Assembly: GCF_004681125.1 (NCBI RefSeq)
Contig: NZ_SIHO01000002.1
Span: forward strand, 496,001-560,000
Direction of reading: 5' to 3'
Length of the DNA stretch: 64,000 bases
Source of the DNA: Glacieibacterium arshaanense
GTDB lineage: Bacteria; Pseudomonadota; Alphaproteobacteria; Sphingomonadales; Sphingomonadaceae
In this document: positions 1-64,000 of the stretch, in pieces
Layout: each line of letters starts with the position of its first letter
Numbering within the stretch: the stretch's first letter is position 1
Notes under the pieces: model-generated
What the model was told of the DNA's origin: nothing
Databases searched by the model: none
The model's input: the letters and a program-made list of their open reading frames with translations, nothing else
Position numbers and translations under genes: made by a program

Positions 1-1224
1 CGCGCCCGTCTGGCCTTCCCCGGCCTCGCGCGCTTCGTGTTCTGGGGCTACCAGCTGTTCATCGTGCTTGCCGCGACCGGCTATCTGATGGGCATCACCG
101 AGGCCAAGGAATATGCCGAGCCCGAATGGTATGTCGATATCTGGCTGACCATCGTCTGGGTGTCGTACCTTGCGGTGTTCGTCGGCACGCTGGTCAAGCG
201 CCGCGAACCGCACATCTATGTCGCCAACTGGTTCTTCCTGGCGTTCATCATTACCGTCGCGATGCTGCACCTCGTCAACAATCTGGCGGTGCCGGCCTAT
301 TACCTCGGCTCAAAGTCCTACTCGGCGTTCGCCGGTGTGCAGGATGCGCTGACGCAGTGGTGGTACGGCCATAACGCCGTGGGCTTCTTCCTGACCGCGG
401 GCTTCCTCGGCATGATGTATTATTTCGTGCCCAAGCAGGCCGAGCGCCCGGTTTACAGCTACCGGCTGTCGATCATCCACTTCTGGTCGCTGATCTTCCT
501 GTACATCTGGGCGGGTCCGCATCACCTCCACTATACCGCGCTGCCCGACTGGGCGCAGACGCTGGGCATGGTGTTCTCGATCATGCTGTGGATGCCGTCA
601 TGGGGCGGCATGATCAACGGCCTGATGACGCTCAACGGCGCCTGGGAGAAGATCCGCACCGACCCGATCATCCGCATGATGGTGCTGGCGCTGGCCTTCT
701 ACGGCATGAGCACCTTCGAAGGCCCGATGATGTCGATCAAGACGGTCAACAGCCTGTCGCATTACACCGACTGGACGATCGGCCATGTCCACTCGGGCGC
801 GCTCGGTTGGAACGGCATGATCACCTTCGCGGCACTCTACTACCTGACGCCGCGCCTGTGGAACCGCCAGCGCATGTACAGCCTGCGCATGATCAACTGG
901 CACTTCTGGCTCGCGACGCTGGGCATCGTGCTCTACGCCTCGGCGATGTGGGTGGCGGGTATCATGCAGGGCCTGATGTGGCGCGAATATGGGGCCGACG
1001 GCTACCTCGTCTACTCGTTCGTCGAAGTCGTCCACGCGATGTTCCCGATGTACGTCATTCGCGCCACCGGCGGGCTGCTCTACCTCAGCGGCGCATTGGT
1101 CATGACCTACAACATCTGGATGACCATCGCCGGCAAGCTGCGCGACGAGGCGCCGATGACCGAGACGCCGTATGATGCGGCGACCGATCGTCCGCTCGCC
1201 CCCACCGCCGCGCCAGCCGAATAA
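1..1224 (+). CDS. ccoN: cbb3 cytochrome c oxidase subunit I (5' end outside window)
   Basis: This is the catalytic haem-copper subunit that reduces oxygen at the inner membrane. The frame is open from base 1, so the N-terminal part lies upstream and about 407 codons are visible. Several hydrophobic helices and the conserved histidine-rich stretches of the family can be read, including [15 protein letters not shown] and [15 protein letters not shown]. Eleven bases separate its stop from ccoO, and ccoOQPGHIS follow in the usual order. The family assignment is very firm; only the missing 5' part and promoter are unknown. Confidence 0.97.
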
Positions 1225-1235
1225 GGAGCCCTGAC

Positions 1236-1970
1236 ATGGCCAGCAAATTCTTCGACCACACGAAGATCGAACGCAATGTCACGCTGCTCGCGGTGCTGTC
1301 GTTGGTGGTGGTGACAATCGGCGGCATCGTCGAAATCGCGCCGTTGTTCTGGATCGACTCGACGGTCGAAAAGGTCGAGGGCGTGCGGCCCTACACGCCG
1401 CTCGAACTCGCCGGTCGCAACATCTACATGCGCGAAGGCTGCTACAACTGCCACAGCCAGATGATCCGGCCGTTCCGCGACGAAGTCGAACGCTATGGCC
1501 ACTTCAGTCTGGCAGCGGAAAGCATGTACGACCATCCGTTCCAATGGGGTTCGAAGCGCACCGGGCCTGACCTGGCGCGCGTCGGCAACCGCTATTCGGA
1601 CGAATGGCATGTCCAGCATCTGACCGATCCGCGCGCCGTGGTGCCTGAATCGATCATGCCGCCCTACGCCTTCCTCGCGGAGAACGACCTCAAGGCGCAC
1701 GACATGGGTCGCGACCTGCGCGCGCTCAGCCGCGTCGGCGTGCCGTACAGCGAAGAAGCGATTGCCGCCGCCGATGCCGATCTGAAGGCGCAGGCCGATC
1801 CCGATGCCGATACCGCGGCGTTGCTCAAGCGCTATCCCAAGGCGCAGGTCCGCGACTTTGACGGCGACCCCAAGCGCCTGACCGAAATGGATGCGCTGGT
1901 TGCCTATCTGCAAATGCTCGGCACGCTGGTCGATTTCGACGCGGCTGCGGCGCAGGAGAAGCCGCGCTGA
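1236..1970 (+). CDS. ccoO: cbb3 oxidase monohaem cytochrome c subunit II
   Basis: CcoO is the membrane-anchored monohaem cytochrome c that passes electrons toward CcoN. The 244-residue protein has one N-terminal membrane helix (about residues 16-38) and a single CYNCH haem motif near residue 70, followed by SQMIRPF, typical of CcoO. The late methionine in SIMPPYAFL is a likely axial ligand. An AGGAG sits upstream of the ATG. The stop overlaps the ccoQ ATG by one base, so translation is probably coupled. Confidence 0.97.
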
Positions 1971-2140
1971 TGTCGCTTCAGCTTGAATATGAAGCGCTGC
2001 GGCACTTCGCCGACAGCTGGGGTTTGGTGTTCATGGGGGTGCTGTTCGTGGCGTTCGTCGGCTGGACCTTTCGCAAGGGTTCGAGCCAGCACAACGACCG
2101 GGCGGCGAACATGATATTCGAGGATGACGATCATGGCTAA
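1970..2140 (+). CDS. ccoQ: cbb3 oxidase small subunit CcoQ
   Basis: This 56-residue protein is read directly between ccoO and ccoP. It has one membrane helix (about residues 18-34, WGLVFMGVLFVAFVGW), then a basic patch and an acidic tail ending EDDDHG. CcoQ stabilises the assembled oxidase. The ATG shares its first base with the ccoO stop, and its own stop lies inside the first codons of ccoP. Size, topology and place match the CcoQ/FixQ family, although little sequence is conserved in that family. Confidence 0.92.
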   Translation: MSLQLEYEALRHFADSWGLVFMGVLFVAFVGWTFRKGSSQHNDRAANMIFEDDDHG

Positions 2141-3113
2141 GAACAAGCGCATCGATGCCCCCACCGGAACCTCGACCGTCGGGCACGAATGGGACGGCAT
2201 CGAAGAGCTCGACACGCCGCTGCCACGCTGGTGGCTGCTGATCTTCTACGCCTGCATCGTCTTTGCCGTCGTCTATGTGTTCCTGTTCCCGGCCATCCCG
2301 CTGGCCAATGGCGCAACGCGCGGCTTCCTCGGCTGGAGCAGCCACGGCCAGTTCGAAAGCGAAATGGCAGCTGCCGCGGCGCGCCGCGCGCCGATTGCCA
2401 AGGCGCTTGCCGATATCCCGATTGAATCGCTGCCGGCCAATCCGCAACTGATGGCCGCCGCCATCGAAGGTGGCCGCGCCGCGTTCAAGGTGCATTGTGT
2501 GCAGTGCCACGGTTCGGGTGCTGCCGGGTCGAAGGGCTATCCCAACCTCAACGACGATGACTGGCTGTGGGGCGGCGATCTGGCGACGATCCAGACAACG
2601 CTGACGCATGGTATCCGCAATCCCGACCATGATGAAACCCGCATCTCGGCGATGCCGGTGTTCGGCGAAATCCTGAACCCGGCCGAAATCGACAGCCTGG
2701 TCGCTTATGTCCGGACGATTTCGGGCCAGCAAAAGCCCGATGCCGCCTCGGCGCGCGGTGCCGTGTTGTTTGCCGCCAACTGCGTTGTCTGCCACGGCGC
2801 GCAGGGGCAGGGGGGCCGCACTGTCGGCGCGCCGAAGCTGACCGATAGCATCTGGCTGTATGGCGGAGACGCGGCGACCTTGCGCCGGACCATCACCTAC
2901 AGCCGCGGCGGGGTCATGCCGCGCTGGAACAGCCGTCTCGATCCGGTGACGATCAAGATGCTCGCGGCCTATGTCTATTCGCTCGGTGGTGGTGAGGCGG
3001 CGCCACAGGTCGCTGCGACCGTCGCTGCTCCGGTTTCCCCAGCTGCGCCCGGGGGGGCGCCGGCTGCAGCACCTGCCGACGCTGCAACGGCGACTCCCAA
3101 TGTCCAGCCTTAG
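2133..3113 (+). CDS. ccoP: cbb3 oxidase dihaem cytochrome c subunit III
   Basis: CcoP accepts electrons from soluble cytochrome c. The protein has about 326 residues: an N-terminal cytosolic stretch (HEWDGIEELDTPLPRWW, the family signature), one membrane helix, then two cytochrome c domains with CVQCH and CVVCH motifs, and an Ala/Pro-rich tail. I chose ATG 2133 because GAGG at 2120-2123 is well spaced for it; an in-frame ATG at 2124 directly abuts that site. The 3' end overlaps ccoG by 14 bases. Confidence 0.96.
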   Translation: MAKNKRIDAPTGTSTVGHEWDGIEELDTPLPRWWLLIFYACIVFAVVYVFLFPAIPLANGATRGFLGWSSHGQFESEMAAAAARRAPIAKALADIPIESLPANPQLMAAAIEGGRAAFKVHCVQCHGSGAAGSKGYPNLNDDDWLWGGDLATIQTTLTHGIRNPDHDETRISAMPVFGEILNPAEIDSLVAYVRTISGQQKPDAASARGAVLFAANCVVCHGAQGQGGRTVGAPKLTDSIWLYGGDAATLRRTITYSRGGVMPRWNSRLDPVTIKMLAAYVYSLGGGEAAPQVAATVAAPVSPAAPGGAPAAAPADAATATPNVQP

Positions 3114-4593
3114 CGACCTCACGAGCCCGAACAGCCCGCTCTATCAAAAGCGCAAGGGCGTCTATCCCAAGGCGGTCGATGGTTTTTACCGGCGGCTGAA
3201 GTGGGCGATCATGATCGTCACACTGGCGATCTACTATGTCACGCCGTGGCTGCGCTGGGACCGTGGGCCCTATGCGCCCAATCAGGCGGTGCTGGTCGAT
3301 CTGGCGCACCGGCGCTTCTACATGTTCGCGATCGAAATCTGGCCGCACGAATTCTATTACGTCGCGGGCATGCTGGTGATGGCGGGCATCGGGCTGTTCC
3401 TCGTCACCTCGGCAGTCGGCCGCGCGTGGTGCGGCTATGCCTGTCCGCAGACGGTGTGGACCGACCTGTTCCAGCATGTCGAACGCTGGATCGACGGTGA
3501 TCGCAACGCGCAGATCCGGCTGGCGAATGCGCCGTGGACCGCCGCCAAGACGACGCGACGCGCGGCGAAATATGCTATCTGGTTGCTGATCGCGATTGCG
3601 ACGGGCGGCGCGTGGATTTTCTACTTCGCCGATGCGCCGACGTTGCTGCGCGAGTTCGTCCACGGCGATGCGCCCAGTGTCGCCTATGCGACCGTCGGCG
3701 TGCTGACCGCGACGACATTCATCTTCGGCGGCTTCATGCGTGAGCAGGTGTGCATCTACATGTGCCCGTGGCCGCGCATCCAGACCGCGATGCTCGACGA
3801 AAAGTCGCTGATCGTCACCTACAAGGACTGGCGCGGCGAACCGCGTACGCAGGGGCTGAAGAAGGCCGCGACGACCGACGCGAGCTTTGACGGCAAGCTC
3901 GGCGATTGCATCGATTGCGACCAGTGTGTTTCAGTTTGCCCGACGGGCATCGACATCCGCGAAGGGCCACAGATCGGCTGCATCACCTGTGCGCTGTGCA
4001 TCGATGCCTGCGACAAGGTCATGGACCAGATTGGCCGGCCGCGCGGGCTGATCGACTATGCGACGCTTGAAGATGCCGTCATCGAAAAGGCCGGCGGCAC
4101 CGCGCCGCCGGTATTGAAGACGCTGCTGCGGCCGCGGACGATCATCTATTTCACCATCTGGGCGTCGATCGGCGCTGCCATGCTGTTCACGCTCGGCCAG
4201 CGCACGCGGCTCGATGTCAGCGCGCAGCATGACCGCAACCCGGCATTCGTCCAACTTTCGGACGGCGAGGTGCGCAACAACTACACCGTCAAGATCCGCA
4301 ACATGGAAACCCGCCCACGCGTCGTCACGCTGGCGATTGCCGGGGTTCCCGGTGCGGTAGCGTGGGATGAAGCCGGCAGCCGCGCGACCGCGGCGTCGAC
4401 AATGCGCGTGCGGGTGCCCGCCGACAGCGTGACCAAGGTGCGGCTGTTCGTGGCGGCCCCCGGCGCCGGCCCGCAGCGGACGCCGTTGACGATCAGCGCG
4501 ACATACGAGGCGACGGGTGCCGGCCGCAGCGAAGCCGACAGCGTCGTCGCCAACTTCGAACGCGCCAAGCCGATCGAGGAGGAGGAAGAATGA
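3100..4593 (+). CDS. ccoG: cbb3 oxidase maturation polyferredoxin CcoG/RdxA
   Basis: CcoG is a membrane iron-sulfur protein that reduces copper during cbb3 assembly. From ATG 3100 it has 497 residues, close to family size, and starts inside the end of ccoP. Visible are membrane helices, the NosR/NapH-like WCGYACPQTVW and YMCPWPRIQ motifs, two 4Fe-4S motifs (CIDCDQCVSVCP and CITCALCIDACD), and a C-terminal Ig-like region. An earlier in-frame start inside ccoP would add only non-conserved sequence and was not used. Confidence 0.96.
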   Translation: MSSLSDLTSPNSPLYQKRKGVYPKAVDGFYRRLKWAIMIVTLAIYYVTPWLRWDRGPYAPNQAVLVDLAHRRFYMFAIEIWPHEFYYVAGMLVMAGIGLFLVTSAVGRAWCGYACPQTVWTDLFQHVERWIDGDRNAQIRLANAPWTAAKTTRRAAKYAIWLLIAIATGGAWIFYFADAPTLLREFVHGDAPSVAYATVGVLTATTFIFGGFMREQVCIYMCPWPRIQTAMLDEKSLIVTYKDWRGEPRTQGLKKAATTDASFDGKLGDCIDCDQCVSVCPTGIDIREGPQIGCITCALCIDACDKVMDQIGRPRGLIDYATLEDAVIEKAGGTAPPVLKTLLRPRTIIYFTIWASIGAAMLFTLGQRTRLDVSAQHDRNPAFVQLSDGEVRNNYTVKIRNMETRPRVVTLAIAGVPGAVAWDEAGSRATAASTMRVRVPADSVTKVRLFVAAPGAGPQRTPLTISATYEATGAGRSEADSVVANFERAKPIEEEEE

Positions 4594-5057
4594 GCCAGAC
4601 CGCCACCAAGCGCTTCACCGGCTATCACATGACCGCCATTCTGGTGGCGTTCTTCGGCGTCGTCATCGCGGTCAATCTGGTCATGGCGCGCTTTGCCATC
4701 GCCACTTTCGGCGGCACCGTCGTCGATAACAGCTATGTCGCCAGCCAGCAGTACAATGGCTGGCTGCAGGCGGCGCGCGACCAGAAGGCGCTGGGCTGGA
4801 CGACAAAGCTCAGCCTCGACAGCGAACGCAGCCCGATGCTGCTGGTGACCAAGGCCGGCGCGCCGCTCGTCGGGCTAACCGCGACCGGCGTCGCGTCGCA
4901 TCCGCTCGGCCGCGCGCCCGATATCGCACTGACCTTCTATACCGACGCCGACCACAGCCTGCGCGCGCGTCAAAGCCTGCCGCCCGGTCGCTGGCAGGTG
5001 CGCGTCGAGCTGCATCAGGGCACAGCCGAGGCGCGGCTGCTCGACACGCTGCAATGA
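4590..5057 (+). CDS. ccoH: cbb3 oxidase assembly protein CcoH/FixH
   Basis: FixH-family assembly factor of 155 residues with one N-terminal membrane helix (about residues 11-34) and a periplasmic beta-rich domain. NSYVASQQYNGWLQAA near residue 45 is the family signature. The ATG overlaps the ccoG stop by four bases, as does the next gene, so ccoGHI are translationally coupled. FixH is needed for oxidase assembly and interacts with the CcoI copper pump. Confidence 0.93.
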   Translation: MSQTATKRFTGYHMTAILVAFFGVVIAVNLVMARFAIATFGGTVVDNSYVASQQYNGWLQAARDQKALGWTTKLSLDSERSPMLLVTKAGAPLVGLTATGVASHPLGRAPDIALTFYTDADHSLRARQSLPPGRWQVRVELHQGTAEARLLDTLQ

Positions 5058-7192
5058 ACGCGCCGCTTCCCGCGCAAGGACTGCTAGCGGCGACGCCGCT
5101 GGCGGAAACGTCATTCTCGGTCCCGGGAATGCGTTGTGCGGGGTGCATCTCCAAGCTTGAAACCGGCCTGCCGCGCACCGAAGGCATCGTCAGCGCGCGC
5201 GTCAACCTGACCGCCAAACGCGTCGCCATCGCGCATTTGCCGGCGCTGACGCCGCCCGAAATGCAGGCGGCGATTGCCGGGCTGGGGTTCGAGGCGCAAC
5301 CGCTGGGCCAGGCGCTGGCGTCCGACGCTGCCGACGATAGCCGCGAACTGCTGCGCGCGATGGCGGTCGCCGGCTTTGCCGCGATGAACGTCATGCTGCT
5401 GTCGGTGTCGGTATGGTCGGGCGCCACCGGCGCAACGCGCGAGCTGTTCCACTGGCTTTCGGCGATGATTGCCTTGCCGGCTGTCGCCTATGCAGGCCGG
5501 CCGTTCTTCAAATCGGCCTGGGCGGCGCTGCGCAGCGGCCACACCAACATGGACGTGCCGATTTCGATCGGCGTCACGCTCGCCTGCGCGCTCAGCCTGT
5601 ACGAAACCGTGACAGGCGGCGCACACGCCTATTTCGACTCTGCCGTCATGCTGCTGTTCTTCCTGCTCACCGGGCGCTGGCTCGACAGCGTCATGCGCGA
5701 CCGCGCCCGCGACGGCGTCTCTGCGCTGCTGCGCAACACCGCGCCGGGCGCGCTGGTCAGTGACGCCGAAGGCCGCACCTACTGGTGCGCCGCCGCCGCG
5801 CTGCAACCGGGCATGGTGATGCATGTCGCGACGGGCGAGCGCCTTGCTGCCGACGGCGTGGTGCTTGACGGCGCCAGCCAGTTCGACCGCTCGCTGCTCA
5901 CCGGCGAAAGCGTGCCGGTGCCGGTGGCACTCGGCGCGCTGGTCCATGCCGGCACGCTCAACCTGACCGCGCCAGTGCGCGTGCAGGTCACCGCCGCCGG
6001 CGCCGACACCGCGATTGCCGATATTGCGCGGCTGATGGAGCAGGCGGGCCAATCGAAATCACGCTACGTCCGCATCGCCGACCGCGCCGCGCGGCTGTAT
6101 GCGCCTGCCGTCCACACGCTGGCGCTGCTCAGCCTGGTCGGCTGGATGATCGCCGGTGCCGGCTGGCACGGCTCGCTGCTGATTGCGATTTCGGTGCTGA
6201 TCATTACCTGCCCGTGCGCGCTCGGGCTCGCGGTGCCGGTGGCGCAGATCGTCGCAGCGGGCGCGTTGATGCGCGCCGGGGTGCTGGTCAAGGACGGCTC
6301 GGCGCTCGAACGCCTGGCGGACGCCGATGCCGCGGTGTTCGACAAGACCGGCACGCTGACGCTCGGCCGTCCCGAACCGCTCAATCTCGATGTTTTGACG
6401 CCCGCGCAGAAGTCGGTTGCACTCGCACTGGCGCAGTCGAGCCGTCACCCGCTCAGCGAAGCCTTGCGCCGTTCGCTGATAGCGTCGGGCATCACACCTG
6501 CCACGCTCACCGACATCACCGAAACTCCCGGCACTGGCGTCAGCGCACGCTGCGGCGACGCCAACGTCGCGCTCGGCCGTCCCGAAACGATTGCCGCCGG
6601 CCTCGCCTGCGCACTGACCATCGGCGACGCGCCGCCGGTGATGCTCGATTTCGCCGATGCAATGCGCCCCGCTGCCGCCGCCGCTGTCGCGCAGCTCGCG
6701 GCACTTGGCCTACCCGGGTCGATCCTGTCGGGTGACAGCGTCACCGGCGTCGCGCCGGTCGCCGCCGAACTCGGGCTGCCCGCACAGGCGGCGATGCTGC
6801 CGCAGGACAAGCTCGAGGCGATTGCCGCGCTGACCGCGAACGGCGCCAAGGTGCTGATGGTCGGCGACGGCCTCAACGACGGCCCTGCGCTCGCAGCAGG
6901 CTATGTTTCGATGGCCCCCGCATCGGCCAGCGACGCCGGGCAGAACGCCGCCGACGCGGTGTTCCTGGGTGACAGCCTGCTGCCGGTCGCCACCGCCGTG
7001 CGCGTCGCGCGCGCCACGCAGCGCATCGTCCGCCAGAACTTCGCCCTAGCGATCGGCTACAACGTCATTGCAGTACCGCTGGCGATTGCCGGGCTGGTCA
7101 CACCGTTGATCGCCGCACTCGCCATGTCGGGCTCGTCGCTGTTGGTCATCGGCAACGCGCTGCGCCTGCGCAATGCCGCGAACGCCAAATGA
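5054..7192 (+). CDS. ccoI: copper-translocating P1B-type ATPase for cbb3 assembly
   Basis: CcoI moves copper for the CcoN active site. The 712-residue protein has an N-terminal heavy-metal domain with MRCAGC, membrane helices, the TGE actuator motif (LLTGESVPV), the CPC metal motif (ITCPCALGLAVPVA), the phosphorylation motif DKTGTLT, and GDGLNDGPAL. The start overlaps ccoH by ATGA and the stop overlaps ccoS by ATGA. The short HMA linker and position in the cluster favour CcoI over a general CopA-type pump. Confidence 0.96.
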   Translation: MNAPLPAQGLLAATPLAETSFSVPGMRCAGCISKLETGLPRTEGIVSARVNLTAKRVAIAHLPALTPPEMQAAIAGLGFEAQPLGQALASDAADDSRELLRAMAVAGFAAMNVMLLSVSVWSGATGATRELFHWLSAMIALPAVAYAGRPFFKSAWAALRSGHTNMDVPISIGVTLACALSLYETVTGGAHAYFDSAVMLLFFLLTGRWLDSVMRDRARDGVSALLRNTAPGALVSDAEGRTYWCAAAALQPGMVMHVATGERLAADGVVLDGASQFDRSLLTGESVPVPVALGALVHAGTLNLTAPVRVQVTAAGADTAIADIARLMEQAGQSKSRYVRIADRAARLYAPAVHTLALLSLVGWMIAGAGWHGSLLIAISVLIITCPCALGLAVPVAQIVAAGALMRAGVLVKDGSALERLADADAAVFDKTGTLTLGRPEPLNLDVLTPAQKSVALALAQSSRHPLSEALRRSLIASGITPATLTDITETPGTGVSARCGDANVALGRPETIAAGLACALTIGDAPPVMLDFADAMRPAAAAAVAQLAALGLPGSILSGDSVTGVAPVAAELGLPAQAAMLPQDKLEAIAALTANGAKVLMVGDGLNDGPALAAGYVSMAPASASDAGQNAADAVFLGDSLLPVATAVRVARATQRIVRQNFALAIGYNVIAVPLAIAGLVTPLIAALAMSGSSLLVIGNALRLRNAANAK

Positions 7193-7338
7193 ACGGCCTG
7201 GTATTCCTGATCCCGGTGGCGCTGCTGCTCGGCCTCGGCGGGCTGGCGGCGTTCTTCTGGTCGCTGCGCACCGGCCAGTTCGATGATCTCGACGGCGCCG
7301 CCGCGCGCATTCTGATCGAGGACGAAGATGCTGACTAA
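7189..7338 (+). CDS. ccoS: cbb3 oxidase maturation protein CcoS
   Basis: This 49-residue protein begins at the ATG overlapping the ccoI stop. It has one membrane helix (residues 3-24) followed by FFWSLRTGQFDDLDG, the CcoS family signature, and an acidic end. CcoS is required for cofactor insertion into cbb3 oxidase. The next small gene starts inside its last codons. Confidence 0.93.
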   Translation: MNGLVFLIPVALLLGLGGLAAFFWSLRTGQFDDLDGAAARILIEDEDAD

Positions 7339-7552
7339 GTCGCCGCTCACCGCCGCACCCGCCTGCCTCGCCGCATGGATGCTCGCCGCCTCGGCAATGG
7401 CGATGCCGGCGGGCGGCATGGTCGAACTGTGCACCGGCAACGGCGTGCGGCTGGTCGCCAGCCCCGGCGCGCCGACCAAGCCCGCGCCGATGCCCGACTG
7501 CGCCAAGGTCTGCCACCTCGGCACGACGCGGCGGAAGATCCTTCAGGACTAA
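7328..7552 (+). CDS. small secreted cysteine-containing protein of unknown function
   Basis: A 74-residue protein whose ATG lies in the last codons of ccoS. It has a signal-peptide-like N-terminus (hydrophobic residues about 10-26, ending ASAMA) and three cysteines in the mature part (ELCTGNG and DCAKVCHLG). I do not recognise the family with certainty; the layout resembles DUF2946-like copper-related small proteins, which would fit the setting. The overlap argues for co-translation with the cbb3 genes. A repeat element begins directly after its stop. Confidence 0.7.
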   Translation: MLTKSPLTAAPACLAAWMLAASAMAMPAGGMVELCTGNGVRLVASPGAPTKPAPMPDCAKVCHLGTTRRKILQD

Positions 7553-7683
7553 GGGCCTCCGGCGGACAGGGGCTTGCCCCTGCACCCATGTATTTGGGCC
7601 GCGCTACATAAACCACGCTGGCGCATGATGCGCCGACCCAAATTTCGGGTGCAGGCCTCAGGCCTGCCCACCGGAGGCTCTTT
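7553..7683. repeat. REPIN/MITE-like inverted-repeat element, long class (copy 1)
   Basis: Two inverted arms of about 35 bp (GGGCCTCCGGCGGACAGG ... and ... CCGGAGGCTC) flank about 60 bp of interior. Each arm contains its own small palindrome (GGGGCTTGCCCC on the left, AGGCCTCAGGCCT on the right). Length is 131 bp. The interior (TTTGGGCCGCGCTAC ... GATGCGCCGACCCAAAT) resembles the reverse complement of the copy at 49286. It starts directly after a stop codon and could also act as a transcript-end hairpin. Confidence 0.9.
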
Positions 7684-7727
7684 CCTCGCTCTTGCCTTCC
7701 CTCCGACCCCGTTGCATGTCTCGCCCA

Positions 7728-8450
7728 ATGAACCAGACGCCCGACGACGAAGTGACGCGCAAAAGCCGCGATATCGTGCTCGGCGAAAGCTGGAAGGCGC
7801 CGCTCGCCGCCGAGTTCGCTGCGCCGTACATGGCCGACCTCAGGGCGTTCCTGCTGGCCGAGCGCGCGGCGGGCAAGCGCATCTTTCCGCCGGCGAAACT
7901 GTGGTTCCACGCGCTCGATGCGACACCGCTCGATAGCGTCAAGGTCGTCATTCTGGGGCAGGACCCGTATCACGGGGAGGGGCAGGCGCACGGGCTGTGC
8001 TTCAGCGTGCCGCCCGGTGTCCGGCCGCCGCCGTCGCTGGGCAATATCTACAAGGAGCTTGAGGCCGACCTCGGCCTGCCGCGTCCGCGTCACGGCAATC
8101 TGGAGAGCTGGGCGCAGCAAGGCGTGCTGCTGCTCAACAGCGTGCTGACGGTGGAAATGGCGCAGGCAGCGTCGCACCAGGGGCGCGGCTGGGAACGCTT
8201 CACCGACGCGGTCATCGCCTGCGTCAACGCGCAGGCGCAGCCGGTGGTGTTCATGCTGTGGGGCGCCTATGCGCAGCGCAAGGCGGCGTTCGTCGATGCG
8301 TCGCGGCATCTGGTGCTGAAGGCCGCGCACCCGTCGCCGCTGTCGGCGCACAACGGCTTTCTGGGGTGTCGGCATTTCAGCCAGGCGAATGCATTTCTGA
8401 TGGCGCACGGGCGCACGCCGGTCGATTGGGCGCTGCCCGACGCCGGCTAG
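7728..8450 (+). CDS. ung: uracil-DNA glycosylase, family 1
   Basis: Ung removes uracil from DNA to start base-excision repair. The catalytic motif [18 protein letters not shown] and the DNA-intercalation motif [17 protein letters not shown] are intact, as is the [11 protein letters not shown] stretch. From ATG 7728 the protein has 240 residues; ATG 7716 would add four residues, and neither has a clear ribosome-binding site. The 3' end overlaps the convergent TetR gene by four bases. Confidence 0.95.
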
Positions 8451-9097
8451 TTGGGGTCCGTGGCGGGCGGGACGGCGCCGACATACAGCGACAGCATGCG
8501 CACCGTCTCGCGGATCATCAGTTCGCGACGCTCGGGCGATGGCCGGTCGAGCAGAACCCGCGTCCCGACTGCCGCGATGACCAGCCCCGACAGCCGCGCT
8601 GCGGTATCAAGATCGACGATGGCGAGCGTATCGTGGAAGCGCATCAGATAGGTTTTCGCTGCCTGCACCGCCTGCGCCTCGGCCACCATCAGCGTTGGCG
8701 TGCGATTATAGGGCTGCATCAGTTCGACGATGATGCGGCCGAGCCCGGGATTTTCGGTGAGGAAGTCGATGAAGCTGCGCAGCACGATTTCGGCGGCCTG
8801 CGGGAACGGCACGTCGATCGCCTGCGATAGCCGGTCGAGCGTCAGCGCGTTAAGCTTCTGGAAACGGTCCTGCGCCAGCGCGTCGAACAGCGCAGCCTTG
8901 TTGGGGAAATACTGGTAGATCGACCCGATGCTGACACCGGCGCGCTCGGCAATGCGGTTGGTGCTGGCCCGCTCAGGCCCGCGTTCGGCCAAAACCTGAG
9001 CAGTCGCCTCGAATATGTCCGCCACAAGCTGCGCCGACCGCTGCTGCCTGGGCTGACGCCGCGGCTTAGCTGGGGTCGGTCGCTGTGTCGTGGGCAA
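8447..9097 (-). CDS. TetR-family transcriptional regulator
   Basis: N-terminal TetR helix-turn-helix ([23 protein letters not shown]), preceded by a basic Pro/Arg-rich tail, then an all-helical ligand domain. The frame is open up to an ATG at 9136, but that ATG lies inside a palindrome that looks like an operator. A TTG at 9097 with GGAG eight bases upstream is an equally good start and gives about 216 residues. It is divergent from the PF10118 gene, which suggests local autoregulation and control of that gene. The ligand is unknown. Confidence 0.85.
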
Positions 9098-9130
9098 GGC
9101 TGCATCTCCGCTGTGTCGGTCAAACGCGAG

Positions 9131-9156
9131 TAACATATGAGCACTGGCTCATGTTA
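9131..9156. promoter_or_regulatory. candidate TetR operator in divergent promoter region
   Basis: A perfect ATGAGC-N4-GCTCAT palindrome (9137-9152), extended imperfectly by TAACAT and GTTA, lies between the TetR gene and the divergent PF10118 gene. Position and symmetry fit a TetR dimer site. Binding is inferred, not shown. Confidence 0.55.
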
Positions 9157-9216
9157 GACAAGGCCGGTGCGGTGCCGCGCGCTGCATGGATCGAGATACC
9201 GTCGGGAGTTTGGCCG

Positions 9217-10074
9217 GTGACTGACCTGAAGCTTCGCAAGATTCCGTTCGAGTTTTCGGGGGTGAAGTTCATCTGGAACCCCGAAAATCCCGGCTTCTCG
9301 TTTTTCATGAACCAGGTGTCGTTTTGGGCCATCGGGCTCGAGCGCTATTTCTGCCGCGCCGTCGCTGACGCCGAGCGGCTGATCACCGACCCGGCGGCGC
9401 TCGCTGAAGCGCGCGGTTTCCGCATTCAGGAGGCGCAGCATTCGTTGCGCCATACGCACCACGTCCGCGCACTGATCGAACGCCATCCCGGCCTGCAGCA
9501 GGCGCTCGATGCGACCATCGACTGCTATGACGACATCTATGACCGGCATGATTTGAAGTTCCACCTCGGCTACGCCGCCGCGCTGGAAGCGACGTTCACA
9601 CCGGTGTTCCGCACCATCATCGAGCATCGCGATGTCTTGTTCGGCAATGGCGACCCGCGCGTCTCCTCGCTGTTCCTGTGGCACTTCTGCGAGGAAATCG
9701 AACACCGCAGCTCGGCCCTGATCATCTTCAACGCGCTCTACGGCGACAGTTTCTACCGCATGCGGATGTTCCGCCATGTCCGGCGTCACGTCATGCAGAA
9801 TTTCGAGACGATGGCAGCGCTGTTTACTGCCCATGTCGATGAAGGCCCCGCCGTTCGGCCGGTGCGCAATCCACTGGCGGCGGTGCCGCTGCGCGACCGG
9901 CTCAAGCTGCAAGCCGGCCTGCTGGCATCGCAAATGCCCTGGCACAACCCCGAACACGAACGCCTGCCGGTCTGGGCCGACAGCTGGTTCGACAGCTATG
10001 AACGCGGCGAGGACATGACACGCTTTTATCGCGGACCCGATCCGGCGGGCCAGGCATTGCCTACCAACGCTTAG
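9217..10074 (+). CDS. predicted metal-dependent hydrolase, PF10118 family
   Basis: A 285-residue helical protein resembling the PF10118 'metal-dependent hydrolase' family, with histidine and acid clusters such as QEAQHSLRHTHH and HFCEEIEHRSSA that look like a diiron or metal site. GTG 9217 was chosen because GGGAG at 9204-9208 precedes it and LKLRKIPFEF then begins close to the N-terminus, as in relatives. An ATG at 9151 lies in the operator-like palindrome. The substrate is unknown. Confidence 0.78.
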   Translation: MTDLKLRKIPFEFSGVKFIWNPENPGFSFFMNQVSFWAIGLERYFCRAVADAERLITDPAALAEARGFRIQEAQHSLRHTHHVRALIERHPGLQQALDATIDCYDDIYDRHDLKFHLGYAAALEATFTPVFRTIIEHRDVLFGNGDPRVSSLFLWHFCEEIEHRSSALIIFNALYGDSFYRMRMFRHVRRHVMQNFETMAALFTAHVDEGPAVRPVRNPLAAVPLRDRLKLQAGLLASQMPWHNPEHERLPVWADSWFDSYERGEDMTRFYRGPDPAGQALPTNA

Positions 10075-10139
10075 CATTTGCTTGCCACGCGGCATTGTGG
10101 GATCGCGTGGTCGCGCCGGCGCTGTGGAAGGTTTGAAGC

Positions 10140-11699
10140 TTGAACACCGATACGACAAGTAGCGGCACGATCCGGCTTGTGCTCGGCGATCAGCTGGCGG
10201 ACACGTTGTCGGCGCTCGACGGCGTCGATCGCCGGAACGACATCGTCTTGATGGCCGAGGTCAACGACGAAGCCACCTATGTGCGCCACCACAAGCAAAA
10301 GATTGCGCTGGTTTTCGCGGCCATGCGCAACCACGCGGCGCGGTTGACCGCGGCCGGGCTGCGGGTGCGCTATGTCCGCATCGACGCGCCACAGAACAGC
10401 CATTCGATCGCCGGCGAACTGGCGCGCGGCCTCGCTGAAACCGGCTGCTCGCGCATTGTGATGACCGAATGCGGCGAATGGCGGCTGGCGACGGCGCTGC
10501 AGGCATTCGCCGATAGTGCTGCAGTGCCGGTCGAAATCCGCGCCGACCGCCGGTTCATCTGTTCAGGTGAACGCTTCCGCGATTGGGCCGGCGAGCGCCG
10601 GCAATTGCGCATGGAGTTTTTCTACCGCGAGATGCGCCGCGACACCGGCCTGCTGATGGACGGCGCCGAACCCGAGGGCGGCCGGTGGAACTTCGACGCC
10701 GAAAATCGCCAGCGGCTGCCGCGCGATCTGCGGCCGCCGGCGAGGGCGCGCACCGTGCCCAACGCCACCACCGTCGAAGCAATTGCCGATGTGGCGCGCC
10801 TGTATCCCGATCATTTCGGTGACCTCGACGGCTTTGGCTGGCCGACGACGGCAGCCGAGGCCGAGGCGGTGCTCGAAGACTTTCTGGTCAACATCCTGCC
10901 CGACTTCGGGACGTGGCAGGATGCCATGGCGCGCGGAGAGCCGTGGATGTGGCACGGCCTGATTGCGTCATCGCTCAACATCGGGCTGCTCGATCCGCTC
11001 GACACCTGCCGCCGCGCCGAAGCAGTCTACCGCGCCGGTCGGGCGCCGCTCAATGCGGTCGAAGGGTTTATCCGGCAGATACTCGGCTGGCGCGAATTCG
11101 TCCGCGGCGTTTATTGGCTGAAAATGCCCGGCTACGGTGCGTTCAACGCGCTCGACGCCGACCGCAAGCTTCCGGATTTCTTCTGGAGCGCCGAGACCGA
11201 CATGGCGTGCGTTGCCGATGCCGTGGCGACGACGCGCAACCATGCCTATGCCCATCACATCCAGCGCCTGATGGTCACCGGCAATCTGGCGATGCTGCTG
11301 GGTGTCCACCCCGACGCCGTCGATGACTGGTACATGACGGTCTATGCCGATGCCTATGAATGGGTCGAAATGCCCAACACGCGCGGCATGGCGACGTTTG
11401 CCGATGGCGGCATTATCGGCTCGAAGCCCTATGCCGCCTCGGGCGCCTATATCAACCGGATGAGCGATTATTGCGGAAACTGCCGCTTCGATGTCAAAGC
11501 CAAGTCCGGTGCGGCGGCCTGCCCGTTCAACCGGCTGTACTGGGGGTTTCTCGAACGCAACCGCACCGTCCTCGGCAAAAATGTCCGCCTCGCAATGCCG
11601 TACCGGACGCTCGACGGCTTTGGCGCAGCGAAACGCGAGACGCTGCTCGACGACGCCGAAGCGGCGCGGACGATGCTCGGCGCCACACCACGACGCTGA
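10140..11699 (+). CDS. iron-sulfur bacterial cryptochrome/photolyase (FeS-BCP, PhrB-like)
   Basis: A 519-residue flavoprotein of the deoxyribodipyrimidine photolyase-related family, whose members repair (6-4) photoproducts or act as light sensors. The N-terminal Rossmann antenna domain begins LVLGDQLADT. The C-terminal domain has LNIGLLDP, GWREFVRGVYW and NHAYAHHIQRLMVTGN. Cysteines in MACVAD, YCGNC and AACPFN match the four [4Fe-4S] ligands of PhrB. The start is a TTG with GGAAGG eight bases upstream. No neighbouring gene appears functionally linked. Confidence 0.92.
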   Translation: MNTDTTSSGTIRLVLGDQLADTLSALDGVDRRNDIVLMAEVNDEATYVRHHKQKIALVFAAMRNHAARLTAAGLRVRYVRIDAPQNSHSIAGELARGLAETGCSRIVMTECGEWRLATALQAFADSAAVPVEIRADRRFICSGERFRDWAGERRQLRMEFFYREMRRDTGLLMDGAEPEGGRWNFDAENRQRLPRDLRPPARARTVPNATTVEAIADVARLYPDHFGDLDGFGWPTTAAEAEAVLEDFLVNILPDFGTWQDAMARGEPWMWHGLIASSLNIGLLDPLDTCRRAEAVYRAGRAPLNAVEGFIRQILGWREFVRGVYWLKMPGYGAFNALDADRKLPDFFWSAETDMACVADAVATTRNHAYAHHIQRLMVTGNLAMLLGVHPDAVDDWYMTVYADAYEWVEMPNTRGMATFADGGIIGSKPYAASGAYINRMSDYCGNCRFDVKAKSGAAACPFNRLYWGFLERNRTVLGKNVRLAMPYRTLDGFGAAKRETLLDDAEAARTMLGATPRR

Positions 11700-11773
11700 C
11701 GCGGCCCGCCCCGGTTGCCTGTTGTCGCGCAATCCGCCACGTTGGCGCCTGAATGACGGGGGGAGCGCCAGCA

Positions 11774-12550
11774 ATGCCACTTCAAGACTATGCACTGTCC
11801 GACTTCAATCACGCGCCATATACGCGACCGGTGTACCGGCGCGGCAGCGGGCCGGCGGTCATCATCATCCATGAAATTCCGGGCCTTCATGCACAGGTCG
11901 TCGAATTTGCCGACCGTGTTGTCGATGCGGGGATGACGGTGTTTCTGCCCAGCCTGTTCGGCACACCGGGCAAGCCATTGTCGACGGGCTATGCGGTGCA
12001 ACAGATGTTCATGAATGTCTGCATCCGCCGCGAATTCAGCGCGTGGAACGGCGGCAAATCGAGCCCGATTGTCGACTGGCTGCGCGCACTGGCGCGTCAC
12101 GCCCACGCCGACTGCGGCGGGCCGGGCGTCGGCGCCCTCGGCATGTGCTTCACCGGTGGCTTTGCGCTCGCGATGATGACCGAGCCATCGGTAGTGGCGC
12201 CGGTGCTGTCGCAACCATCGCTGCCGCTGCGCGGCGGCAAGGACGGCGCCATCGACGTTTCCGACGCCGAAATCGCCTGCGCGCGGTCGCGCTTCGAGGC
12301 CGAGGATCTGACGCTGCTGGGCCTGCGCTACAAATCCGACAAACTCGTGCCCGGCGGGCGCTTCGAGCGCTACCGCAAGGAATTCGGCGACCGTTTCGAA
12401 AGCGTCGAACTCGAAGATGCCGACGCCCGCCAGAACACCGGCTATGCGCCACATTCAGTGCTGACCATCCACCTGCCGACCAGCGGCCCCGGCAAGGAAG
12501 CCGAGGTGCGGACCATCGCATTCTTCCGGCAACGGCTCGGACTTGCTTGA
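11774..12550 (+). CDS. dienelactone hydrolase-family protein
   Basis: Alpha/beta hydrolase of 258 residues. HEIPGLHAQVVEFADRV and the nucleophile elbow LGMCFTGGFAL, with cysteine as nucleophile, are typical of dienelactone hydrolases. PHSVLTIHL near the end may carry the catalytic histidine. ATG 11774 is preceded by GGAG eight bases upstream; an ATG at 11753 lies before that site. The physiological substrate is unknown and no catechol-degradation genes are nearby. Confidence 0.87.
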   Translation: MPLQDYALSDFNHAPYTRPVYRRGSGPAVIIIHEIPGLHAQVVEFADRVVDAGMTVFLPSLFGTPGKPLSTGYAVQQMFMNVCIRREFSAWNGGKSSPIVDWLRALARHAHADCGGPGVGALGMCFTGGFALAMMTEPSVVAPVLSQPSLPLRGGKDGAIDVSDAEIACARSRFEAEDLTLLGLRYKSDKLVPGGRFERYRKEFGDRFESVELEDADARQNTGYAPHSVLTIHLPTSGPGKEAEVRTIAFFRQRLGLA

Positions 12551-12554
12551 CTCA

Positions 12555-12592
12555 TAGTTTGATATCAAATTAGTTAGTTCGAAATTAAACTA
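12555..12592. promoter_or_regulatory. two tandem 18-bp palindromes, operator-like
   Basis: TAGTTTGATATCAAATTA (12555-12572) is palindromic at all but one base pair. TAGTTCGAAATTAAACTA (12575-12592) shares the outer TAGTT and AACTA arms. They sit in AT-rich DNA between two convergent genes. The first resembles MarR-type operators, but no MarR gene or obvious promoter is adjacent. Confidence 0.4.
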
Positions 12593-12603
12593 AGTGTAAA
12601 GCT

Positions 12604-12697
12604 AAGAGCCTCCGGCGGGCAGGCCTGAGGCCTGCACCCATTTGTTTGGCGCTCTTCAATCGGGTGCAGGCCTCAGGCCTGCCCGCCGGAGGCTCTT
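12604..12697. repeat. REPIN/MITE-like inverted-repeat element, short class (copy 2)
   Basis: Ends AAGAGCC and GGCTCTT, arms with AGGCCTGAGGCCT palindromes, 94 bp in all. The interior TTGTTTGGCGCTCTTCAA is nearly the same as in the copy at 62054 and recognisable in the copy at 17793, so the whole element, not only the arms, is conserved. It lies between convergent genes and may terminate both. Confidence 0.92.
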
Positions 12698-12758
12698 TAA
12701 GCGGGTCCCGCGTGCGCAAACGCAGCACCCGTAAAGACTGACCACATTCGCGTAGGCG

Positions 12759-14576
12759 CTACTTGCCGCCGCCGCGGGCGATCCAGGCGTCGATCTTGCT
12801 TTCGAGCACCGCCATCGGCAGTGCGCCGGTGTCGAGTACTTGCGCGTGGAAGTCGCGAATATCGAACTTCGGCCCGAGCGCGGCTTCGGCTTTGGCGCGG
12901 ACCTTGGCGATCTGCAGCTGGCCGATCTTGTAGGCGAGCGCCTGCCCTGGGATGGCGATGTAGCGTTCGACTTCGGCGGTGGCGTCGGTGCGGCTCATTG
13001 CCGAATTGGCCATCATATAGGCGATGGCCTGATCGCGCGTCCAACCCTTGGCGTGGATGCCGCTGTCGACGACGAGGCGCATGGCGCGCAGCATCTCGTC
13101 ATCGAGGTGGCCGTAGAGCTGGTAGGGGTCGGTGTACATGCCGAGCTTGGCGCCGAGGCTTTCGGCGTAAAGCGCCCAGCCTTCGACGAACGCGGTGTTG
13201 CCGCCGAAGCGCTGGAACGGCGGCAAGTCGGTGTTTTCCTGTGCGAGGCTGATCTGGAAGTGATGCCCGGGGATGCCTTCGTGCAGGTAGAGCGTTTCCA
13301 TGCCGTAGGCGGCACGCGATTTGATGTCATAGGTGTTGTAGTAAAAAATGCCCGGCCGCGAGCCGTCGGGGGTGCCGGGGTTGTAATAGCCCGCCGCCTG
13401 GGTCTTTTCGGCGTAGGCCGGCGCCGGGCGGATTTCGAGCGGCGACTTGGGGATGGTCGAAAACAGCGTCGGGATCTTGAGGTCGACCTGCTTGCCGATC
13501 GTACGGAAGCCGTCGCCGAACGCTTGGCCGCTGGTCGCGTGCTGCTTGGGATCTTCGCGCACGGCGACGAAGAACTCCTGAAGCGTGCCCTTGAAGCCGA
13601 CGGTGTTCTTCACCTTCTCCATCTCGCCGGTGATGCGCGCGACTTCGGACAGGCCGAGGGCGTGGACCTGTTCGGGGGTGATGTCGGTCGTGGTCTGCGA
13701 CTGGATCAGATACTGATACAGCGCCGCGCCGCCAGGCATTTGCGAGATGCCGACACTGTCGCGTGCCACCGGGAGGTAATCGGACTTCAGGAAGTCGCGC
13801 AGCCGGGTGAATGCCGGCAGCACGCCGTTCTGCACGGCAGCGGCATATTCGTTTTTCAGGCGGATCTTATCGGCCTCGCTGAATCCTTCGGGGAATTTGG
13901 TGACAGGCTTGTAGAACACCGAGCCGGTGACGCCCTGCGCGATCAGTCCATCGAGCTGTTCGATGACATTCTTGACGACGAGCTTGGGCTGGACGACGCC
14001 CGACTTCATGCCCTGGCGGAAACGGACAATGGATTCGTCGAGGAAGCCGTCAAAGCCCTTTAGCCGCTTCAGGTTGTTCTCATAGTCGGCAACGGTCTTG
14101 AACGGGGCGACACCCTCGCCCGAAGAAAGGTCAGCATAGGCCAGATGCAGGCCGTTGAAATGGTCAATGGGACGCACGACCGTGGCGGCCAGGATGTCGG
14201 GCTGCAGGCCGCGCAGGTCAGTGGTGCGCTGCCACTTGAACACGTCATAACTGATCTGGTCATTGGCACTGAGCGAGCCGCGGTCGATCTTGGCGAGCGC
14301 CGCGAGTTCGTCGATCGCTGCCTGTTTTTCAGCGGCAATGTAAGCATCCGAGATGTAGTCTCCGAACTGGTCGGCGTAACGTGGATCGCCACGGAACAGC
14401 GCGCTGACCGGGTTGCGCGCCATGCTGTCTTCGTCGCTCTTGACGAACAGCGCGCGCAGCGTTGCGGCCGGCGTATTGGCAGTGGCCGCAACTGGCGCCG
14501 CGGCAGGTGCAGGGGCAGCAGCAGCCGGCAGCGCGGTGCCGAGCAGCAGCGCGGCGAGGGTCAGGCGAACAATCAT
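12759..14576 (-). CDS. secreted DUF885-family metallopeptidase
   Basis: A 605-residue protein with a signal peptide (about residues 1-20, ending PAAAA). The DUF885 core carries a zinc-type motif HEGIPGHHFQ, with FVEGWALYAE downstream supplying a probable glutamate ligand. Members are exported peptidase-like proteins of uncertain substrate. The amidohydrolase gene upstream on the same strand, also exported, may be co-transcribed (51 bases apart). Confidence 0.9.
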   Translation of the reverse strand: MIVRLTLAALLLGTALPAAAAPAPAAAPVAATANTPAATLRALFVKSDEDSMARNPVSALFRGDPRYADQFGDYISDAYIAAEKQAAIDELAALAKIDRGSLSANDQISYDVFKWQRTTDLRGLQPDILAATVVRPIDHFNGLHLAYADLSSGEGVAPFKTVADYENNLKRLKGFDGFLDESIVRFRQGMKSGVVQPKLVVKNVIEQLDGLIAQGVTGSVFYKPVTKFPEGFSEADKIRLKNEYAAAVQNGVLPAFTRLRDFLKSDYLPVARDSVGISQMPGGAALYQYLIQSQTTTDITPEQVHALGLSEVARITGEMEKVKNTVGFKGTLQEFFVAVREDPKQHATSGQAFGDGFRTIGKQVDLKIPTLFSTIPKSPLEIRPAPAYAEKTQAAGYYNPGTPDGSRPGIFYYNTYDIKSRAAYGMETLYLHEGIPGHHFQISLAQENTDLPPFQRFGGNTAFVEGWALYAESLGAKLGMYTDPYQLYGHLDDEMLRAMRLVVDSGIHAKGWTRDQAIAYMMANSAMSRTDATAEVERYIAIPGQALAYKIGQLQIAKVRAKAEAALGPKFDIRDFHAQVLDTGALPMAVLESKIDAWIARGGGK

Positions 14577-14627
14577 GGGGTCTCCCGGAATTTTTGAGTG
14601 TGTCAGTCGGGTAAAACAGTTTGGTGT

Positions 14628-15920
14628 CTATTGCAACGAAATCGGCTTGCCCTTGACCATGACGTAGCGGATTTTGAGCACGGCTGCGGGGTCGGTGAGC
14701 GGGTCGCCATCGACAGCGATGAGGTCGGCCGATTTGCCCGCGACCAGCGAGCCGGTTTCAGTCTCGATGCCCATCAGCTTGGCGCCGCCCATCGTCGCCG
14801 CATAGAGCGCGTCCTTCGGGCTCATGCCGCCGAGCTTGACCATCAGCGGCAGTTCCTCGGCGTTGCGGCCATGTTTGTAGACCCCGGAATCGGTGCCGAG
14901 CGCGATGGGCACGCCGGCCTTGTAGGCGGCCGCCAACGCCTTGCCCTGGATGCCGACTGTCTGCAGACCCTTGGCTTCGACATTGGGGGTGAAGAAGCCC
15001 TTGCCGAGATGCTCTTTAAGGCCTTCGATCGCCATCAGTGTCGCGACCATATAGGTGCCCTTGGCCTTCATCAGGTTGATGTCGGTGGTGTCGGCGAAGG
15101 TGCCGTGCTCGATTGAGTCGACGCCGGCGTTGACCGCTGCCTCGATACCGCGGGCACCATGCGCATGTGCCGCGACCTTGAGCCCGAGGCTGTGCGCGGT
15201 GTCGACGATCGATTTCATTTCGGCGTTGGTGAAATGCTGTTCGAGCCCGGTCTTGCCGTCATCGAGCACGCCGCCGGTGGCAACGATTTTGATGAGGTCG
15301 GCGCGCGACTTGGCGACCAGCCGGACGGCGGTGGCGCAGCCGTCAGCGCCGGTACAGACACCGATCTGCGGATACATCTTGTCGAGCGCATCGCCGATTT
15401 CCGGGTTGATGCCGACGGTGTTGTCAGCGTGTCCACCGATGATTGACAGGGTGGATCCGGCGGTCTGGATGCGTGGCCCTGGCGCCAGCCCGTCATTGAT
15501 GGCGTCACGGACCGCAATGGTGGCGCGTTGGCCGCCGCCGACTTCGCGCACCGTCGTGAAGCCGGCGCGTGCGGTGATGAGCGCATTGTTCAACCCGATG
15601 GCGACGGCATATTCCTCGGTCCGCTTGGGCGCGACGCCGGCATACCAGGGGTCATCCGAATAGCCACCGAGATGGACATGGACGTCGATGAGGCCGGGCA
15701 GCACCGTCTTGCCCGACATGTCGACGACGGTCGCGCCCGCCGGGATGGCGGCTGCGGCATCGTTGATTGCGATGATGCGGCCGTTCTCGACGAGGATGGT
15801 CGAGGCCCCGCGCGCCGGCTGGCTGGCATCGGTGATGACATGGCCGGCGCGGATCGCGGTGATTTCGGCGTTGACCGGCAAAGCTGCGGCAAGCGCTGTC
15901 GCCAGCAAAAGTTTGTACAT
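14628..15920 (-). CDS. secreted metal-dependent amidohydrolase (imidazolonepropionase/Xaa-Pro dipeptidase-like)
   Basis: A 430-residue amidohydrolase-superfamily enzyme with a signal peptide (residues 1-18). Metal-site motifs are present: DVHVHLGG, the carbamylated-lysine region LIKIVATGG, AAHAHG, IEHGT and GTDSG. I chose ATG 15920, preceded by a G-rich ribosome-binding site; the frame extends upstream but without a signal peptide. Substrates of this group are often acyl-proline or small peptides. It may work with the neighbouring DUF885 peptidase, which is inference from proximity. Confidence 0.9.
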   Translation of the reverse strand: MYKLLLATALAAALPVNAEITAIRAGHVITDASQPARGASTILVENGRIIAINDAAAAIPAGATVVDMSGKTVLPGLIDVHVHLGGYSDDPWYAGVAPKRTEEYAVAIGLNNALITARAGFTTVREVGGGQRATIAVRDAINDGLAPGPRIQTAGSTLSIIGGHADNTVGINPEIGDALDKMYPQIGVCTGADGCATAVRLVAKSRADLIKIVATGGVLDDGKTGLEQHFTNAEMKSIVDTAHSLGLKVAAHAHGARGIEAAVNAGVDSIEHGTFADTTDINLMKAKGTYMVATLMAIEGLKEHLGKGFFTPNVEAKGLQTVGIQGKALAAAYKAGVPIALGTDSGVYKHGRNAEELPLMVKLGGMSPKDALYAATMGGAKLMGIETETGSLVAGKSADLIAVDGDPLTDPAAVLKIRYVMVKGKPISLQ

Positions 15921-16113
15921 GGAGCCCCCTGAATGTGACAGTTCTGTTGCGAACGAGCCTAGGCCATTTGGCGGCGGCTGCAAACCGGCCTGACACAATT
16001 GTCGCAGCAGCACATTTTTGATTTGCCGCGCCGCGCCGGTTTCTGCACGGTGGCCACCAAACAGCGACGGTGCGGATAACGCGGCGCGACAATCTTGCGG
16101 GAGTATCGGCATC

Positions 16114-17457
16114 GTGGGTCAAAACCGGGTCAAGGCGACTGTACTGGCCGCCTATTCAGCCCCGTGCCTGCCGCTTGCGGCCGCCGGCCTGCCGTTCGTC
16201 GTCTATCTGCCGCCCTATTATTCGGGCCCGCTCGGGCTCAGCCTCTCGGTTGTCGGCCTGCTGTTTCTGATGGTCCGGCTGATCGACGTACCGCTCGACC
16301 CGATCGTCGGGCACATCATCGACCGGACGACGACGCGCTTTGGCCGTTATCGCCCGTGGGTTGCCGGGTCGGCAGTGATGATGGTCGCCGGCATTGCGCT
16401 GGTCTTTTACGCGCCGCCCGGCCTGTCACCGCTGCGCGCCTTTATCGGGCTGCTGGTCATGTATGTCGGCTATTCGACGTTGCAGCTGGCGCAGACGGCA
16501 TGGGGTGCGACACTGTCGGATGATTACCACGAACGCTCGCGCGTGTTCGGCTGGTGGCAGATGGCGAACGTGCTCGGCATGGTGATGATGCTGATGGTGC
16601 CGCCGCTGGTGGCGCAGTTCACGCCCGACAACAACCATTCGGCGGGCATCCATGCGATGGGTGCATTGGTGCTGGTGTTGCTGCCGCTAGCGGTGCTGGC
16701 GATGCTGCGCATCGTGCCCGAACGCGCCGTTATCGGTGGCCACGCGCACCGGCTGCGCGACATGGTCGCCGTGCTCAAAATTCCGTTGCTGCGGCGGTTG
16801 ATGGTTATCGACTTCCTCGTCGCGCTGGCAGCGGGCATGGCCGGCGCGCTGCTGATGTTCTTTTTCGAGGCTGCACGCGGCTTCACCCCGGCGCAATCGA
16901 GTCTGCTGCTGCTGATCTATTTCATCGCCGGGCTGCTCGCGGCGCCGGTCTGGGTGGCGTTGTCGCGTCGCATCGGCAAGCATCGCACACTAATGCTGTC
17001 ATTGATCATCTACGCCCTGTTCCAGGCCAGCCTGTTGTTCCTGCCGCGCGGCACTTTCACGCTGACCGCCGTGGCGATGGCGCTGGCCGGATTGCCCTAT
17101 GCCGCTGCGGCGTTGCTGCTGCGCTCGATGCTCGCGGACTTGTCCGACGCCGAGACGGTGCGCACCGGGCACCAGCGCACCGGGTTGTTCTTCGCGACGC
17201 TGATTGCGGTCAGCAAGCTTGGCTATGCGCTGGCGGTCGGGCTTACCTATCAGGTGCTTGATGCCATCGGCTTCGTCGCCAAACTGGGCGAGGCGAACAC
17301 GCCAGACGCCGTCAGTGGCCTGGTGTTCATGTTCGCCGCACCACCCGCAGTGCTGCTGGCGATTGCGGCGGCGCTGACCGCACGCTGGCCGATCAATGCC
17401 GAGCAACAGGCGCGTATCGCGGCCGAACTGGCGGCGCGGGTAAATCAACCCGGCTAG
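16114..17457 (+). CDS. MFS_2 (GPH-family) sugar/cation symporter-like transporter
   Basis: A 447-residue membrane protein with about twelve hydrophobic helices. The first cytoplasmic loop reads RLIDVPLDPIVGHIIDRTTTRFGRYRPW, the DxxxG-D-RT-GRxRPW pattern of the MelB/GPH group. GTG 16114 has GGGAG ten bases upstream. It is divergent from the secreted amidohydrolase, so the two may share a control region at 15921-16113. The cargo could be a sugar or peptide product, but nothing in the sequence defines it. Confidence 0.87.
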   Translation: MGQNRVKATVLAAYSAPCLPLAAAGLPFVVYLPPYYSGPLGLSLSVVGLLFLMVRLIDVPLDPIVGHIIDRTTTRFGRYRPWVAGSAVMMVAGIALVFYAPPGLSPLRAFIGLLVMYVGYSTLQLAQTAWGATLSDDYHERSRVFGWWQMANVLGMVMMLMVPPLVAQFTPDNNHSAGIHAMGALVLVLLPLAVLAMLRIVPERAVIGGHAHRLRDMVAVLKIPLLRRLMVIDFLVALAAGMAGALLMFFFEAARGFTPAQSSLLLLIYFIAGLLAAPVWVALSRRIGKHRTLMLSLIIYALFQASLLFLPRGTFTLTAVAMALAGLPYAAAALLLRSMLADLSDAETVRTGHQRTGLFFATLIAVSKLGYALAVGLTYQVLDAIGFVAKLGEANTPDAVSGLVFMFAAPPAVLLAIAAALTARWPINAEQQARIAAELAARVNQPG

Positions 17458-17792
17458 CAGCCGTATTAACCCTGACTCGGCGCCACATCGGCCCGGGCAA
17501 GTCGAGATCAGGAACAAGTTCGCCGCTGCCGCCGCTTCCTCATTTCCCAGGCATAGGCGCCGAGAGCATCATCCAATATAGACGTGGCATTTGTGCGTGG
17601 GATTAGCGCCGCGGGCCCTGCCCAAATACTCTGCATTCAACCACGATTGCGCACGCGGATATTTGCGTCAGCAATCTATCGTCCTGGGCGCACCATGTTT
17701 TCTATTCTTTAACGTACAATTTGCTTTCGCTCGCATTGCATATTAACTATGCGGACTCATTCCATTTGGATTGAATGCTGTAAGGTCTTCGT
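17458..17792. other. intergenic region without recognisable gene
   Basis: A noncoding stretch that becomes markedly AT-richer from about 17690. I see no open frame with family features. An imperfect inverted repeat (ATTGCGCACGC / GCGTCAGCAAT, 17646-17675) is present; its role is unknown. It lies between the ends of two convergent genes. Confidence 0.5.
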
Positions 17793-17863
17793 AAGGCCTG
17801 CACTCAATTGTTGTGGGCACTTCAAATGTGTGCAGGCCTCAGGCCTGCTCGCCGGAGGCTCTT
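17793..17863. repeat. degenerate REPIN-like element (copy 3)
   Basis: The right arm is nearly intact (GCAGGCCTCAGGCCTGCTCGC followed by CGGAGGCTCTT). The left arm is shortened and changed (AAGGCCTGCACTC). The interior TTGTTGTGGGCACTTCAAA resembles the short-class interior. It lies just before the CHAT gene stop. Confidence 0.8.
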
Positions 17864-17866
17864 AGC

Positions 17867-20704
17867 CTACGCCTCCAATCGCGCAATCGCATCCTCGATC
17901 GACGCGATCCATGCCGCCGCCGCCGCGCCATTGCCGGTGCCAAGTTGGGTGCGCATGTAGCGCATGTCGGACAGCGTGGTTTCGAATTCGAAGTTGCTGC
18001 CGCAGCGGAGCATGACCTTGTCGTAGCAGTGGACGATGGCGTCGTGCGCGGCTTGTGACAGCGTGCCGGCGGCAAGTTGTTCGAACAGCAGGTAGCCGGC
18101 TCGGCTGGCGGCGTGCCAATAGTCGTCGAGTTGTTCCTCTCCAACAGCGAGGTCGGCGGCGAGTTGGGTGAGGTCGGCCTTGGTGGTGTCGCTGGCGGCA
18201 TGGCCGGCACGCAGGTCGATGAGCAGCCCGGCCTCGACCACCAGCTGGCCGGGGTAATAGGCATTGGCGTCGCCGCGCTGTTGCGCGAGGGTCCAGGCGG
18301 CGCGGTAGCAATCGCGCATCGTGGCAAGCGTCGTATCGACGGCGGCGCCGGATTGCAGAAGTGCCTCACGCTTGTAGGTGGCACCGATCAGCGTCAGCCG
18401 TTCGACAGTAGGGCCGGCGATCTTGCACAGCGCCTCGATATCGGCGCGTACGGCGGCGATGCGGTCGAACGCGTCGGGGGCGAAGCCGCCGCCGTCGAGC
18501 GGTGCGACGGCGGTGCGCAGCCGCAGTGTCGCGAGTTGTTCGAGCAGCTGCACCGACGGCAGCGCGTCTTCGTGCAGCGCGCGTTCGAACAGCTCGATCG
18601 CCGTGGCGGGTTCGTTGAGTGCTGCAAAGGCGCGGCCGAGCGCCTCGGCGACTTGCGGGCGGGCGAGCCAGCCGCGCTTGTCGAAGCGGGCGTGCAGCGT
18701 CGTCAGCGACTTGAGCAGCGCGTCGCGGTTACTGCTGCGGCCCGAGCCGACTTCGATCTGCTCGCGAATGGTGTCGATGAAGGCAATGGCTTCGGCGGGT
18801 GACGCGAAGGCGAGGCGCGCGCCGCGCGGCAGCGACGTCGCGGCGGCGGGTTCGTCGCCGTTCTTCGGGCTGAGCCGCCAGTCGGGCTCGCCGTAGCATT
18901 GGTAGGCGCCCCAGGTGCTGTCGTCGGGGTTGGCCTCATAGACGGCGGTGCGGGCGTTCAAGACGATTTCACCGAAGCCGGCATTGTTGGCCAGCAAGCC
19001 CCCGTAAATTTCGCTGCCGAATAGTTTGCCGCCTTTGTCATCGACCGTCCAGCCGGCGGCGATGACAGCGCGCGCGCCCATGGCGATGAGTTGCGCGGCA
19101 AAGCTCGCGGCGAATTCGGGGCGGCCGCTGGTGTGGAAACGCTCTTCCAAGCGCGGTGAGATGGCGGCGAGTTCACAGCAGTTGATGAACGCAAAGGTCG
19201 GCGGGTCGGGCATCGCCTGCAGGATGGCGGGGCTGATGACGATATGGTCGCCGAGCAGCACGCCGGTGTAGCGCTGTGCGCTGCCGGCGGGAATCGCGCC
19301 CGAGTCTTCGAGATCGGCCTCGCGTTTGAAGGTGAAATCGAAAATGCCGTGCGCCGAAACGTGCAGCACAGTCCAGCCGCCACGCAGCACATGTTCGATA
19401 ACGGTTTCGGGCGGATTGCCGGCGCCGATCAGCCGAGTGACAGTGAAGCCGGCTTTTTCGAGCTGGTCGGCGACTTGTAACGCTTCGGCTTGCGCGCCGG
19501 GCAGGCGTTTGAAGCCGAAGTTCCAGTCGCCGTCGTGCGGGTCGCCGATGACCAGCGCAGTGCGTTCGCCCGATGTGGCGGTCTGGCGGCGTGCATAGTC
19601 CTGCTGGATGAGCTGGCGCAGGATGCCGAACCGCACCGCTGGCGGGCGGCTGCCGTCGAGATCGGTTTCGTGCTCCTGCCGGTCGTCCATCAGCTCGAAC
19701 GGCAGCGAAGCCGCTGTCGTATCGAGGATGAGACGCAGGTGACGATTGTCGAAGCGCGTCGCCTTGAGCTGCGGCGGCCAGATCAGCTGGTACAGCGACC
19801 GCGCGGCGGACTGCCACGCAGCAGCGGGTTCGTGCGCATTGTAGATGGTTGCGGAGAACTTATCGACGAACTCGCGGTTGCCGGCGACCAGCATGCCTTC
19901 GGCACGCGCGCTGCCGCCGATCGACGCGAAGCGCAAACCCTTACTGCCATCGACGAGGGTAGCCTCCTGGATCTGCAGCGCGCGCCAGGCATCGAGGTTG
20001 TCGTCGCGGGCGATGCGCCGCGCGGCGCCGTCGCGATAGGCGACTTCGCCGTCGAGCGCGAAGGCGCCGCGGAATTGCGGGGTGGCGATCAGCCGGTCGA
20101 GCGTGTGCCAGATGGTATGCGCGGTATCTTCCATGTACGCGAAGATCTGGATTTTGGTGAACGGCCGCAGTTTTTGTTCGGCGAGCCGGCGTTGCGCTTC
20201 GACAATCGCGCCAAGCATAGCGGCCAGTGTATCGGTCATCGAGACGACACCAGTGCGCGTGCCGATCATCACCATCGCGGCGCCGTTGCGCGGGGTCGGG
20301 TTCGCGCCGCCGTCAAGTCGCCCGATGGTGTCGCGGACGCGGGCGATCTGGCCTTCGCCGAGCGCCAGTTCAATCAGTCCGGCGATAAGCGCGCTGCGGA
20401 TCGTGCCGGCACTGAAATCGGCGATATTGCCGAGCCCGACAACGACGCCGCCGGGGCGCCGGTCAACGGGTTGCGCGGCATAGGTGACGCTGCCGACGCT
20501 AGCGGGGTAGATGCCGAGCGCATAGCGCCGCGACAGCGCGCCATCGAGCGCCGCATCGAGTCGTGCTTCGGGGCCGGAAATCGAGTCGCCGGCAAAGTGC
20601 CCGACGATGACCGGATAATGCGCGTAGGACAGGTCGCCGTTGACGACGGTCAGGCGTAGCGCCTCGGCGGGCATGTCGCTTGGAGGGGGGGGCGTGTCGG
20701 CCAT
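17867..20704 (-). CDS. CHAT-domain (caspase-like) protease with helical C-terminal region
   Basis: A 945-residue cytosolic protein with no signal peptide. The CHAT peptidase domain (about residues 330-640) has its catalytic pair in LHVSAHG (His452) and FINCCEL (Cys510), then MGARAVIAAGWTVDD and WGAYQCYGEPDW. The N-terminal about 300 residues contain VGHFAGDSISGPEARLD and VVVGLGNIADF, which recall the N-terminal domain of M17 aminopeptidases. The last about 280 residues are alpha-helical and TPR-like. ATG 20704 has no clear ribosome-binding site. A 73-residue Gly/Arg repeat peptide gene lies upstream on the same strand, with a hairpin between. CHAT proteases often act in immunity or cell-death pathways; its job here is not known. 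Confidence 0.88.
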   Translation of the reverse strand: MADTPPPPSDMPAEALRLTVVNGDLSYAHYPVIVGHFAGDSISGPEARLDAALDGALSRRYALGIYPASVGSVTYAAQPVDRRPGGVVVGLGNIADFSAGTIRSALIAGLIELALGEGQIARVRDTIGRLDGGANPTPRNGAAMVMIGTRTGVVSMTDTLAAMLGAIVEAQRRLAEQKLRPFTKIQIFAYMEDTAHTIWHTLDRLIATPQFRGAFALDGEVAYRDGAARRIARDDNLDAWRALQIQEATLVDGSKGLRFASIGGSARAEGMLVAGNREFVDKFSATIYNAHEPAAAWQSAARSLYQLIWPPQLKATRFDNRHLRLILDTTAASLPFELMDDRQEHETDLDGSRPPAVRFGILRQLIQQDYARRQTATSGERTALVIGDPHDGDWNFGFKRLPGAQAEALQVADQLEKAGFTVTRLIGAGNPPETVIEHVLRGGWTVLHVSAHGIFDFTFKREADLEDSGAIPAGSAQRYTGVLLGDHIVISPAILQAMPDPPTFAFINCCELAAISPRLEERFHTSGRPEFAASFAAQLIAMGARAVIAAGWTVDDKGGKLFGSEIYGGLLANNAGFGEIVLNARTAVYEANPDDSTWGAYQCYGEPDWRLSPKNGDEPAAATSLPRGARLAFASPAEAIAFIDTIREQIEVGSGRSSNRDALLKSLTTLHARFDKRGWLARPQVAEALGRAFAALNEPATAIELFERALHEDALPSVQLLEQLATLRLRTAVAPLDGGGFAPDAFDRIAAVRADIEALCKIAGPTVERLTLIGATYKREALLQSGAAVDTTLATMRDCYRAAWTLAQQRGDANAYYPGQLVVEAGLLIDLRAGHAASDTTKADLTQLAADLAVGEEQLDDYWHAASRAGYLLFEQLAAGTLSQAAHDAIVHCYDKVMLRCGSNFEFETTLSDMRYMRTQLGTGNGAAAAAWIASIEDAIARLEA

Positions 20705-20786
20705 GGGTTCGGACCAGCTGTTGTTGTGTCGGATCGATGTGGCGCGCGGGTTTGTTCATTCGCGCCTGTTGCCCGCAATTGCAACA

Positions 20787-20816
20787 ACGCCGGCGCTGGA
20801 TTTCCGGCGCCGGCGT
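20787..20816 (-). terminator. strong hairpin between repeat-peptide gene and CHAT gene
   Basis: Perfect 10-bp arms ACGCCGGCGC / GCGCCGGCGT with a 10-base loop, 38 bases after the repeat-peptide stop and 82 bases before the CHAT start. In the minus direction it is followed by TTGTTGC rather than a full T run. It could be a weak terminator or a processing/attenuation hairpin that lowers CHAT expression relative to the peptide. Confidence 0.6.
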
Positions 20817-20854
20817 CATGTCGTCAGGCCGGTCGCGACGACCGGCGCAATGTC

Positions 20855-21076
20855 TTAGCGTCCGCCGCTGCGTCCACCGGCGTCACCGCCGCGCCCGCCG
20901 CTACGTCCGCCGGCGTCACCACCGCCGCGGCCACCGCTGGTGCCGCCGAGGTCGCCACCACCGCGGCCGCCGCTGGGCTTGCTGATGTCGCCGCCGCTGC
21001 GCGTGCCTTCTTCGACTTCGTCCGCACCGCGGCCGCCGCTGCGACCTCCTGCATCTCCACCGCGTGTCGTTGACAT
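20855..21076 (-). CDS. 73-residue Gly/Arg/Asp-rich repeat peptide upstream of CHAT protease
   Basis: Low-complexity protein built of GGDAGGRSGGRG-type units at residues 6-17 and 52-73, separated by a less regular acidic centre (ADEVEEGTRSGGD). It contains no cysteine, aromatic residue or membrane segment. ATG 21076 is preceded by GGGGAGA with about six bases spacing, one of the better ribosome-binding sites in the window, which supports real translation. It lies directly upstream of the CHAT gene on the same strand. A substrate, adaptor or regulator of the protease is plausible but unproven. I know no named family. Confidence 0.72.
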   Translation of the reverse strand: MSTTRGGDAGGRSGGRGADEVEEGTRSGGDISKPSGGRGGGDLGGTSGGRGGGDAGGRSGGRGGDAGGRSGGR

Positions 21077-21212
21077 CTCAAGTCTCCCCGTGCTGGCAAG
21101 CATCGCAAAGTGCCAAGGCTTGCGTCGATACGCAAAAAATGACGGATATTGCCGTTGATGTCCAACGATTAGTCAAATGGGCGAAGGCGCGCGCCAATCA
21201 CCACCTGAATAT

Positions 21213-21299
21213 TGGTGCCCACGGCCGGACTCGAACCGGCATGACCTTGCGGCCGAGGGATTTTAAGTCCCTTGCGTCTACCAGTTCCGCCACGTGGGC
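21213..21299 (-). tRNA. tRNA-Leu (anticodon UAA)
   Basis: The 87-nt minus-strand sequence has acceptor arms GCCCACG/CGTGGGC, a D arm (TGGCGGAACTGGTAGACGC), anticodon loop CTTAAAA giving UAA, a long class II variable arm, the T-loop GGTTCGAGTCC, and an encoded CCA. This is a complete leucine tRNA. Confidence 0.96.
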
Positions 21300-21330
21300 G
21301 TGGGCTTTGCAAGCTGGCGAGTGCGCGTCT

Positions 21331-21612
21331 CTACGACAAGTTGAGGCGTTCGCGTAATTCCTTGCCGGGCTTGAAATAGGGCACGCGCTTGGCGCTGACC
21401 GACACCGATGTGCCGGTGCGCGGGTTGCGGCCGACGCGGGCATCGCGCGCGCGTGTCGAAAACGCGCCGAAGCCGCGCAGTTCGACGCGGCGGTTTGCGG
21501 CCAGCGCTTCGGTAATCTCGCCGAATATCGTGTCGATCAGGTTTTCGACGATTTCCTTGGTGAGTTGCGGATTCGCCGCCGCGATTGCCTGTACCAGTTC
21601 CGACCGAATCAT
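21331..21612 (-). CDS. ihfB: integration host factor subunit beta
   Basis: A 93-residue HU/IHF DNA-bending protein. The family motif [21 protein letters not shown] is present. The start [11 protein letters not shown] follows a GGGGGA site; an upstream in-frame start is disfavoured. The position after rpsA (cmk-rpsA-ihfB) is the conserved proteobacterial order and separates IhfB from HU. IHF would also assist the sigma-54 promoter found elsewhere in this window. Confidence 0.95.
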
Positions 21613-21710
21613 AGATCCCCCATCTACCAACCGCGACTCGCGCCATCAGCCCCCGAAGCGCAAGACGATACTCCATTTTACTGGAATTGCACCGAAATCT
21701 TGGCACGCGA

Positions 21711-21742
21711 CAAAAAGCCCCGCCGAAACCAATCGGCGGGGC
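21711..21742 (-). terminator. rho-independent terminator after rpsA
   Basis: On the minus strand, GCCCCGCCGA and TCGGCGGGGC form a 10-bp stem with a six-base loop, followed by TTTTTG. It lies 37 bases past the rpsA stop. It partly or fully separates rpsA from ihfB transcription. Confidence 0.92.
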
Positions 21743-21778
21743 CTGATGTTCGTATGCTGGTCGTCAGCGGTTCGGCGC

Positions 21779-23518
21779 TTAGGCCTTGTCGCTGCCTTCC
21801 TTGGCGCGGTTGAGCGCGGCACCGAGGATGTCGCCGAGCGAGGCGCCCGAGTCGGACGAACCGTACTTTTCGACAGCTTCCTTGTCCTGCGCGATCTGCG
21901 CGGCCTTGATCGAGACCATCGGCTTCTTGCCGCGTTCGAAACCAATGACCATCGCGTCGATCTTCTGGCCGACCTGGAAGCGTTCGGGGCGCTGTTCGTC
22001 GCGGTCGCGGCTGAGGTCGCCACGCTTGATGAACGCCAGCGGGCCGTCTTCGCCAACCTGGACTTCGATGCCGCCGTCGCGCGCTTCGACCATCGTCACG
22101 GTGACGACCTGGTTCTTCTTGAACTCGCTGCCCGCTTCGCCGGCAACTGCTGCAGCGCCGGTGGCGCCGCCGCTGACGCGGCTTTCATCGAGCTGCTTCA
22201 TGCCGAGGCTGATGCGTTCCTTCTCGATGTCGATTTCGAGAACCTGGGCACGGACGCGTTCACCCTTGTGGTGCTGCGCCAGTGCCTGTTCGCCGGTCAG
22301 GCCGAACGCGATATCCGACATGTGGACCATGCCGTCGACATCGCCGTCGAGCCCGATGAACAGGCCGAATTCGGTGGCGTTCTTGACTTCGCCCTCGACG
22401 ATCGAACCCACCGGATGCGCTTCGGCGAAGACTTCCCACGGGTTGCGCTGGGCCTGCTTGAGGCCGAGGCTGATGCGGCGCTTGTCTTCATCGACTTCGA
22501 GCACGATGACTTCGACTTCCTGCGACGTCGAAACGATCTTGCCGGGGTGGACGTTCTTCTTGACCCACGACATTTCCGAAACGTGCACCAGGCCTTCGAT
22601 GCCGGGTTCGAGTTCGACGAACGCGCCGTACTCGGTGATGTTGGTGACTCGGCCCTTGAACTTGCCGTCAACCGGATACTTGGCAGCTGCAGCGCTCCAC
22701 GGATCGGCTTCGAGCTGCTTCATGCCGAGGCTGATGCGCTGCGTGTCGCGGTTGATGCGGACGATCTGCACGCGCAGCGTGTCGCCGATGTTGAGCACTT
22801 CGCTCGGGTGGCCGACGCGCTTGTAGCTCATGTCGGTGACATGAAGCAGGCCATCGATGCCGCCGAGGTCGACGAACGCACCATAGTCGGTAATGTTCTT
22901 GACGACGCCATCGACGATCTGGCCTTCGGCGAGCGACTGGATCAGGCCGGTGCGGGCTTCGGCGCGGGTTTCTTCGAGGATCGAGCGACGCGACACGACG
23001 ATGTTGCCGCGCTTGCGGTCCATCTTCAGGATTACGAACGGCTGCGGCAGGTTCATCAGCGGGGTGACATCGCGCACCGGGCGGATGTCGACCTGCGAAC
23101 CGGGCAGGAACGCCACTGCGCCGCTGAGGTCGACGGTGAAGCCGCCCTTGACGCGGCCGAAGATGACGCCTTCGACGCGTTCATTCGCGGCATACTGCGT
23201 TTCGAGTGCGTCCCAGGCGCCTTCGCGGCGCGCACGGTCGCGCGACAGCATCGCTTCGCCCTGGGCGTTTTCGACGCGGTCGACATAGACTTCGACTTCG
23301 TCGCCGACCTTGATTTCAGCCTTCATGCCCGGTGCAGCGAATTCGCGCAGCGCGACACGGCCTTCGGACTTCAGTCCGACATCGATAACCGCGAGATCAT
23401 TCTCGATCGCGGTGACGCGTCCCTTGACGACGCGACCTTCAAAGCTCTGGTTCTTGCCGAGCGAGCTTTCGAGCATGGCTGCGAAATCATCGCGGGTCGG
23501 TTGGGCGGAAGATGCCAT
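21779..23518 (-). CDS. rpsA: 30S ribosomal protein S1
   Basis: S1 brings mRNA to the 30S subunit. The 579-residue protein has six S1/OB repeats; GRVTNITEYGAFVELEPGIEGLVHVSEMSW and its variants recur through the central region. Length and C-terminal acidic/alanine-rich end match alphaproteobacterial S1. It lies between cmk upstream and ihfB downstream on the same strand and ends at a clear terminator. A 784-codon open frame on the opposite strand is a codon-bias shadow. Confidence 0.98.
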   Translation of the reverse strand: MASSAQPTRDDFAAMLESSLGKNQSFEGRVVKGRVTAIENDLAVIDVGLKSEGRVALREFAAPGMKAEIKVGDEVEVYVDRVENAQGEAMLSRDRARREGAWDALETQYAANERVEGVIFGRVKGGFTVDLSGAVAFLPGSQVDIRPVRDVTPLMNLPQPFVILKMDRKRGNIVVSRRSILEETRAEARTGLIQSLAEGQIVDGVVKNITDYGAFVDLGGIDGLLHVTDMSYKRVGHPSEVLNIGDTLRVQIVRINRDTQRISLGMKQLEADPWSAAAAKYPVDGKFKGRVTNITEYGAFVELEPGIEGLVHVSEMSWVKKNVHPGKIVSTSQEVEVIVLEVDEDKRRISLGLKQAQRNPWEVFAEAHPVGSIVEGEVKNATEFGLFIGLDGDVDGMVHMSDIAFGLTGEQALAQHHKGERVRAQVLEIDIEKERISLGMKQLDESRVSGGATGAAAVAGEAGSEFKKNQVVTVTMVEARDGGIEVQVGEDGPLAFIKRGDLSRDRDEQRPERFQVGQKIDAMVIGFERGKKPMVSIKAAQIAQDKEAVEKYGSSDSGASLGDILGAALNRAKEGSDKA

Positions 23519-23714
23519 CTAGTTCATAACCTTCGTTTTTTGGGCGCCGACCGCAGCGCGCGGCTTGTCCGGTCATTGCCCCGAATGGCACCATGCCACC
23601 CGTTCTTCGCCGAAGCATGGCACCATGCCATGCTCCCCTTGTCCGTCGAAAACAGCCGGGAAAAGCAAAACGCACGGCAACGGGCTCGGGGCCCGTCCAT
23701 GCAGGAATTTCGCT

Positions 23715-24347
23715 TCAAGCTGCCGCTGCGAGCTGCGCCTTGACCAGCGCCACGGCCCGTTCGACGGCCGCGTCTATACTCATTTCACTCGTATCGAGCA
23801 AGGCGGCATCGGCAGCCTGCACCAGCGGCGAGACTGCACGGTTCGAATCTCGGGCATCGCGCGCGAGAATATCGGCCAAAACCGTCTCCAGAGCCACGGC
23901 TTCGCCCCGGCCAGCAAGCTCGGCATGGCGCCGTGCGGCGCGCACTTGCGGGCTGGCGGTGACGAACAGTTTGGCAGTGGCGTGCGGGGCGATAACTGTG
24001 CCGATGTCGCGGCCATCGATCACCGCCCCGTCGGGCTGGTCGGCAAACGCCCGCTGACGCGCGACCAACGCCGCACGCACGCCTGGATGCGCCGAGACGA
24101 TCGAGGCGGCAAACGCCGTCGTGTCGAGCGTCAGTTCGGGTGCGTCGAGCAATGCGATGTCGAGCGCCTGCGCCGCCGTCGTTGCCGCCGCCGCATCGCC
24201 AGGGTCAAGGCCGGCGCGCAACATCGCCAGTGCCACTGCGCGGTACAATTTGCCCGAATCGAGATGCGGTAACCCGAATTGCCGCCCCAGCGCGCGCGCA
24301 ATGGTGCCCTTGCCACTCGCGGCGGGGCCGTCGACAGCGATGATCAT
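23715..24347 (-). CDS. cmk: cytidylate kinase
   Basis: Cmk phosphorylates CMP and dCMP. From MIIAVDGPAASGKGT (P-loop GPAASGKGT) the protein has about 210 residues. HLDSGKLYRAVA and IDGRDIGTVIAP are family motifs, and ARDARDSNRAVSPL contains the lid arginines. An ATG at 24365 would add six residues (TSHHA...), and neither start has a strong ribosome-binding site; I prefer the start matching relatives. The rpsA gene follows after 196 bases. Confidence 0.95.
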   Translation of the reverse strand: MIIAVDGPAASGKGTIARALGRQFGLPHLDSGKLYRAVALAMLRAGLDPGDAAAATTAAQALDIALLDAPELTLDTTAFAASIVSAHPGVRAALVARQRAFADQPDGAVIDGRDIGTVIAPHATAKLFVTASPQVRAARRHAELAGRGEAVALETVLADILARDARDSNRAVSPLVQAADAALLDTSEMSIDAAVERAVALVKAQLAAAA

Positions 24348-24408
24348 GGCGTGATGCGAAGTCATGGGTGGGGCATAGACCGGCAGGGCGGAGGGCGACA
24401 AGTGCGCG

Positions 24409-24540
24409 AAGGGCCTCCGGCGGGCAGGCCTGAGGCCTGCACCCATAAGCTTGCGTCGGTGCATCGGACGCGAACGTCGCGATGGTTGATCCGTCCCAGC
24501 AATTGGGTGCAGGCCTCAGGCCTGCCCGCCGGAGGCCCTT
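24409..24540. repeat. REPIN/MITE-like inverted-repeat element, long class (copy 4)
   Basis: AAGGGCCTCCGGCGGGCAGG and its complement flank about 62 bases of interior; total 132 bp. Both arms carry AGGCCTGAGGCCT-type palindromes. The interior begins TTGCGTCGGTGCATC, similar to TTGCCTCGGCACATC in the copy at 49286. It lies between cmk and the VOC gene. Confidence 0.92.
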
Positions 24541-24545
24541 AAACC

Positions 24546-24881
24546 CTAGTCCGCCTGCATCGCCGCCAGTTCATTCCCACCCGGATCACGAAAATGAAAG
24601 CGCCGCCCGCCGGGAAAGCCGAACGCCGGCTTGGTCAGCACGCCGCCGGCCTGTGTGACTGCCGCGAGCGCCGCGTCGAGGTCATCGACGTGGATGACCG
24701 GCAGCGGTGCAGCAGTGGCCTCGGCGGCATCGGCTTGAAGCCCGAGGTCGACATCACCGGCCATCGTGCAGGCGTAGCTCGGCCCGAAGGCGGTCATGTC
24801 GAAGCCGAAGGCTGCGGTATAGAAGGCCTGGCTAGCGGCGATGTCGGTGGCGGGCAGTTCGATGAAGTCGATGCGCGCCAT
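24546..24881 (-). CDS. VOC-superfamily (glyoxalase-like) protein
   Basis: A 111-residue single-domain VOC fold: FIELPATDIAASQAFYTAAFGF at the N-terminus, VIHVDDLDAALAAVTQAGG in the middle and FHFRDPGGNELA at the end. Such proteins include glyoxalases, dioxygenases and antibiotic-binding proteins; the specific activity cannot be read. Its ATG overlaps the bfr stop (TGATG), so it is co-transcribed with the iron-storage genes. Confidence 0.88.
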   Translation of the reverse strand: MARIDFIELPATDIAASQAFYTAAFGFDMTAFGPSYACTMAGDVDLGLQADAAEATAAPLPVIHVDDLDAALAAVTQAGGVLTKPAFGFPGGRRFHFRDPGGNELAAMQAD

Positions 24882-25360
24882 CAGCTTCCCGCCGCTTCGC
24901 TGTTGAGCTGAATGTAGTTCTGGATGCCGGTGCGGGCGATCAGTTCGAACTGCGTTTCGATGAAATCGACATGTTCTTCCTCGGCGGTGAGGATGTCGAC
25001 GAACAGTTCGCGGCTGCCGAAGTCGCGGACGTTTTCGCTGTGGATGATCGCCTCGCGCAGCAGCGCGATGGCTTCGTGTTCGAGTTCGAGGTCGGCCTTG
25101 AGCACTTCCTCGACGGTTTCGCCGATGCGCAGCCGGCCGAGCGCCTGAAGGTTGGGCAGGCCGTCGAGGAACAGGATGCGCTCCATCAGCCGGTCGGCGT
25201 GCTTCATCTCGTCGACCGATTCATGCTTTTCATAGTCGGCGAGTTTCTTGACGCCCCAATTGTCGAGCAGCCGGTAGTGCAGCCAATATTGGTTGATTGC
25301 GGTCAATTCGCCCTTCAGCACGGCGTTGAGGAATTCGATGACCTTGGTGTCGCCCTTCAT
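24881..25360 (-). CDS. bfr: bacterioferritin
   Basis: Iron-storage ferritin of 159 residues forming a 24-mer shell with a diiron ferroxidase centre and haem at subunit interfaces. MKGDTKVIEFLNAVLKGELTAINQYWLHYR is the canonical start. HESVDEMKHADRLMERILFLDGLPN holds ferroxidase ligands and the region of the haem-binding methionine. LTAEEEHVDFIETQ gives the remaining ligands. Gene bfd is 85 bases upstream on the same strand. Confidence 0.97.
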   Translation of the reverse strand: MKGDTKVIEFLNAVLKGELTAINQYWLHYRLLDNWGVKKLADYEKHESVDEMKHADRLMERILFLDGLPNLQALGRLRIGETVEEVLKADLELEHEAIALLREAIIHSENVRDFGSRELFVDILTAEEEHVDFIETQFELIARTGIQNYIQLNSEAAGS

Positions 25361-25445
25361 GCGGGAGCCCCTTCTGCATGCGCCAATGGGTTACTTATAG
25401 CGCCGTTGCGGGCGCCGCAGAACCGGCCAAATTGCCGCGACTGTA

Positions 25446-25619
25446 TCAGTTGGCGCGCGCGGACTCGTCGCGGATGACCTGGCGCGCGAACGGCAGGCAC
25501 TGGCCGCAGACGGGCTTGCAACCGAACCGGGCATAGGCGCACGCCGGGCGCTTCGAGCCGGCGCGGACCGCTTCGCGAACCTGCGCTTCACCCAGTGCGT
25601 TGCACACACAAACGATCAC
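25446..25619 (-). CDS. bfd: bacterioferritin-associated ferredoxin
   Basis: A 57-residue [2Fe-2S] protein that reduces bacterioferritin to release iron. CVCNALGEAQVREAV and KPVCGQCLPFARQ supply the four ligands (CxC and CxxC). GTG 25619 follows GGAGG at suitable spacing; a longer frame exists but its N-terminus is not ferredoxin-like. A Fur-box-like site lies about 65 bases upstream, fitting iron-repressed mobilisation of stored iron. Confidence 0.93.
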   Translation of the reverse strand: MIVCVCNALGEAQVREAVRAGSKRPACAYARFGCKPVCGQCLPFARQVIRDESARAN

Positions 25620-25665
25620 GCGACCTCCACCAATGCCGGCATGTTCCGGCAATTGCGAACCAATA

Positions 25666-25701
25666 GCATTAGTGGATGAACTAATGCAAGTGATTCGCAT
25701 C
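25666..25701. promoter_or_regulatory. Fur-box-like palindromes upstream of bfd
   Basis: A perfect GCATTAGT-N6-ACTAATGC inverted repeat (25666-25687) overlaps AATGCAAGTGATTCGCATC (25683-25701), which resembles a Fur box (ATGCAA and TTCGCAT around a central TGA). It lies between divergent bfd and wecB and probably controls bfd-bfr by iron. The assignment to Fur rather than another iron regulator is inference. Confidence 0.55.
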
Positions 25702-25780
25702 AAGCTCGCAAGGCCCTGGTGGAATCGGCAGCCGCAATGCCGCCTTGCGCCGCGCCCCCGAACCAGCGTAGCTTGTTACA

Positions 25781-26965
25781 ATGGCGAATTGGTCCCCGCC
25801 GCGACGAACGCTTCTGTTCGTGGCCGGGACCCGGCCCGAGGTCATCAAGCTTGCGCCGTTGATAATGGCGCTAGAAGGCCATCCGCAATTTTCATGTGTC
25901 GTCTGTGCTTCGGCGCAGCATCGCGACTTGCTCGACGCGGCATTTGCCGGTTTTGGCATCGTCCCCGACATTGATCTCGATATCATGCGCGCGCACCAGA
26001 CGCCGCTCGGCGTCGTCGCCGGCGTACTTGCGGCGCTTGAACCGGTGCTGGCGCACCACCGGCCCGTCGCGCTGATTGTCCAGGGCGATACCGCGACGGC
26101 ATTCGCGGCGGCCCAAGCCGGCGCCTATGCGCGCGTTCCGGTGGTGCATGTCGAAGCCGGGCTGCGCAGCGGCGATGACAACGAACCCTTCCCCGAAGAA
26201 TTCCATCGCCGCGCCATCGCGCAGTTCGCGGCGCTGCATTTCGCGCCGACGCCATCGGCGCGCGTCGCGCTACTCGCCGAAGGCATCGCCGCCGACCGCA
26301 TCCATGTCAGCGGCAACACCGGCATCGATGCGCTGCACGCGACCGCCGCGGCACTGGCGCGCGCGCCGGCGGTGACGGCGCTGCTCGACAGTGAGTTCGC
26401 GATGCTGGGTCCGGCGCGACGCCTGCTGCTGCTGACCATCCACCGCCGCGAAAACCACGGCGCGCGGCTCGCCTCGGTGATCGCCGCGGTGCGCCTGCTG
26501 GCGCAATCGGATGCGCTCGACATCGTCGTGCCCGTCCACCCGCACCCCGCCGTCAGCGCCGCGGTGCAGTGCGGGCTCGGCGGCGTAGCGGGCGTGCATC
26601 TGGTGCCGCCGCTCGACTATCCGGCGTTCATCCACTTGCTCCAGCGCGCCGCGCTGGTGCTCACCGACTCCGGCGGCGTCCAGGAAGAAGCCCCGGCGTT
26701 CGGCGTGCCGGTGCTCGTGCTGCGCGAAACCACCGAGCGCCCCGAAGGCATCGCCGCCGGCGTCGCGCGGCTTGTCGGTACCGATACCACCGCCATTGTC
26801 GCCGGCGTCCGTGCGTTGCTCGACGCCGCCGCCGCACATCAGCGCATGGCCCGCGCCAGCCTGCCCTATGGCGACGGCCACGCCGCCGAACGCATCGTCG
26901 CGGTGCTGACGCGCGAATATGGCGGCAAGGTTTTGGTCAAAAGCGCCTCCGGCGGGCAGGGGTGA
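25781..26965 (+). CDS. wecB: UDP-N-acetylglucosamine 2-epimerase (non-hydrolysing)
   Basis: Converts UDP-GlcNAc to UDP-ManNAc for surface polysaccharides. The 394-residue protein has GTRPEVIKLAPLI, VVHVEAGLRSGDDNEPFPEEFHRR, LLTIHRRENHG and LTDSGGVQEEAPAFGVPVLVLRETTERPEG, all family hallmarks. Its last residues (about SASGGQG) and its stop come from a repeat element, so the C-terminus has probably been altered by that insertion. It is monocistronic here and away from the main polysaccharide cluster. Confidence 0.95.
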   Translation: MANWSPPRRTLLFVAGTRPEVIKLAPLIMALEGHPQFSCVVCASAQHRDLLDAAFAGFGIVPDIDLDIMRAHQTPLGVVAGVLAALEPVLAHHRPVALIVQGDTATAFAAAQAGAYARVPVVHVEAGLRSGDDNEPFPEEFHRRAIAQFAALHFAPTPSARVALLAEGIAADRIHVSGNTGIDALHATAAALARAPAVTALLDSEFAMLGPARRLLLLTIHRRENHGARLASVIAAVRLLAQSDALDIVVPVHPHPAVSAAVQCGLGGVAGVHLVPPLDYPAFIHLLQRAALVLTDSGGVQEEAPAFGVPVLVLRETTERPEGIAAGVARLVGTDTTAIVAGVRALLDAAAAHQRMARASLPYGDGHAAERIVAVLTREYGGKVLVKSASGGQG

Positions 26966-26976
26966 CCCCTGCACCC
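26941..26976. repeat. single REPIN arm, forward (copy 5, left)
   Basis: AAGCGCCTCCGGCGGGCAGG followed by GGTGACCCCTGCACCC. The core GGGGTGACCCC is shared with the opposite-facing arm at 28622. It overlaps the wecB 3' end and provides its stop codon. Confidence 0.87.
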
Positions 26977-27144
26977 GGTTGTTTGATGCGCCCTTTTTCT
27001 CGCTCGCATTAGTGCAAGCGACGAGGAGGTGGCATTAGCTGCCGGTCAGCAAACGACCCCGTTGCAGACATTAAGCGGGCAGTCATCACTGCCTAAAGGC
27101 TGCCGATAGTTGCGCGCGTCCTTGATGAAGCGCATAAGTTTGTA

Positions 27145-27444
27145 ATGCCGTACGGAGACAAAGTCAGGCTACCTGTCCAGCGCAAAGTGGCGTTCGTAGC
27201 CGTGATGCTCGCACTGTTTTGGTTGGCAAATGCTTGGCTCATCACTGGGATATTCGGTACTACGGCGAACCCGCGCCTGCTTACGACCCTTGGTACGCTG
27301 TTTACAATTGTCGCTGGCAACGCTGTTCTGCTTTTCGGTGGTTTAAAGCCAACATTTCACTGGCTCAGGATCGCGAGCATCTTCAGCATCGGTGTGATGC
27401 TCGCTCCTATGATCCTCTTCATACTCGATCCGTTTGGTCGCTAA
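27145..27444 (+). CDS. small membrane protein of unknown function
   Basis: A 99-residue protein with about three hydrophobic segments (about residues 14-35, 44-64 and 74-94) and a basic N-terminus. I do not recognise a family. Its codons are less GC-rich than the neighbours', and the surrounding 26990-27480 stretch also looks atypical, suggesting recent arrival. There is no clear ribosome-binding site before the ATG, so translation is uncertain. Confidence 0.5.
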   Translation: MPYGDKVRLPVQRKVAFVAVMLALFWLANAWLITGIFGTTANPRLLTTLGTLFTIVAGNAVLLFGGLKPTFHWLRIASIFSIGVMLAPMILFILDPFGR

Positions 27445-27510
27445 CCGGTTTGCGCTGCGGTAAAGCCGACCTTCCCCTTCCCACCCCATTCCGGTCATTC
27501 TCAAACAATC

Positions 27511-27546
27511 GGGTGCTGGCCTCAGGCCTGCCCGCCGGAGGCCCTT
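27511..27546. repeat. single REPIN arm, reverse (copy 6)
   Basis: GGGTGCTGGCCTCAGGCCTG followed by CCCGCCGGAGGCCCTT. It is directly joined to a remnant of an aroA 3' end, exactly as the arm at 28622 is joined to the intact aroA. Confidence 0.85.
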
Positions 27547-27613
27547 CTACAGCCCCTTGCTAGCCCCCGGCCGGCATAAAGTCGGCCAAGCTGGTGGCGA
27601 CGGGGCTTACGTC
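27547..27613 (-). pseudogene. remnant of an aroA 3' end
   Basis: Compared with the intact aroA end at 28658, this stretch keeps CTACxGCCCCTTGCTxGCCCCC and AAGCTGGTGGCGA but lacks 14 bases between. Translated on the minus strand it reads about DVSPVATSLADFMPAGG and then stops, against [14 protein letters not shown] in the intact gene. It is clearly homologous but diverged, so it is either an old duplicate or a piece of a related foreign aroA. Confidence 0.75.
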
Positions 27614-27734
27614 CAAAAACATGCCGCACCCGAAAGCAGGTCAGGTTTCGCGCGATGGCGGGCGGCCTTGACTTGCCGTTTCCGGCAAATGAAAAACGGT
27701 ATGCGACGCGCACTGGCGGCGAGAAGGGGGTCAC

Positions 27735-28598
27735 ATGACAGATACAATCGTTGCCGCTCAGCCGCTGTGGTTTCGCGTGCTGAATTTTCCATTGACGCGC
27801 CTGATCGTTCTGGGCGGTGTCCTGTTCTACTTCATGGGTAAGGCCCAGTCGTTCCTTGAGGACTATTTTGACAGGCCCTTGCTGAACATTCCGATCCAGA
27901 TCGGGCTCGGGCTGGCGGCGATTGCGCTTTATGTCGCTTATGGCAAGTTCATCGAACGCCGCGAGGTGACCGAACTCTCTACGCCGGGTCTGGCCGGCGA
28001 ATGGGGTGTCGGCGCGATGATCGGGGCGGGCCTCTACACAGCAAGTGCCGTGACGTTGATGATCCTCGGGATCTACAAGGTCGACGGGTTCAATCCGCTG
28101 ATGTTCCTGCTGCCCAACCTGGCCCTGGCCATCAAGTCGGGCATTTTCGAAGAGCTGATTTTCCGCGGCGTGCTGTTCCGATCGGTGGAAGCCGTTTTCG
28201 GAAGCTGGACGGGCATCGTGGTCTCATCGCTGGTGTTCGGCCTGCTTCACCTGATGAACCCGGGGGCGACGATTGGCGGCGCCATTTATATCTCCATCGA
28301 GGCCGGTCTGCTGCTCGCCGCCGCCTATCTCGTCACCCGCCGTCTGTGGATCTGCATGGGGTTCCACTCGGCGTGGAACTATTTCCAGTCGGCGGTCTTT
28401 TCGGGCGCTGTGTCGGGTACTGCGGCCACGCCGGGCCTGCTCAAGGCCAATATCGTGGGGCCGGAACTGCTGACCGGGGGCAGTTTCGGGATGGAGCATT
28501 CGGTCGTCGCGCTGGTCTTCTGCACCACGGCTGGCGTGATCCTGCTGCGCATCGCCATCCGCCGCGGCCACCTGATGCCGCCGATGTGGAAACGCTAA
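27735..28598 (+). CDS. CPBP-family intramembrane metalloprotease
   Basis: A 287-residue membrane protein with about eight hydrophobic helices. The CPBP (CAAX/Abi) motifs are present: EELIFRGVLFR, a second site in FGLLHLMNP, and GFHSAWNYF. A strong AAGGGGG site precedes the ATG. Family members cleave membrane proteins or handle prenylated or bacteriocin-type peptides; the substrate is unknown here. It lies in the rearranged segment between two repeat arms, so it may be accessory. Confidence 0.88.
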   Translation: MTDTIVAAQPLWFRVLNFPLTRLIVLGGVLFYFMGKAQSFLEDYFDRPLLNIPIQIGLGLAAIALYVAYGKFIERREVTELSTPGLAGEWGVGAMIGAGLYTASAVTLMILGIYKVDGFNPLMFLLPNLALAIKSGIFEELIFRGVLFRSVEAVFGSWTGIVVSSLVFGLLHLMNPGATIGGAIYISIEAGLLLAAAYLVTRRLWICMGFHSAWNYFQSAVFSGAVSGTAATPGLLKANIVGPELLTGGSFGMEHSVVALVFCTTAGVILLRIAIRRGHLMPPMWKR

Positions 28599-28621
28599 GC
28601 CGCAGACGCGCTTGAATAACC

Positions 28622-28657
28622 GGGTACAGGGGTCACCCCTGCCCGCCGGAGGCCCTT
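28622..28657. repeat. single REPIN arm, reverse (copy 5, right)
   Basis: GGGTACAGGGGTCACCCCTG followed by CCCGCCGGAGGCCCTTC. Its GGGGTCACCCC core is the complement of the arm at 26941, so these two may once have formed one compact element. It ends where the aroA stop begins. Confidence 0.87.
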
Positions 28658-30007
28658 CTACTGCCCCTTGCTCGCCCCCAACTTCGCCATCAGCGGCAGG
28701 AAGTCGGGGAAGCTGGTGGCGATAGGGCGGGCGTCGTCGACGGTGACGGCGTCGCGGCAGTTGAGACCCAGGATGGCGAAGCTCATCGCGATGCGGTGAT
28801 CGAGTTTGGCGGCGACGGTGGCGCCGCCGGCTAGCGGCTCGCCACCGCTGCCGTCGATGATCAGGCCGTCGGGCAGTTCGGTGACGCGCGCGCCGCAGGC
28901 GATGAGCCCGGCCGCCATGGTTGCCAGCCGGTCGGATTCCTTGACGCGCAGTTCTTCGAGGCCGCGCAAGGTCGTGCGGCCGTGCGCGAACGCGGCGGCG
29001 ACGAACAGGATGGGGAATTCGTCGATCATCGAGGGGGCAACGTCGGGTGGCACCTCGATACCCGTCAGCACGCCGGCGTTGATGGTGACATCGGCGACGG
29101 TTTCGCCGCCGACGCTGCGGATGTTGGTCTGGGTGATGTCGGCGCCCATCATCGCCAGCACGCGCAGCAGCCCGTCGCGCGTCGGGTTGATGCCGACGTT
29201 GGTGACGGTGACGCTGCTGCCCGGCACGATCAGCGCCGCGACCAGCGGGAAGGCGGCAGACGACGGATCGCCTGGAACGGTGAGTTGCTGCGGCCGCAGC
29301 TCGGCCTCGCCGGTGATGGTGATTTCGCGCCCTGCGGGCGTGTCCTCGATGTGTAGCTGTGCGCCGAAGCCGGCGAGCATGCGTTCGCTGTGGTCGCGCG
29401 TCGCGATTTTTTCGACGACGGTGGTGCGTCCCGGCGTGTTGAGCCCGGCGAGCAGCACCGCCGATTTGACCTGCGCCGATGCCACCGGCAGCACGTAGCG
29501 GATCGGCAGCGGCAGCGCCGCACCGACCATCGTCAGCGGCAGGCAGCCGCCGGGTGCGGTGGTGAAGGTTGCGCCCATTTGCGTCAGCGGCTCGGTGACG
29601 CGCGCCATCGGCCGCCGCGACAGCGAGGCGTCGCCGGTCAAGGTCACGGTAATGGGGTGCGTCGCGAACAGTCCCATCAGCAGGCGCGTTGACGTGCCGC
29701 TGTTGCCCATGTCGAGCGCGGTGCGCGGTTGCAGCAGTCCGCCGACGCCGACGCCGTGGACGTGCCAGCGGCCCGTAGCTGTGCGGGTGATGTCGGCGCC
29801 GCAGGCGCGCAGCGCGGCGGCGGTCGCCAGTACGTCCTCGCCTTCGAGCAGCCCGTCGATGATGGTTTCGCCGACCGCGAGCGCGCCGAACATCAGCGAG
29901 CGGTGCGAAATCGACTTGTCGCCCGGGACAGTGATGGTGCCCGCCAGCGGGCCATAGGCAAACAGCCGCAAGGGCACGGGTTGCGAGGTGTGGGAATCTG
30001 CGTTCAT
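28658..30007 (-). CDS. aroA: 3-phosphoshikimate 1-carboxyvinyltransferase (EPSP synthase)
   Basis: Sixth step of the shikimate pathway. The 449-residue protein shows [49 protein letters not shown] and [16 protein letters not shown], which together are diagnostic. [10 protein letters not shown] (ATG 30007) matches normal family length; the frame continues upstream without conserved sequence. A diverged remnant of an aroA end lies about 1.1 kb downstream. Confidence 0.97.
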
Positions 30008-30139
30008 ATCGGGGCACGCTTTGACAGCGCCGCATGGCTGTGGCAAGGCGCGGCGCTTAATCGAACTTGGCGATTCAAACAGCCTGTCCAGCCAAGCCGC
30101 GCTGGCGCAGGCGCGTCAGAATGAATTTGGAGACTCGAC

Positions 30140-30463
30140 GTGGTAAAAGCCGAATGGGGCACCAAGCGTGCCTGCCCGAAGTGCAACACGCGCTTTTATG
30201 ACCTGACCATCGATGAACCGGTGACCTGCATCGCCTGCGGTCAGGCGTGGATTCCGGAACCGATTCTGAAGTCGAAGCAGCCGCTGCCGTTCGAAGCCGC
30301 CAAGCCGACGGCGATTGTCAGCGAAGACGGCCAGGAAGTGCTCGTCGATGATCTCGATCTCGATGTCGCGGAAGCCGAAGACACCGAAGCGCCCGATGTC
30401 GATCTGGGTGACGACGACGACCTGTCGACTGTGGTCAACAGCGATCAGGAAGAAGAAGGCTGA
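30140..30463 (+). CDS. TIGR02300/FYDLN_acid family protein
   Basis: A 107-residue protein with a zinc-ribbon-like N-terminus: CPKCNTRFYDL and CIACGQAW supply four cysteines, and the tail is strongly acidic. This is the alphaproteobacterial FYDLN_acid family of unknown function. The start is GTG 30140 with GGAG seven bases upstream. It is divergent from aroA, and a hairpin follows its stop. Confidence 0.92.
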   Translation: MVKAEWGTKRACPKCNTRFYDLTIDEPVTCIACGQAWIPEPILKSKQPLPFEAAKPTAIVSEDGQEVLVDDLDLDVAEAEDTEAPDVDLGDDDDLSTVVNSDQEEEG

Positions 30464-30472
30464 AAATCAGGC

Positions 30473-30501
30473 ATGCGCGGGGCTTGCACTGTCCCGCGCA
30501 T
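30473..30501 (+). terminator. hairpin after FYDLN-family gene
   Basis: Perfect 9-bp arms ATGCGCGGG / CCCGCGCAT around an 11-base loop, ten bases after the stop codon. The T-run that follows is weak, so this is a candidate terminator or 3'-stabilising hairpin that isolates the gene from the downstream tRNA. Confidence 0.5.
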
Positions 30502-30553
30502 TCGCCTATTTGCCTGCCTCCGCCCCACAGTAGGGGCCGGCACGAAGTGGTAC

Positions 30554-30629
30554 GGGGCGTTAGCTCAGCTGGGAGAGCGCTACGATGGCATTGTAGAGGT
30601 CAACGGTTCGATCCCGTTACGCTCCACCA
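30554..30629 (+). tRNA. tRNA-Ala (anticodon GGC)
   Basis: A 76-nt cloverleaf: acceptor GGGGCGT/ACGCTCC, D arm TAGCTCAGCTGGGAGAGC, anticodon stem CTACG with loop ATGGCAT (anticodon GGC), T arm with GGTTCGATCCC, and encoded CCA. Confidence 0.96.
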
Positions 30630-30738
30630 CTTCATGCCCGGCGCGCAGAGCGCGCCAAACAAATAAATTCCGCGCAAATCCGAAATTGAAATTCTTTGGT
30701 TCCTGGTCCGCCACGCGGCGCGCCGTTCTCCGGAGGCC

Positions 30739-31584
30739 GTGATGACCCTTGCATTGATCGTCGGCGGCTCGGGACAGGACGGCGCCTATCTGGCGCGGCT
30801 GCTGCTGGCGCGCGGGGCCAATGTTTTCGCCACGACGCGCAATACGCATGCGCAGGCGGGTGCACGCTTGGCGATTGTCGGCGTGGCTGATGCGGTAAAG
30901 CTGCACCGCTTCGATGCGGCCACGGCAACGCCCGATGCGATGGCCAAGCTGCTCGACACGCTGCAGCCTGACCAGATTTATCACCTCGCCGCCTCGCCCG
31001 ACGTCACGACGTGGCTGCAGGCCATCCGCGACCGTGCCCCGGCCTTACGGCTGTTCGCGGCGGCATCGGCCGCGACGCCCGAGGCTGTGGCCGCCGTGCG
31101 GCAGTTCCGCGAATCGCACGGCGTCTTCGCGGTGACGGGGTTGCTCGGCGCGCATGAATCGCGCCTCGCGCCGCCCAGCGCGCTGCTGCGCCACATTGTC
31201 GAGGCAGCCCACGCCTGCAAACACGGCGGCGGCGAGAAATTGCGCATCGGTGCGCTCGATACGCTGTGCGACATCGGCTGGGCGCCCGAATATGTCGATG
31301 CGATGACGAAGATGCTGTCGGCCAGCGCCGCCGCCGATTGCGCCATCAGCACCGGTCGGCCCATCGCCTTGCAGGACTTCGTCGCGCAGGCGTTCGATAC
31401 ATTTGGGCTCGACTGGCAGGCGCATGTCGATATCGATCCGGCGTTCTCCGTGCCGGCGGTGGCGGCGGTCATCGGCGACCCGGTACCGGCACAGACGCTG
31501 CTGCGCTGGCGTGCCGATACCTTCGGCAAGGATCTGGTCGAAACACTCTGCGAGGCCGCTGGCGCCGGCGCGCATTTGGCCTGA
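30739..31584 (+). CDS. GDP-mannose 4,6-dehydratase-like protein lacking the catalytic segment
   Basis: A 281-residue extended-SDR relative. The NADP-binding GGSGQDGAYLARLLLARG and PDQIYHLAASPDV match GDP-mannose dehydratase, as do VFAVTGLLGAHES and the C-terminal DIGWAPEYVDAM region. The stretch that should hold Ser/Thr and the YxxxK catalytic pair is missing: LRLFAAASAATPEAV runs straight into AVRQFRESHG. It is therefore about 60-90 residues shorter than the enzyme and probably inactive or repurposed. It opens the polysaccharide cluster. Confidence 0.8.
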   Translation: MMTLALIVGGSGQDGAYLARLLLARGANVFATTRNTHAQAGARLAIVGVADAVKLHRFDAATATPDAMAKLLDTLQPDQIYHLAASPDVTTWLQAIRDRAPALRLFAAASAATPEAVAAVRQFRESHGVFAVTGLLGAHESRLAPPSALLRHIVEAAHACKHGGGEKLRIGALDTLCDIGWAPEYVDAMTKMLSASAAADCAISTGRPIALQDFVAQAFDTFGLDWQAHVDIDPAFSVPAVAAVIGDPVPAQTLLRWRADTFGKDLVETLCEAAGAGAHLA

Positions 31585-31689
31585 CAGCGGGCTGAAACCT
31601 GTTATGGACGAATGTCGGGCCGTGTGCCAAACGCTGCCTGATTGCGGCACAGCCGATTATGCCAGCCGGCAGTATGTTCTGGGGTGACA

Positions 31690-32682
31690 ATGGTAAAGCA
31701 GTCCAACGACCTGGCGAACGCTGCCAACGCCGGCGCGGCAAGCCCGCCCGTCCCTGAATTTGATGCCAATATGCCCGTTGACGACCATCGCTGGCTCGGC
31801 GCGCTGCTCGAAAACCTGCGTGCCAAATGGTGGTGGGTCGCGGCCGGCGGCGCGGCATTCGCCCTGTTGGCACTGATTTACCTGTGGAATGCCGATTACG
31901 AATACACCGCCAGCCTGCGCGTTTCGGCGACGCAGCCGGCTTCCGCGCGGTCATCGGGTCTCGGCTCGCTGGGCGGACTCGCCGCGATTGCCGGCGTCGG
32001 CGGGCTTGCGGGCGAAACCGCGACGCCGTTCAAGCTATATGTCGAGGGACTGCAATCACGCGCCGTCGCCAAGCGCATGGCCGACAACCCCGAATTGATG
32101 CATACGATTTTTGCGCCGCATTGGGATGCCGCGACCAAGCGCTGGCGTGAGCCCGCGAGTGCTGCGCGCACTGCCAAAAACGCCGTCTTCGGCATGCTGG
32201 GCCTGCCGGTCTATGCTTGGGAGCCGCCGGGCGCGGCACAGATGCAGCTGTTCTTGGCTGAAAACATCAGTATCGACCAGAATATCAAGACGCCGCTGGT
32301 GACGATCTCGATCCAGTCGGTCGACCCGGTGTTTGCCGTCAAGTTCCTGACCGAGCTGCACCGCGTTTCCGACCAGCTGCTGCGCGAGCAATCGCGCGCG
32401 CGCACTGAATCGAACATCGCCTATCTCACCGACAAGCTCGGCACCGTCAGCATGGCGGAATATCGCCAGGTACTGTTCGATTCGATTGCCGACCAGGAAA
32501 AGCAGATGATGCTGGTCAACAACGCCGCGCCGTTTGCTGCCGAACCGTTCGGACCGGCGACGGCGTCGCTGCGGCCGACCAGCCCGCGACCGCTGCCGAC
32601 CTTGATCGGCAGCACGATTGCCGGGCTGCTGTTCGGTGCCGCCATCGCCATGTTGTTCGGACGACGCAAGCGCAGCAACTGA
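31690..32682 (+). CDS. polysaccharide chain-length determinant (Wzz-family)
   Basis: A 330-residue protein with two membrane helices (about residues 46-66 and 301-321) bracketing a periplasmic domain, the Wzz/PCP topology. PTSPRPLPTLIGSTIAGLL before the second helix is the Pro-rich family signature. No kinase domain is attached. The ATG follows GGGGTGA. It would set the length of the polymer made by the polymerase at 38859. Confidence 0.9.
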   Translation: MVKQSNDLANAANAGAASPPVPEFDANMPVDDHRWLGALLENLRAKWWWVAAGGAAFALLALIYLWNADYEYTASLRVSATQPASARSSGLGSLGGLAAIAGVGGLAGETATPFKLYVEGLQSRAVAKRMADNPELMHTIFAPHWDAATKRWREPASAARTAKNAVFGMLGLPVYAWEPPGAAQMQLFLAENISIDQNIKTPLVTISIQSVDPVFAVKFLTELHRVSDQLLREQSRARTESNIAYLTDKLGTVSMAEYRQVLFDSIADQEKQMMLVNNAAPFAAEPFGPATASLRPTSPRPLPTLIGSTIAGLLFGAAIAMLFGRRKRSN

Positions 32683-32709
32683 TACGCTGCGTAACCGATA
32701 ACCCCCTAG

Positions 32710-34209
32710 ATGCTGTTCAACACCCCTGTTTTCCTGTTCGGCTTCCTGCCGATCACGCTGGTCGGATTTTTCCTGATCGCGCGCCGCAGCCACGCCGCTG
32801 CGGCGGGCTGGCTCGGGCTGATGTCGCTGGTGTTCTACGGCTGGTGGAGCGTTGCGGCGCTGCCGCTGCTGCTGGGCTCGATCGGTTTCAACTATTTGAT
32901 GGGGATACTGGTCACGCCAGCAACGCAATTGGCCGATATGACGCGCAAGCGGCGGCTGATTTTTGCACTGGCGGTCAATCTGCTGGTCCTGGCGACGTTC
33001 AAATACGCCGACTTCTTCATCGTCAACGCCAATGTCGCGTTGGGGGCTGCGGGTATTCGTGAAGTCGGCCTGCTCGGCATCGTGCTGCCGATCGGGATAT
33101 CGTTCTACACCTTCACGCAAATCGCCTTCATCGTCGATTGCTATCAGGGCAAGGTCACCGAGCGCCGGTTCATTCACTATCTGCTATTCGTCACCTATTT
33201 CCCGCACCTGATTTCAGGGCCTGTGCTGCATCACGCGCAGATGATGCCGCAGTTTCGCAAGCCCGAAACCTATCGGCTGAACTGGCCCCTGTTCTACACC
33301 GGGCTCAGCATTTTCGGCATCGGGCTGGCCAAGAAGACGCTGCTCGCCGACAGCCTCGCGGATTTCGCCAATTCGTTCTTCACGCTGGCGCATGGCGGCC
33401 AGACGGTGACGTTCGTCGATGGCTGGATGGGGGCGCTGTCGTACACGCTGCAGCTCTATTTCGACTTTTCGGGCTACACCGACATGGCGATCGGACTGTC
33501 GCTGCTGTTTGGCGTGACGCTGCCGATCAACTTCGATTCACCGTACAAGTCGACGAGCATCATCGATTTCTGGCGACGTTGGCATATCACGCTGTCGAAC
33601 TTCCTGCGCGACTATGTCTACATTCCGCTCGGCGGCAACCGCTTCGGCGCGTGGCGCCGTCACGTCAATTTGATGACGACGATGCTACTCGGCGGGCTGT
33701 GGCACGGCGCCAACTGGACATTTGTGTTGTGGGGCGCGGCGCATGGTGCGCTGCTGGTCATCAACCACCTATGGCGTGTCATCGTCGGGCCGGACCGGTT
33801 TCGCGGAATTGTGGCGCAGGCGCTGGGCTGGGCGCTGACATTTGTCGCGGTGGTACTCGCCTGGGTGCTGTTCCGCGCCGACAGCGCCGCGACGGCGGGC
33901 GCCATCTATCGCGGCATGTTCGGACTTAACGGTGTGGTGTTGCCGGCGCAGATCGTCGACTTTCTGCCACGCCTCGGACGCTGGGCGACAATCACCGGCA
34001 GCATGCCGACGCTCGGGGCCGGCACGCTGATGGGGATTTTCGAGCAGGCCGTGCTGCTGATAGCGGGCCTGGCGATCGCGCTGTTCGGCAAGCAGGCACG
34101 CTTCATGTCGAACCGCGCGCGACTGCTGGTCATCGGCGCATCCGCCGGGTTTGTCGTGCATGCGCTGTTCTTCGCCACGCCCAAGCAATTCATGTATTTC
34201 CAGTTCTGA
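32710..34209 (+). CDS. MBOAT-family O-acyltransferase (AlgI-like)
   Basis: A 499-residue polytopic membrane protein. LPIGISFYTFTQIAFIVDCYQG, FPHLISGPVLHH, DFWRRWHITLSNFLRDYVYIPLGGNR and GLWHGANWTFVLWGAAHG are AlgI/MBOAT motifs, with the catalytic histidine in the last. It moves acetyl groups across the membrane to decorate polysaccharide. The SGNH-like gene begins in its stop codon (TGATG), as in other MBOAT-SGNH acetylation pairs. Confidence 0.95.
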   Translation: MLFNTPVFLFGFLPITLVGFFLIARRSHAAAAGWLGLMSLVFYGWWSVAALPLLLGSIGFNYLMGILVTPATQLADMTRKRRLIFALAVNLLVLATFKYADFFIVNANVALGAAGIREVGLLGIVLPIGISFYTFTQIAFIVDCYQGKVTERRFIHYLLFVTYFPHLISGPVLHHAQMMPQFRKPETYRLNWPLFYTGLSIFGIGLAKKTLLADSLADFANSFFTLAHGGQTVTFVDGWMGALSYTLQLYFDFSGYTDMAIGLSLLFGVTLPINFDSPYKSTSIIDFWRRWHITLSNFLRDYVYIPLGGNRFGAWRRHVNLMTTMLLGGLWHGANWTFVLWGAAHGALLVINHLWRVIVGPDRFRGIVAQALGWALTFVAVVLAWVLFRADSAATAGAIYRGMFGLNGVVLPAQIVDFLPRLGRWATITGSMPTLGAGTLMGIFEQAVLLIAGLAIALFGKQARFMSNRARLLVIGASAGFVVHALFFATPKQFMYFQF

Positions 34210-35201
34210 TGCAGCGCGCCGCCCTTCTCAATCTGGCTGCCATGGCAGCAGCGATCGTCGCCGGCATTGCGGCGTACCTGCTTCTGTTTGCAACATTGGT
34301 GCACAAACCGCTGACGCTCGACATTATGGGTGCCTATATCGACCAGAAGCAGCGCATCATGGATGCCACGCCGTCGCCGCGTATCCTGATTCTGGCTGGG
34401 TCGAACGGGCGCTTTTCGCACAGCTGCGCACAGATCACCCAAGACACCGGCATCGCTTGCGCCAATCTGTCGACGACCGCGAGCATTGGCCTGAAGTACC
34501 AGATCGACGCCTATATCGACAGGATGCGACCGGGTGACCTGCTGTACCTGCCGCTCGAATACTACGACCCGGCCTATCCGATGCGCGACGATGTCGGCGA
34601 TGAAGGTGCCTATCTCGTTCATGCGGCGGCGCGGCGGCTGCCGGAAATCTATGGCTGGCGTGGCGTGCTGCGCGCGCTGTTCAGTTTCGACCTGCGCTTT
34701 GCGATTTCAGCGGTCGGTGAAATGCTGCTCGAACGCGCCGGGATCGACCGGCGCACCAATCTGGCCACGATGAACGCGCATGGCGACGAAACCGGCCACA
34801 CCGACGCCAAGGCGCAGGCATATCGGGCGCGCAATGCGGCGTTGCCGAAGCTCAGCGTCTCGAAGCAGAGTTTTGAGGATGCCGATTATTGGTCGAAAGT
34901 CAGCCTGCAACTTGCGCGAGTGCGGGCTCGCGGTGTCATCGTGGTTGGTGGGCTGCCGACGACATTCGATGACACGGAAATTGCCCCCGAAGCGCTGGTG
35001 CTGCTCAGCAGGCACTATGCCGCTGCCGGCGGCTGCCTGCTGGTGCTGCCCAACCGCAGCCTGTATCCGCGGTCGTATTTCTATGATGCCAGCTACCATC
35101 TCACTGAATCGCATCAGCACGCGCACTCGTCGCTGCTGGCACCGCGGCTGGCCGCCGTGCTGAAGGCGGGCGGCTGTCCCCCCGCCGGCGTTGAACCATG
35201 A
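34209..35201 (+). CDS. SGNH-like periplasmic protein, probable acetyltransfer partner of MBOAT
   Basis: A 330-residue protein with one N-terminal signal anchor (residues 7-30). ILAGSNGRFSHSC carries a GSN block with probable nucleophile Ser65, and the C-terminal DASYHLTESHQHAHS region could supply Asp and His of an SGNH triad. This resembles AlgJ/AlgX or WssI-type partners. Overall similarity to named families is low, so the assignment rests on motifs and on its overlap with the MBOAT gene. Confidence 0.68.
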   Translation: MQRAALLNLAAMAAAIVAGIAAYLLLFATLVHKPLTLDIMGAYIDQKQRIMDATPSPRILILAGSNGRFSHSCAQITQDTGIACANLSTTASIGLKYQIDAYIDRMRPGDLLYLPLEYYDPAYPMRDDVGDEGAYLVHAAARRLPEIYGWRGVLRALFSFDLRFAISAVGEMLLERAGIDRRTNLATMNAHGDETGHTDAKAQAYRARNAALPKLSVSKQSFEDADYWSKVSLQLARVRARGVIVVGGLPTTFDDTEIAPEALVLLSRHYAAAGGCLLVLPNRSLYPRSYFYDASYHLTESHQHAHSSLLAPRLAAVLKAGGCPPAGVEP

Positions 35202-36505
35202 AGCTGCAGGTGAAGCGGCTCCTGCAAAACCGGCAGCGGCTGATGGGGTCATTCTGGTCGGTCGTCGAATATGCATGGTATCCGGTGCTGCTGCTGGTTA
35301 CCACGCCGTTCTTCCTGCAGCACCTCGGCGCCGACGGCTATGGCCAATGGGCGCTGCTTTCGGCGACGATCGGCTTTGGCGCCTTCCTCAATATTGGCAC
35401 CGGTGCGGCGACGGTGCGCGCCATCGCGCACGGGATTGCGGCGCGCGACCGCAACGATGTCGAACTGCTGGTGCGCGGCTCGCTGGCGATCGCGCTGGCC
35501 GGCGGGTTGCTGCTCGCTCTGGCGATATTCGCGACGTTCCTCGTCGGCAGCGGGACATTCCTGGTGCGCATGGGCGCGCGCGATGCGGTGCTGCTCACCG
35601 GGGCGACAGCGGCGGCCATCGCGCTCATCGAACAAGTCGAAAACGTCTTCACCTCGACGCTGCGCGGCGGCGAGCGGTTTCGCACCATCGCGACAATCGA
35701 AATGTGGATGCGGTCGCTGCAGATTGGCGCTTCGGTGGCGGCAGTTGCGGTGTTCGGGACGCTGGCGGCGCTTTACACCGCGCTGGTGCTGACCGCACTC
35801 GCGCGGCTGGCGGTGCGTGTCATTGTCGTCGAACGCTGGCTGCAGCTGAAATCGCTGCGACCGAGCCTTGCCGAACATCATGGCATCCTGCGCGATGCCG
35901 GCTGGGGCTGGCTGCAGGGCGTCGGCGGGCTGGCGTTTGGCGTCGCCGACCGCTTCATCATTGGCAGTGCGCTTGGCGCTGCGTCGCTGGCGCACTATGC
36001 CGTCGCGACGCAATTGGCGCAGCCGCTGCATGCCTTCGCCGCCGCAGCCGCCAGCGTGGTGTTTCCCAAGGTCGGCCGCGCGATGGCGCAAGGCGATCCG
36101 GCGCGGGTGCAGCGGTTGATCGTCCGCGGCGTGTTGTTGCTCGGCGCAGCGACCACCGGCATCGCGCTCGTATTGCTAGTGTTCCGGGTACAGATACTGA
36201 CGCTGTGGCTTGGCACCGATGTTGCGGCCGCGGCGGCGCCGACCCTGGGGCTGTTGGCCATCGCCTATTGGTTGCTTTCGCTTGGCGTGTTGCCACATTT
36301 CATTCTACTCGGGCTGGGTCGCATGCGTTTTGTAGCGCTTTCGAACCTGTTTGCCGGGGCGCTGACGCTGGTGGCGATGCTGCTACTGGTCGGGCGGTTC
36401 GGGATTGTCGGTATTGCGACGGCACGGATTATCTATGGTATCGCCCTGCTCATCAATTATGAGCCGTTGCGTCGTTTTTGGAAAACCCATGCCCAGCCTG
36501 TTTGA
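35198..36505 (+). CDS. polysaccharide flippase (Wzx-like, MATE/MOP superfamily)
   Basis: A 435-residue protein with about twelve to fourteen hydrophobic helices. FFLQHLGADGYGQWALLSATIGFGAFLNIGTG is typical of the polysaccharide flippase family. It would flip lipid-linked repeat units to the periplasm for the polymerase. The ATG overlaps the previous stop by four bases, and its 3' end overlaps the FkbM gene. Confidence 0.9.
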   Translation: MKLQVKRLLQNRQRLMGSFWSVVEYAWYPVLLLVTTPFFLQHLGADGYGQWALLSATIGFGAFLNIGTGAATVRAIAHGIAARDRNDVELLVRGSLAIALAGGLLLALAIFATFLVGSGTFLVRMGARDAVLLTGATAAAIALIEQVENVFTSTLRGGERFRTIATIEMWMRSLQIGASVAAVAVFGTLAALYTALVLTALARLAVRVIVVERWLQLKSLRPSLAEHHGILRDAGWGWLQGVGGLAFGVADRFIIGSALGAASLAHYAVATQLAQPLHAFAAAAASVVFPKVGRAMAQGDPARVQRLIVRGVLLLGAATTGIALVLLVFRVQILTLWLGTDVAAAAAPTLGLLAIAYWLLSLGVLPHFILLGLGRMRFVALSNLFAGALTLVAMLLLVGRFGIVGIATARIIYGIALLINYEPLRRFWKTHAQPV

Positions 36506-37301
36506 CAATGTCCTCGCCCTGCTGCGCTACAAGGCTTCGCTGCTAAGCGTGCCCCGTGCCATACCCCGCGTGATCCAGACCGAAACCAACGGCTATGTGT
36601 TGCTTGTCCGCGCCAACGAGGAAGTCGGGCGCGCTATCCATTTCGTCGGCAATTTCGAAATCGACGAAACCGCGTTCCTGCGCTCGGTGCTGCGTCCCGA
36701 TTCCGTCTGCATCGATATCGGCGCCAACGTCGGCTATTTCACCATGCTGATGGCGCAAATCGCCACCAATGGCAGCGTTCATGCGTTCGAGCCGTTGCCG
36801 CTCAATGCCGCGTTGCTGACCGCCAGTGCCGAACTCAACCGCTTCGAAAACATCCAGCTCAACCAGTGCGCGGTGGGCGGCGAGGACGGCACGGTGAGCT
36901 TCGCGCAGGCCGAAGACAGCGCCTATTCGTCGATCCGCGACACCAACCGCAAGTCGCTGGCGCGCATGCTGACGGTGCCGATTGTCCGCCTCGACAGCTA
37001 TGCAGCGCAGCATGGGCTGGCGCGGATCGATGTGCTCAAGGCCGATGTCGAGGGCGCCGAGGGCATGATCCTGGCCGGCGCGACGGGGCTGCTCGGTGAT
37101 CCGGCGCGGCGGCCGCGCGTGATGATGATCGAACTGTACGAGCCCAGTCTCGCCATTTTCGACACCTCGATCGCGCAGGTCATGACGTCGCTGGCAGGCT
37201 ATGGCTATGTGCCGCATGTCATTGGCGCGGGCGGAGCGTTGCGGCCCTATGACCGCGACCGTGATGTCCACAAATACAATATCGTGTTTCAGGTGGCGTA
37301 A
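36489..37301 (+). CDS. FkbM-family SAM-dependent methyltransferase (first copy)
   Basis: A 270-residue class I methyltransferase. VCIDIGANVGYFTMLMAQ is the SAM loop, VHAFEPLPLNAALL follows, and LKADVEGAEGMILAGA is the FkbM-type motif. ATG 36489 lies within the flippase end. It probably O-methylates a sugar of the polymer. The next gene is a diverged paralogue. Confidence 0.9.
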   Translation: MPSLFDNVLALLRYKASLLSVPRAIPRVIQTETNGYVLLVRANEEVGRAIHFVGNFEIDETAFLRSVLRPDSVCIDIGANVGYFTMLMAQIATNGSVHAFEPLPLNAALLTASAELNRFENIQLNQCAVGGEDGTVSFAQAEDSAYSSIRDTNRKSLARMLTVPIVRLDSYAAQHGLARIDVLKADVEGAEGMILAGATGLLGDPARRPRVMMIELYEPSLAIFDTSIAQVMTSLAGYGYVPHVIGAGGALRPYDRDRDVHKYNIVFQVA

Positions 37302-38029
37302 TGGTGAAGCGTATTGTCAAATCGGCGTTTCTGGGGGCCGGGCTCGAGCTGCGCCGTCATAACCCGGCGTATTCGCCCGACGCGCAGCTTGCCAATGTGC
37401 TCAAGCGCCAGAGTATCGACGTGCTGTTCGATGTCGGTGCCAACATCGGCCAATATGGCGGGCTGGTCCGCAAGCTCGGTTATGACGGGTCCATCGTGTC
37501 GTTCGAGCCGCTGGCCGCTGCGCACGCCACGCTGACGGCCGCGAGCGCCGGCGACCGCAACTGGCATGTCGCGCCGCGCGGCGCCATCGGCGCCGAAGAC
37601 GGCGAGGTGATGATCAACGTTGCGGGCAATTCGGTCAGCAGTTCGGTGCTGCCGATGCTCGACAGCCATGGCGATGCGGCACCTGATTCACGCTATACCG
37701 GGCAGGAAGCGGTGCCGCTGGCCCGGCTCGACAGCATCGCCCCCACATGGCTGCAGCCTGCGTCGCAGTTGTTCCTGAAGATCGATACGCAGGGCTTTGA
37801 AGGTGCAGTGCTCGACGGTGCATCCGAGACGCTGGCGCGGGCGCGCGGCGTCCAGCTCGAACTGTCGCTGACCCCGCTGTATCAGGACCAGCTGCTCGCG
37901 GAAGCCATGATGGCACGGCTGCGCAGCGCCGGCTTCGCGCCATGGACGCTGTGGCAGGGCTTCGCCGATGCAGCGAGTGGCCGGCTGCTGCAGATCGACG
38001 CCATCTTCGTGCGCGAGGATGCGGCTTGA
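37301..38029 (+). CDS. FkbM-family SAM-dependent methyltransferase (second copy)
   Basis: A 242-residue protein with VLFDVGANIGQYGGLVRKLGY, IVSFEPLAAAHATL and LKIDTQGFEGAVLDGA. Its ATG shares the last base of the preceding stop. It is only distantly similar to its neighbour, so the pair are more likely enzymes with different sugar positions than a recent duplication. Confidence 0.9.
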   Translation: MVKRIVKSAFLGAGLELRRHNPAYSPDAQLANVLKRQSIDVLFDVGANIGQYGGLVRKLGYDGSIVSFEPLAAAHATLTAASAGDRNWHVAPRGAIGAEDGEVMINVAGNSVSSSVLPMLDSHGDAAPDSRYTGQEAVPLARLDSIAPTWLQPASQLFLKIDTQGFEGAVLDGASETLARARGVQLELSLTPLYQDQLLAEAMMARLRSAGFAPWTLWQGFADAASGRLLQIDAIFVREDAA

Positions 38030-38859
38030 GCGATTCCGCCGCCCCACCAGTGCGAGCGCCGTTGCCGGTGATTTCCATCGTGACGATTTCGTTCAACCAG
38101 GCGCGGTTTCTGCCTGCAGCCATCGACTCGATTGTCGGGCAGGACTATCCGGGGCTCGACTATATCGTCGTCGATCCGGGCTCGACCGATGGCAGCCGTG
38201 AGATCATCGCAAGCTACGGCGACCGCATCGCGACGGTGCTGCTCGACCCCGACAAAGGCCCCGCCGACGGGCTCAACAAGGGCTTTGCGGCGGCGTGCGG
38301 CGACATTTTCGGCTATATCAACGCCGATGACCTGTTGCTGCCCGGCGCACTGGCGCGCGTTGCCGCTGCTTTCGCCGACCCCGCGGTCGATGTCGTGCTC
38401 GGCAATGGCGTCATCATCGATGACCATGATCGACAGCTCCGCACCGCGCAGTCGAGCCGCTTCAGCCGCGGCGCCTATGGACACGGCGCGATGACCTTCA
38501 TCCAGCAGGGCTGCTTTTTCCGCGCCACGGCGTTTGCGCGCGCCGGCGGCTTCAATATCGCCAACCGCACCTGCTGGGATGCTGAATTGCTGATCGACAT
38601 GGCGCTGGCCGGCGCCCGCATCGTCAACATACCTGACCGGCTCGGGGCGTTCCGGCTGTACGGCGATACAATCACCGGCAGCGGGCGCTTGGCGGAAGCG
38701 ATGCGCATCGATGTTGCGCGGATTGCCGCCAAGGCGCTCGGCCGGCCGCCAAGGCTTGGCGACGGCGTGCTGGCACGGCTGTACCTGCTGGCGCGACGGC
38801 TGGGGAATCCACAAGCGACGCTCGACGGGGCGCGTGCGCGGTTGCAGCAGCGGCGATAA
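38026..38859 (+). CDS. glycosyltransferase family 2
   Basis: A 277-residue GT-A enzyme: ISIVTISFNQARFLPAAIDSIVGQDYPGLDYIVVDPGSTDG at the N-terminus, the DxD-like YINADDLLLPG, and FFRATAFARAGGFN. The TTG start at 38026 overlaps the previous stop and is preceded by GAGG seven bases upstream; no ATG is suitably placed. It adds one sugar during repeat-unit assembly; donor and acceptor cannot be inferred. Confidence 0.9.
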   Translation: MSDSAAPPVRAPLPVISIVTISFNQARFLPAAIDSIVGQDYPGLDYIVVDPGSTDGSREIIASYGDRIATVLLDPDKGPADGLNKGFAAACGDIFGYINADDLLLPGALARVAAAFADPAVDVVLGNGVIIDDHDRQLRTAQSSRFSRGAYGHGAMTFIQQGCFFRATAFARAGGFNIANRTCWDAELLIDMALAGARIVNIPDRLGAFRLYGDTITGSGRLAEAMRIDVARIAAKALGRPPRLGDGVLARLYLLARRLGNPQATLDGARARLQQRR

Positions 38860-40295
38860 TGGGCCTGCTACTCATCCTCGCCTATGTCTGCTTCGCGTTC
38901 TGGCTGGCCGCCATGCGCCCCGAACGCGCGCTGCTGGCGATGGTGTTCCTGATCCCCTGGGGTGGGCTCTACACCGACTTCGGGCTCTGGGTGAACGCCT
39001 ATCAGATCATGATGCTGGCGCTACTGCTGTGCACCTTCGCGCGGTCGCTGCAGCCGGGCTGGACAGGGGTGCCGATGGCGGCCGGGCGGCTGCTGGCGGC
39101 GCTGTTGTTCTGGGCACTACTGACCTCATTGCTGCAAGTGGCGCGGGTGCCCGATGTGGCGCTCAACACGACAGGGCTGCGCGGTCCGACGGCGCGCGCC
39201 ATCATCCAGATGGCGATGTACACGTTTTCGATGAGCCCGATGCTGCTGGTGGTGCTGTGGGCGCGCAGTACCGATATGATAGCTGCGATGGCGCGGACCT
39301 ATGTGCTGTCGGCGCTGGTCCTCGCGGTCATCGGCTGGATGCAACTGGTGGTCTGGGTCGGGACCGGAACCAACCCGATGCCCATCGGATTTTTCAACAA
39401 CTGGGCCGGCGGCCATGTCGTGCTGAGCGAAGGCGTCGTCCAGTTCGGCAAGATCAACGTCTTCCGGATGAATTCGTTTGCCGGCGAGCCGCGCACGCTC
39501 GGCGGTGCGATGGTCTATGCGATGCTGATCATCCAGGCGGTGGGGGCGATATCGAAGGCGGTGTCGCGGCGCAAGCTGATCGCACTTTGGTTCTTTCTGG
39601 CGCTGTCGACGCTGGCGACGCTGTCGACCTCGGCGTTGCTCATCTGGGCACTCGGCAGCATCGTGCAATTCCCGCTGGCACGGCTGTTCGGGGTGCGGCT
39701 GCGCATTTCGGGCGCGCGCATCGCCTTGATGATCGGCGCGGTGATATTGCCGTTCGCGCTGACCGCGGCGGCCATCGAAGCCAGCGGTTTTCCGATTTTC
39801 GACCTGCTGGCGCAGCGCACCATCGAACGCATCGATGCCAGCGGCGCGGTCGAGGATTTTGATCTGGCGATCATCAGCTATTTTCAGGCGCACCCGCTCG
39901 ATTCAATTGCCGGTGTGGGCCTGGGCAACGCGCATCTTTATGCACAGCGCTATATCGATCCAGAGTTCCAATGGTATGCGCTGGGCGGCGTCTTCACCGC
40001 CAAGACGCAGTATCTGCGGCTGATTTCCGAAATCGGCTTCATCGGGCTCGGGCTGTTCCTGCTCTGGTATCTGGTGCTGCTGATCGATGGCGCCGTGGCC
40101 ATCCGCCGGATTCCGGCACTGGCGCCGGTGGTGCCCATGGCGGCGATGACCATCGTCATCTTTTTCGCCAGCGCGCAGTTCATTGGCGAATTCTACCATA
40201 TGGCAGGCATGCTGGCGGCGCTGTGCGCGGTCGCCAATCGAACCCGCACATCGCCGCCCCATCTTGCCGCATTGGCCGGCACGCCGGCGCGATGA
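38859..40295 (+). CDS. O-antigen/exopolysaccharide polymerase-like membrane protein (Wzy-type)
   Basis: A 478-residue protein with about ten to twelve hydrophobic helices and one large periplasmic loop region (about residues 320-380) containing SIAGVGLGNAHLY, as in the Wzy/O-antigen ligase superfamily. Its ATG overlaps the preceding stop, and its own stop overlaps the next ATG. With a flippase and Wzz-like protein in the same run, polymerase is the best reading, but ligase cannot be excluded. Confidence 0.8.
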   Translation: MGLLLILAYVCFAFWLAAMRPERALLAMVFLIPWGGLYTDFGLWVNAYQIMMLALLLCTFARSLQPGWTGVPMAAGRLLAALLFWALLTSLLQVARVPDVALNTTGLRGPTARAIIQMAMYTFSMSPMLLVVLWARSTDMIAAMARTYVLSALVLAVIGWMQLVVWVGTGTNPMPIGFFNNWAGGHVVLSEGVVQFGKINVFRMNSFAGEPRTLGGAMVYAMLIIQAVGAISKAVSRRKLIALWFFLALSTLATLSTSALLIWALGSIVQFPLARLFGVRLRISGARIALMIGAVILPFALTAAAIEASGFPIFDLLAQRTIERIDASGAVEDFDLAIISYFQAHPLDSIAGVGLGNAHLYAQRYIDPEFQWYALGGVFTAKTQYLRLISEIGFIGLGLFLLWYLVLLIDGAVAIRRIPALAPVVPMAAMTIVIFFASAQFIGEFYHMAGMLAALCAVANRTRTSPPHLAALAGTPAR

Positions 40296-41464
40296 CCGAT
40301 ATCGTTGCCGTCCACACTGTCGGCAGTCTGTCGGCCCGCGCCGGCGGCGTTGCGCGCGCCGTGGCGGCACTGGCGACGGCCCTGACCGAAACCGATGTTG
40401 CGGTCGAACTGGTCAGCGGCAGCGCTGCCGATGACGGGGCGCTGGTGCTGCCGCCGCCGGCGTTGCTGGCGCCGCGCTTCGTGTCGACTTTACGGGGACC
40501 GCTGCTAACCCGCTATCCCGGCATGGCGGCGGCGATTGCGGCGGCCGCTACCGCGCACCCCGGAAAGGTGCCGATTATCCATGACAACGGCATCTGGGCG
40601 CCGTCGAACATCGCGGTGTATAGCGCCGTTGCGGCGCAGCGCCTTCGCTATGTCATCAGCCCGCACGGCATGCTCGAGCCCTGGGCGATGGCCTATCACG
40701 CCGGCCGCAAGAAGCTGGCGTGGTGGGCCTATCAGCGCCGCGCGCTGGCCGGTGCGGCGGGACTTCTGGCGACCGCCGAGCCCGAGCGCACAGCAATCCG
40801 CAAGCTGTTCCCCCGCACGCCGATTGCGGTGATTGCCAATGGTATCGATTGCCCGGTGCTGCCGCCCGCCACCGATCCGGCGTCGAAAACCGTGCTGTTC
40901 TTGTCGCGGCTGCACCCGAAGAAGAATCTAATTGGCCTGCTCGATGCCTGGGCGACAATCTGCGCGACACCGCAGTTTGCCGGCTGGAACCTCGAAATCG
41001 CCGGCCCCGACGAAGGCGGCCACCGCGCGGAAGTCGAACGCCATGTCGCGCGGCTCGGGCTGGACGCGCGGGTGAACTTCACCGGCCATGTCGAGGATGC
41101 CGACAAGCCCGCGCTGTTCAAGCGTGCGGCAGTATTCATCCTGCCGAGTTTTTCCGAAAACTTCGGAATTGTTGTTACCGAAGCGCTGGCGGCAGGGCTG
41201 CCGGTTATCGCCACGCACGGCACGCCCTGGGCCGAACTGCCCGAGCAGCGTTGCGGCTGGTGGGTGGCGCCGACACCGGCGGCGCTCGCCGATGCCATGC
41301 AGGCGGCGCTGGCGCTGGACCCGGCGGCGCGGCGGGCAATGGGCGAACGCGGCCATGGCTGGGTGGCTGCGCGCTTTGGCTGGGACAAGATTGCGGCTGC
41401 GACCGCTTCATTCTATCGCTGGCTCGAACATGGCGGCAGGGAGCCCGATTTTGTCGACGTCTGA
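40292..41464 (+). CDS. glycosyltransferase family 4
   Basis: A 390-residue GT-B enzyme. ARAGGVARAVAALATAL lies at the N-terminal nucleotide loop, followed by SPHGMLEPWAM, FLSRLHPKKNLIGLLDAW and the EX7E motif ENFGIVVTEALAAGLPVIA. ATGA overlaps with the upstream gene, and a TTG-started gene begins within its last codons. WcaI/WcaL-like activity is possible. Confidence 0.92.
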   Translation: MTDIVAVHTVGSLSARAGGVARAVAALATALTETDVAVELVSGSAADDGALVLPPPALLAPRFVSTLRGPLLTRYPGMAAAIAAAATAHPGKVPIIHDNGIWAPSNIAVYSAVAAQRLRYVISPHGMLEPWAMAYHAGRKKLAWWAYQRRALAGAAGLLATAEPERTAIRKLFPRTPIAVIANGIDCPVLPPATDPASKTVLFLSRLHPKKNLIGLLDAWATICATPQFAGWNLEIAGPDEGGHRAEVERHVARLGLDARVNFTGHVEDADKPALFKRAAVFILPSFSENFGIVVTEALAAGLPVIATHGTPWAELPEQRCGWWVAPTPAALADAMQAALALDPAARRAMGERGHGWVAARFGWDKIAAATASFYRWLEHGGREPDFVDV

Positions 41465-42008
41465 ACGTGTGCCGCGGACGCTGGTGGTGCTGTCGGCGGG
41501 CAACAAGCTGGCGCGGCTGCTGTGGGCGGTGGTCTATGTGCTGCTGTATCGCCCGTCGCCCCGGCCACTGCACGGCTGGCGCCGGCTGCTGCTGCGGCTG
41601 TTTGGCGCGCGCATCGGCGCCGGCGTGCATCCGTATCCGCGCGCGCGCATCTGGGCGCCGTGGAATCTGGTTATGGAGCCGGGGTCGGGCCTTGCCGATG
41701 ATGTCGATTGCTACAGCGTGGCGCTGATCCATATCGGCCGCGAAGCCACCGTCAGCCAGTACAGCTATCTGTGCACCGCCAGCCATGATCCCGATGTGCC
41801 GGGGCTTCCGCTCGTCGCCGCGCCGATCCGCATCGGCGACCGCGCCTGGGTCGGCGCCGATGTGTTCGTCGCACCCGGCGTCAGCATCGCCGAAGGTGCG
41901 GTGGTCGGGGCGCGCTCGACGGTGCTCGGTAACGTCGGCACCGGCGAAATCGTCGGCGGCACGCCGGCGCGCTTCATCCGCCGTCGCGCTGATGCGGGCT
42001 GGCGCTGA
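41451..42008 (+). CDS. WcaF-like left-handed beta-helix acetyltransferase
   Basis: A 185-residue hexapeptide-repeat protein similar to colanic acid acetyltransferase WcaF. GARIGAGVHPYPRARIWAPWNL, YSYLCTASHD and IRIGDRAWVGADVFVAPGVSIAEGAVVGARSTV show repeats with the acetyl-CoA-binding pattern. The TTG at 41451 has AGGGAG seven bases upstream and no better ATG exists, so coupling with the GT4 gene is likely. Confidence 0.88.
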   Translation: MSTSERVPRTLVVLSAGNKLARLLWAVVYVLLYRPSPRPLHGWRRLLLRLFGARIGAGVHPYPRARIWAPWNLVMEPGSGLADDVDCYSVALIHIGREATVSQYSYLCTASHDPDVPGLPLVAAPIRIGDRAWVGADVFVAPGVSIAEGAVVGARSTVLGNVGTGEIVGGTPARFIRRRADAGWR

Positions 42009-42012
42009 CGCC

Positions 42013-42894
42013 ATGGCCAGCCTGACCGTCATCATTCTGGCGCACAACGAGGCGCGCCACATCGCCCGCGCCATCGCCAGCGTCGCCGGCGTGGCGCAGC
42101 GCATCGTCGTTGTCGACAGCGGCTCGGATGACGGCACTCGCGACATCGCCGCCGCGCACGGTGCCGATGTGCTGCAGAACCCGTGGATCAACTATGCGAC
42201 GCAGTTCAACTGGGCGATCGACCATGCGGGCGCGACGACCGACTGGATCATGCGGCTCGATGCCGATGAAATCGTCACTCCCGAATTGGCCGCGACGCTG
42301 GCCGGGCTCGACGCGCAAGCCGCCACCGGGCTGACCGTCAACCGCCAGATCCATTTCCTCGGGCGCTGGATCCGCTGGGGCGGCATCTATCCGGTGCGCG
42401 TGCTGCGCGTCTGGCGGACCGGGCGCGGGCGCTGCGAGGATCGCTGGATGGATGAACATATCCTCGTCGATGGTGCGGTGACGCATGTCGATGGCGATAT
42501 CGCCGACATCAACCTCAATTCGGTGACGTGGTGGACGCAGAAGCACAACGGCTATGCGACGCGCGAAGCCATCGACGAACTGCTGCGCGAAACCCGCGTC
42601 GATTCGGCGGCGGCGGGCGACATCGGCCGGCAGGCCGGGGTCAAGCGCTGGGTCAAGCGCAACGTCTATGCGCATCTGCCGCTCGGCGGGCGGGCGTTTG
42701 CCTATTTCATCTATCGCTACTTCATCCTGCTCGGCTTTCTCGATGGCTGGCAGGGGCTGGCGTTCCACGGCCTGCAGGGCGGCTGGTACCGCTTTCTGGT
42801 CGATGTGAAGGTCTATGAAATCCGCGGGCTCATGCGTAGTCGGGGCGCCAGCCTCGCCGAAGTGGTCGCGGCAGAATATGGGCACAGGATCTGA
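42013..42894 (+). CDS. glycosyltransferase family 2 (LPS core/WaaE-like)
   Basis: A 293-residue GT-A enzyme. LTVIILAHNEARHIARAIASV, VVDSGSDDGTRDIA, WIMRLDADEIVTPEL and the WMDEHILVDGAVTHVDGDI segment resemble WaaE/KdtX-type transferases. ATG 42013 is used; an ATG at 41992 overlaps the previous gene. A hydrophobic C-terminal stretch (FIYRYFILLGFLDGWQG) could lie on the membrane. Confidence 0.9.
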   Translation: MASLTVIILAHNEARHIARAIASVAGVAQRIVVVDSGSDDGTRDIAAAHGADVLQNPWINYATQFNWAIDHAGATTDWIMRLDADEIVTPELAATLAGLDAQAATGLTVNRQIHFLGRWIRWGGIYPVRVLRVWRTGRGRCEDRWMDEHILVDGAVTHVDGDIADINLNSVTWWTQKHNGYATREAIDELLRETRVDSAAAGDIGRQAGVKRWVKRNVYAHLPLGGRAFAYFIYRYFILLGFLDGWQGLAFHGLQGGWYRFLVDVKVYEIRGLMRSRGASLAEVVAAEYGHRI

Positions 42895-43526
42895 TGGCGA
42901 CCGAATCCACCTCGATCAGCGGCTATAATTATTACGGCGACGACGCCGATGCGAGCCATGACTATCTGCTGCCGACGGTGCTGCGGCTGCTCGGGCCGCC
43001 GGCGGGCGATGCGCGGCTGTTCGACCTCGGTTGCGGCAATGGCACCGTCGGCGCGCAATGCGCGACACACGGCTGGAAAGTCAGCGGTGTCGATGTCTCG
43101 ACCGACGGCATTGCCAACGCACAGCGGCGCTTCCCCGAGCTCGATCTGCACTATGGCTCGGCATATGATGACCTCGCCGCGAAGTTCGGCAAGTTCAATC
43201 GCGTCATCAGCCTCGAAGTCGTCGAGCATGTCTATGCGCCGCGCGACTGGGCGCGGACGCTGTTCAACCTGACCGCGCCGGGCGGCACGGCGGTCGTGTC
43301 GACGCCCTATCATGGCTACCTCAAGAATCTGGCGATTGCGCTGACGAACGGCTTCGACACGCATTTCACCGCGCTGTGGGACCACGGCCATATCAAATTC
43401 TGGTCACGCGCGACGTTGACGGCATTGCTCGAAGAGGCGGGATTCAGCGTTACCGGTTTTGCCCGCGTCGGTCGGATACCGGCGCTCGCCAAATCGATGA
43501 TTCTGGTGGCGCAGCGCCCCGCCTGA
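42894..43526 (+). CDS. class I SAM-dependent methyltransferase
   Basis: A 210-residue Methyltransf_11/23-type protein. LFDLGCGNGTVGAQCATHGWKVSGVDVS is the SAM site and VISLEVVEHVYAPRDWAR follows. The N-terminal YNYYGDDADASHDYLLP is common in polysaccharide-cluster methyltransferases. Its ATG overlaps the preceding stop. It is the last plus-strand gene of the cluster and converges on a glycosyltransferase gene. Confidence 0.9.
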   Translation: MATESTSISGYNYYGDDADASHDYLLPTVLRLLGPPAGDARLFDLGCGNGTVGAQCATHGWKVSGVDVSTDGIANAQRRFPELDLHYGSAYDDLAAKFGKFNRVISLEVVEHVYAPRDWARTLFNLTAPGGTAVVSTPYHGYLKNLAIALTNGFDTHFTALWDHGHIKFWSRATLTALLEEAGFSVTGFARVGRIPALAKSMILVAQRPA

Positions 43527-43531
43527 GCGCG

Positions 43532-44683
43532 TCAGCCGTCGATGGCGAGCTGTGCGCTTACGGCGGCAGCGACGCGATCGGCCCAGACGCCCCAGTCGAG
43601 CCGCACGCGGGCATCCTCCAGCGCGGCACGCGACATTTCGGTGTAGCGCGTCGGTGACGCGACGATCGCGGCGATGGCATCGGCGAAGGCGTCGGCACCG
43701 GCATCGAGCGGCAGTAATTGTCCGGTGACCCCCGACAGTACCGCTGACGGCACGCCGCCGGTGGCGTAACTGATCGTCGGCAGCCCGCGCGATGCGGCCT
43801 CGGCAAAGACGATGCCGAAGCATTCAGCGCGCGTTGGCAGCAGGAAGAAATTGGCGTCGGCAAACAGCGCTGCGATCTTGGCGCGGCCTTCGGGCGTCGC
43901 CTTGCTGACGAAGCCGTGGAATTCGACATTGGCGGGGACGGTGCCGCCAAACGAATCGGCACTCGCACCGACGATGTCGAGCCGGCAATCGATGCCGCGC
44001 GCCGCCAGTGCGGCGGCAGTGGCAATCGCCAGCGGGCCACCCTTGCGGTCGAATTCGATGCCCACGAACAGCAGCCGTAGCGGCCCGTCGGGCAGCTGGC
44101 GCGGCGCCGTGGTGGCGGCAGCGATATTCGAACCCCATTCGATGATCTGCGTGCGCGCCGCATCGGCGCCATAATCATTCAGCGCCGAATCGCGCGCCCA
44201 GGCCGACGGATACAGCGACAGGAATGCCCCCGACACGACTTTGGCCTCAATGGCGTTGGCGGCGCTGCCGTCGCCACCCATGTGCTGGGTGAAGCTGTCG
44301 TAATAGCCGAGCATCGAGCGCACCGTGGCATCGGCGATGTTGACCACGCGGAAATCATCGACGAGCAGATGCGCCATCGGGCTCGCCGAAATCGCCAGCA
44401 CTACGTCGGGCCGAGCCGCCTTCAGTTGCGCCACCAGCCGACGCCCGGCGAACGCCGTGTAGCGCGCCGAGAAATGATATTCCCAGCGGCCCAGCGCCGC
44501 CAGCTTGAGCAGCTTGCCGAACTTGTGGAACCACCACGGCCACGGCGCCTCAACGACTTCGACGACATCGAAGCGGCTTTCGAGCACCTGCAGCATGTGG
44601 AACGGGATGCCCGACCAGGTCGCGACATCGCGCGGATTGCCCGAGGTGATGACCGCGGCGCGCGGCTTGGCCGCATTCGCCAT
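43532..44683 (-). CDS. glycosyltransferase family 4
   Basis: A 383-residue GT-B enzyme. LLFVGIEFDRKGGPLAIATA and the EX7E-type ECFGIVFAEAASRGLPTISYATGGVPS motif place it in GT4. ATG 44683 has GAAGG upstream and lies five bases from the stop of the UDP-glucuronate decarboxylase gene, with which it forms a two-gene operon. It may use UDP-xylose as donor, which is inference from the pairing. Confidence 0.92.
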   Translation of the reverse strand: MANAAKPRAAVITSGNPRDVATWSGIPFHMLQVLESRFDVVEVVEAPWPWWFHKFGKLLKLAALGRWEYHFSARYTAFAGRRLVAQLKAARPDVVLAISASPMAHLLVDDFRVVNIADATVRSMLGYYDSFTQHMGGDGSAANAIEAKVVSGAFLSLYPSAWARDSALNDYGADAARTQIIEWGSNIAAATTAPRQLPDGPLRLLFVGIEFDRKGGPLAIATAAALAARGIDCRLDIVGASADSFGGTVPANVEFHGFVSKATPEGRAKIAALFADANFFLLPTRAECFGIVFAEAASRGLPTISYATGGVPSAVLSGVTGQLLPLDAGADAFADAIAAIVASPTRYTEMSRAALEDARVRLDWGVWADRVAAAVSAQLAIDG

Positions 44684-44687
44684 GATG

Positions 44688-45641
44688 TCAGCCTTCGGCC
44701 AGCAGGCTGTCGAAATAGGCGATGGTGCGCTTGAGGCCGGTTTCAAGATCGACCTTGGGTTCCCATCCGAGCGCCGACTTGGCCAGATCGATCACCGGAC
44801 GGCGCTGGCGCGGGTCATCGGTGGGCAGCGGTTCGTGGATGATCTTCGACTTGGAGCCGGTCAGCGCGATGACCTTTTCCGCTAGTTCGATCATCGTGAA
44901 CTCGCCGGGGTTGCCGAGGTTGACCGGCCCGGTGACGCCGTCGGGGCTGTCCATCAGGCGGATGAAGCCTTCGATGAGATCATCGCTGTAGCAGAAGCTG
45001 CGCGTCTGCTTGCCGTCGCCGTAGATGGTGATTGGCTTGCCCGTCAGCGCCTGGACGATGAAGTTAGACACGACGCGGCCGTCATTGGGGTCCATGCGCG
45101 GGCCATAGGTGTTGAAGATGCGCGCCACCTTGATGCGCACCTGGTTCTGGCGGTGATAGTCGAAGAACAGCGTTTCGGCGCAGCGCTTGCCTTCGTCATA
45201 GCAGGCGCGCGGGCCGATCGGATTGACCTGGCCCCAATAGCTTTCTGGTTGGGGATGGACTTCGGGGTCGCCGTAGACTTCGCTGGTCGACGCCTGGAAC
45301 ACCTTGGCGCCGGTGCGCTTGGCGAGCCCGAGCATGTTGATCGCGCCGTGGACCGAGGTCTTGGTCGTCTGCACCGGGTTGATCTGGTACTGGATGGGCG
45401 ACGCCGGGCAGGCGAGGTTGTAAATCTCGTCGACCTCGACATACAGCGGCATCGTCACGTCATGGCGCATCAGTTCGAAGCGGTCGTGGCCGAACAGATG
45501 CGCGATGTTGCGCTTGTGGCCGGTGAAGAAATTGTCGAGGCACAGCACGTCATGGCCATCGGCGATCAGCCGGTCACACAGCTGCGAGCCGAGAAAGCCC
45601 GCCCCACCGGTCACCAGAACGCGTTTTGCCGCAGCCAGCAT
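44688..45641 (-). CDS. UDP-glucuronate decarboxylase (UDP-xylose synthase)
   Basis: A 317-residue short-chain dehydrogenase-type enzyme. [17 protein letters not shown] binds [25 protein letters not shown] and the catalytic YDEGKRCAE are diagnostic of the UXS group, and [21 protein letters not shown] follows. ATG 45641 has GGAG six bases upstream; a TTG further out was rejected. It makes UDP-xylose for the polymer or for the adjoining glycosyltransferase. Confidence 0.95.
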
Positions 45642-45741
45642 GAACATCTCCAACGTCTTCAGACATCGCGAGCGGTAGCGGGGGCATTACAAAGCGTCAA
45701 CTGGAAGGCAGGCATCCGGAGCTGCGGCAGGTACTGCAGCT

Positions 45742-46359
45742 TCAGCGCGCGACCGGGATCATCACTTCGTTGCGACGCATGAACCACAGTGTCCAAGGCG
45801 GGTTATATTGCGCCAGCGACGCCGCGCCGGTCGGCTGCAATTTCTGTGCCTTGACGAACTGTGTCAGCGCGAGGGTCTTGGCGTCGACCGCATCTTGACC
45901 GACCAGACCGCTGAAACGGACCACGGCCATCCGCGACGGCGGTATGGCGCGCAACTGGACCTTGGGGTTGTTCGGCTTCGGCAAAGTTTCCAGCGTCGAA
46001 CCCTGCGGCATGATGAACCGCACCACCCAGTTGCCGTCCCCACCGGTCTGCAGTACCGGCGCCGTCATCGCGATCTTCTCGCTGGCGGCGGGCGCCTGTA
46101 CGACCGGCGCGGTCATTGCGATGCTTTGCTGGCGCGTGTTGCCGCCAAAGATGTAGCCGGCGAGAAGCCGGAAGCCCTTCGAGGCGGCATCCTTGCGGTC
46201 GCCGCTGACCGAGACTTCCGCGGCGACCAGCGCCGGATAGTCGCGCACTTCGAAATCGCCCTGCTTGACGCTGACAGTGAACGGCGGTTCTTCGGTGGCC
46301 ATGGCGGGGGCTCCCAGCAGGTTGAGGCCGACGACAAGGGCCAGATGCAGTGGCTTCAT
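45742..46359 (-). CDS. SOUL-family haem-binding protein, exported
   Basis: A 205-residue protein with a signal peptide (residues 1-21, ending APAMA). QGDFEVRDYPALVAAEV, GFRLLAGYIFGGNTRQQSIAMTAPV and the repeated SEKIAMTAPVLQ are SOUL signatures. Bacterial SOUL proteins are little studied; haem binding is known for some animal members. It stands alone between UXS and the dehydrogenase. Confidence 0.92.
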   Translation of the reverse strand: MKPLHLALVVGLNLLGAPAMATEEPPFTVSVKQGDFEVRDYPALVAAEVSVSGDRKDAASKGFRLLAGYIFGGNTRQQSIAMTAPVVQAPAASEKIAMTAPVLQTGGDGNWVVRFIMPQGSTLETLPKPNNPKVQLRAIPPSRMAVVRFSGLVGQDAVDAKTLALTQFVKAQKLQPTGAASLAQYNPPWTLWFMRRNEVMIPVAR

Positions 46360-46379
46360 GACAGCATTTCGCCCGTCTC

Positions 46380-47420
46380 TCAGTCGTTGTCGATGATGAC
46401 CTTCAGCGCCTTGGTTTCGGCGGCGCGCCCAAAGGTATCATAGGCGTCGAGAATCTTGTCGAGCTTGAAGTGGTGCGTGATCAGCCGCGCCGGGTCGATT
46501 TTGCCCGATTGCACCGTCTTGAGCAGCATCGGCGTGGTGGCCGCATCGACCAGCCGCGTGGTGATCGCGATGTTTTGCGACCACAGCGTTTCAAGATGCA
46601 GGTCGACCTTGTGGCCGTGCACGCCGATGTTGGCGATTGTCCCGCCGGGCGCGACGAGCTGTTGGCACAGCTCGAAGGTCGCTGCGACGCCGACGGCTTC
46701 GATCGCGGTGTCGACACCCTTGCCGTCGGTCATGGACTTGACGGTCGCTGCGGCCTTGCCGTTGCTGCTGTTGACCGCGTGCGTCGCGCCGAACTTGAGC
46801 GCCATGGCGAGGCGGTTGTCATCAAGGTCGATCATGATGATGTCGGCAGGCGAATAGAGCTGTGCGGTCAGCAGCGCCGCGAGCCCGATCGGTCCGGCAC
46901 CGACAATCGCGACAGTGGCGCCCGGCGAAACCTTTCCGTTGAGGACACCGCATTCGAAGCCGGTGGGCAAGATGTCGCTGAGCATTACCATCGCGTCTTC
47001 GTCGGCGCCCTTCGGGATCGGATAGAGGCTGGTTTCTGCATAGGGGATGCGGACGAATTCGGCCTGGGTTCCGTCGATGGTGTTGCCGAGGATCCAGCCG
47101 CCTGTCGTACAGTGCGAATACATTTGCCGGCGGCAATATTCACATTTTCCGCAGGCGGTGATGCAGCAGATCAGCACCCTGTCGCCCTTTTTGAAGATGG
47201 TGACGCCGGTGCCGACCGAGTCGATGATACCGACGCCTTCGTGGCCGAGGATACGCCCGGGGGTGCAGGTGGCGACATCGCCTTTCAGGATGTGCAGGTC
47301 GGTGCCGCAGATGGTGGTTTTCAACACCTTGACGATCGCGTCGCCGGGTTGCGACATTTCGGGCTTGGGCCGGTCTTCCAGCGCCATTTTCCCGGGACCG
47401 TTGTAAACAAATGCCTTCAT
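46380..47420 (-). CDS. zinc-dependent alcohol dehydrogenase, MDR family
   Basis: A 346-residue medium-chain dehydrogenase. TTICGTDLHILKGD and GRILGHEGVG hold the catalytic zinc site, CGKCEYCRRQMYSHC the structural zinc site, and VAIVGAGPIGLAALL the dinucleotide fold. The sequence resembles clostridial-type isopropanol/secondary alcohol dehydrogenases. Start ATG 47420 matches family N-termini (MKAFVYNGPGKMALE). It follows 20 bases after the SOUL gene start in the opposite transcription order. Confidence 0.93.
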   Translation of the reverse strand: MKAFVYNGPGKMALEDRPKPEMSQPGDAIVKVLKTTICGTDLHILKGDVATCTPGRILGHEGVGIIDSVGTGVTIFKKGDRVLICCITACGKCEYCRRQMYSHCTTGGWILGNTIDGTQAEFVRIPYAETSLYPIPKGADEDAMVMLSDILPTGFECGVLNGKVSPGATVAIVGAGPIGLAALLTAQLYSPADIIMIDLDDNRLAMALKFGATHAVNSSNGKAAATVKSMTDGKGVDTAIEAVGVAATFELCQQLVAPGGTIANIGVHGHKVDLHLETLWSQNIAITTRLVDAATTPMLLKTVQSGKIDPARLITHHFKLDKILDAYDTFGRAAETKALKVIIDND

Positions 47421-47526
47421 GGCCGGCGTGCTCCTGGTTGCAGGTCGCCCGCAAGATCGACGCGATGCAGGACAGCCTTCCAACGCCCAACCGGGCCAGT
47501 GGTTCCAGTGCAAGGCCGAAACAATC

Positions 47527-47562
47527 GGGTGCCGGCGCCATGTCGGCCCGCCGGAGACGCCA
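47527..47562. repeat. degenerate single REPIN arm (copy 7)
   Basis: GGGTGCCGGCGCCATGTCGG followed by CCCGCCGGAGACGCC. The arm is recognisable but its inner palindrome and end have decayed. It lies in the divergent space between the alcohol dehydrogenase gene and argG. Confidence 0.6.
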
Positions 47563-47638
47563 TCCGCAAAAATGCCTATCGAATCCCCCCGTTGGCCACT
47601 AAGACCTGCGGCGCATAGTTTCGGACGAAGGACGCGCG

Positions 47639-48853
47639 ATGTCGCAGGAAATCAAGAAGGTCGTTTTGGCATTTTCGGGCGGGCTGGACACCAGCGTCAT
47701 CCTGAAGTGGCTGCAGCAGACCTATGGCTGCGAAGTGGTGACCTTCACCGCCGACCTGGGGCAGGGCGAGGAGCTCGAGCCGGCACGCGCCAAGGCCGAG
47801 CTGCTCGGCGTCAAGCAGATCTTCATCGAGGACCTGCGCGAGGAATTCGTGCGCGACTATGTCATGCCGATGATGCGCGCCAACGCGCTTTACGAAGGGC
47901 AGTATCTGCTCGGCACGTCGATCGCGCGGCCGCTGATCGCCAAGAAGCAGATCGAAATCGCGCGTCTCGTCGGCGCCGATGCCGTCAGCCACGGCGCCAC
48001 CGGCAAGGGCAATGACCAGGTCCGCTTTGAGCTCGGCTATTATGCGCTGGCACCCGACATCAAGATCATCGCGCCGTGGCGCGAATGGGATTTGACGAGC
48101 CGCGAGGCGCTGATTGGGTTCGCCGAAGCGCACCAGATTCCGGTGGCCAAGGACAAGCGCGGCGAAAGCCCGTTCTCGACCGACGCCAACATGCTGCACA
48201 CCAGCAGCGAAGGCAAAGTGCTCGAAGATCCTTGGGAAGAAGTCCCCGACTATGTTTATTCGCGCACGGTGAATCCCGAGGATGCGCCGAATACGCCGCA
48301 GTACATCACCGTCGATTTCGAACGCGGCGATGCTGTCGCGGTCGACGGCGTCGGGCTGTCGCCGGCCAATCTGCTGATGAAGCTCAACGACCTCGGCCGC
48401 GCGCACGGCATCGGGCGGCTGGACCTGGTCGAAAACCGTTTCGTCGGCATGAAGTCGCGCGGCATGTACGAAACGCCGGGCGGCACCATCTATGCGGCGG
48501 CGCATCGCGGCATCGAATCGATCACGCTCGACCGCGGTGCTGCGCACCTCAAGGACGAGCTGATGCCGCGCTACGCCGAATTGGTGTATAACGGCTTCTG
48601 GTTCGCACCGGAGCGTGAGATGCTGCAGGCCGCCATCGACTATAGCCAGGAAAAGGTCACCGGCACCGTCCGGCTCAAGCTCTACAAGGGCAGCGTCAAC
48701 GTCGTCGGCCGCAAGTCGCCGCACTCGCTCTATTCGTCGCGCATCGTGACGTTCGAAGACGACGCCGGTGCCTATGACCAGCGCGACGCCAAGGGCTTCA
48801 TCAAATTGAACGCGCTGCGGCTACGGCTGCTCGGCCAGCGCGACCGCTCATGA
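47639..48853 (+). CDS. argG: argininosuccinate synthase
   Basis: Joins citrulline and aspartate in arginine synthesis. The 404-residue protein has the ATP-binding [49 protein letters not shown] and [15 protein letters not shown]. Length and motifs are typical of class I ArgG. ATG 47639 follows GAAGGA. Its stop overlaps the next gene by ATGA. Confidence 0.98.
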
Positions 48854-49275
48854 GCGATGACGCTGAACTCGACGTCGAAATCGGCGCTTTCTTCGACCGC
48901 TACACCGCGGCGTGGGACGCGTTCGATGTCGAGGCGCTGCTCGACTGCCTCGGCTTCCCGCACCTGATCGCCACACGCGCCGGCAGCCACTTTTTCGAAG
49001 ATGACGCCGAAGCGCTGGTCAACCTCGAAAAGCTCATCGACAAATATCGCAACAACGAGGTTCGCAAGATCCACCGCCTTGGCTTGAGCATCGAAGCACT
49101 ACCCGACGAGGCCGCGCGCGCGACGGTGCAATGGCGCTTCGACGACGGTGCCGGTGCACAGGTGCTGCATTTTCCGAGCCAGTACACGCTGGCCAAGGAC
49201 GACGAGGGCTGGCACATCGTCGTCATCGACGCGCAGGGCGAAGTCGATGCCTGGGCGGGCGCGGGCTGGGCATAA
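48850..49275 (+). CDS. NTF2-like/SnoaL-fold protein of unknown function
   Basis: A 141-residue acidic protein. The N-terminal helix [22 protein letters not shown] and the C-terminal [15 protein letters not shown] fit an NTF2-like cone fold. It begins with a four-base overlap on argG, so it is co-translated with it. No catalytic residue set is evident and a role in arginine synthesis is unproven. Confidence 0.78.
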
Positions 49276-49285
49276 GGGCCAGATA

Positions 49286-49416
49286 AAGAGCCTCCGGCGG
49301 GCAGGCCGCGGCCTGCACCAATAATTTGCCTCGGCACATCACAAGCCAGCCTGCGCTGTGGTAGCACCGCCCCAAACCAAAGGTGCAGGCCTGAGGGCTG
49401 CCCGCCGGAGGCTCTT
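49286..49416. repeat. REPIN/MITE-like inverted-repeat element, long class (copy 8)
   Basis: AAGAGCCTCCGGCGGGCAGG and its complement, with arms separated by about 60 bases; 131 bp in all. The reverse complement of the interior (TTTGGGGCGGTGCTACC ... GATGTGCCGAGGCAAAT) aligns with copy 1, so these two are opposite-facing members of one family. It lies between convergent genes. Confidence 0.92.
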
Positions 49417-49424
49417 TTCCAAAC

Positions 49425-49823
49425 TTAAACTGGCGCGAACAGCTTGCGGTAGCGGAAGAAGTTGAACACCGCCGCCGCCGCGGTACCCAGCGCAATGCCG
49501 ACCCAGCGGCTGCCGGTGAGCCACAGTGCGGCCGAATAAAGCCCGTAGTTCAGCGCCAGACCGGCTAGCGCCAGCATGACATAGTGCGCGAATTCGCGCA
49601 GTGTCGGTGCGGCCTGGGTCCGGAAGGTCAGCGTGCGGTTGAGCCACCATGTGGCGCAGACCATCACCGCGAGGCTGAAGACGCGTGCCAGATACGGCGA
49701 CATGCCGACGCGGACCAGCACCTCCAGAACGCTGACATCGATGGCAAGCGCGATGACGCCGACGACGCCGTAGCGTGCCGACTGGCCGACCCAGACCGGC
49801 AGGTCGCGCGGCCGGTCAGTCAT
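49425..49823 (-). CDS. GtrA-family membrane protein
   Basis: A 132-residue protein with four hydrophobic helices. QSARYGVVGVIALAIDVSVLEVLVR and TWWLNRTLTFR are GtrA-family motifs. GtrA proteins are thought to help move undecaprenyl-phosphate-linked sugars across the membrane. Its ATG overlaps the stop of the glycosyltransferase gene before it, the usual partner. Confidence 0.93.
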   Translation of the reverse strand: MTDRPRDLPVWVGQSARYGVVGVIALAIDVSVLEVLVRVGMSPYLARVFSLAVMVCATWWLNRTLTFRTQAAPTLREFAHYVMLALAGLALNYGLYSAALWLTGSRWVGIALGTAAAAVFNFFRYRKLFAPV

Positions 49824-51051
49824 TGCCGAGCAGCGCGGCGATGAACCCCGATATCATCGCCTGCACGCCAAGCGACAGGAACAGCACCGCCATGATCGAC
49901 ACACGCATCAGTCGTTCGCCATGGATGTCGTGGAAGCCGAGTACCGCCCAGCCACCGACCGCCCAGATCAGGAATCCCAGACCGGCCAAAACCAGCAAAA
50001 GTCCATAGACCACGCAGCGGTCGATGGTGAACCAGCGCCGCGCCAGTTCGATGTTGTCGGTGGTCTTCCACAGCCCGTCATGGACGCCGAACAGCCGCGC
50101 CAGCACCGCGAAGCTGACCAACTGCGCGCCGACCATGATGCCGGTGGCGAACAGCAATAGGCTGTGGACGCCGAAGTTGAGCCCGGCGATGTGGAAGGTG
50201 CCGCGAATGGTCAGCAGCGTGCCAATCAACCCGATGCCGCCGATAATCAGGCCGGGGTAAAACGCCAGCCACTTGGGCGCGTAGGTCAACAGGAATTTGA
50301 GATGGCGCCAGCCATCGCGCCAGCTGCGCAGGTGCGGCGCGCGGCTACGGCCGTCGGGCACCAGCGTGGTCGGCACTTCGGACAATTTGAGCCCGGCGAG
50401 TTGCGCCTTGACGACCATCTCGGAGGCGAACTCCATGCCGGTGGTCACCAGCCCGAGTTGCAGGATGGCGTTGCGACGGAAGGCGCGCAGCCCGCAGTGG
50501 AAATCGCCGACCGGGGCTTTGAAGAACAAGCGCCCCGCCAGGCTGAGCACCGGATTGCCGAGGTAGCGGTGCAGCGGCGGCATCGCGCCTGGTGCAATGC
50601 CGCCCTTGAAGCGGTTGCCCATCACCAGATCGTCGCCGGCACGTAGCCGTTCGAGGAAGGGCATCAACCCGAGAAAGTCATAGCTGTCATCGGCGTCGGC
50701 CATCGCGACATAGCGGCCGGCTGCGGCTTCGATGCCGGCGGCGAGTGCCGCGCCATAGCCACGCACCGGTACATTGATGACGCGTGCACCATGCTGGCGG
50801 GCAATCGACTGGCTGCCGTCGGTCGAGCCATTGTCGGCGATGAGGACTTCGCCGTGGACGTTGTTTTCCACCAGAAAGCGCTTGGCCTTGATGATGCAGA
50901 TGGCGAGCGTTTCGGCCTCGTTGAGGCACGGCATAACCACCGACAGCTCGGGAGCCCCGGTTTCAAAGTCGAGCCCCAGCGATATCTGGTCGGGCGACGG
51001 TACCTCGTCCCGCTGGCGGCGCTCGAAGCGCAAGGCGCGCCGGTCAGGCAA
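49816..51051 (-). CDS. glycosyltransferase family 2, polyprenyl-phosphate sugar synthase-like with membrane domain
   Basis: A 411-residue protein. The GT-A domain (ELSVVMPCLNEAETLAICI, VLIADNGSTDGSQSIA, DADDSYDF) is followed by about four membrane helices (from LLTYAPKWLAFYPGLIIGG). It likely charges a polyprenyl phosphate with a sugar, with GtrA as flippase partner. The start is TTG 51051 in the MarC end, with GGAAAG eight bases upstream. Coupled translation through overlaps is likely. Confidence 0.9.
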   Translation of the reverse strand: MPDRRALRFERRQRDEVPSPDQISLGLDFETGAPELSVVMPCLNEAETLAICIIKAKRFLVENNVHGEVLIADNGSTDGSQSIARQHGARVINVPVRGYGAALAAGIEAAAGRYVAMADADDSYDFLGLMPFLERLRAGDDLVMGNRFKGGIAPGAMPPLHRYLGNPVLSLAGRLFFKAPVGDFHCGLRAFRRNAILQLGLVTTGMEFASEMVVKAQLAGLKLSEVPTTLVPDGRSRAPHLRSWRDGWRHLKFLLTYAPKWLAFYPGLIIGGIGLIGTLLTIRGTFHIAGLNFGVHSLLLFATGIMVGAQLVSFAVLARLFGVHDGLWKTTDNIELARRWFTIDRCVVYGLLLVLAGLGFLIWAVGGWAVLGFHDIHGERLMRVSIMAVLFLSLGVQAMISGFIAALLGND

Positions 51052-51691
51052 GCTTGAAGCTTTCCTTGATGCCGTCGACGACGAACTGTGCCGCCAGCGC
51101 TGCCAGGATAACGCCGAGCAGGCGGGTCAGCGCGCCTTCGAACTTGGCGCCCATCAGTTTCATCAACGGCCCCGCCGCGAGCAACGAAACCAACGTCAAC
51201 AGCATCACCGCACCCAGCGCACCGAGGACGGTCGCGGTTTCGGCGATGCCGTTGGTGCGCGCCGTCAGCAGCATGATCGCCGCGATGGCGCCCGGCCCCG
51301 CCAGCATCGGGATCGCCATCGGGAACACCGAAATGTCTTCTTCCTCGATCGGTTTGGCGGCCGCCGCGGCAGCGCTTTTGACGCTTTCGGCGCGGTTTTC
51401 ACGGCGTTCGGTGCGCTTTTCGAAAACCATGTCGATGGCGATCAGGAACACCATCAGGCCGCCGGCGATCTTGAATGCCGCCAAACTGATGCCGAGCGCG
51501 CGCAGGAACGGTTCGCCGAACAGCGCAAACAGCACCAACACGATGCTGGCGATGACCACCGAACGCAGCGCCATGACGCGGCGGTGCGCGACGCTGGCGC
51601 CATTGGTCAGGCTGGAAAAAATCGGCACGCAGCCCGGCGGATCGAGCACCACGAACAGCGTCACGAACGACGAGATGAACAGCGCGAGCAC
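51044..51691 (-). CDS. MarC-family membrane protein
   Basis: A 215-residue protein with six hydrophobic segments. FVTLFVVLDPPGCVPIFSSLT and FPMAIPMLAGPGAIAAIMLL are MarC signatures. A charged insert (EKRTERRENRAESV) separates the halves. The frame is open further upstream into folD, but the family start corresponds to GTG 51691, five bases after the folD stop. The transported substrate of MarC proteins is unknown. Confidence 0.9.
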   Translation of the reverse strand: MLALFISSFVTLFVVLDPPGCVPIFSSLTNGASVAHRRVMALRSVVIASIVLVLFALFGEPFLRALGISLAAFKIAGGLMVFLIAIDMVFEKRTERRENRAESVKSAAAAAAKPIEEEDISVFPMAIPMLAGPGAIAAIMLLTARTNGIAETATVLGALGAVMLLTLVSLLAAGPLMKLMGAKFEGALTRLLGVILAALAAQFVVDGIKESFKLA

Positions 51692-51695
51692 CGCG

Positions 51696-52580
51696 TCAGA
51701 CCGGCGGCGGCGCCAGCCCGGCACGCGCGTGCGCCGCGACCAGCGTGTTGCGCAGCAGGCAGGCAATCGTCATCGGGCCGACGCCGCCGGGCACCGGGGT
51801 AATGGCGCCCGCTATGGTCACGGCTTCGGCAAACGCCACGTCGCCGACCAGCCGCGTCTTGCCGCCACCCACGTCGATGCGGTTCATCCCGACATCGATG
51901 ACGGTGGCGCCGTGCTTGATCCACGCGCCGCGCACCAGTTCGGGCACGCCGACAGCTGCGACGACGATATCGGCTCGGTGGACATGCGCCGACAGTTCAT
52001 GCGTGCGCGAATGCGCAAGCGTCACCGTGGCGTTGGCGTTGGTCAGCAGCGCCGCGATCGGCTTGCCGACCAGCCGCGAGCGGCCGATGACCAGCGCCTC
52101 GGCGCCGCCGACATCGCCGAGCACGTCGCGCAGCAGCAGCATGCAACCCATCGGCGTGCACGGTACCAGCCCCGGCAGTCCGGCGACCAGCCGCCCGGCG
52201 GACACCGGATGCAGCCCGTCGACGTCCTTGTCAGGGTCGATGGCGTTGATCACCGGCGCTTCGTTGAGATGCTTGGGCAGCGGCAATTGCACGAGGATAC
52301 CGTCGATCGCCGGATCGACGTTGAGCGACGCGACCACGGCTTCGACTTCGGCCTGGGTGGCGTTGGCGGGCAGCCGGATTTCGACCGAATGCATGCCGGC
52401 CTCAATCGTCTGCTTGCCCTTGTTGCGGACGTAGATCTGGCTCGCCGCATCGTCACCGACGAGCACCACCGCCAGCCCCGGTACCCGGCCCGCGGCCGCC
52501 GCGAATTCGGGCACTGCGGCAGCGATGCGCGCGCGCAGCCCCTCGGCGAAGGCCTTGCCATCAATAATCCTGGCGCTCAT
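51696..52580 (-). CDS. folD: bifunctional methylenetetrahydrofolate dehydrogenase/cyclohydrolase
   Basis: A 294-residue one-carbon enzyme. [19 protein letters not shown] with its catalytic lysine, [27 protein letters not shown] and [13 protein letters not shown] are diagnostic. Its ATG overlaps the DUF167 stop by four bases. It heads toward MarC in the same operon. Confidence 0.97.
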
Positions 52581-52900
52581 GCAGCGACCTCCGTTGCAGT
52601 GAGCGATTGCAGCTTGCGCGACAGCGCCACCGGATCCCCGTCGATGCGTAGCAGCTTTACCCGCGCGGTTTCGCCGCTGATAATTTCAACCATACGCGGC
52701 TTTATGCCAAGCCATTTGGCGACGGTGGATTCGACTGCTTCATTGGCCTCGCCGTCAACCGGTGCCGCCGACACGCGGACGACCAAATGCTGCGTACCCG
52801 CCGCATCCTCGCGCAGCCCCTCGACGGCGTTGCGGCCTCCGCGCGGGCTGACCCGCACCGCCAGCCGGATGCTGCCAGCGTGCATAGACCAAGCCGTCAT
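52577..52900 (-). CDS. DUF167 (YggU-family) protein
   Basis: A 107-residue protein with [41 protein letters not shown] and [16 protein letters not shown], the DUF167 pattern. The function is unknown. Association with yggT upstream and folD downstream is a conserved alphaproteobacterial order. Confidence 0.93.
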
Positions 52901-52927
52901 GGCGTCAACCCGAGCGCCGTCATCGGA

Positions 52928-53230
52928 TCAGATCAACCCGGTATCGAGCAGCAGCGCCGGCAGCATGCGCTGGATGACGATGATGACGAGGATCAGCACC
53001 ATCGGCGACAGATCGATGCCGCCGAGGTCGGGCAGCACCTTGCGGATCGGCCGCAACAGCGGCTCGGTAATGCGGTTGAGGAAGCTGTAGACCCCGTCGA
53101 CGAAGCGGTTGTGCAGGTTGATGACGTTGAACGCCACCAGCCACGACAGGATGGCCTGCGCGATGATCAGCCAGACAATCCACTGCAACACCATGATGAT
53201 GATACTGACGAGGGCGCCAACGGTGTTCAT
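52928..53230 (-). CDS. YggT-family membrane protein
   Basis: A 100-residue protein with two membrane helices (about residues 5-30 and 72-95) joined by [39 protein letters not shown], the YggT signature. A GGAG precedes ATG 53230. It is the first gene of the run yggT-DUF167-folD-marC-GT2-gtrA. Confidence 0.94.
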
Positions 53231-53307
53231 GCATCACTCCAACTTGCTGGCTTCCGTCTAGCGGCTTGCCCGCAGCGGCGCAATCGCCTCACAATGGCGC
53301 TGACGGC

Positions 53308-54644
53308 TCAGATGACCAGCCGGAAGCGTGCGCCGCCGCCGTCCGCGACCTCGCAGGTCAGCGCGCCATCGTGGGCCAGCGCAATCTGGCGCGCCAAGCT
53401 GAGGCCGACGCCGGTGCCTTCGGCCTTGGTCGAAAAGAACGGCAGGAAGATGTCCTGGCGCTGGTCTTCGGGCACGCCGGGGCCGTTGTCGGTGACATCG
53501 ATGGCGACGCGGCCGCCTTTGAGCGCGGTCGCGGCCAGCGTCACTGCCGGCGCATCGCTATGGCCCGACGCGGCTTCGGCAGCGTTGCGCAATAGGTTGA
53601 TCAGCACCTGCGCGATGAGGTCGGGGTCGGCATCGATGGTAAGGCCATTGGGCACCTGCACCGTCAGCGGTAACGCCGGCCAGTCGCTGGCGAACAGCCG
53701 CGCCAGTTCGGCAAACATTTCGGGCAGCGCGACACGGCGGCGTCGCAGTTCGGGCGGACGAGTCAGCTGGCGGTAGGTGCGGACGAAGTGCATGACACCT
53801 TCGGCGCGGCGTGCGACGGTTTCGATCGCGGCGCGGGCGTCGGCAATGGCGGGGTCGCGGCCGGTGTCGGCGGCGGCGATCAGCTGCGCGGCGGTCGCCG
53901 ACAGGCTGGTCACCGGCGTCATCGAGTTCATGATTTCATGCGTCAGCACGCGCACCAGATCGGTCTGTGCCGCGAGTTCGGCGCGGTCGAGTTCGTGCTG
54001 GATCGGCTGCACCGCGACAATGCGCACCGGGCCGCTCGGCTGTCGCACTTCGGCCATGGACAGCAACGCCGCAGTCGGCGCACCGGCGATGACCAGCCGC
54101 GTGCTGCGCCGTTCGCCGGGGCGCAACGCCGTCACATCAGCGGCAAAGGCGACCCCGTGCGCGGCTAGGTCGGCCAGCCGCACCGTCGGTGCTCCGCCGA
54201 GCAGTCGGCGTGCGGCTTTGTTGAGCAACTGGACGCGATCATCGGCGTCGATGCGAAGCAGCGGGCTCGGGACATCGTCGATCAGCGCGGCGAGGAAGCG
54301 GTTTTCGTCCTGCGTGGCGCTGCGTTCGTCGCGCAGCTGTATGACGGCGGCGTTTAGGCTGGCGCCAAGCACGTCGTAGCCGCCGCCCTGCGGGCCAGCG
54401 TCGAAGCTTTGGCTGAAATCGCCATGGCTGACCGATTCGACGAAGCGCGCAACGATGATGTTGGTGCGGCGCAGGAAACTCCAAAGTTCGGCCAGCGCGG
54501 CGAGGGTCGCCAGACCGGCCAGCAGTGTGGTGGCGTAGAGTCCGGGGCGGGTGATCGCCCAGGCCAAGGCGCTGCCTGCCGCGAGCAGCACGGCAATGCG
54601 CAGCAGCAAGCCCACATCGAAGCGGCGGCCCAAGGCAGAGCCGG

Positions 54645-54648
<4 letters not shown>
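53308..54648 (-). CDS. membrane sensor histidine kinase (NtrB/NtrY-like)
   Basis: A 446-residue kinase with two N-terminal membrane helices (about residues 14-55), a HAMP/PAS-like region, HisKA with phospho-acceptor His237 in [16 protein letters not shown], and a HATPase with N-box [15 protein letters not shown] and GTGVGLSLA. Its ATG overlaps the regulator stop by four bases. It probably senses envelope stress and controls the MacAB-like genes across the divergent region; the signal is unknown. Confidence 0.92.
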
Positions 54649-56021
<1,373 letters not shown>

Positions 56022-56034
56022 GTGCGTTCCTCCA

Positions 56035-56073
56035 CTGTCCGGATTCGTACAGTCTCTGTCCGGAAATGAACAG
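56035..56073. promoter_or_regulatory. two tandem 18-bp palindromic sites, probable enhancer (UAS)
   Basis: CTGTCCGGATTCGTACAG (56035-56052) and CTGTCCGGAAATGAACAG (56056-56073) share the CTGT...ACAG frame and CTGTCCGGA half. Their starts are 21 bp apart, two helical turns, and they lie about 60-100 bp upstream of the sigma-54-type promoter. This fits binding of the NtrC-like protein encoded next to them. Confidence 0.75.
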
Positions 56074-56134
56074 TGGGCTGCGGCGATGCAGCGCGGTATT
56101 TCACGAAAATTGTTCAAATTCAATGCAATAGAAG

Positions 56135-56151
56135 TTGGCACGATCCCTGCA
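56135..56151 (+). promoter_or_regulatory. sigma-54 (-24/-12) promoter
   Basis: TTGGCACGATCCCTGCA: GG at -24 and GC at -12 with 10 bases between them, a close match to TGGCAC-N5-TTGC except for one base of the -12 element. It points toward the 43-residue peptide gene and the MacAB-like genes. Confidence 0.85.
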
Positions 56152-56202
56152 TTGCCTTGAGCACGGCCGCTCTCCCCACGGCCAGCTTGAAAGGATCTAA
56201 CG

Positions 56203-56334
56203 ATGCTCAACACGCTCCCCCGCACGCTGCTCAGCGCCATGCTCGCCGTCACCGCGACGCTCGTTATCGTCGCCGGTAGTGCCGCGCCGCTGCAGGCCGC
56301 CCCGCTTTCCCACACCGTCGCAGTCCCGCGGTGA
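56203..56334 (+). CDS. 43-residue secreted peptide, first gene behind the sigma-54 promoter
   Basis: [16 protein letters not shown] starts a typical signal peptide (hydrophobic residues 9-26, likely cleavage after LQA at about 31), leaving only about 12 residues ([11 protein letters not shown]). AAGGA lies seven bases before ATG 56203. No family is recognised. Its place directly behind the promoter and 67 bases before the exporter genes suggests a small exported factor or a leader; function unknown. Confidence 0.68.
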
Positions 56335-56400
56335 TGGTGCTTGTCGGCGGGCGCGTCGCCCCTCAGCGTGCCCGCCGGCCATTTTGAAGCGAGAAATTGA

Positions 56401-57711
56401 ATGACCGTCGTCAGCCTCAGCCACCAAGCACCGCCCGCCAAAGCCGGCGCCGGCATGGACAAGCCGATCGAGCGCAAGCGCCTGCCGCTGCGCACGCGAC
56501 TGATTGTTGGTGCTGCTGCACTGCTGGTGCTCGGCGCCGCTGCGACGTGGATGATCGCCGGCAGTGCCGGCTCGCAGACCATCGATGCGACCAACATCAC
56601 CGTTTCGACCGTCACCCGCGGCACCTTCGATGACTTCGTGCCGCTGCGCGCCCGCGTCACGCCGCTGGTCACCGTTTATCTCGATGCCGTCGAAGGCGGG
56701 CGGATCGACCGCGTGCTCGTCGAGGACGGCGCGACGGTCACCGCGGGACAGCCGCTCGCGGTGCTGTCGAACGCGACGCTGCAGCTCGATGTCATCGCGC
56801 GCGAGGCCGATGTCAGCCAGCAGCTCAACAACATGCGCAGCCAGGAACTCGAGCTCCAGCGCTCGCGTCTCGAAAACCGTCGCAACCTCGCCGAAATCGA
56901 ATGGCAGACGCGCAAGAGCGCGCGCCAGCTTGAACGCGACACGACGCTCGCCGCCGGTGGCTGGGTGTCGGGCAAGGCGCTCAAGGACAGCCAGGACGAG
57001 GCCAAATACCTCCAGCAGCGCCGCGCCATAACCGCCGAGACGCTGGCGACCGAAGAACGGCTGCAGGCAAGCCAGATGGCGCAGCTGCGCACCTCGGCGA
57101 CGCAGCTCACCACCAACCTCGCGCTCGCGCGCGCCAGCCTCGACGCGCTGACCATCCGCGCGCCGGTGGGCGGCTCGCTCAGTGGCTTCAACCCGCAAGT
57201 CGGCCAAAGCCTCAACCGTGGCGAACGGCTGGGGCAAGTCGATAGCGCCGGCCGCAACAAGCTGGTCGCCGATATCGACGAATTCTACCTCGGACGCGTC
57301 CGCACTGGCCAGGTCGCCAAGCTCGAAACGAACGGCAAGGCCTATGCGCTGACCGTCGCCAAAATCTATCCTCAAGTGAAGGGCGGCACCTTCACCGCCG
57401 ACCTGACCTTCGACGACCCCGAACCCGCCGCCTTGCAGCGCGGTCAGACGCTGCAGCCGCGGCTGACGCTCGGTGATCCGGCGCCGGCGCTGCTTATCCC
57501 CAACGGCGCCTTCTACACCGACAGCGGCGGCAACTTCGTCTTCGTCGTCGCCAAGAACGGCAAGTCGGCTGAAAAGCGCCCCGTCCGCCTCGGCCGCCGC
57601 AATCCCGAAACCATCGAAGTCATCGGCGGGCTCGCCCCCGGCGACCGCGTCATCACCTCGGCCTACACCGGCTTTGCCGACAAGGACCGCCTCAAACTCG
57701 CCCGCGACTGA
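56401..57711 (+). CDS. periplasmic adaptor subunit of ABC exporter (HlyD/MacA-like)
   Basis: A 436-residue membrane-fusion protein: short cytosolic N-terminus, one membrane helix (about residues 34-52), a barrel-sandwich/coiled-coil region with long helices (residues about 115-215, [27 protein letters not shown] and following), and a beta-barrel C-terminus. It links the MacB-like permease to an outer-membrane channel. No TolC-like gene is in the window. Confidence 0.9.
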
Positions 57712-57723
57712 ACGGAGAACCCC

Positions 57724-58404
57724 ATGCTCAAGCTGTCATCACTGCGCAAAGCCTATCGCACCGAGTCGGTCGAAACGACCGCACTCGACAACATCGACCT
57801 GCAGATCGACGCGGGCGAATTCGTCGCCATCATGGGGCCGTCGGGCTGCGGCAAGTCGACCCTGCTCAACATCATCGGGCTGCTCGACCGGCCGACGGCG
57901 GGCGACTACAGCCTCGAAGGCCGCGAGGTCGCGCGGCTGACCGAAAACGAACTCACCGACATCCGCAAGCGCCGCATCGGTTTCATCTTCCAGAACTTCA
58001 ACCTCATCGACGAGCTGTCGGTGCGCGAGAATGTCGAACTGGCGCTGCTCTATCACGGAATCAGCGCCGCCGAGCGCAAGACCCGCGTCGACGCCGTGCT
58101 CGACAAGGTCGGCATCGCGCACCGTGCCGGCCACCGCCCGAGCCAGTTGTCGGGCGGCCAGCAGCAGCGCGTCGCCGTCGCCCGCGCCGTGGTCGCGGCA
58201 CCGCCGATGATCCTCGCCGACGAACCCACCGGCAACCTCGACACCGCGCACGGCGAGGAAGTCATGCGGATGCTGCGTGCCTTGAACGACGACGGCGCGA
58301 CGATCGTCATGGTCACGCACTCGCCGGCGCACGCCGACTATGCCAGCCGCACCGTCAACATGCTCGACGGCCGCGTGCTGATCGAAACCCGCCGCGCCGC
58401 CTGA
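57724..58404 (+). CDS. ABC exporter ATP-binding subunit (MacB/LolD type)
   Basis: A 226-residue ATPase with Walker [10 protein letters not shown] (residues 38-46), Q-loop [17 protein letters not shown], signature [14 protein letters not shown], Walker [12 protein letters not shown] and switch histidine in [11 protein letters not shown]. Twelve bases separate it from the adaptor gene. It energises the permease encoded next. Confidence 0.96.
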
Positions 58405-58418
58405 AGGAGCGCCCAGCC

Positions 58419-60938
58419 ATGCTGAAAAATTACATGACCGTCGCGTTTCGGTCGCTCGCCAACAACCGGGCGTTTGCGCTGATCAACATCCTCGGCCTCG
58501 CCATCGGCATGGCGGCGTGCCTGCTGCTGCTGTTGTTCGTGCGCTACGAAACGACTTACGACCAGTGGCTGCCGGGGCATGAGACCGCCTACCAGGTGCA
58601 GACCTTCCACAATGATCCCGAAAATGGCCGTACCAGCGCGCAGCAGATGTCTGCCTATGTCGTCGGGCGCACGCTCGCCAAGGATTTCCCCGAAATCGCG
58701 CAGGTTGCCTATGTCAGCATGGGCAAGCCGGTCATCCTTCAGGACGGCGCAGCGACCACTGCCGAAGTCATGATGGCCGAACGCAACTTCCTTGATATCG
58801 TCCAGCTGCCGTTGGTGCGCGGCGACCGCCGCACCGCGTTCCGCGACATGAACTCGCTGCTGCTGACGCAATCCGAAGCCGCCAAGCGCTTCGGCAGCGC
58901 CGACCCGATGGGCAAGACGCTGTCGATGGTCCGCAACGGCAAGACCGTCGACTACCGCGTCACCGGCATCCTCAAGGACATTCCGCGCAACTCGCATATC
59001 AAGATGGCATATCTGGTGCCGTTCAACCCCGATCTGATGGGCTGGCAGCCGGAATTCTACAAAGCCTATGGCTGGAACAGCGGCTACAACTATGTCCAGC
59101 TCAAGCCCGGCAAGAGCTTCGCCGACATCGAACCGCGCCTCGCCGCCTGGGAAAAGCGAAACATCGCGCCGAACAATGTCGGCGGCACGATGGTCAGCGA
59201 AGGCGATACCACCGACTGGAAGCTGGCGCCGGTGACCGCGGTCCACCTCGGCCCGGCGACGGATTCGGCGATGACGCCGACCAATGATGCCAAGAGCATC
59301 ACGACATTCGCGCTGATCGCGCTGCTCATCCTGACGATGGCGTGCATCAACTTCACCAACCTGTCGACGGCGCGTGCCGGCCACCGCGCCCGCGAAGTCG
59401 CGCTGCGCAAGGTCATGGGCGCCAGCCGCCGCCAGCTCATCATCCAGTTCCTCGGCGAATCGCTGCTCGTCGCGGGCCTCGCGATGGTGGTCGCACTCGC
59501 CATCGTCGAACTGGTGCTGCCGCGGCTGTCGGACTTCCTCGGCGCCGATCTCAACCTGCGCTACTTCGGCGATGGCGGCGTGCTGCTGCCGGTGCTCGGG
59601 CTGACGCTGCTCGTCGGGCTGGCGGCGGGTGCCTATCCGGCGCTGGTGCTGTCGGGCTTTGATCCGGCGCCGGTGCTCAAATCGAACCGCTCGGGCACTG
59701 AAACAGCCAGCGGCGGCGTCGCCCGGCTGTTCGGCGCGGGCGGCCTGCGCAGCGCGCTGGTGGTGCTGCAGTTCGCGGTGTCGATCGCGCTGACCATCTG
59801 CACTGCCGTCGTCACCGCGCAGACCTTCTACGCGCGCTCGGCCGACGCCGGTTACAGCCGCGACGGCTTGCTCCAGGTCACCGGCATCGGCCGCAAGCAG
59901 ATCCAGCCGGTCGCCGACAATATGGTCGAAGCCATCGGGCGCATCGACGGCGTCCACGGCGTCGGCCGCACCACCATCGGCGTCGCCACCGACAGCCGCA
60001 TCAACACGCTGGTGCGCGTCGACGGCAACCCGCAGCCGGTGCTGATGAGCAGCTACAATGTCGACACCGGCTTCTTCAAGGCGATGGGGCTGAAGCCGCT
60101 CGCCGGCCGCGATTTCGACCGCGCCAATCCGCACGACGACGCGCAGTTCCCCGAAGGCGACATGGCCGCGCAAGCCGCACTCGCCGGCCGAGGCATCAAC
60201 ATCCTGGTCAACGCCAGCGGTGCCAAGCAGCTCGGATTTGCCAACCCCGCCGATGCCGTCGGCAAGACCATCCGCACCGGCATGGTCGACGAAAAGTTTG
60301 GCCTGGTGCCGACCACCATCGTCGGCGTCGTCCCCGACATCCAGCTGCGCTCGTTCCGCGAGCCCGTCGAGCCGATTATGTTCGTCTATGACCGCAGCTA
60401 CATGTCCGACATGGTGGTGCGTGTCGACGCCGCCCGCGCCGGTGCTGTGCGCGACAAGGTCGAGGCGGTGTGGAAATCCTACGCCGCGCAGGTGCCGTTC
60501 GAGGCGCAGTTCGCCGATGCCATCGTCGCGCAGCAGTATGACGCCGACGAAGCACGCGCCAAGACCTTTGCGGGCTTTGCAGGCCTCGCGATCTTTGTCG
60601 CCTGCCTCGGCCTCTACGGCCTCGCCGCCTTCACCGCCGAGCGCCGCACCCGCGAAATCGGCATCCGCAAGGTGCTCGGCGCGCGCAACCGCGACATCGT
60701 CCGGCTGCTCGTCTGGCAGTTCTCGCGGCCGGTGCTGATCGCCAACCTCATCGCCTGGCCGGTGGCGTGGTGGCTGATGCGCGACTGGCTCGACGGCTTC
60801 GCACGCCGCATCGACCTCGGTCCGCAGTGGTTCGTGCTCGCCGGGCTGCTGGCGGCCGGTATCGCTGCCGCGACGATCATCGGCCACGCACTACGCGTCG
60901 CGAGCCGCAGCCCGGCACTGGCACTGAGGTACGAGTAG
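58419..60938 (+). CDS. ABC exporter permease (MacB_PCD/FtsX type, two copies)
   Basis: An 839-residue protein with two MacB-periplasmic-core plus FtsX modules. Membrane helices flank large periplasmic domains, near residues 18-40, 290-320, 345-375 and 395-420 in the first half, with a similar set after about 720. FTNLSTARAGHRAREVALRKVMGASRRQLI and RTREIGIRKVLGARNRDIVRLL are repeated FtsX coupling motifs. Such YbbP/MacB-like permeases export peptides, lipoproteins or antibiotics. Together with the adaptor, ATPase and two-component pair it forms a regulated efflux unit. Confidence 0.94.
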   Translation: MLKNYMTVAFRSLANNRAFALINILGLAIGMAACLLLLLFVRYETTYDQWLPGHETAYQVQTFHNDPENGRTSAQQMSAYVVGRTLAKDFPEIAQVAYVSMGKPVILQDGAATTAEVMMAERNFLDIVQLPLVRGDRRTAFRDMNSLLLTQSEAAKRFGSADPMGKTLSMVRNGKTVDYRVTGILKDIPRNSHIKMAYLVPFNPDLMGWQPEFYKAYGWNSGYNYVQLKPGKSFADIEPRLAAWEKRNIAPNNVGGTMVSEGDTTDWKLAPVTAVHLGPATDSAMTPTNDAKSITTFALIALLILTMACINFTNLSTARAGHRAREVALRKVMGASRRQLIIQFLGESLLVAGLAMVVALAIVELVLPRLSDFLGADLNLRYFGDGGVLLPVLGLTLLVGLAAGAYPALVLSGFDPAPVLKSNRSGTETASGGVARLFGAGGLRSALVVLQFAVSIALTICTAVVTAQTFYARSADAGYSRDGLLQVTGIGRKQIQPVADNMVEAIGRIDGVHGVGRTTIGVATDSRINTLVRVDGNPQPVLMSSYNVDTGFFKAMGLKPLAGRDFDRANPHDDAQFPEGDMAAQAALAGRGINILVNASGAKQLGFANPADAVGKTIRTGMVDEKFGLVPTTIVGVVPDIQLRSFREPVEPIMFVYDRSYMSDMVVRVDAARAGAVRDKVEAVWKSYAAQVPFEAQFADAIVAQQYDADEARAKTFAGFAGLAIFVACLGLYGLAAFTAERRTREIGIRKVLGARNRDIVRLLVWQFSRPVLIANLIAWPVAWWLMRDWLDGFARRIDLGPQWFVLAGLLAAGIAAATIIGHALRVASRSPALALRYE

Positions 60939-60940
60939 GA

Positions 60941-61020
60941 AAGGGCCTCCGGCGGGCAGGGGCTAGCCCCTGCACCCAATAATAGGGTGCAGGGCTCAGC
61001 CCTGCCCGCCGGAGGCTCTT
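60941..61020. repeat. REPIN/MITE-like element, compact (copy 9)
   Basis: Two arms almost touching: AAGGGCCTCCGGCGGGCAGG ... TGCACCCAATAATAGGGTGCA ... CTGCCCGCCGGAGGCTCTT reads as one long palindrome of 80 bp with a loop of about seven bases. It directly follows the permease stop and could end the exporter transcript. Confidence 0.92.
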
Positions 61021-61088
61021 CACGCTTTCCCACTGGACGCCGCTGCGTTTCTTGCCGAAACAGGCGCGTCCATCTGGGGAATAGAACC

Positions 61089-61886
61089 ATGTCCATTGTT
61101 GCCACCGAAAAACGCGGCGCCATCGCTATTCTGCGTCTGACGCGTCCCGAAATGATGAACGCGCTCGGGGCGCCCGGTGACGGTGCGGCGATCGAGGCGG
61201 CGTGTGCCGAACTCAATGCCGACCAGTCCATTCGCGTCATCGTGCTGACCGGCGAGGGCAAATGCTTTTCGGCGGGCGGCGACATCAAGGCGATGGCCGA
61301 ACGCAGCGGCGCGTTCGCCGGTAGCGGCGTCGATATCCGCGAAGGCTACCGGACCAACATCCACCGCGCCGCGCGCGCGCTCTACGGGTTGCAGCTGCCG
61401 GTCATCGCCGCCGTCAACGGCCCGGCGATCGGGCTGGGCTGCGATGTCGCGTGCATGGCCGATGTGCGGATAGCCTCGGACCGCGCCAAGTTCGGTGTGA
61501 CTTTTCTCAAGCTCGGGCTGGTCCCCGGCGACGGCGGCACCTGGCTGCTGCCGCGCACCATCGGCATGAGCCGCGCCGCCGAGCTGTTCTTCACCGCCGA
61601 TGTCGTCGATGCCGCGACCGCCGAACGCTACGGCCTGGTCAGCCGCGTTGTCCCGCATGACACGTTGATGGACGAAGCACTGGCCATGGCCGCCAAGATG
61701 GCCGCACTGCCGCCGCATGCGCTGCGCATGACCAAGAACATGCTGCGCCAGGGCCAGGGCATCAGCTACGACACCGCGCTTGAGCTCGCCGCCGCCAACC
61801 AGGCCGTCGCGCACCTGACCTATGACCACGAAGAAGGCGTCCGCGCGCTGATCGACAAGCGCGAACCCAAGTTCGAGGGGCGCTAA
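61089..61886 (+). CDS. enoyl-CoA hydratase/isomerase-family protein
   Basis: A 265-residue crotonase. FSAGGDIKAMAERSG and AAVNGPAIGLGCDVACMADVRIAS form the acyl-CoA and oxyanion sites, and KLGLVPGDGGTWLLPRTIG supplies one catalytic acidic position. ATG 61089 has GGGGAA upstream; the frame extends into the repeat but without family sequence. Substrate (fatty-acid or aromatic CoA) cannot be told. Confidence 0.93.
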   Translation: MSIVATEKRGAIAILRLTRPEMMNALGAPGDGAAIEAACAELNADQSIRVIVLTGEGKCFSAGGDIKAMAERSGAFAGSGVDIREGYRTNIHRAARALYGLQLPVIAAVNGPAIGLGCDVACMADVRIASDRAKFGVTFLKLGLVPGDGGTWLLPRTIGMSRAAELFFTADVVDAATAERYGLVSRVVPHDTLMDEALAMAAKMAALPPHALRMTKNMLRQGQGISYDTALELAAANQAVAHLTYDHEEGVRALIDKREPKFEGR

Positions 61887-61907
61887 TCGCGCACAATGTA
61901 AGGAAAA

Positions 61908-61982
61908 TGGCTCCCCGGGTAGGATTCGAACCTACGACCATCCGATTAACAGTCGGATGCTCTACCACTGAGCTACCGAGGA
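61908..61982 (-). tRNA. tRNA-Asn (anticodon GUU)
   Basis: A 75-nt minus-strand cloverleaf: acceptor TCCTCGG/CCGGGGA, D arm TAGCTCAGTGGTAGAGC, anticodon loop CTGTTAA (GUU), T arm with GGTTCGAATCC, discriminator G and encoded CCA. Confidence 0.96.
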
Positions 61983-62053
61983 ACGAGGCGCGGGCTATAG
62001 CAATGCGTTTGCGGGACGACAAGCGCAAAGCGGATTAAATCTGCATGAAGCTG

Positions 62054-62149
62054 AAGAGCCTCCGGCGGGCAGGGCCTCAGGCCCTGCACCCGATTGTCTG
62101 GCGCTCTTCAAATGGGTGCAGGCCTCAGGCCTGCCCGCCGGAGGCTCTT
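62054..62149. repeat. REPIN/MITE-like inverted-repeat element, short class (copy 10)
   Basis: AAGAGCCTCCGGCGGGCAGG and its complement around the interior TTGTCTGGCGCTCTTCAA, nearly the same as in copy 2; 96 bp in all. It lies just downstream of the nadK stop (minus strand). Confidence 0.92.
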
Positions 62150-62156
62150 CCCAGCC

Positions 62157-62936
62157 TCAGCTCAAAAACTGCTCGAGCGAAATCCGGTCATCGAGCGCAT
62201 ATTCGGGGTCGAACAGCAGTTCGAGCGACACCGATTTGTCGGTGGTGATGCGGACATGTGCGACATCGCGGACTTCGAGCTGGTCGGCAACCGCGCTGAC
62301 CGGGCGCTTGTCGGCTTCGAGCACGCGGAATTCGACCACCGAGGCGTCGGGGATCAACGCGCCGCGCCAGCGCCGCGGCCGGAACGGGCTGATCGGGGTG
62401 AGTGCCAGCAGGTCGCTCGACAGCGGCAGGATCGGGCCGTTGGCCGACAGGTTGTAGGCGGTCGAGCCGGCGGGCGTTGCCACCATGACGCCGTCGCACG
62501 CCAGTTCCGCCATGCGGACGCGGCCGTCGATGCTGATTTCGACCTTGGCGACCTGGCGGGTTTCGCGCAGCAGTGACACTTCGTTGATCGCCGGCGACGC
62601 AACGGTGACGCCAGCGACGGTGGTTGCCGTCATCGCCAGCGGGTGCAGCGTAAAGCCCTTGGCCTTGCGCAGCCGCCCGTGCAGGTCGATGGCGCTGAAT
62701 TCGTTCATCATGAAGCCAATGGTGCCGAGGTTCATCCCGAACACCGGGCGCGGCCGGCGCTCATGCAGCGCGGCGTGCAGCGTTTGCAGCATGAAGCCGT
62801 CGCCGCCGAGCGCTACGACGATCTCGGCATCGTCAATCGGCACCCAGTCGTACAGCGTGCGCAGTTCCTCGGCCGCGGCTTCGGCCTGCGGCGTCGGCGA
62901 TACCAGCAGCGCGAGACGGTCGGACTTATAGCTCAT
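62157..62936 (-). CDS. nadK: NAD kinase
   Basis: Phosphorylates NAD to NADP. The 259-residue protein has [16 protein letters not shown] (GGDG motif), [41 protein letters not shown] and a C-terminal beta-sheet region. Its ATG overlaps the moaA stop by four bases. Confidence 0.97.
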
Positions 62937-63976
62937 CCGCCGGTGACACTCATGTGGCGCTTGACCGCCGGCGCGCGCGCGGTGCGGTCGATGATGAAGT
63001 CGTGACCCTTGGGCTTGCGCGCGATGGCCTCATTGAGCGCGACGTCGAGCGCAGCATCGTCAGGGCTGGCGCGCAGCACGGCGCGCAGATCGGCGGCATC
63101 GTCCTGGCCGAGGCACATGAACAGCGTGCCGGTCGCGGTCAGTCGCACCCGGTTGCAGCTTTCGCAGAAATTGTGCGTCAGCGGCGTGATGAACCCCAGC
63201 CGCTGGCCGGTTTCGGCGACGCGCACGTAGCGCGCCGGGCCGCCGGTCGAATCGGGTAGGTCGACGAGCGTGCGCGTGCGTTCGAGTTCGGCGCGCACGG
63301 CCTTCAAGGGCAGATACTGCTCGTTGCGGTCGCCGTCGATCTCGCCGAGCGGCATCGTTTCAATCAGCACGAGGTCGTGACCCTGCGCCGCGGTCCAGTC
63401 CAGCATCGCGCCGAATTCGTCATCATTGACGCCGTTGAGCGCCACCATGTTGATCTTGACGTGCAGCCCGGCGGCCTTGGCGGCAGCGATGCCTTCGAGG
63501 ACTTGCGGTAGCCGCCCCCACCGCGTGATTTGCGCGAACCGGTCGGGGTCTAGCGTATCGAGGCTGACGTTGATCCGCCGCATCCCGGCATCGAACAGCG
63601 GCTGCGCATATTTCGCCAACTGCGAGCCGTTAGTGGTCAGCGTGATTTCTTCTAGGCCATGGCCGATATGGCGCGCCAGTTGCTGCACGAGCTCGACGAT
63701 GCCGCGCCGGACCAGCGGCTCGCCCCCGGTCAGCCGCAGCTTGGTGGTGCCGCGCCGGATGAAGGCGCTCGCCAGCCGGTCGATCTCCTCGAAGCTCAAC
63801 ACATCGGCCTTGGGCAGGAACGTCATGTTTTCGGACATGCAATAGACGCAGCGGAAGTCACAGCGGTCGGTCACCGAAATCCGCAGATAGCGGATGGCTC
63901 GGCCGTACGGATCGACGAGCGGGGCCGTCGATGGCCGCGGCGCGACCGGCGTGCGTGTTACGGTGACCGTTTCCAT
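62933..63976 (-). CDS. moaA: GTP 3',8-cyclase (molybdenum cofactor synthesis)
   Basis: A 347-residue radical-SAM enzyme. The N-terminal cluster motif is [18 protein letters not shown] follows, and the C-terminal second cluster lies in [20 protein letters not shown]. The protein ends SVTGG, the conserved C-terminal Gly-Gly. It precedes nadK in the same operon; no other moa genes are inside the window. Confidence 0.97.
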
Positions 63977-64000
63977 GGTGCCAAATTGGCCGCTGGCGCG

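Follow-up and report, generated by a model that had tools for sequence, protein, structure and literature searches.

A predicted signal-gated CHAT protease and a genus-restricted Gly/Arg repeat peptide gene upstream of it in Glacieibacterium arshaanense

We analysed a 64,000-nucleotide stretch of the Glacieibacterium arshaanense genome (assembly GCF_004681125.1, contig NZ_SIHO01000002.1, positions 496,001 to 560,000; hereafter the window), whose minus strand encodes a 945-aa protein with a CHAT protease domain and, upstream, a 73-aa Gly/Arg repeat peptide. On the best-supported reading, the protein would be a suicide or growth-arrest protease under sensor control, in which the TPR-S and macro-like domains detect a metabolite and the CHAT domain cleaves a target. 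The peptide as a partner of this protease, either a substrate or target or a pseudosubstrate or brake, is our leading guess, a speculative one that we hold only tentatively. The protease gene and its domains are as follows.

17867..20704, minus strand: CHAT protease gene, 945 aa (ORF with Pfam, alignment, AlphaFold2 model, structural matches, and dN/dS)
Residues about 11-215 of the 945-aa protein: N-terminal macro/M17-N-like domain
Residues about 299-606 of the 945-aa protein: CHAT catalytic domain with His452 and Cys510
Residues about 635-945 of the 945-aa protein: C-terminal TPR-S/ASK1-like helical repeat

The original prediction of a 945-residue CHAT protein with a His452/Cys510 pair was borne out. 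Pfam assigned residues 299-606 to CHAT (PF12770) with E=3.2e-24 and 86.3 bits against a curated cut-off of 24, and His452 and Cys510 were invariant in 77 of 77 aligned relatives, as were Asn508, Trp552, and Asp556. TPR-S (PF20308) was detected with E=3.1e-8 and 34.5 bits (curated cut-off, 27.6). At the N-terminus, Peptidase_M17_N scored 14 bits in the window protein, which is below the cut-off of 23.4, and the family profile matched the N-terminus of a cytosol aminopeptidase with E=1.6e-4. The sequence of the CHAT domain gave no direct match to solved structures. An AlphaFold2 model built from an alignment of 73 sequences, with rows from plasmid records left out, had a mean pLDDT of 82.7. Its best structural match in VIA-align was separase (Z=21.0); Csx29 followed at Z=20.6 and was ranked top by Foldseek, and the Arg-specific gingipain R matched at Z 17.7-18.3. 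Residues 635-945 of the model resembled the central regulatory region of ASK1 (Z=20.4), residues 11-206 the macro domain of macroH2A (Z=16.4), and residues 11-212 macro/leucine-aminopeptidase-N folds (Z about 16). The dN/dS of the gene was 0.10-0.17, indicating that it is maintained.

The second gene lies upstream on the same strand.

20855..21076 including the stop codon, minus strand: 73-aa Gly/Arg repeat peptide gene (ORF, synonymous variation, dN/dS, and conservation in both sister genomes)
21077..21092, minus strand: ribosome-binding site region of the peptide, GGGGAGA...ATG, with the CGGGGAGAC core identical in three genomes

The peptide consists of an N-terminal unit, an acidic linker, and then C-terminal units of GG(G)DAGGRSGGR. 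Three units are exact GGDAGGRSGGR and two are degenerate; 32 of the 73 residues are Gly and 10 are Arg, and there are four RGG and eight GGR tripeptides, with a pI of 10.4. The unit pattern occurred three times in the window versus zero times in 100 shuffles. The region is GC-rich and its frames are open in several phases, features that would suit an untranslated GC-rich repeat or structured RNA. The variation within it points the other way. When 10 GGDAGGRSGGR units from the three genomes were compared, all 11 variable columns were third codon positions of the peptide frame, whereas the same differences were nearly all non-synonymous in the alternative frames (205 and 189 codon differences). 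Since these units had been chosen by their identical peptide, the dN/dS of the whole ORF, 0.19-0.27, is the unbiased figure; together with that of the CHAT gene, it shows both genes to be under purifying selection. Gaps within the ORF were whole codons, and the acidic linker varied within the genus while the repeats were conserved. The ribosome-binding site (GGGGAG followed by ATG) was kept in both sister genomes, and no Rfam family was found at the repeat ORF or at the hairpin described below. An untranslated repeat is thus highly improbable. Judging from this codon-level variation, the repeat ORF is a genuine gene, in agreement with the original prediction; it is restricted to the genus.

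The peptide was also predicted to lie directly upstream of the CHAT gene. It is indeed upstream on the same strand, but a gap of about 150 nt with a strong conserved hairpin separates the two. The relevant features are listed below.

20787..20816, minus strand: strong hairpin ACGCCGGCGC...GCGCCGGCGT then a TTGTTGCAAT tail, between the peptide and CHAT genes (fold and sequence)
20825..20850 (approximate bounds), minus strand: second, shorter inverted repeat (GCCGGTCG..GCGACCGGC) just past the peptide stop, conserved in three genomes
21213..21299, minus strand: tRNA-Leu(TAA), immediately upstream (ARAGORN and Rfam)

The stem and the T-containing tail of the hairpin were identical in the three genomes, and the 66-nt hairpin stretch folded at -35.8 kcal/mol. 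It is one of only 11 perfect 9-bp hairpin starts on the same strand of the 64 kb, and it was not among the terminators reported by the automatic scan. The hairpin is a probable intrinsic terminator or leader structure, at which the peptide transcript may end. No ribosome-binding site was recognisable at the CHAT gene, unlike at the peptide gene. These features favour a small gene that functions independently, from a promoter, Shine-Dalgarno sequence, and terminator of its own, as a mere neighbour of CHAT that might encode, for example, an RGG-type RNA-binding or condensate peptide; the RGG and GGR tripeptides and the high pI fit such a product. In one relative, a GATTGGCGCG box was common to the upstream regions of both genes, and in the window it was not common to both.

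The gene order on the minus strand is rpsA, ihfB, tRNA-Leu(TAA), peptide, and CHAT; downstream of CHAT are an MFS transporter gene in convergent orientation and an amidohydrolase gene. The tRNA is the genus-specific start of a tRNA-peptide-CHAT segment behind ihfB; in the relatives scanned, neither tRNA-Leu nor CHAT was found within 1.5 kb of rpsA/ihfB. A prophage or island origin via tRNA-Leu was considered and rejected, as repeats of the tRNA 3'-end in the window were no longer than chance 12-mers.

We then examined how the pair is distributed. CHAT orthologues with 91-94% identity were confined to the genus (3 of 299 family genomes sampled) and absent from the other 296, and none of 397 further genomes from the order contained the peptide motif. 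The two genes were adjacent in all three genomes of the genus, although adjacency in the third was deduced across a contig boundary, one contig ending inside the repeat and the next opening with the repeat's end. In both sister genomes, which appear in one collection as uncultured Polymorphobacter MAGs, the peptide has the same location and the same start. The peptide and CHAT thus occur together in the same three genomes only, at a place where relatives have rpsA-ihfB without tRNA-Leu or CHAT, and this tells against a mere neighbour. The genomes are close, however, and their synteny is compatible with a partner and with an independent gene; co-occurrence confined to one genus counts as only one event in evolution. 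Outside the genus, no Gly/Arg repeat ORF was found near 78 distant CHAT homologues, a result that favours the independent gene and that counts in part against the prediction, which had proposed looking for such an upstream gene there. Nor was a Gly/Arg peptide found near the other CHAT/caspase loci of the same genome (L101-L103). A tblastn search of plasmids with the consensus peptide returned no match, a result that low-complexity filtering makes uninformative. Candidate occurrences of the motif in viral contigs were six single chance matches in unrelated frames and were rejected. Taken together, an independent small gene is a real possibility, to which we give somewhat less than even weight. 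The proposed two-gene system retains the pairing in three of three genus genomes, while the hairpin between the genes and the missing peptide at the 78 homologues weigh against it; a functional two-gene system is possible.

The distant homologues placed the protease in a wider family. They share 26-36% identity with it, are common in Pseudomonadota, and are present in other phyla. They are also long: 67 of the 70 with a complete 5' end have at least 1700 aa, and the usual context of the macro-CHAT-TPR-S module is the C-terminal half of proteins of about 1800 aa. In two plasmid-borne representatives, Pfam identified an N-terminal DUF7379/lipase-like alpha/beta-hydrolase preceding the module; for the remaining long homologues, we infer the domain content from length and match start. 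A caspase C14 gene lay directly upstream in 17-18 of the 78 homologue loci; of the 18 loci bearing that cluster, 17 had it upstream, at a median distance of 37 nt. An M15-like peptidase overlapped downstream in 16 loci, and a mixed neighbour cluster including TPR-S proteins was present in 11. A standalone Rhizobium plasmid copy was flanked by two TIR proteins, one of which is TIR-nSTAND1-WD40. The window protein begins at the M17N domain without DUF7379 in the chain, and the DUF7379 of this genome is encoded elsewhere. In the tree, rooted at the midpoint only, the window protein sat on a long branch and grouped (SH-aLRT 100) with members from Alphaproteobacteria, the majority of which are fusions. 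Because it is nested among mostly fused members, loss of the hydrolase half in the window lineage is the simpler reading. Our literature search found no publications on DUF7379 combined with CHAT. Independent of the peptide, these results outline a broad, apparently unnamed hydrolase-macro-CHAT-TPR-S family with caspase and peptidase neighbours.

Two residues near the active site bear on what the peptide might be to the protease. Among the 77 sequences, Glu511, beside the nucleophile, and Thr553, at the expected S1 position, were found in this lineage only, which fits an altered substrate; the Thr553 position is Ala in most relatives. In separase, D2151 recognises Arg at P1, and its counterpart in Csx29 is Lys670, 43 residues past Cys627 (PMC9729208). 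Thr553 likewise sits at Cys510+43, an equivalence drawn by spacing without superposition. The predicted counterpart of D2151 is thus non-acidic, and an Arg-specific pocket is not supported.

This bears most directly on the reading in which the peptide is a dedicated substrate, with cuts after GGR freeing short Gly-rich fragments as a signal or toxin. GGR suits Arg-specific clan CD enzymes, as shown by a Km of 18 uM for Z-GGR-AMC with the Candida glabrata metacaspase (PMC9622860); gingipain R is among the structural matches, and eight GGR per peptide are held by selection. The S1 position, however, lends no positive support to cleavage after Arg, and the CHAT relative Csx29 cleaves Csx30 after Leu407 (PMC9729208). 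Furthermore, a single cleavage site would be enough, yet the repeats are kept near-identical. We regard a dedicated substrate as unlikely.

A securin-like pseudosubstrate inhibitor, whose removal would free the protease in a toxin-antitoxin-like unit, is an alternative form of partnership. Separase, the top structural match, is held in check by a securin-type inhibitor. A disordered repeat peptide with a good ribosome-binding site in a separate upstream unit would suit production in excess, and securin itself is described in PMC9729208. Against this stands the long C-terminal TPR-S domain, which already offers control within the chain, and we consider such an inhibitor unlikely as well. Since the spacing-based mapping of Thr553 does not favour an Arg pocket, substrate, inhibitor, and unrelated neighbour were all kept.

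Here, we propose a signal-gated model by summarizing the above results. The CHAT gene product would be a signal-gated clan CD cysteine protease, whose separase-like CHAT domain is kept inactive by the ASK1-like TPR-S domain, perhaps together with the macro/aminopeptidase-N-like domain. A sensing role for TPR-S is reportedly a prediction in the 2020 publication of Burroughs and Aravind on TPR-S. Binding of a stress or invasion signal, a NAD-derived nucleotide being the predicted kind, would release the protease, and the activated enzyme would cleave one or a few cellular proteins, leading to growth stop or cell death. We infer the signal type, the protease activity, and the output or target of the CHAT protein from domain content and relatives. 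In this genus, the protease would be separated from the DUF7379 hydrolase that relatives hold in the same chain and would therefore need another output. The disordered Gly/Arg repeat peptide would be the best candidate partner, as a substrate or a competitive pseudosubstrate. The original prediction held that bacterial CHAT proteases often have a partner or substrate encoded beside them. The architecture of the window protein is indeed the one known from proteases under signal control, and the genes for CHAT substrates are frequently located close by (PMC9729208). Next to the window CHAT gene, we identified no enzyme that would produce a signal (TIR, Sir2, or cyclase). The expected defence neighbours did not appear either: PADLOC found no defence models in CHAT, the peptide, or ten neighbouring window proteins. 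We judge the whole signal-gated explanation, with the peptide as candidate partner, to be evenly balanced between right and wrong. The narrower two-gene switch, in which a macro-CHAT-TPR-S protease that lost its hydrolase targets a (GGGDAGGRSGGR)n peptide or is kept in check by it, appears doubtful. If the pair does cooperate, the two genes would form a minimal unit of protease and partner, for which we know of no precedent. Such a unit would illustrate how a sensor-gated CHAT protease can exchange an effector in its own chain for a separately encoded peptide. The predicted TPR-S signal, the activation of CHAT, and the choice of substrate would then all be accessible in one compact system.

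Finally, we compared the pair with known systems. Csx29/Csx30 of type III-E CRISPR-Cas (Craspase) is alike in having a separase-like CHAT protease with a His/Cys dyad, Csx29 being the top Foldseek match and close in VIA-align, and in that the substrate Csx30 is encoded by a neighbouring gene (PMC9729208), as the window CHAT is adjoined by the peptide gene. In contrast, Cas7-11/gRAMP was not found among the window proteins examined; instead of the type III-E set of Cas7-11/gRAMP, Csx30, Csx31, and RpoE, the neighbours are rpsA, ihfB, tRNA-Leu, the MFS transporter, and the amidohydrolase. Unlike Csx29, the window protein has a C-terminal TPR-S domain and an N-terminal macro/M17-N-like part, and unlike Csx30, the peptide is a short repeat. 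The DUF7379-M17N-CHAT-TPR-S fusions share the above identity over most of the length, the same domain order, and all catalytic residues, but differ in having a tandem alpha/beta-hydrolase at the N-terminus and, in many cases, a caspase or M15 peptidase gene next to them; the window gene has none of these and is accompanied by the peptide gene. As in TPR-S conflict systems, the window protein carries TPR-S, and as in the NTP-dependent conflict systems (Kaur et al. 2020, PMC7159879), its CHAT relatives pair caspases with alpha/beta-hydrolases; the window locus differs from both in lacking a STAND/MoxR/vWA core or an identified nucleotide synthetase. The FxSxx/RxD/acidic peptide-processing modules (Haft and Basu; Kaur et al. 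2020) also place a small, poorly conserved precursor gene beside a peptidase in a conflict-type context, whereas their peptidases are zincin metallopeptidases, often with radical SAM enzymes, in actinobacteria, and their peptide motif is another. Eukaryotic separase-securin differs in its S1 Asp, as against Thr553 by spacing, and in its regulatory domains, but has the same protease fold, and its inhibitor/substrate logic serves as the model for the window pair.

The upstream side of the CHAT gene was syntenic between the sister genomes, unlike the downstream side, where gene content diverged 3' of CHAT: a TadE-like gene was present in one and an MFS gene in the window.

L104 (sister-genome locus), 7025 onward, versus window 17457-17866: CHAT downstream flanks compared

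REP-like palindromic repeats with the motif GTGCAGGCCTCAGGCCTGCCCGCCGGAGGC were found repeatedly at intergenic places in the window, one of them immediately past the CHAT stop codon.

Window 7667; 12608-12693; 17832-17859; 24413-24536; 27542; 49290; 62118-62145: REP-like palindromic repeats

The same genome also carries a separate conflict-type cluster.

L101, G000:C1:496500-516400: a caspase fused to DUF7379, an nSTAND1-WD40 protein and two further proteins with CHAT domains

The CHAT homologue on a Rhizobium leguminosarum plasmid is stand-alone, and its neighbours are two large TIR-domain genes (the first being TIR-nSTAND1-WD40), a GH108 muramidase gene and one unknown gene.

L007, 1014-14541: Rhizobium plasmid CHAT locus

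On two Paracoccus plasmids, the fused CHAT gene is preceded by a gene for a membrane protein of ~1080 aa; a transporter substrate-binding domain is annotated in one of the two records, and the other protein had no clear family by Pfam.

L008, 98-3343: membrane protein gene ahead of the fused CHAT gene
L009, 81-3365: membrane protein gene ahead of the fused CHAT gene

Hydrolase-macro-CHAT-TPR-S proteins of ~1800 aa, apparently a family without an existing name, are widespread (loci L023-L100). Their genes often lie directly behind one for a caspase, or overlap at the downstream end with one for an M15-like peptidase.
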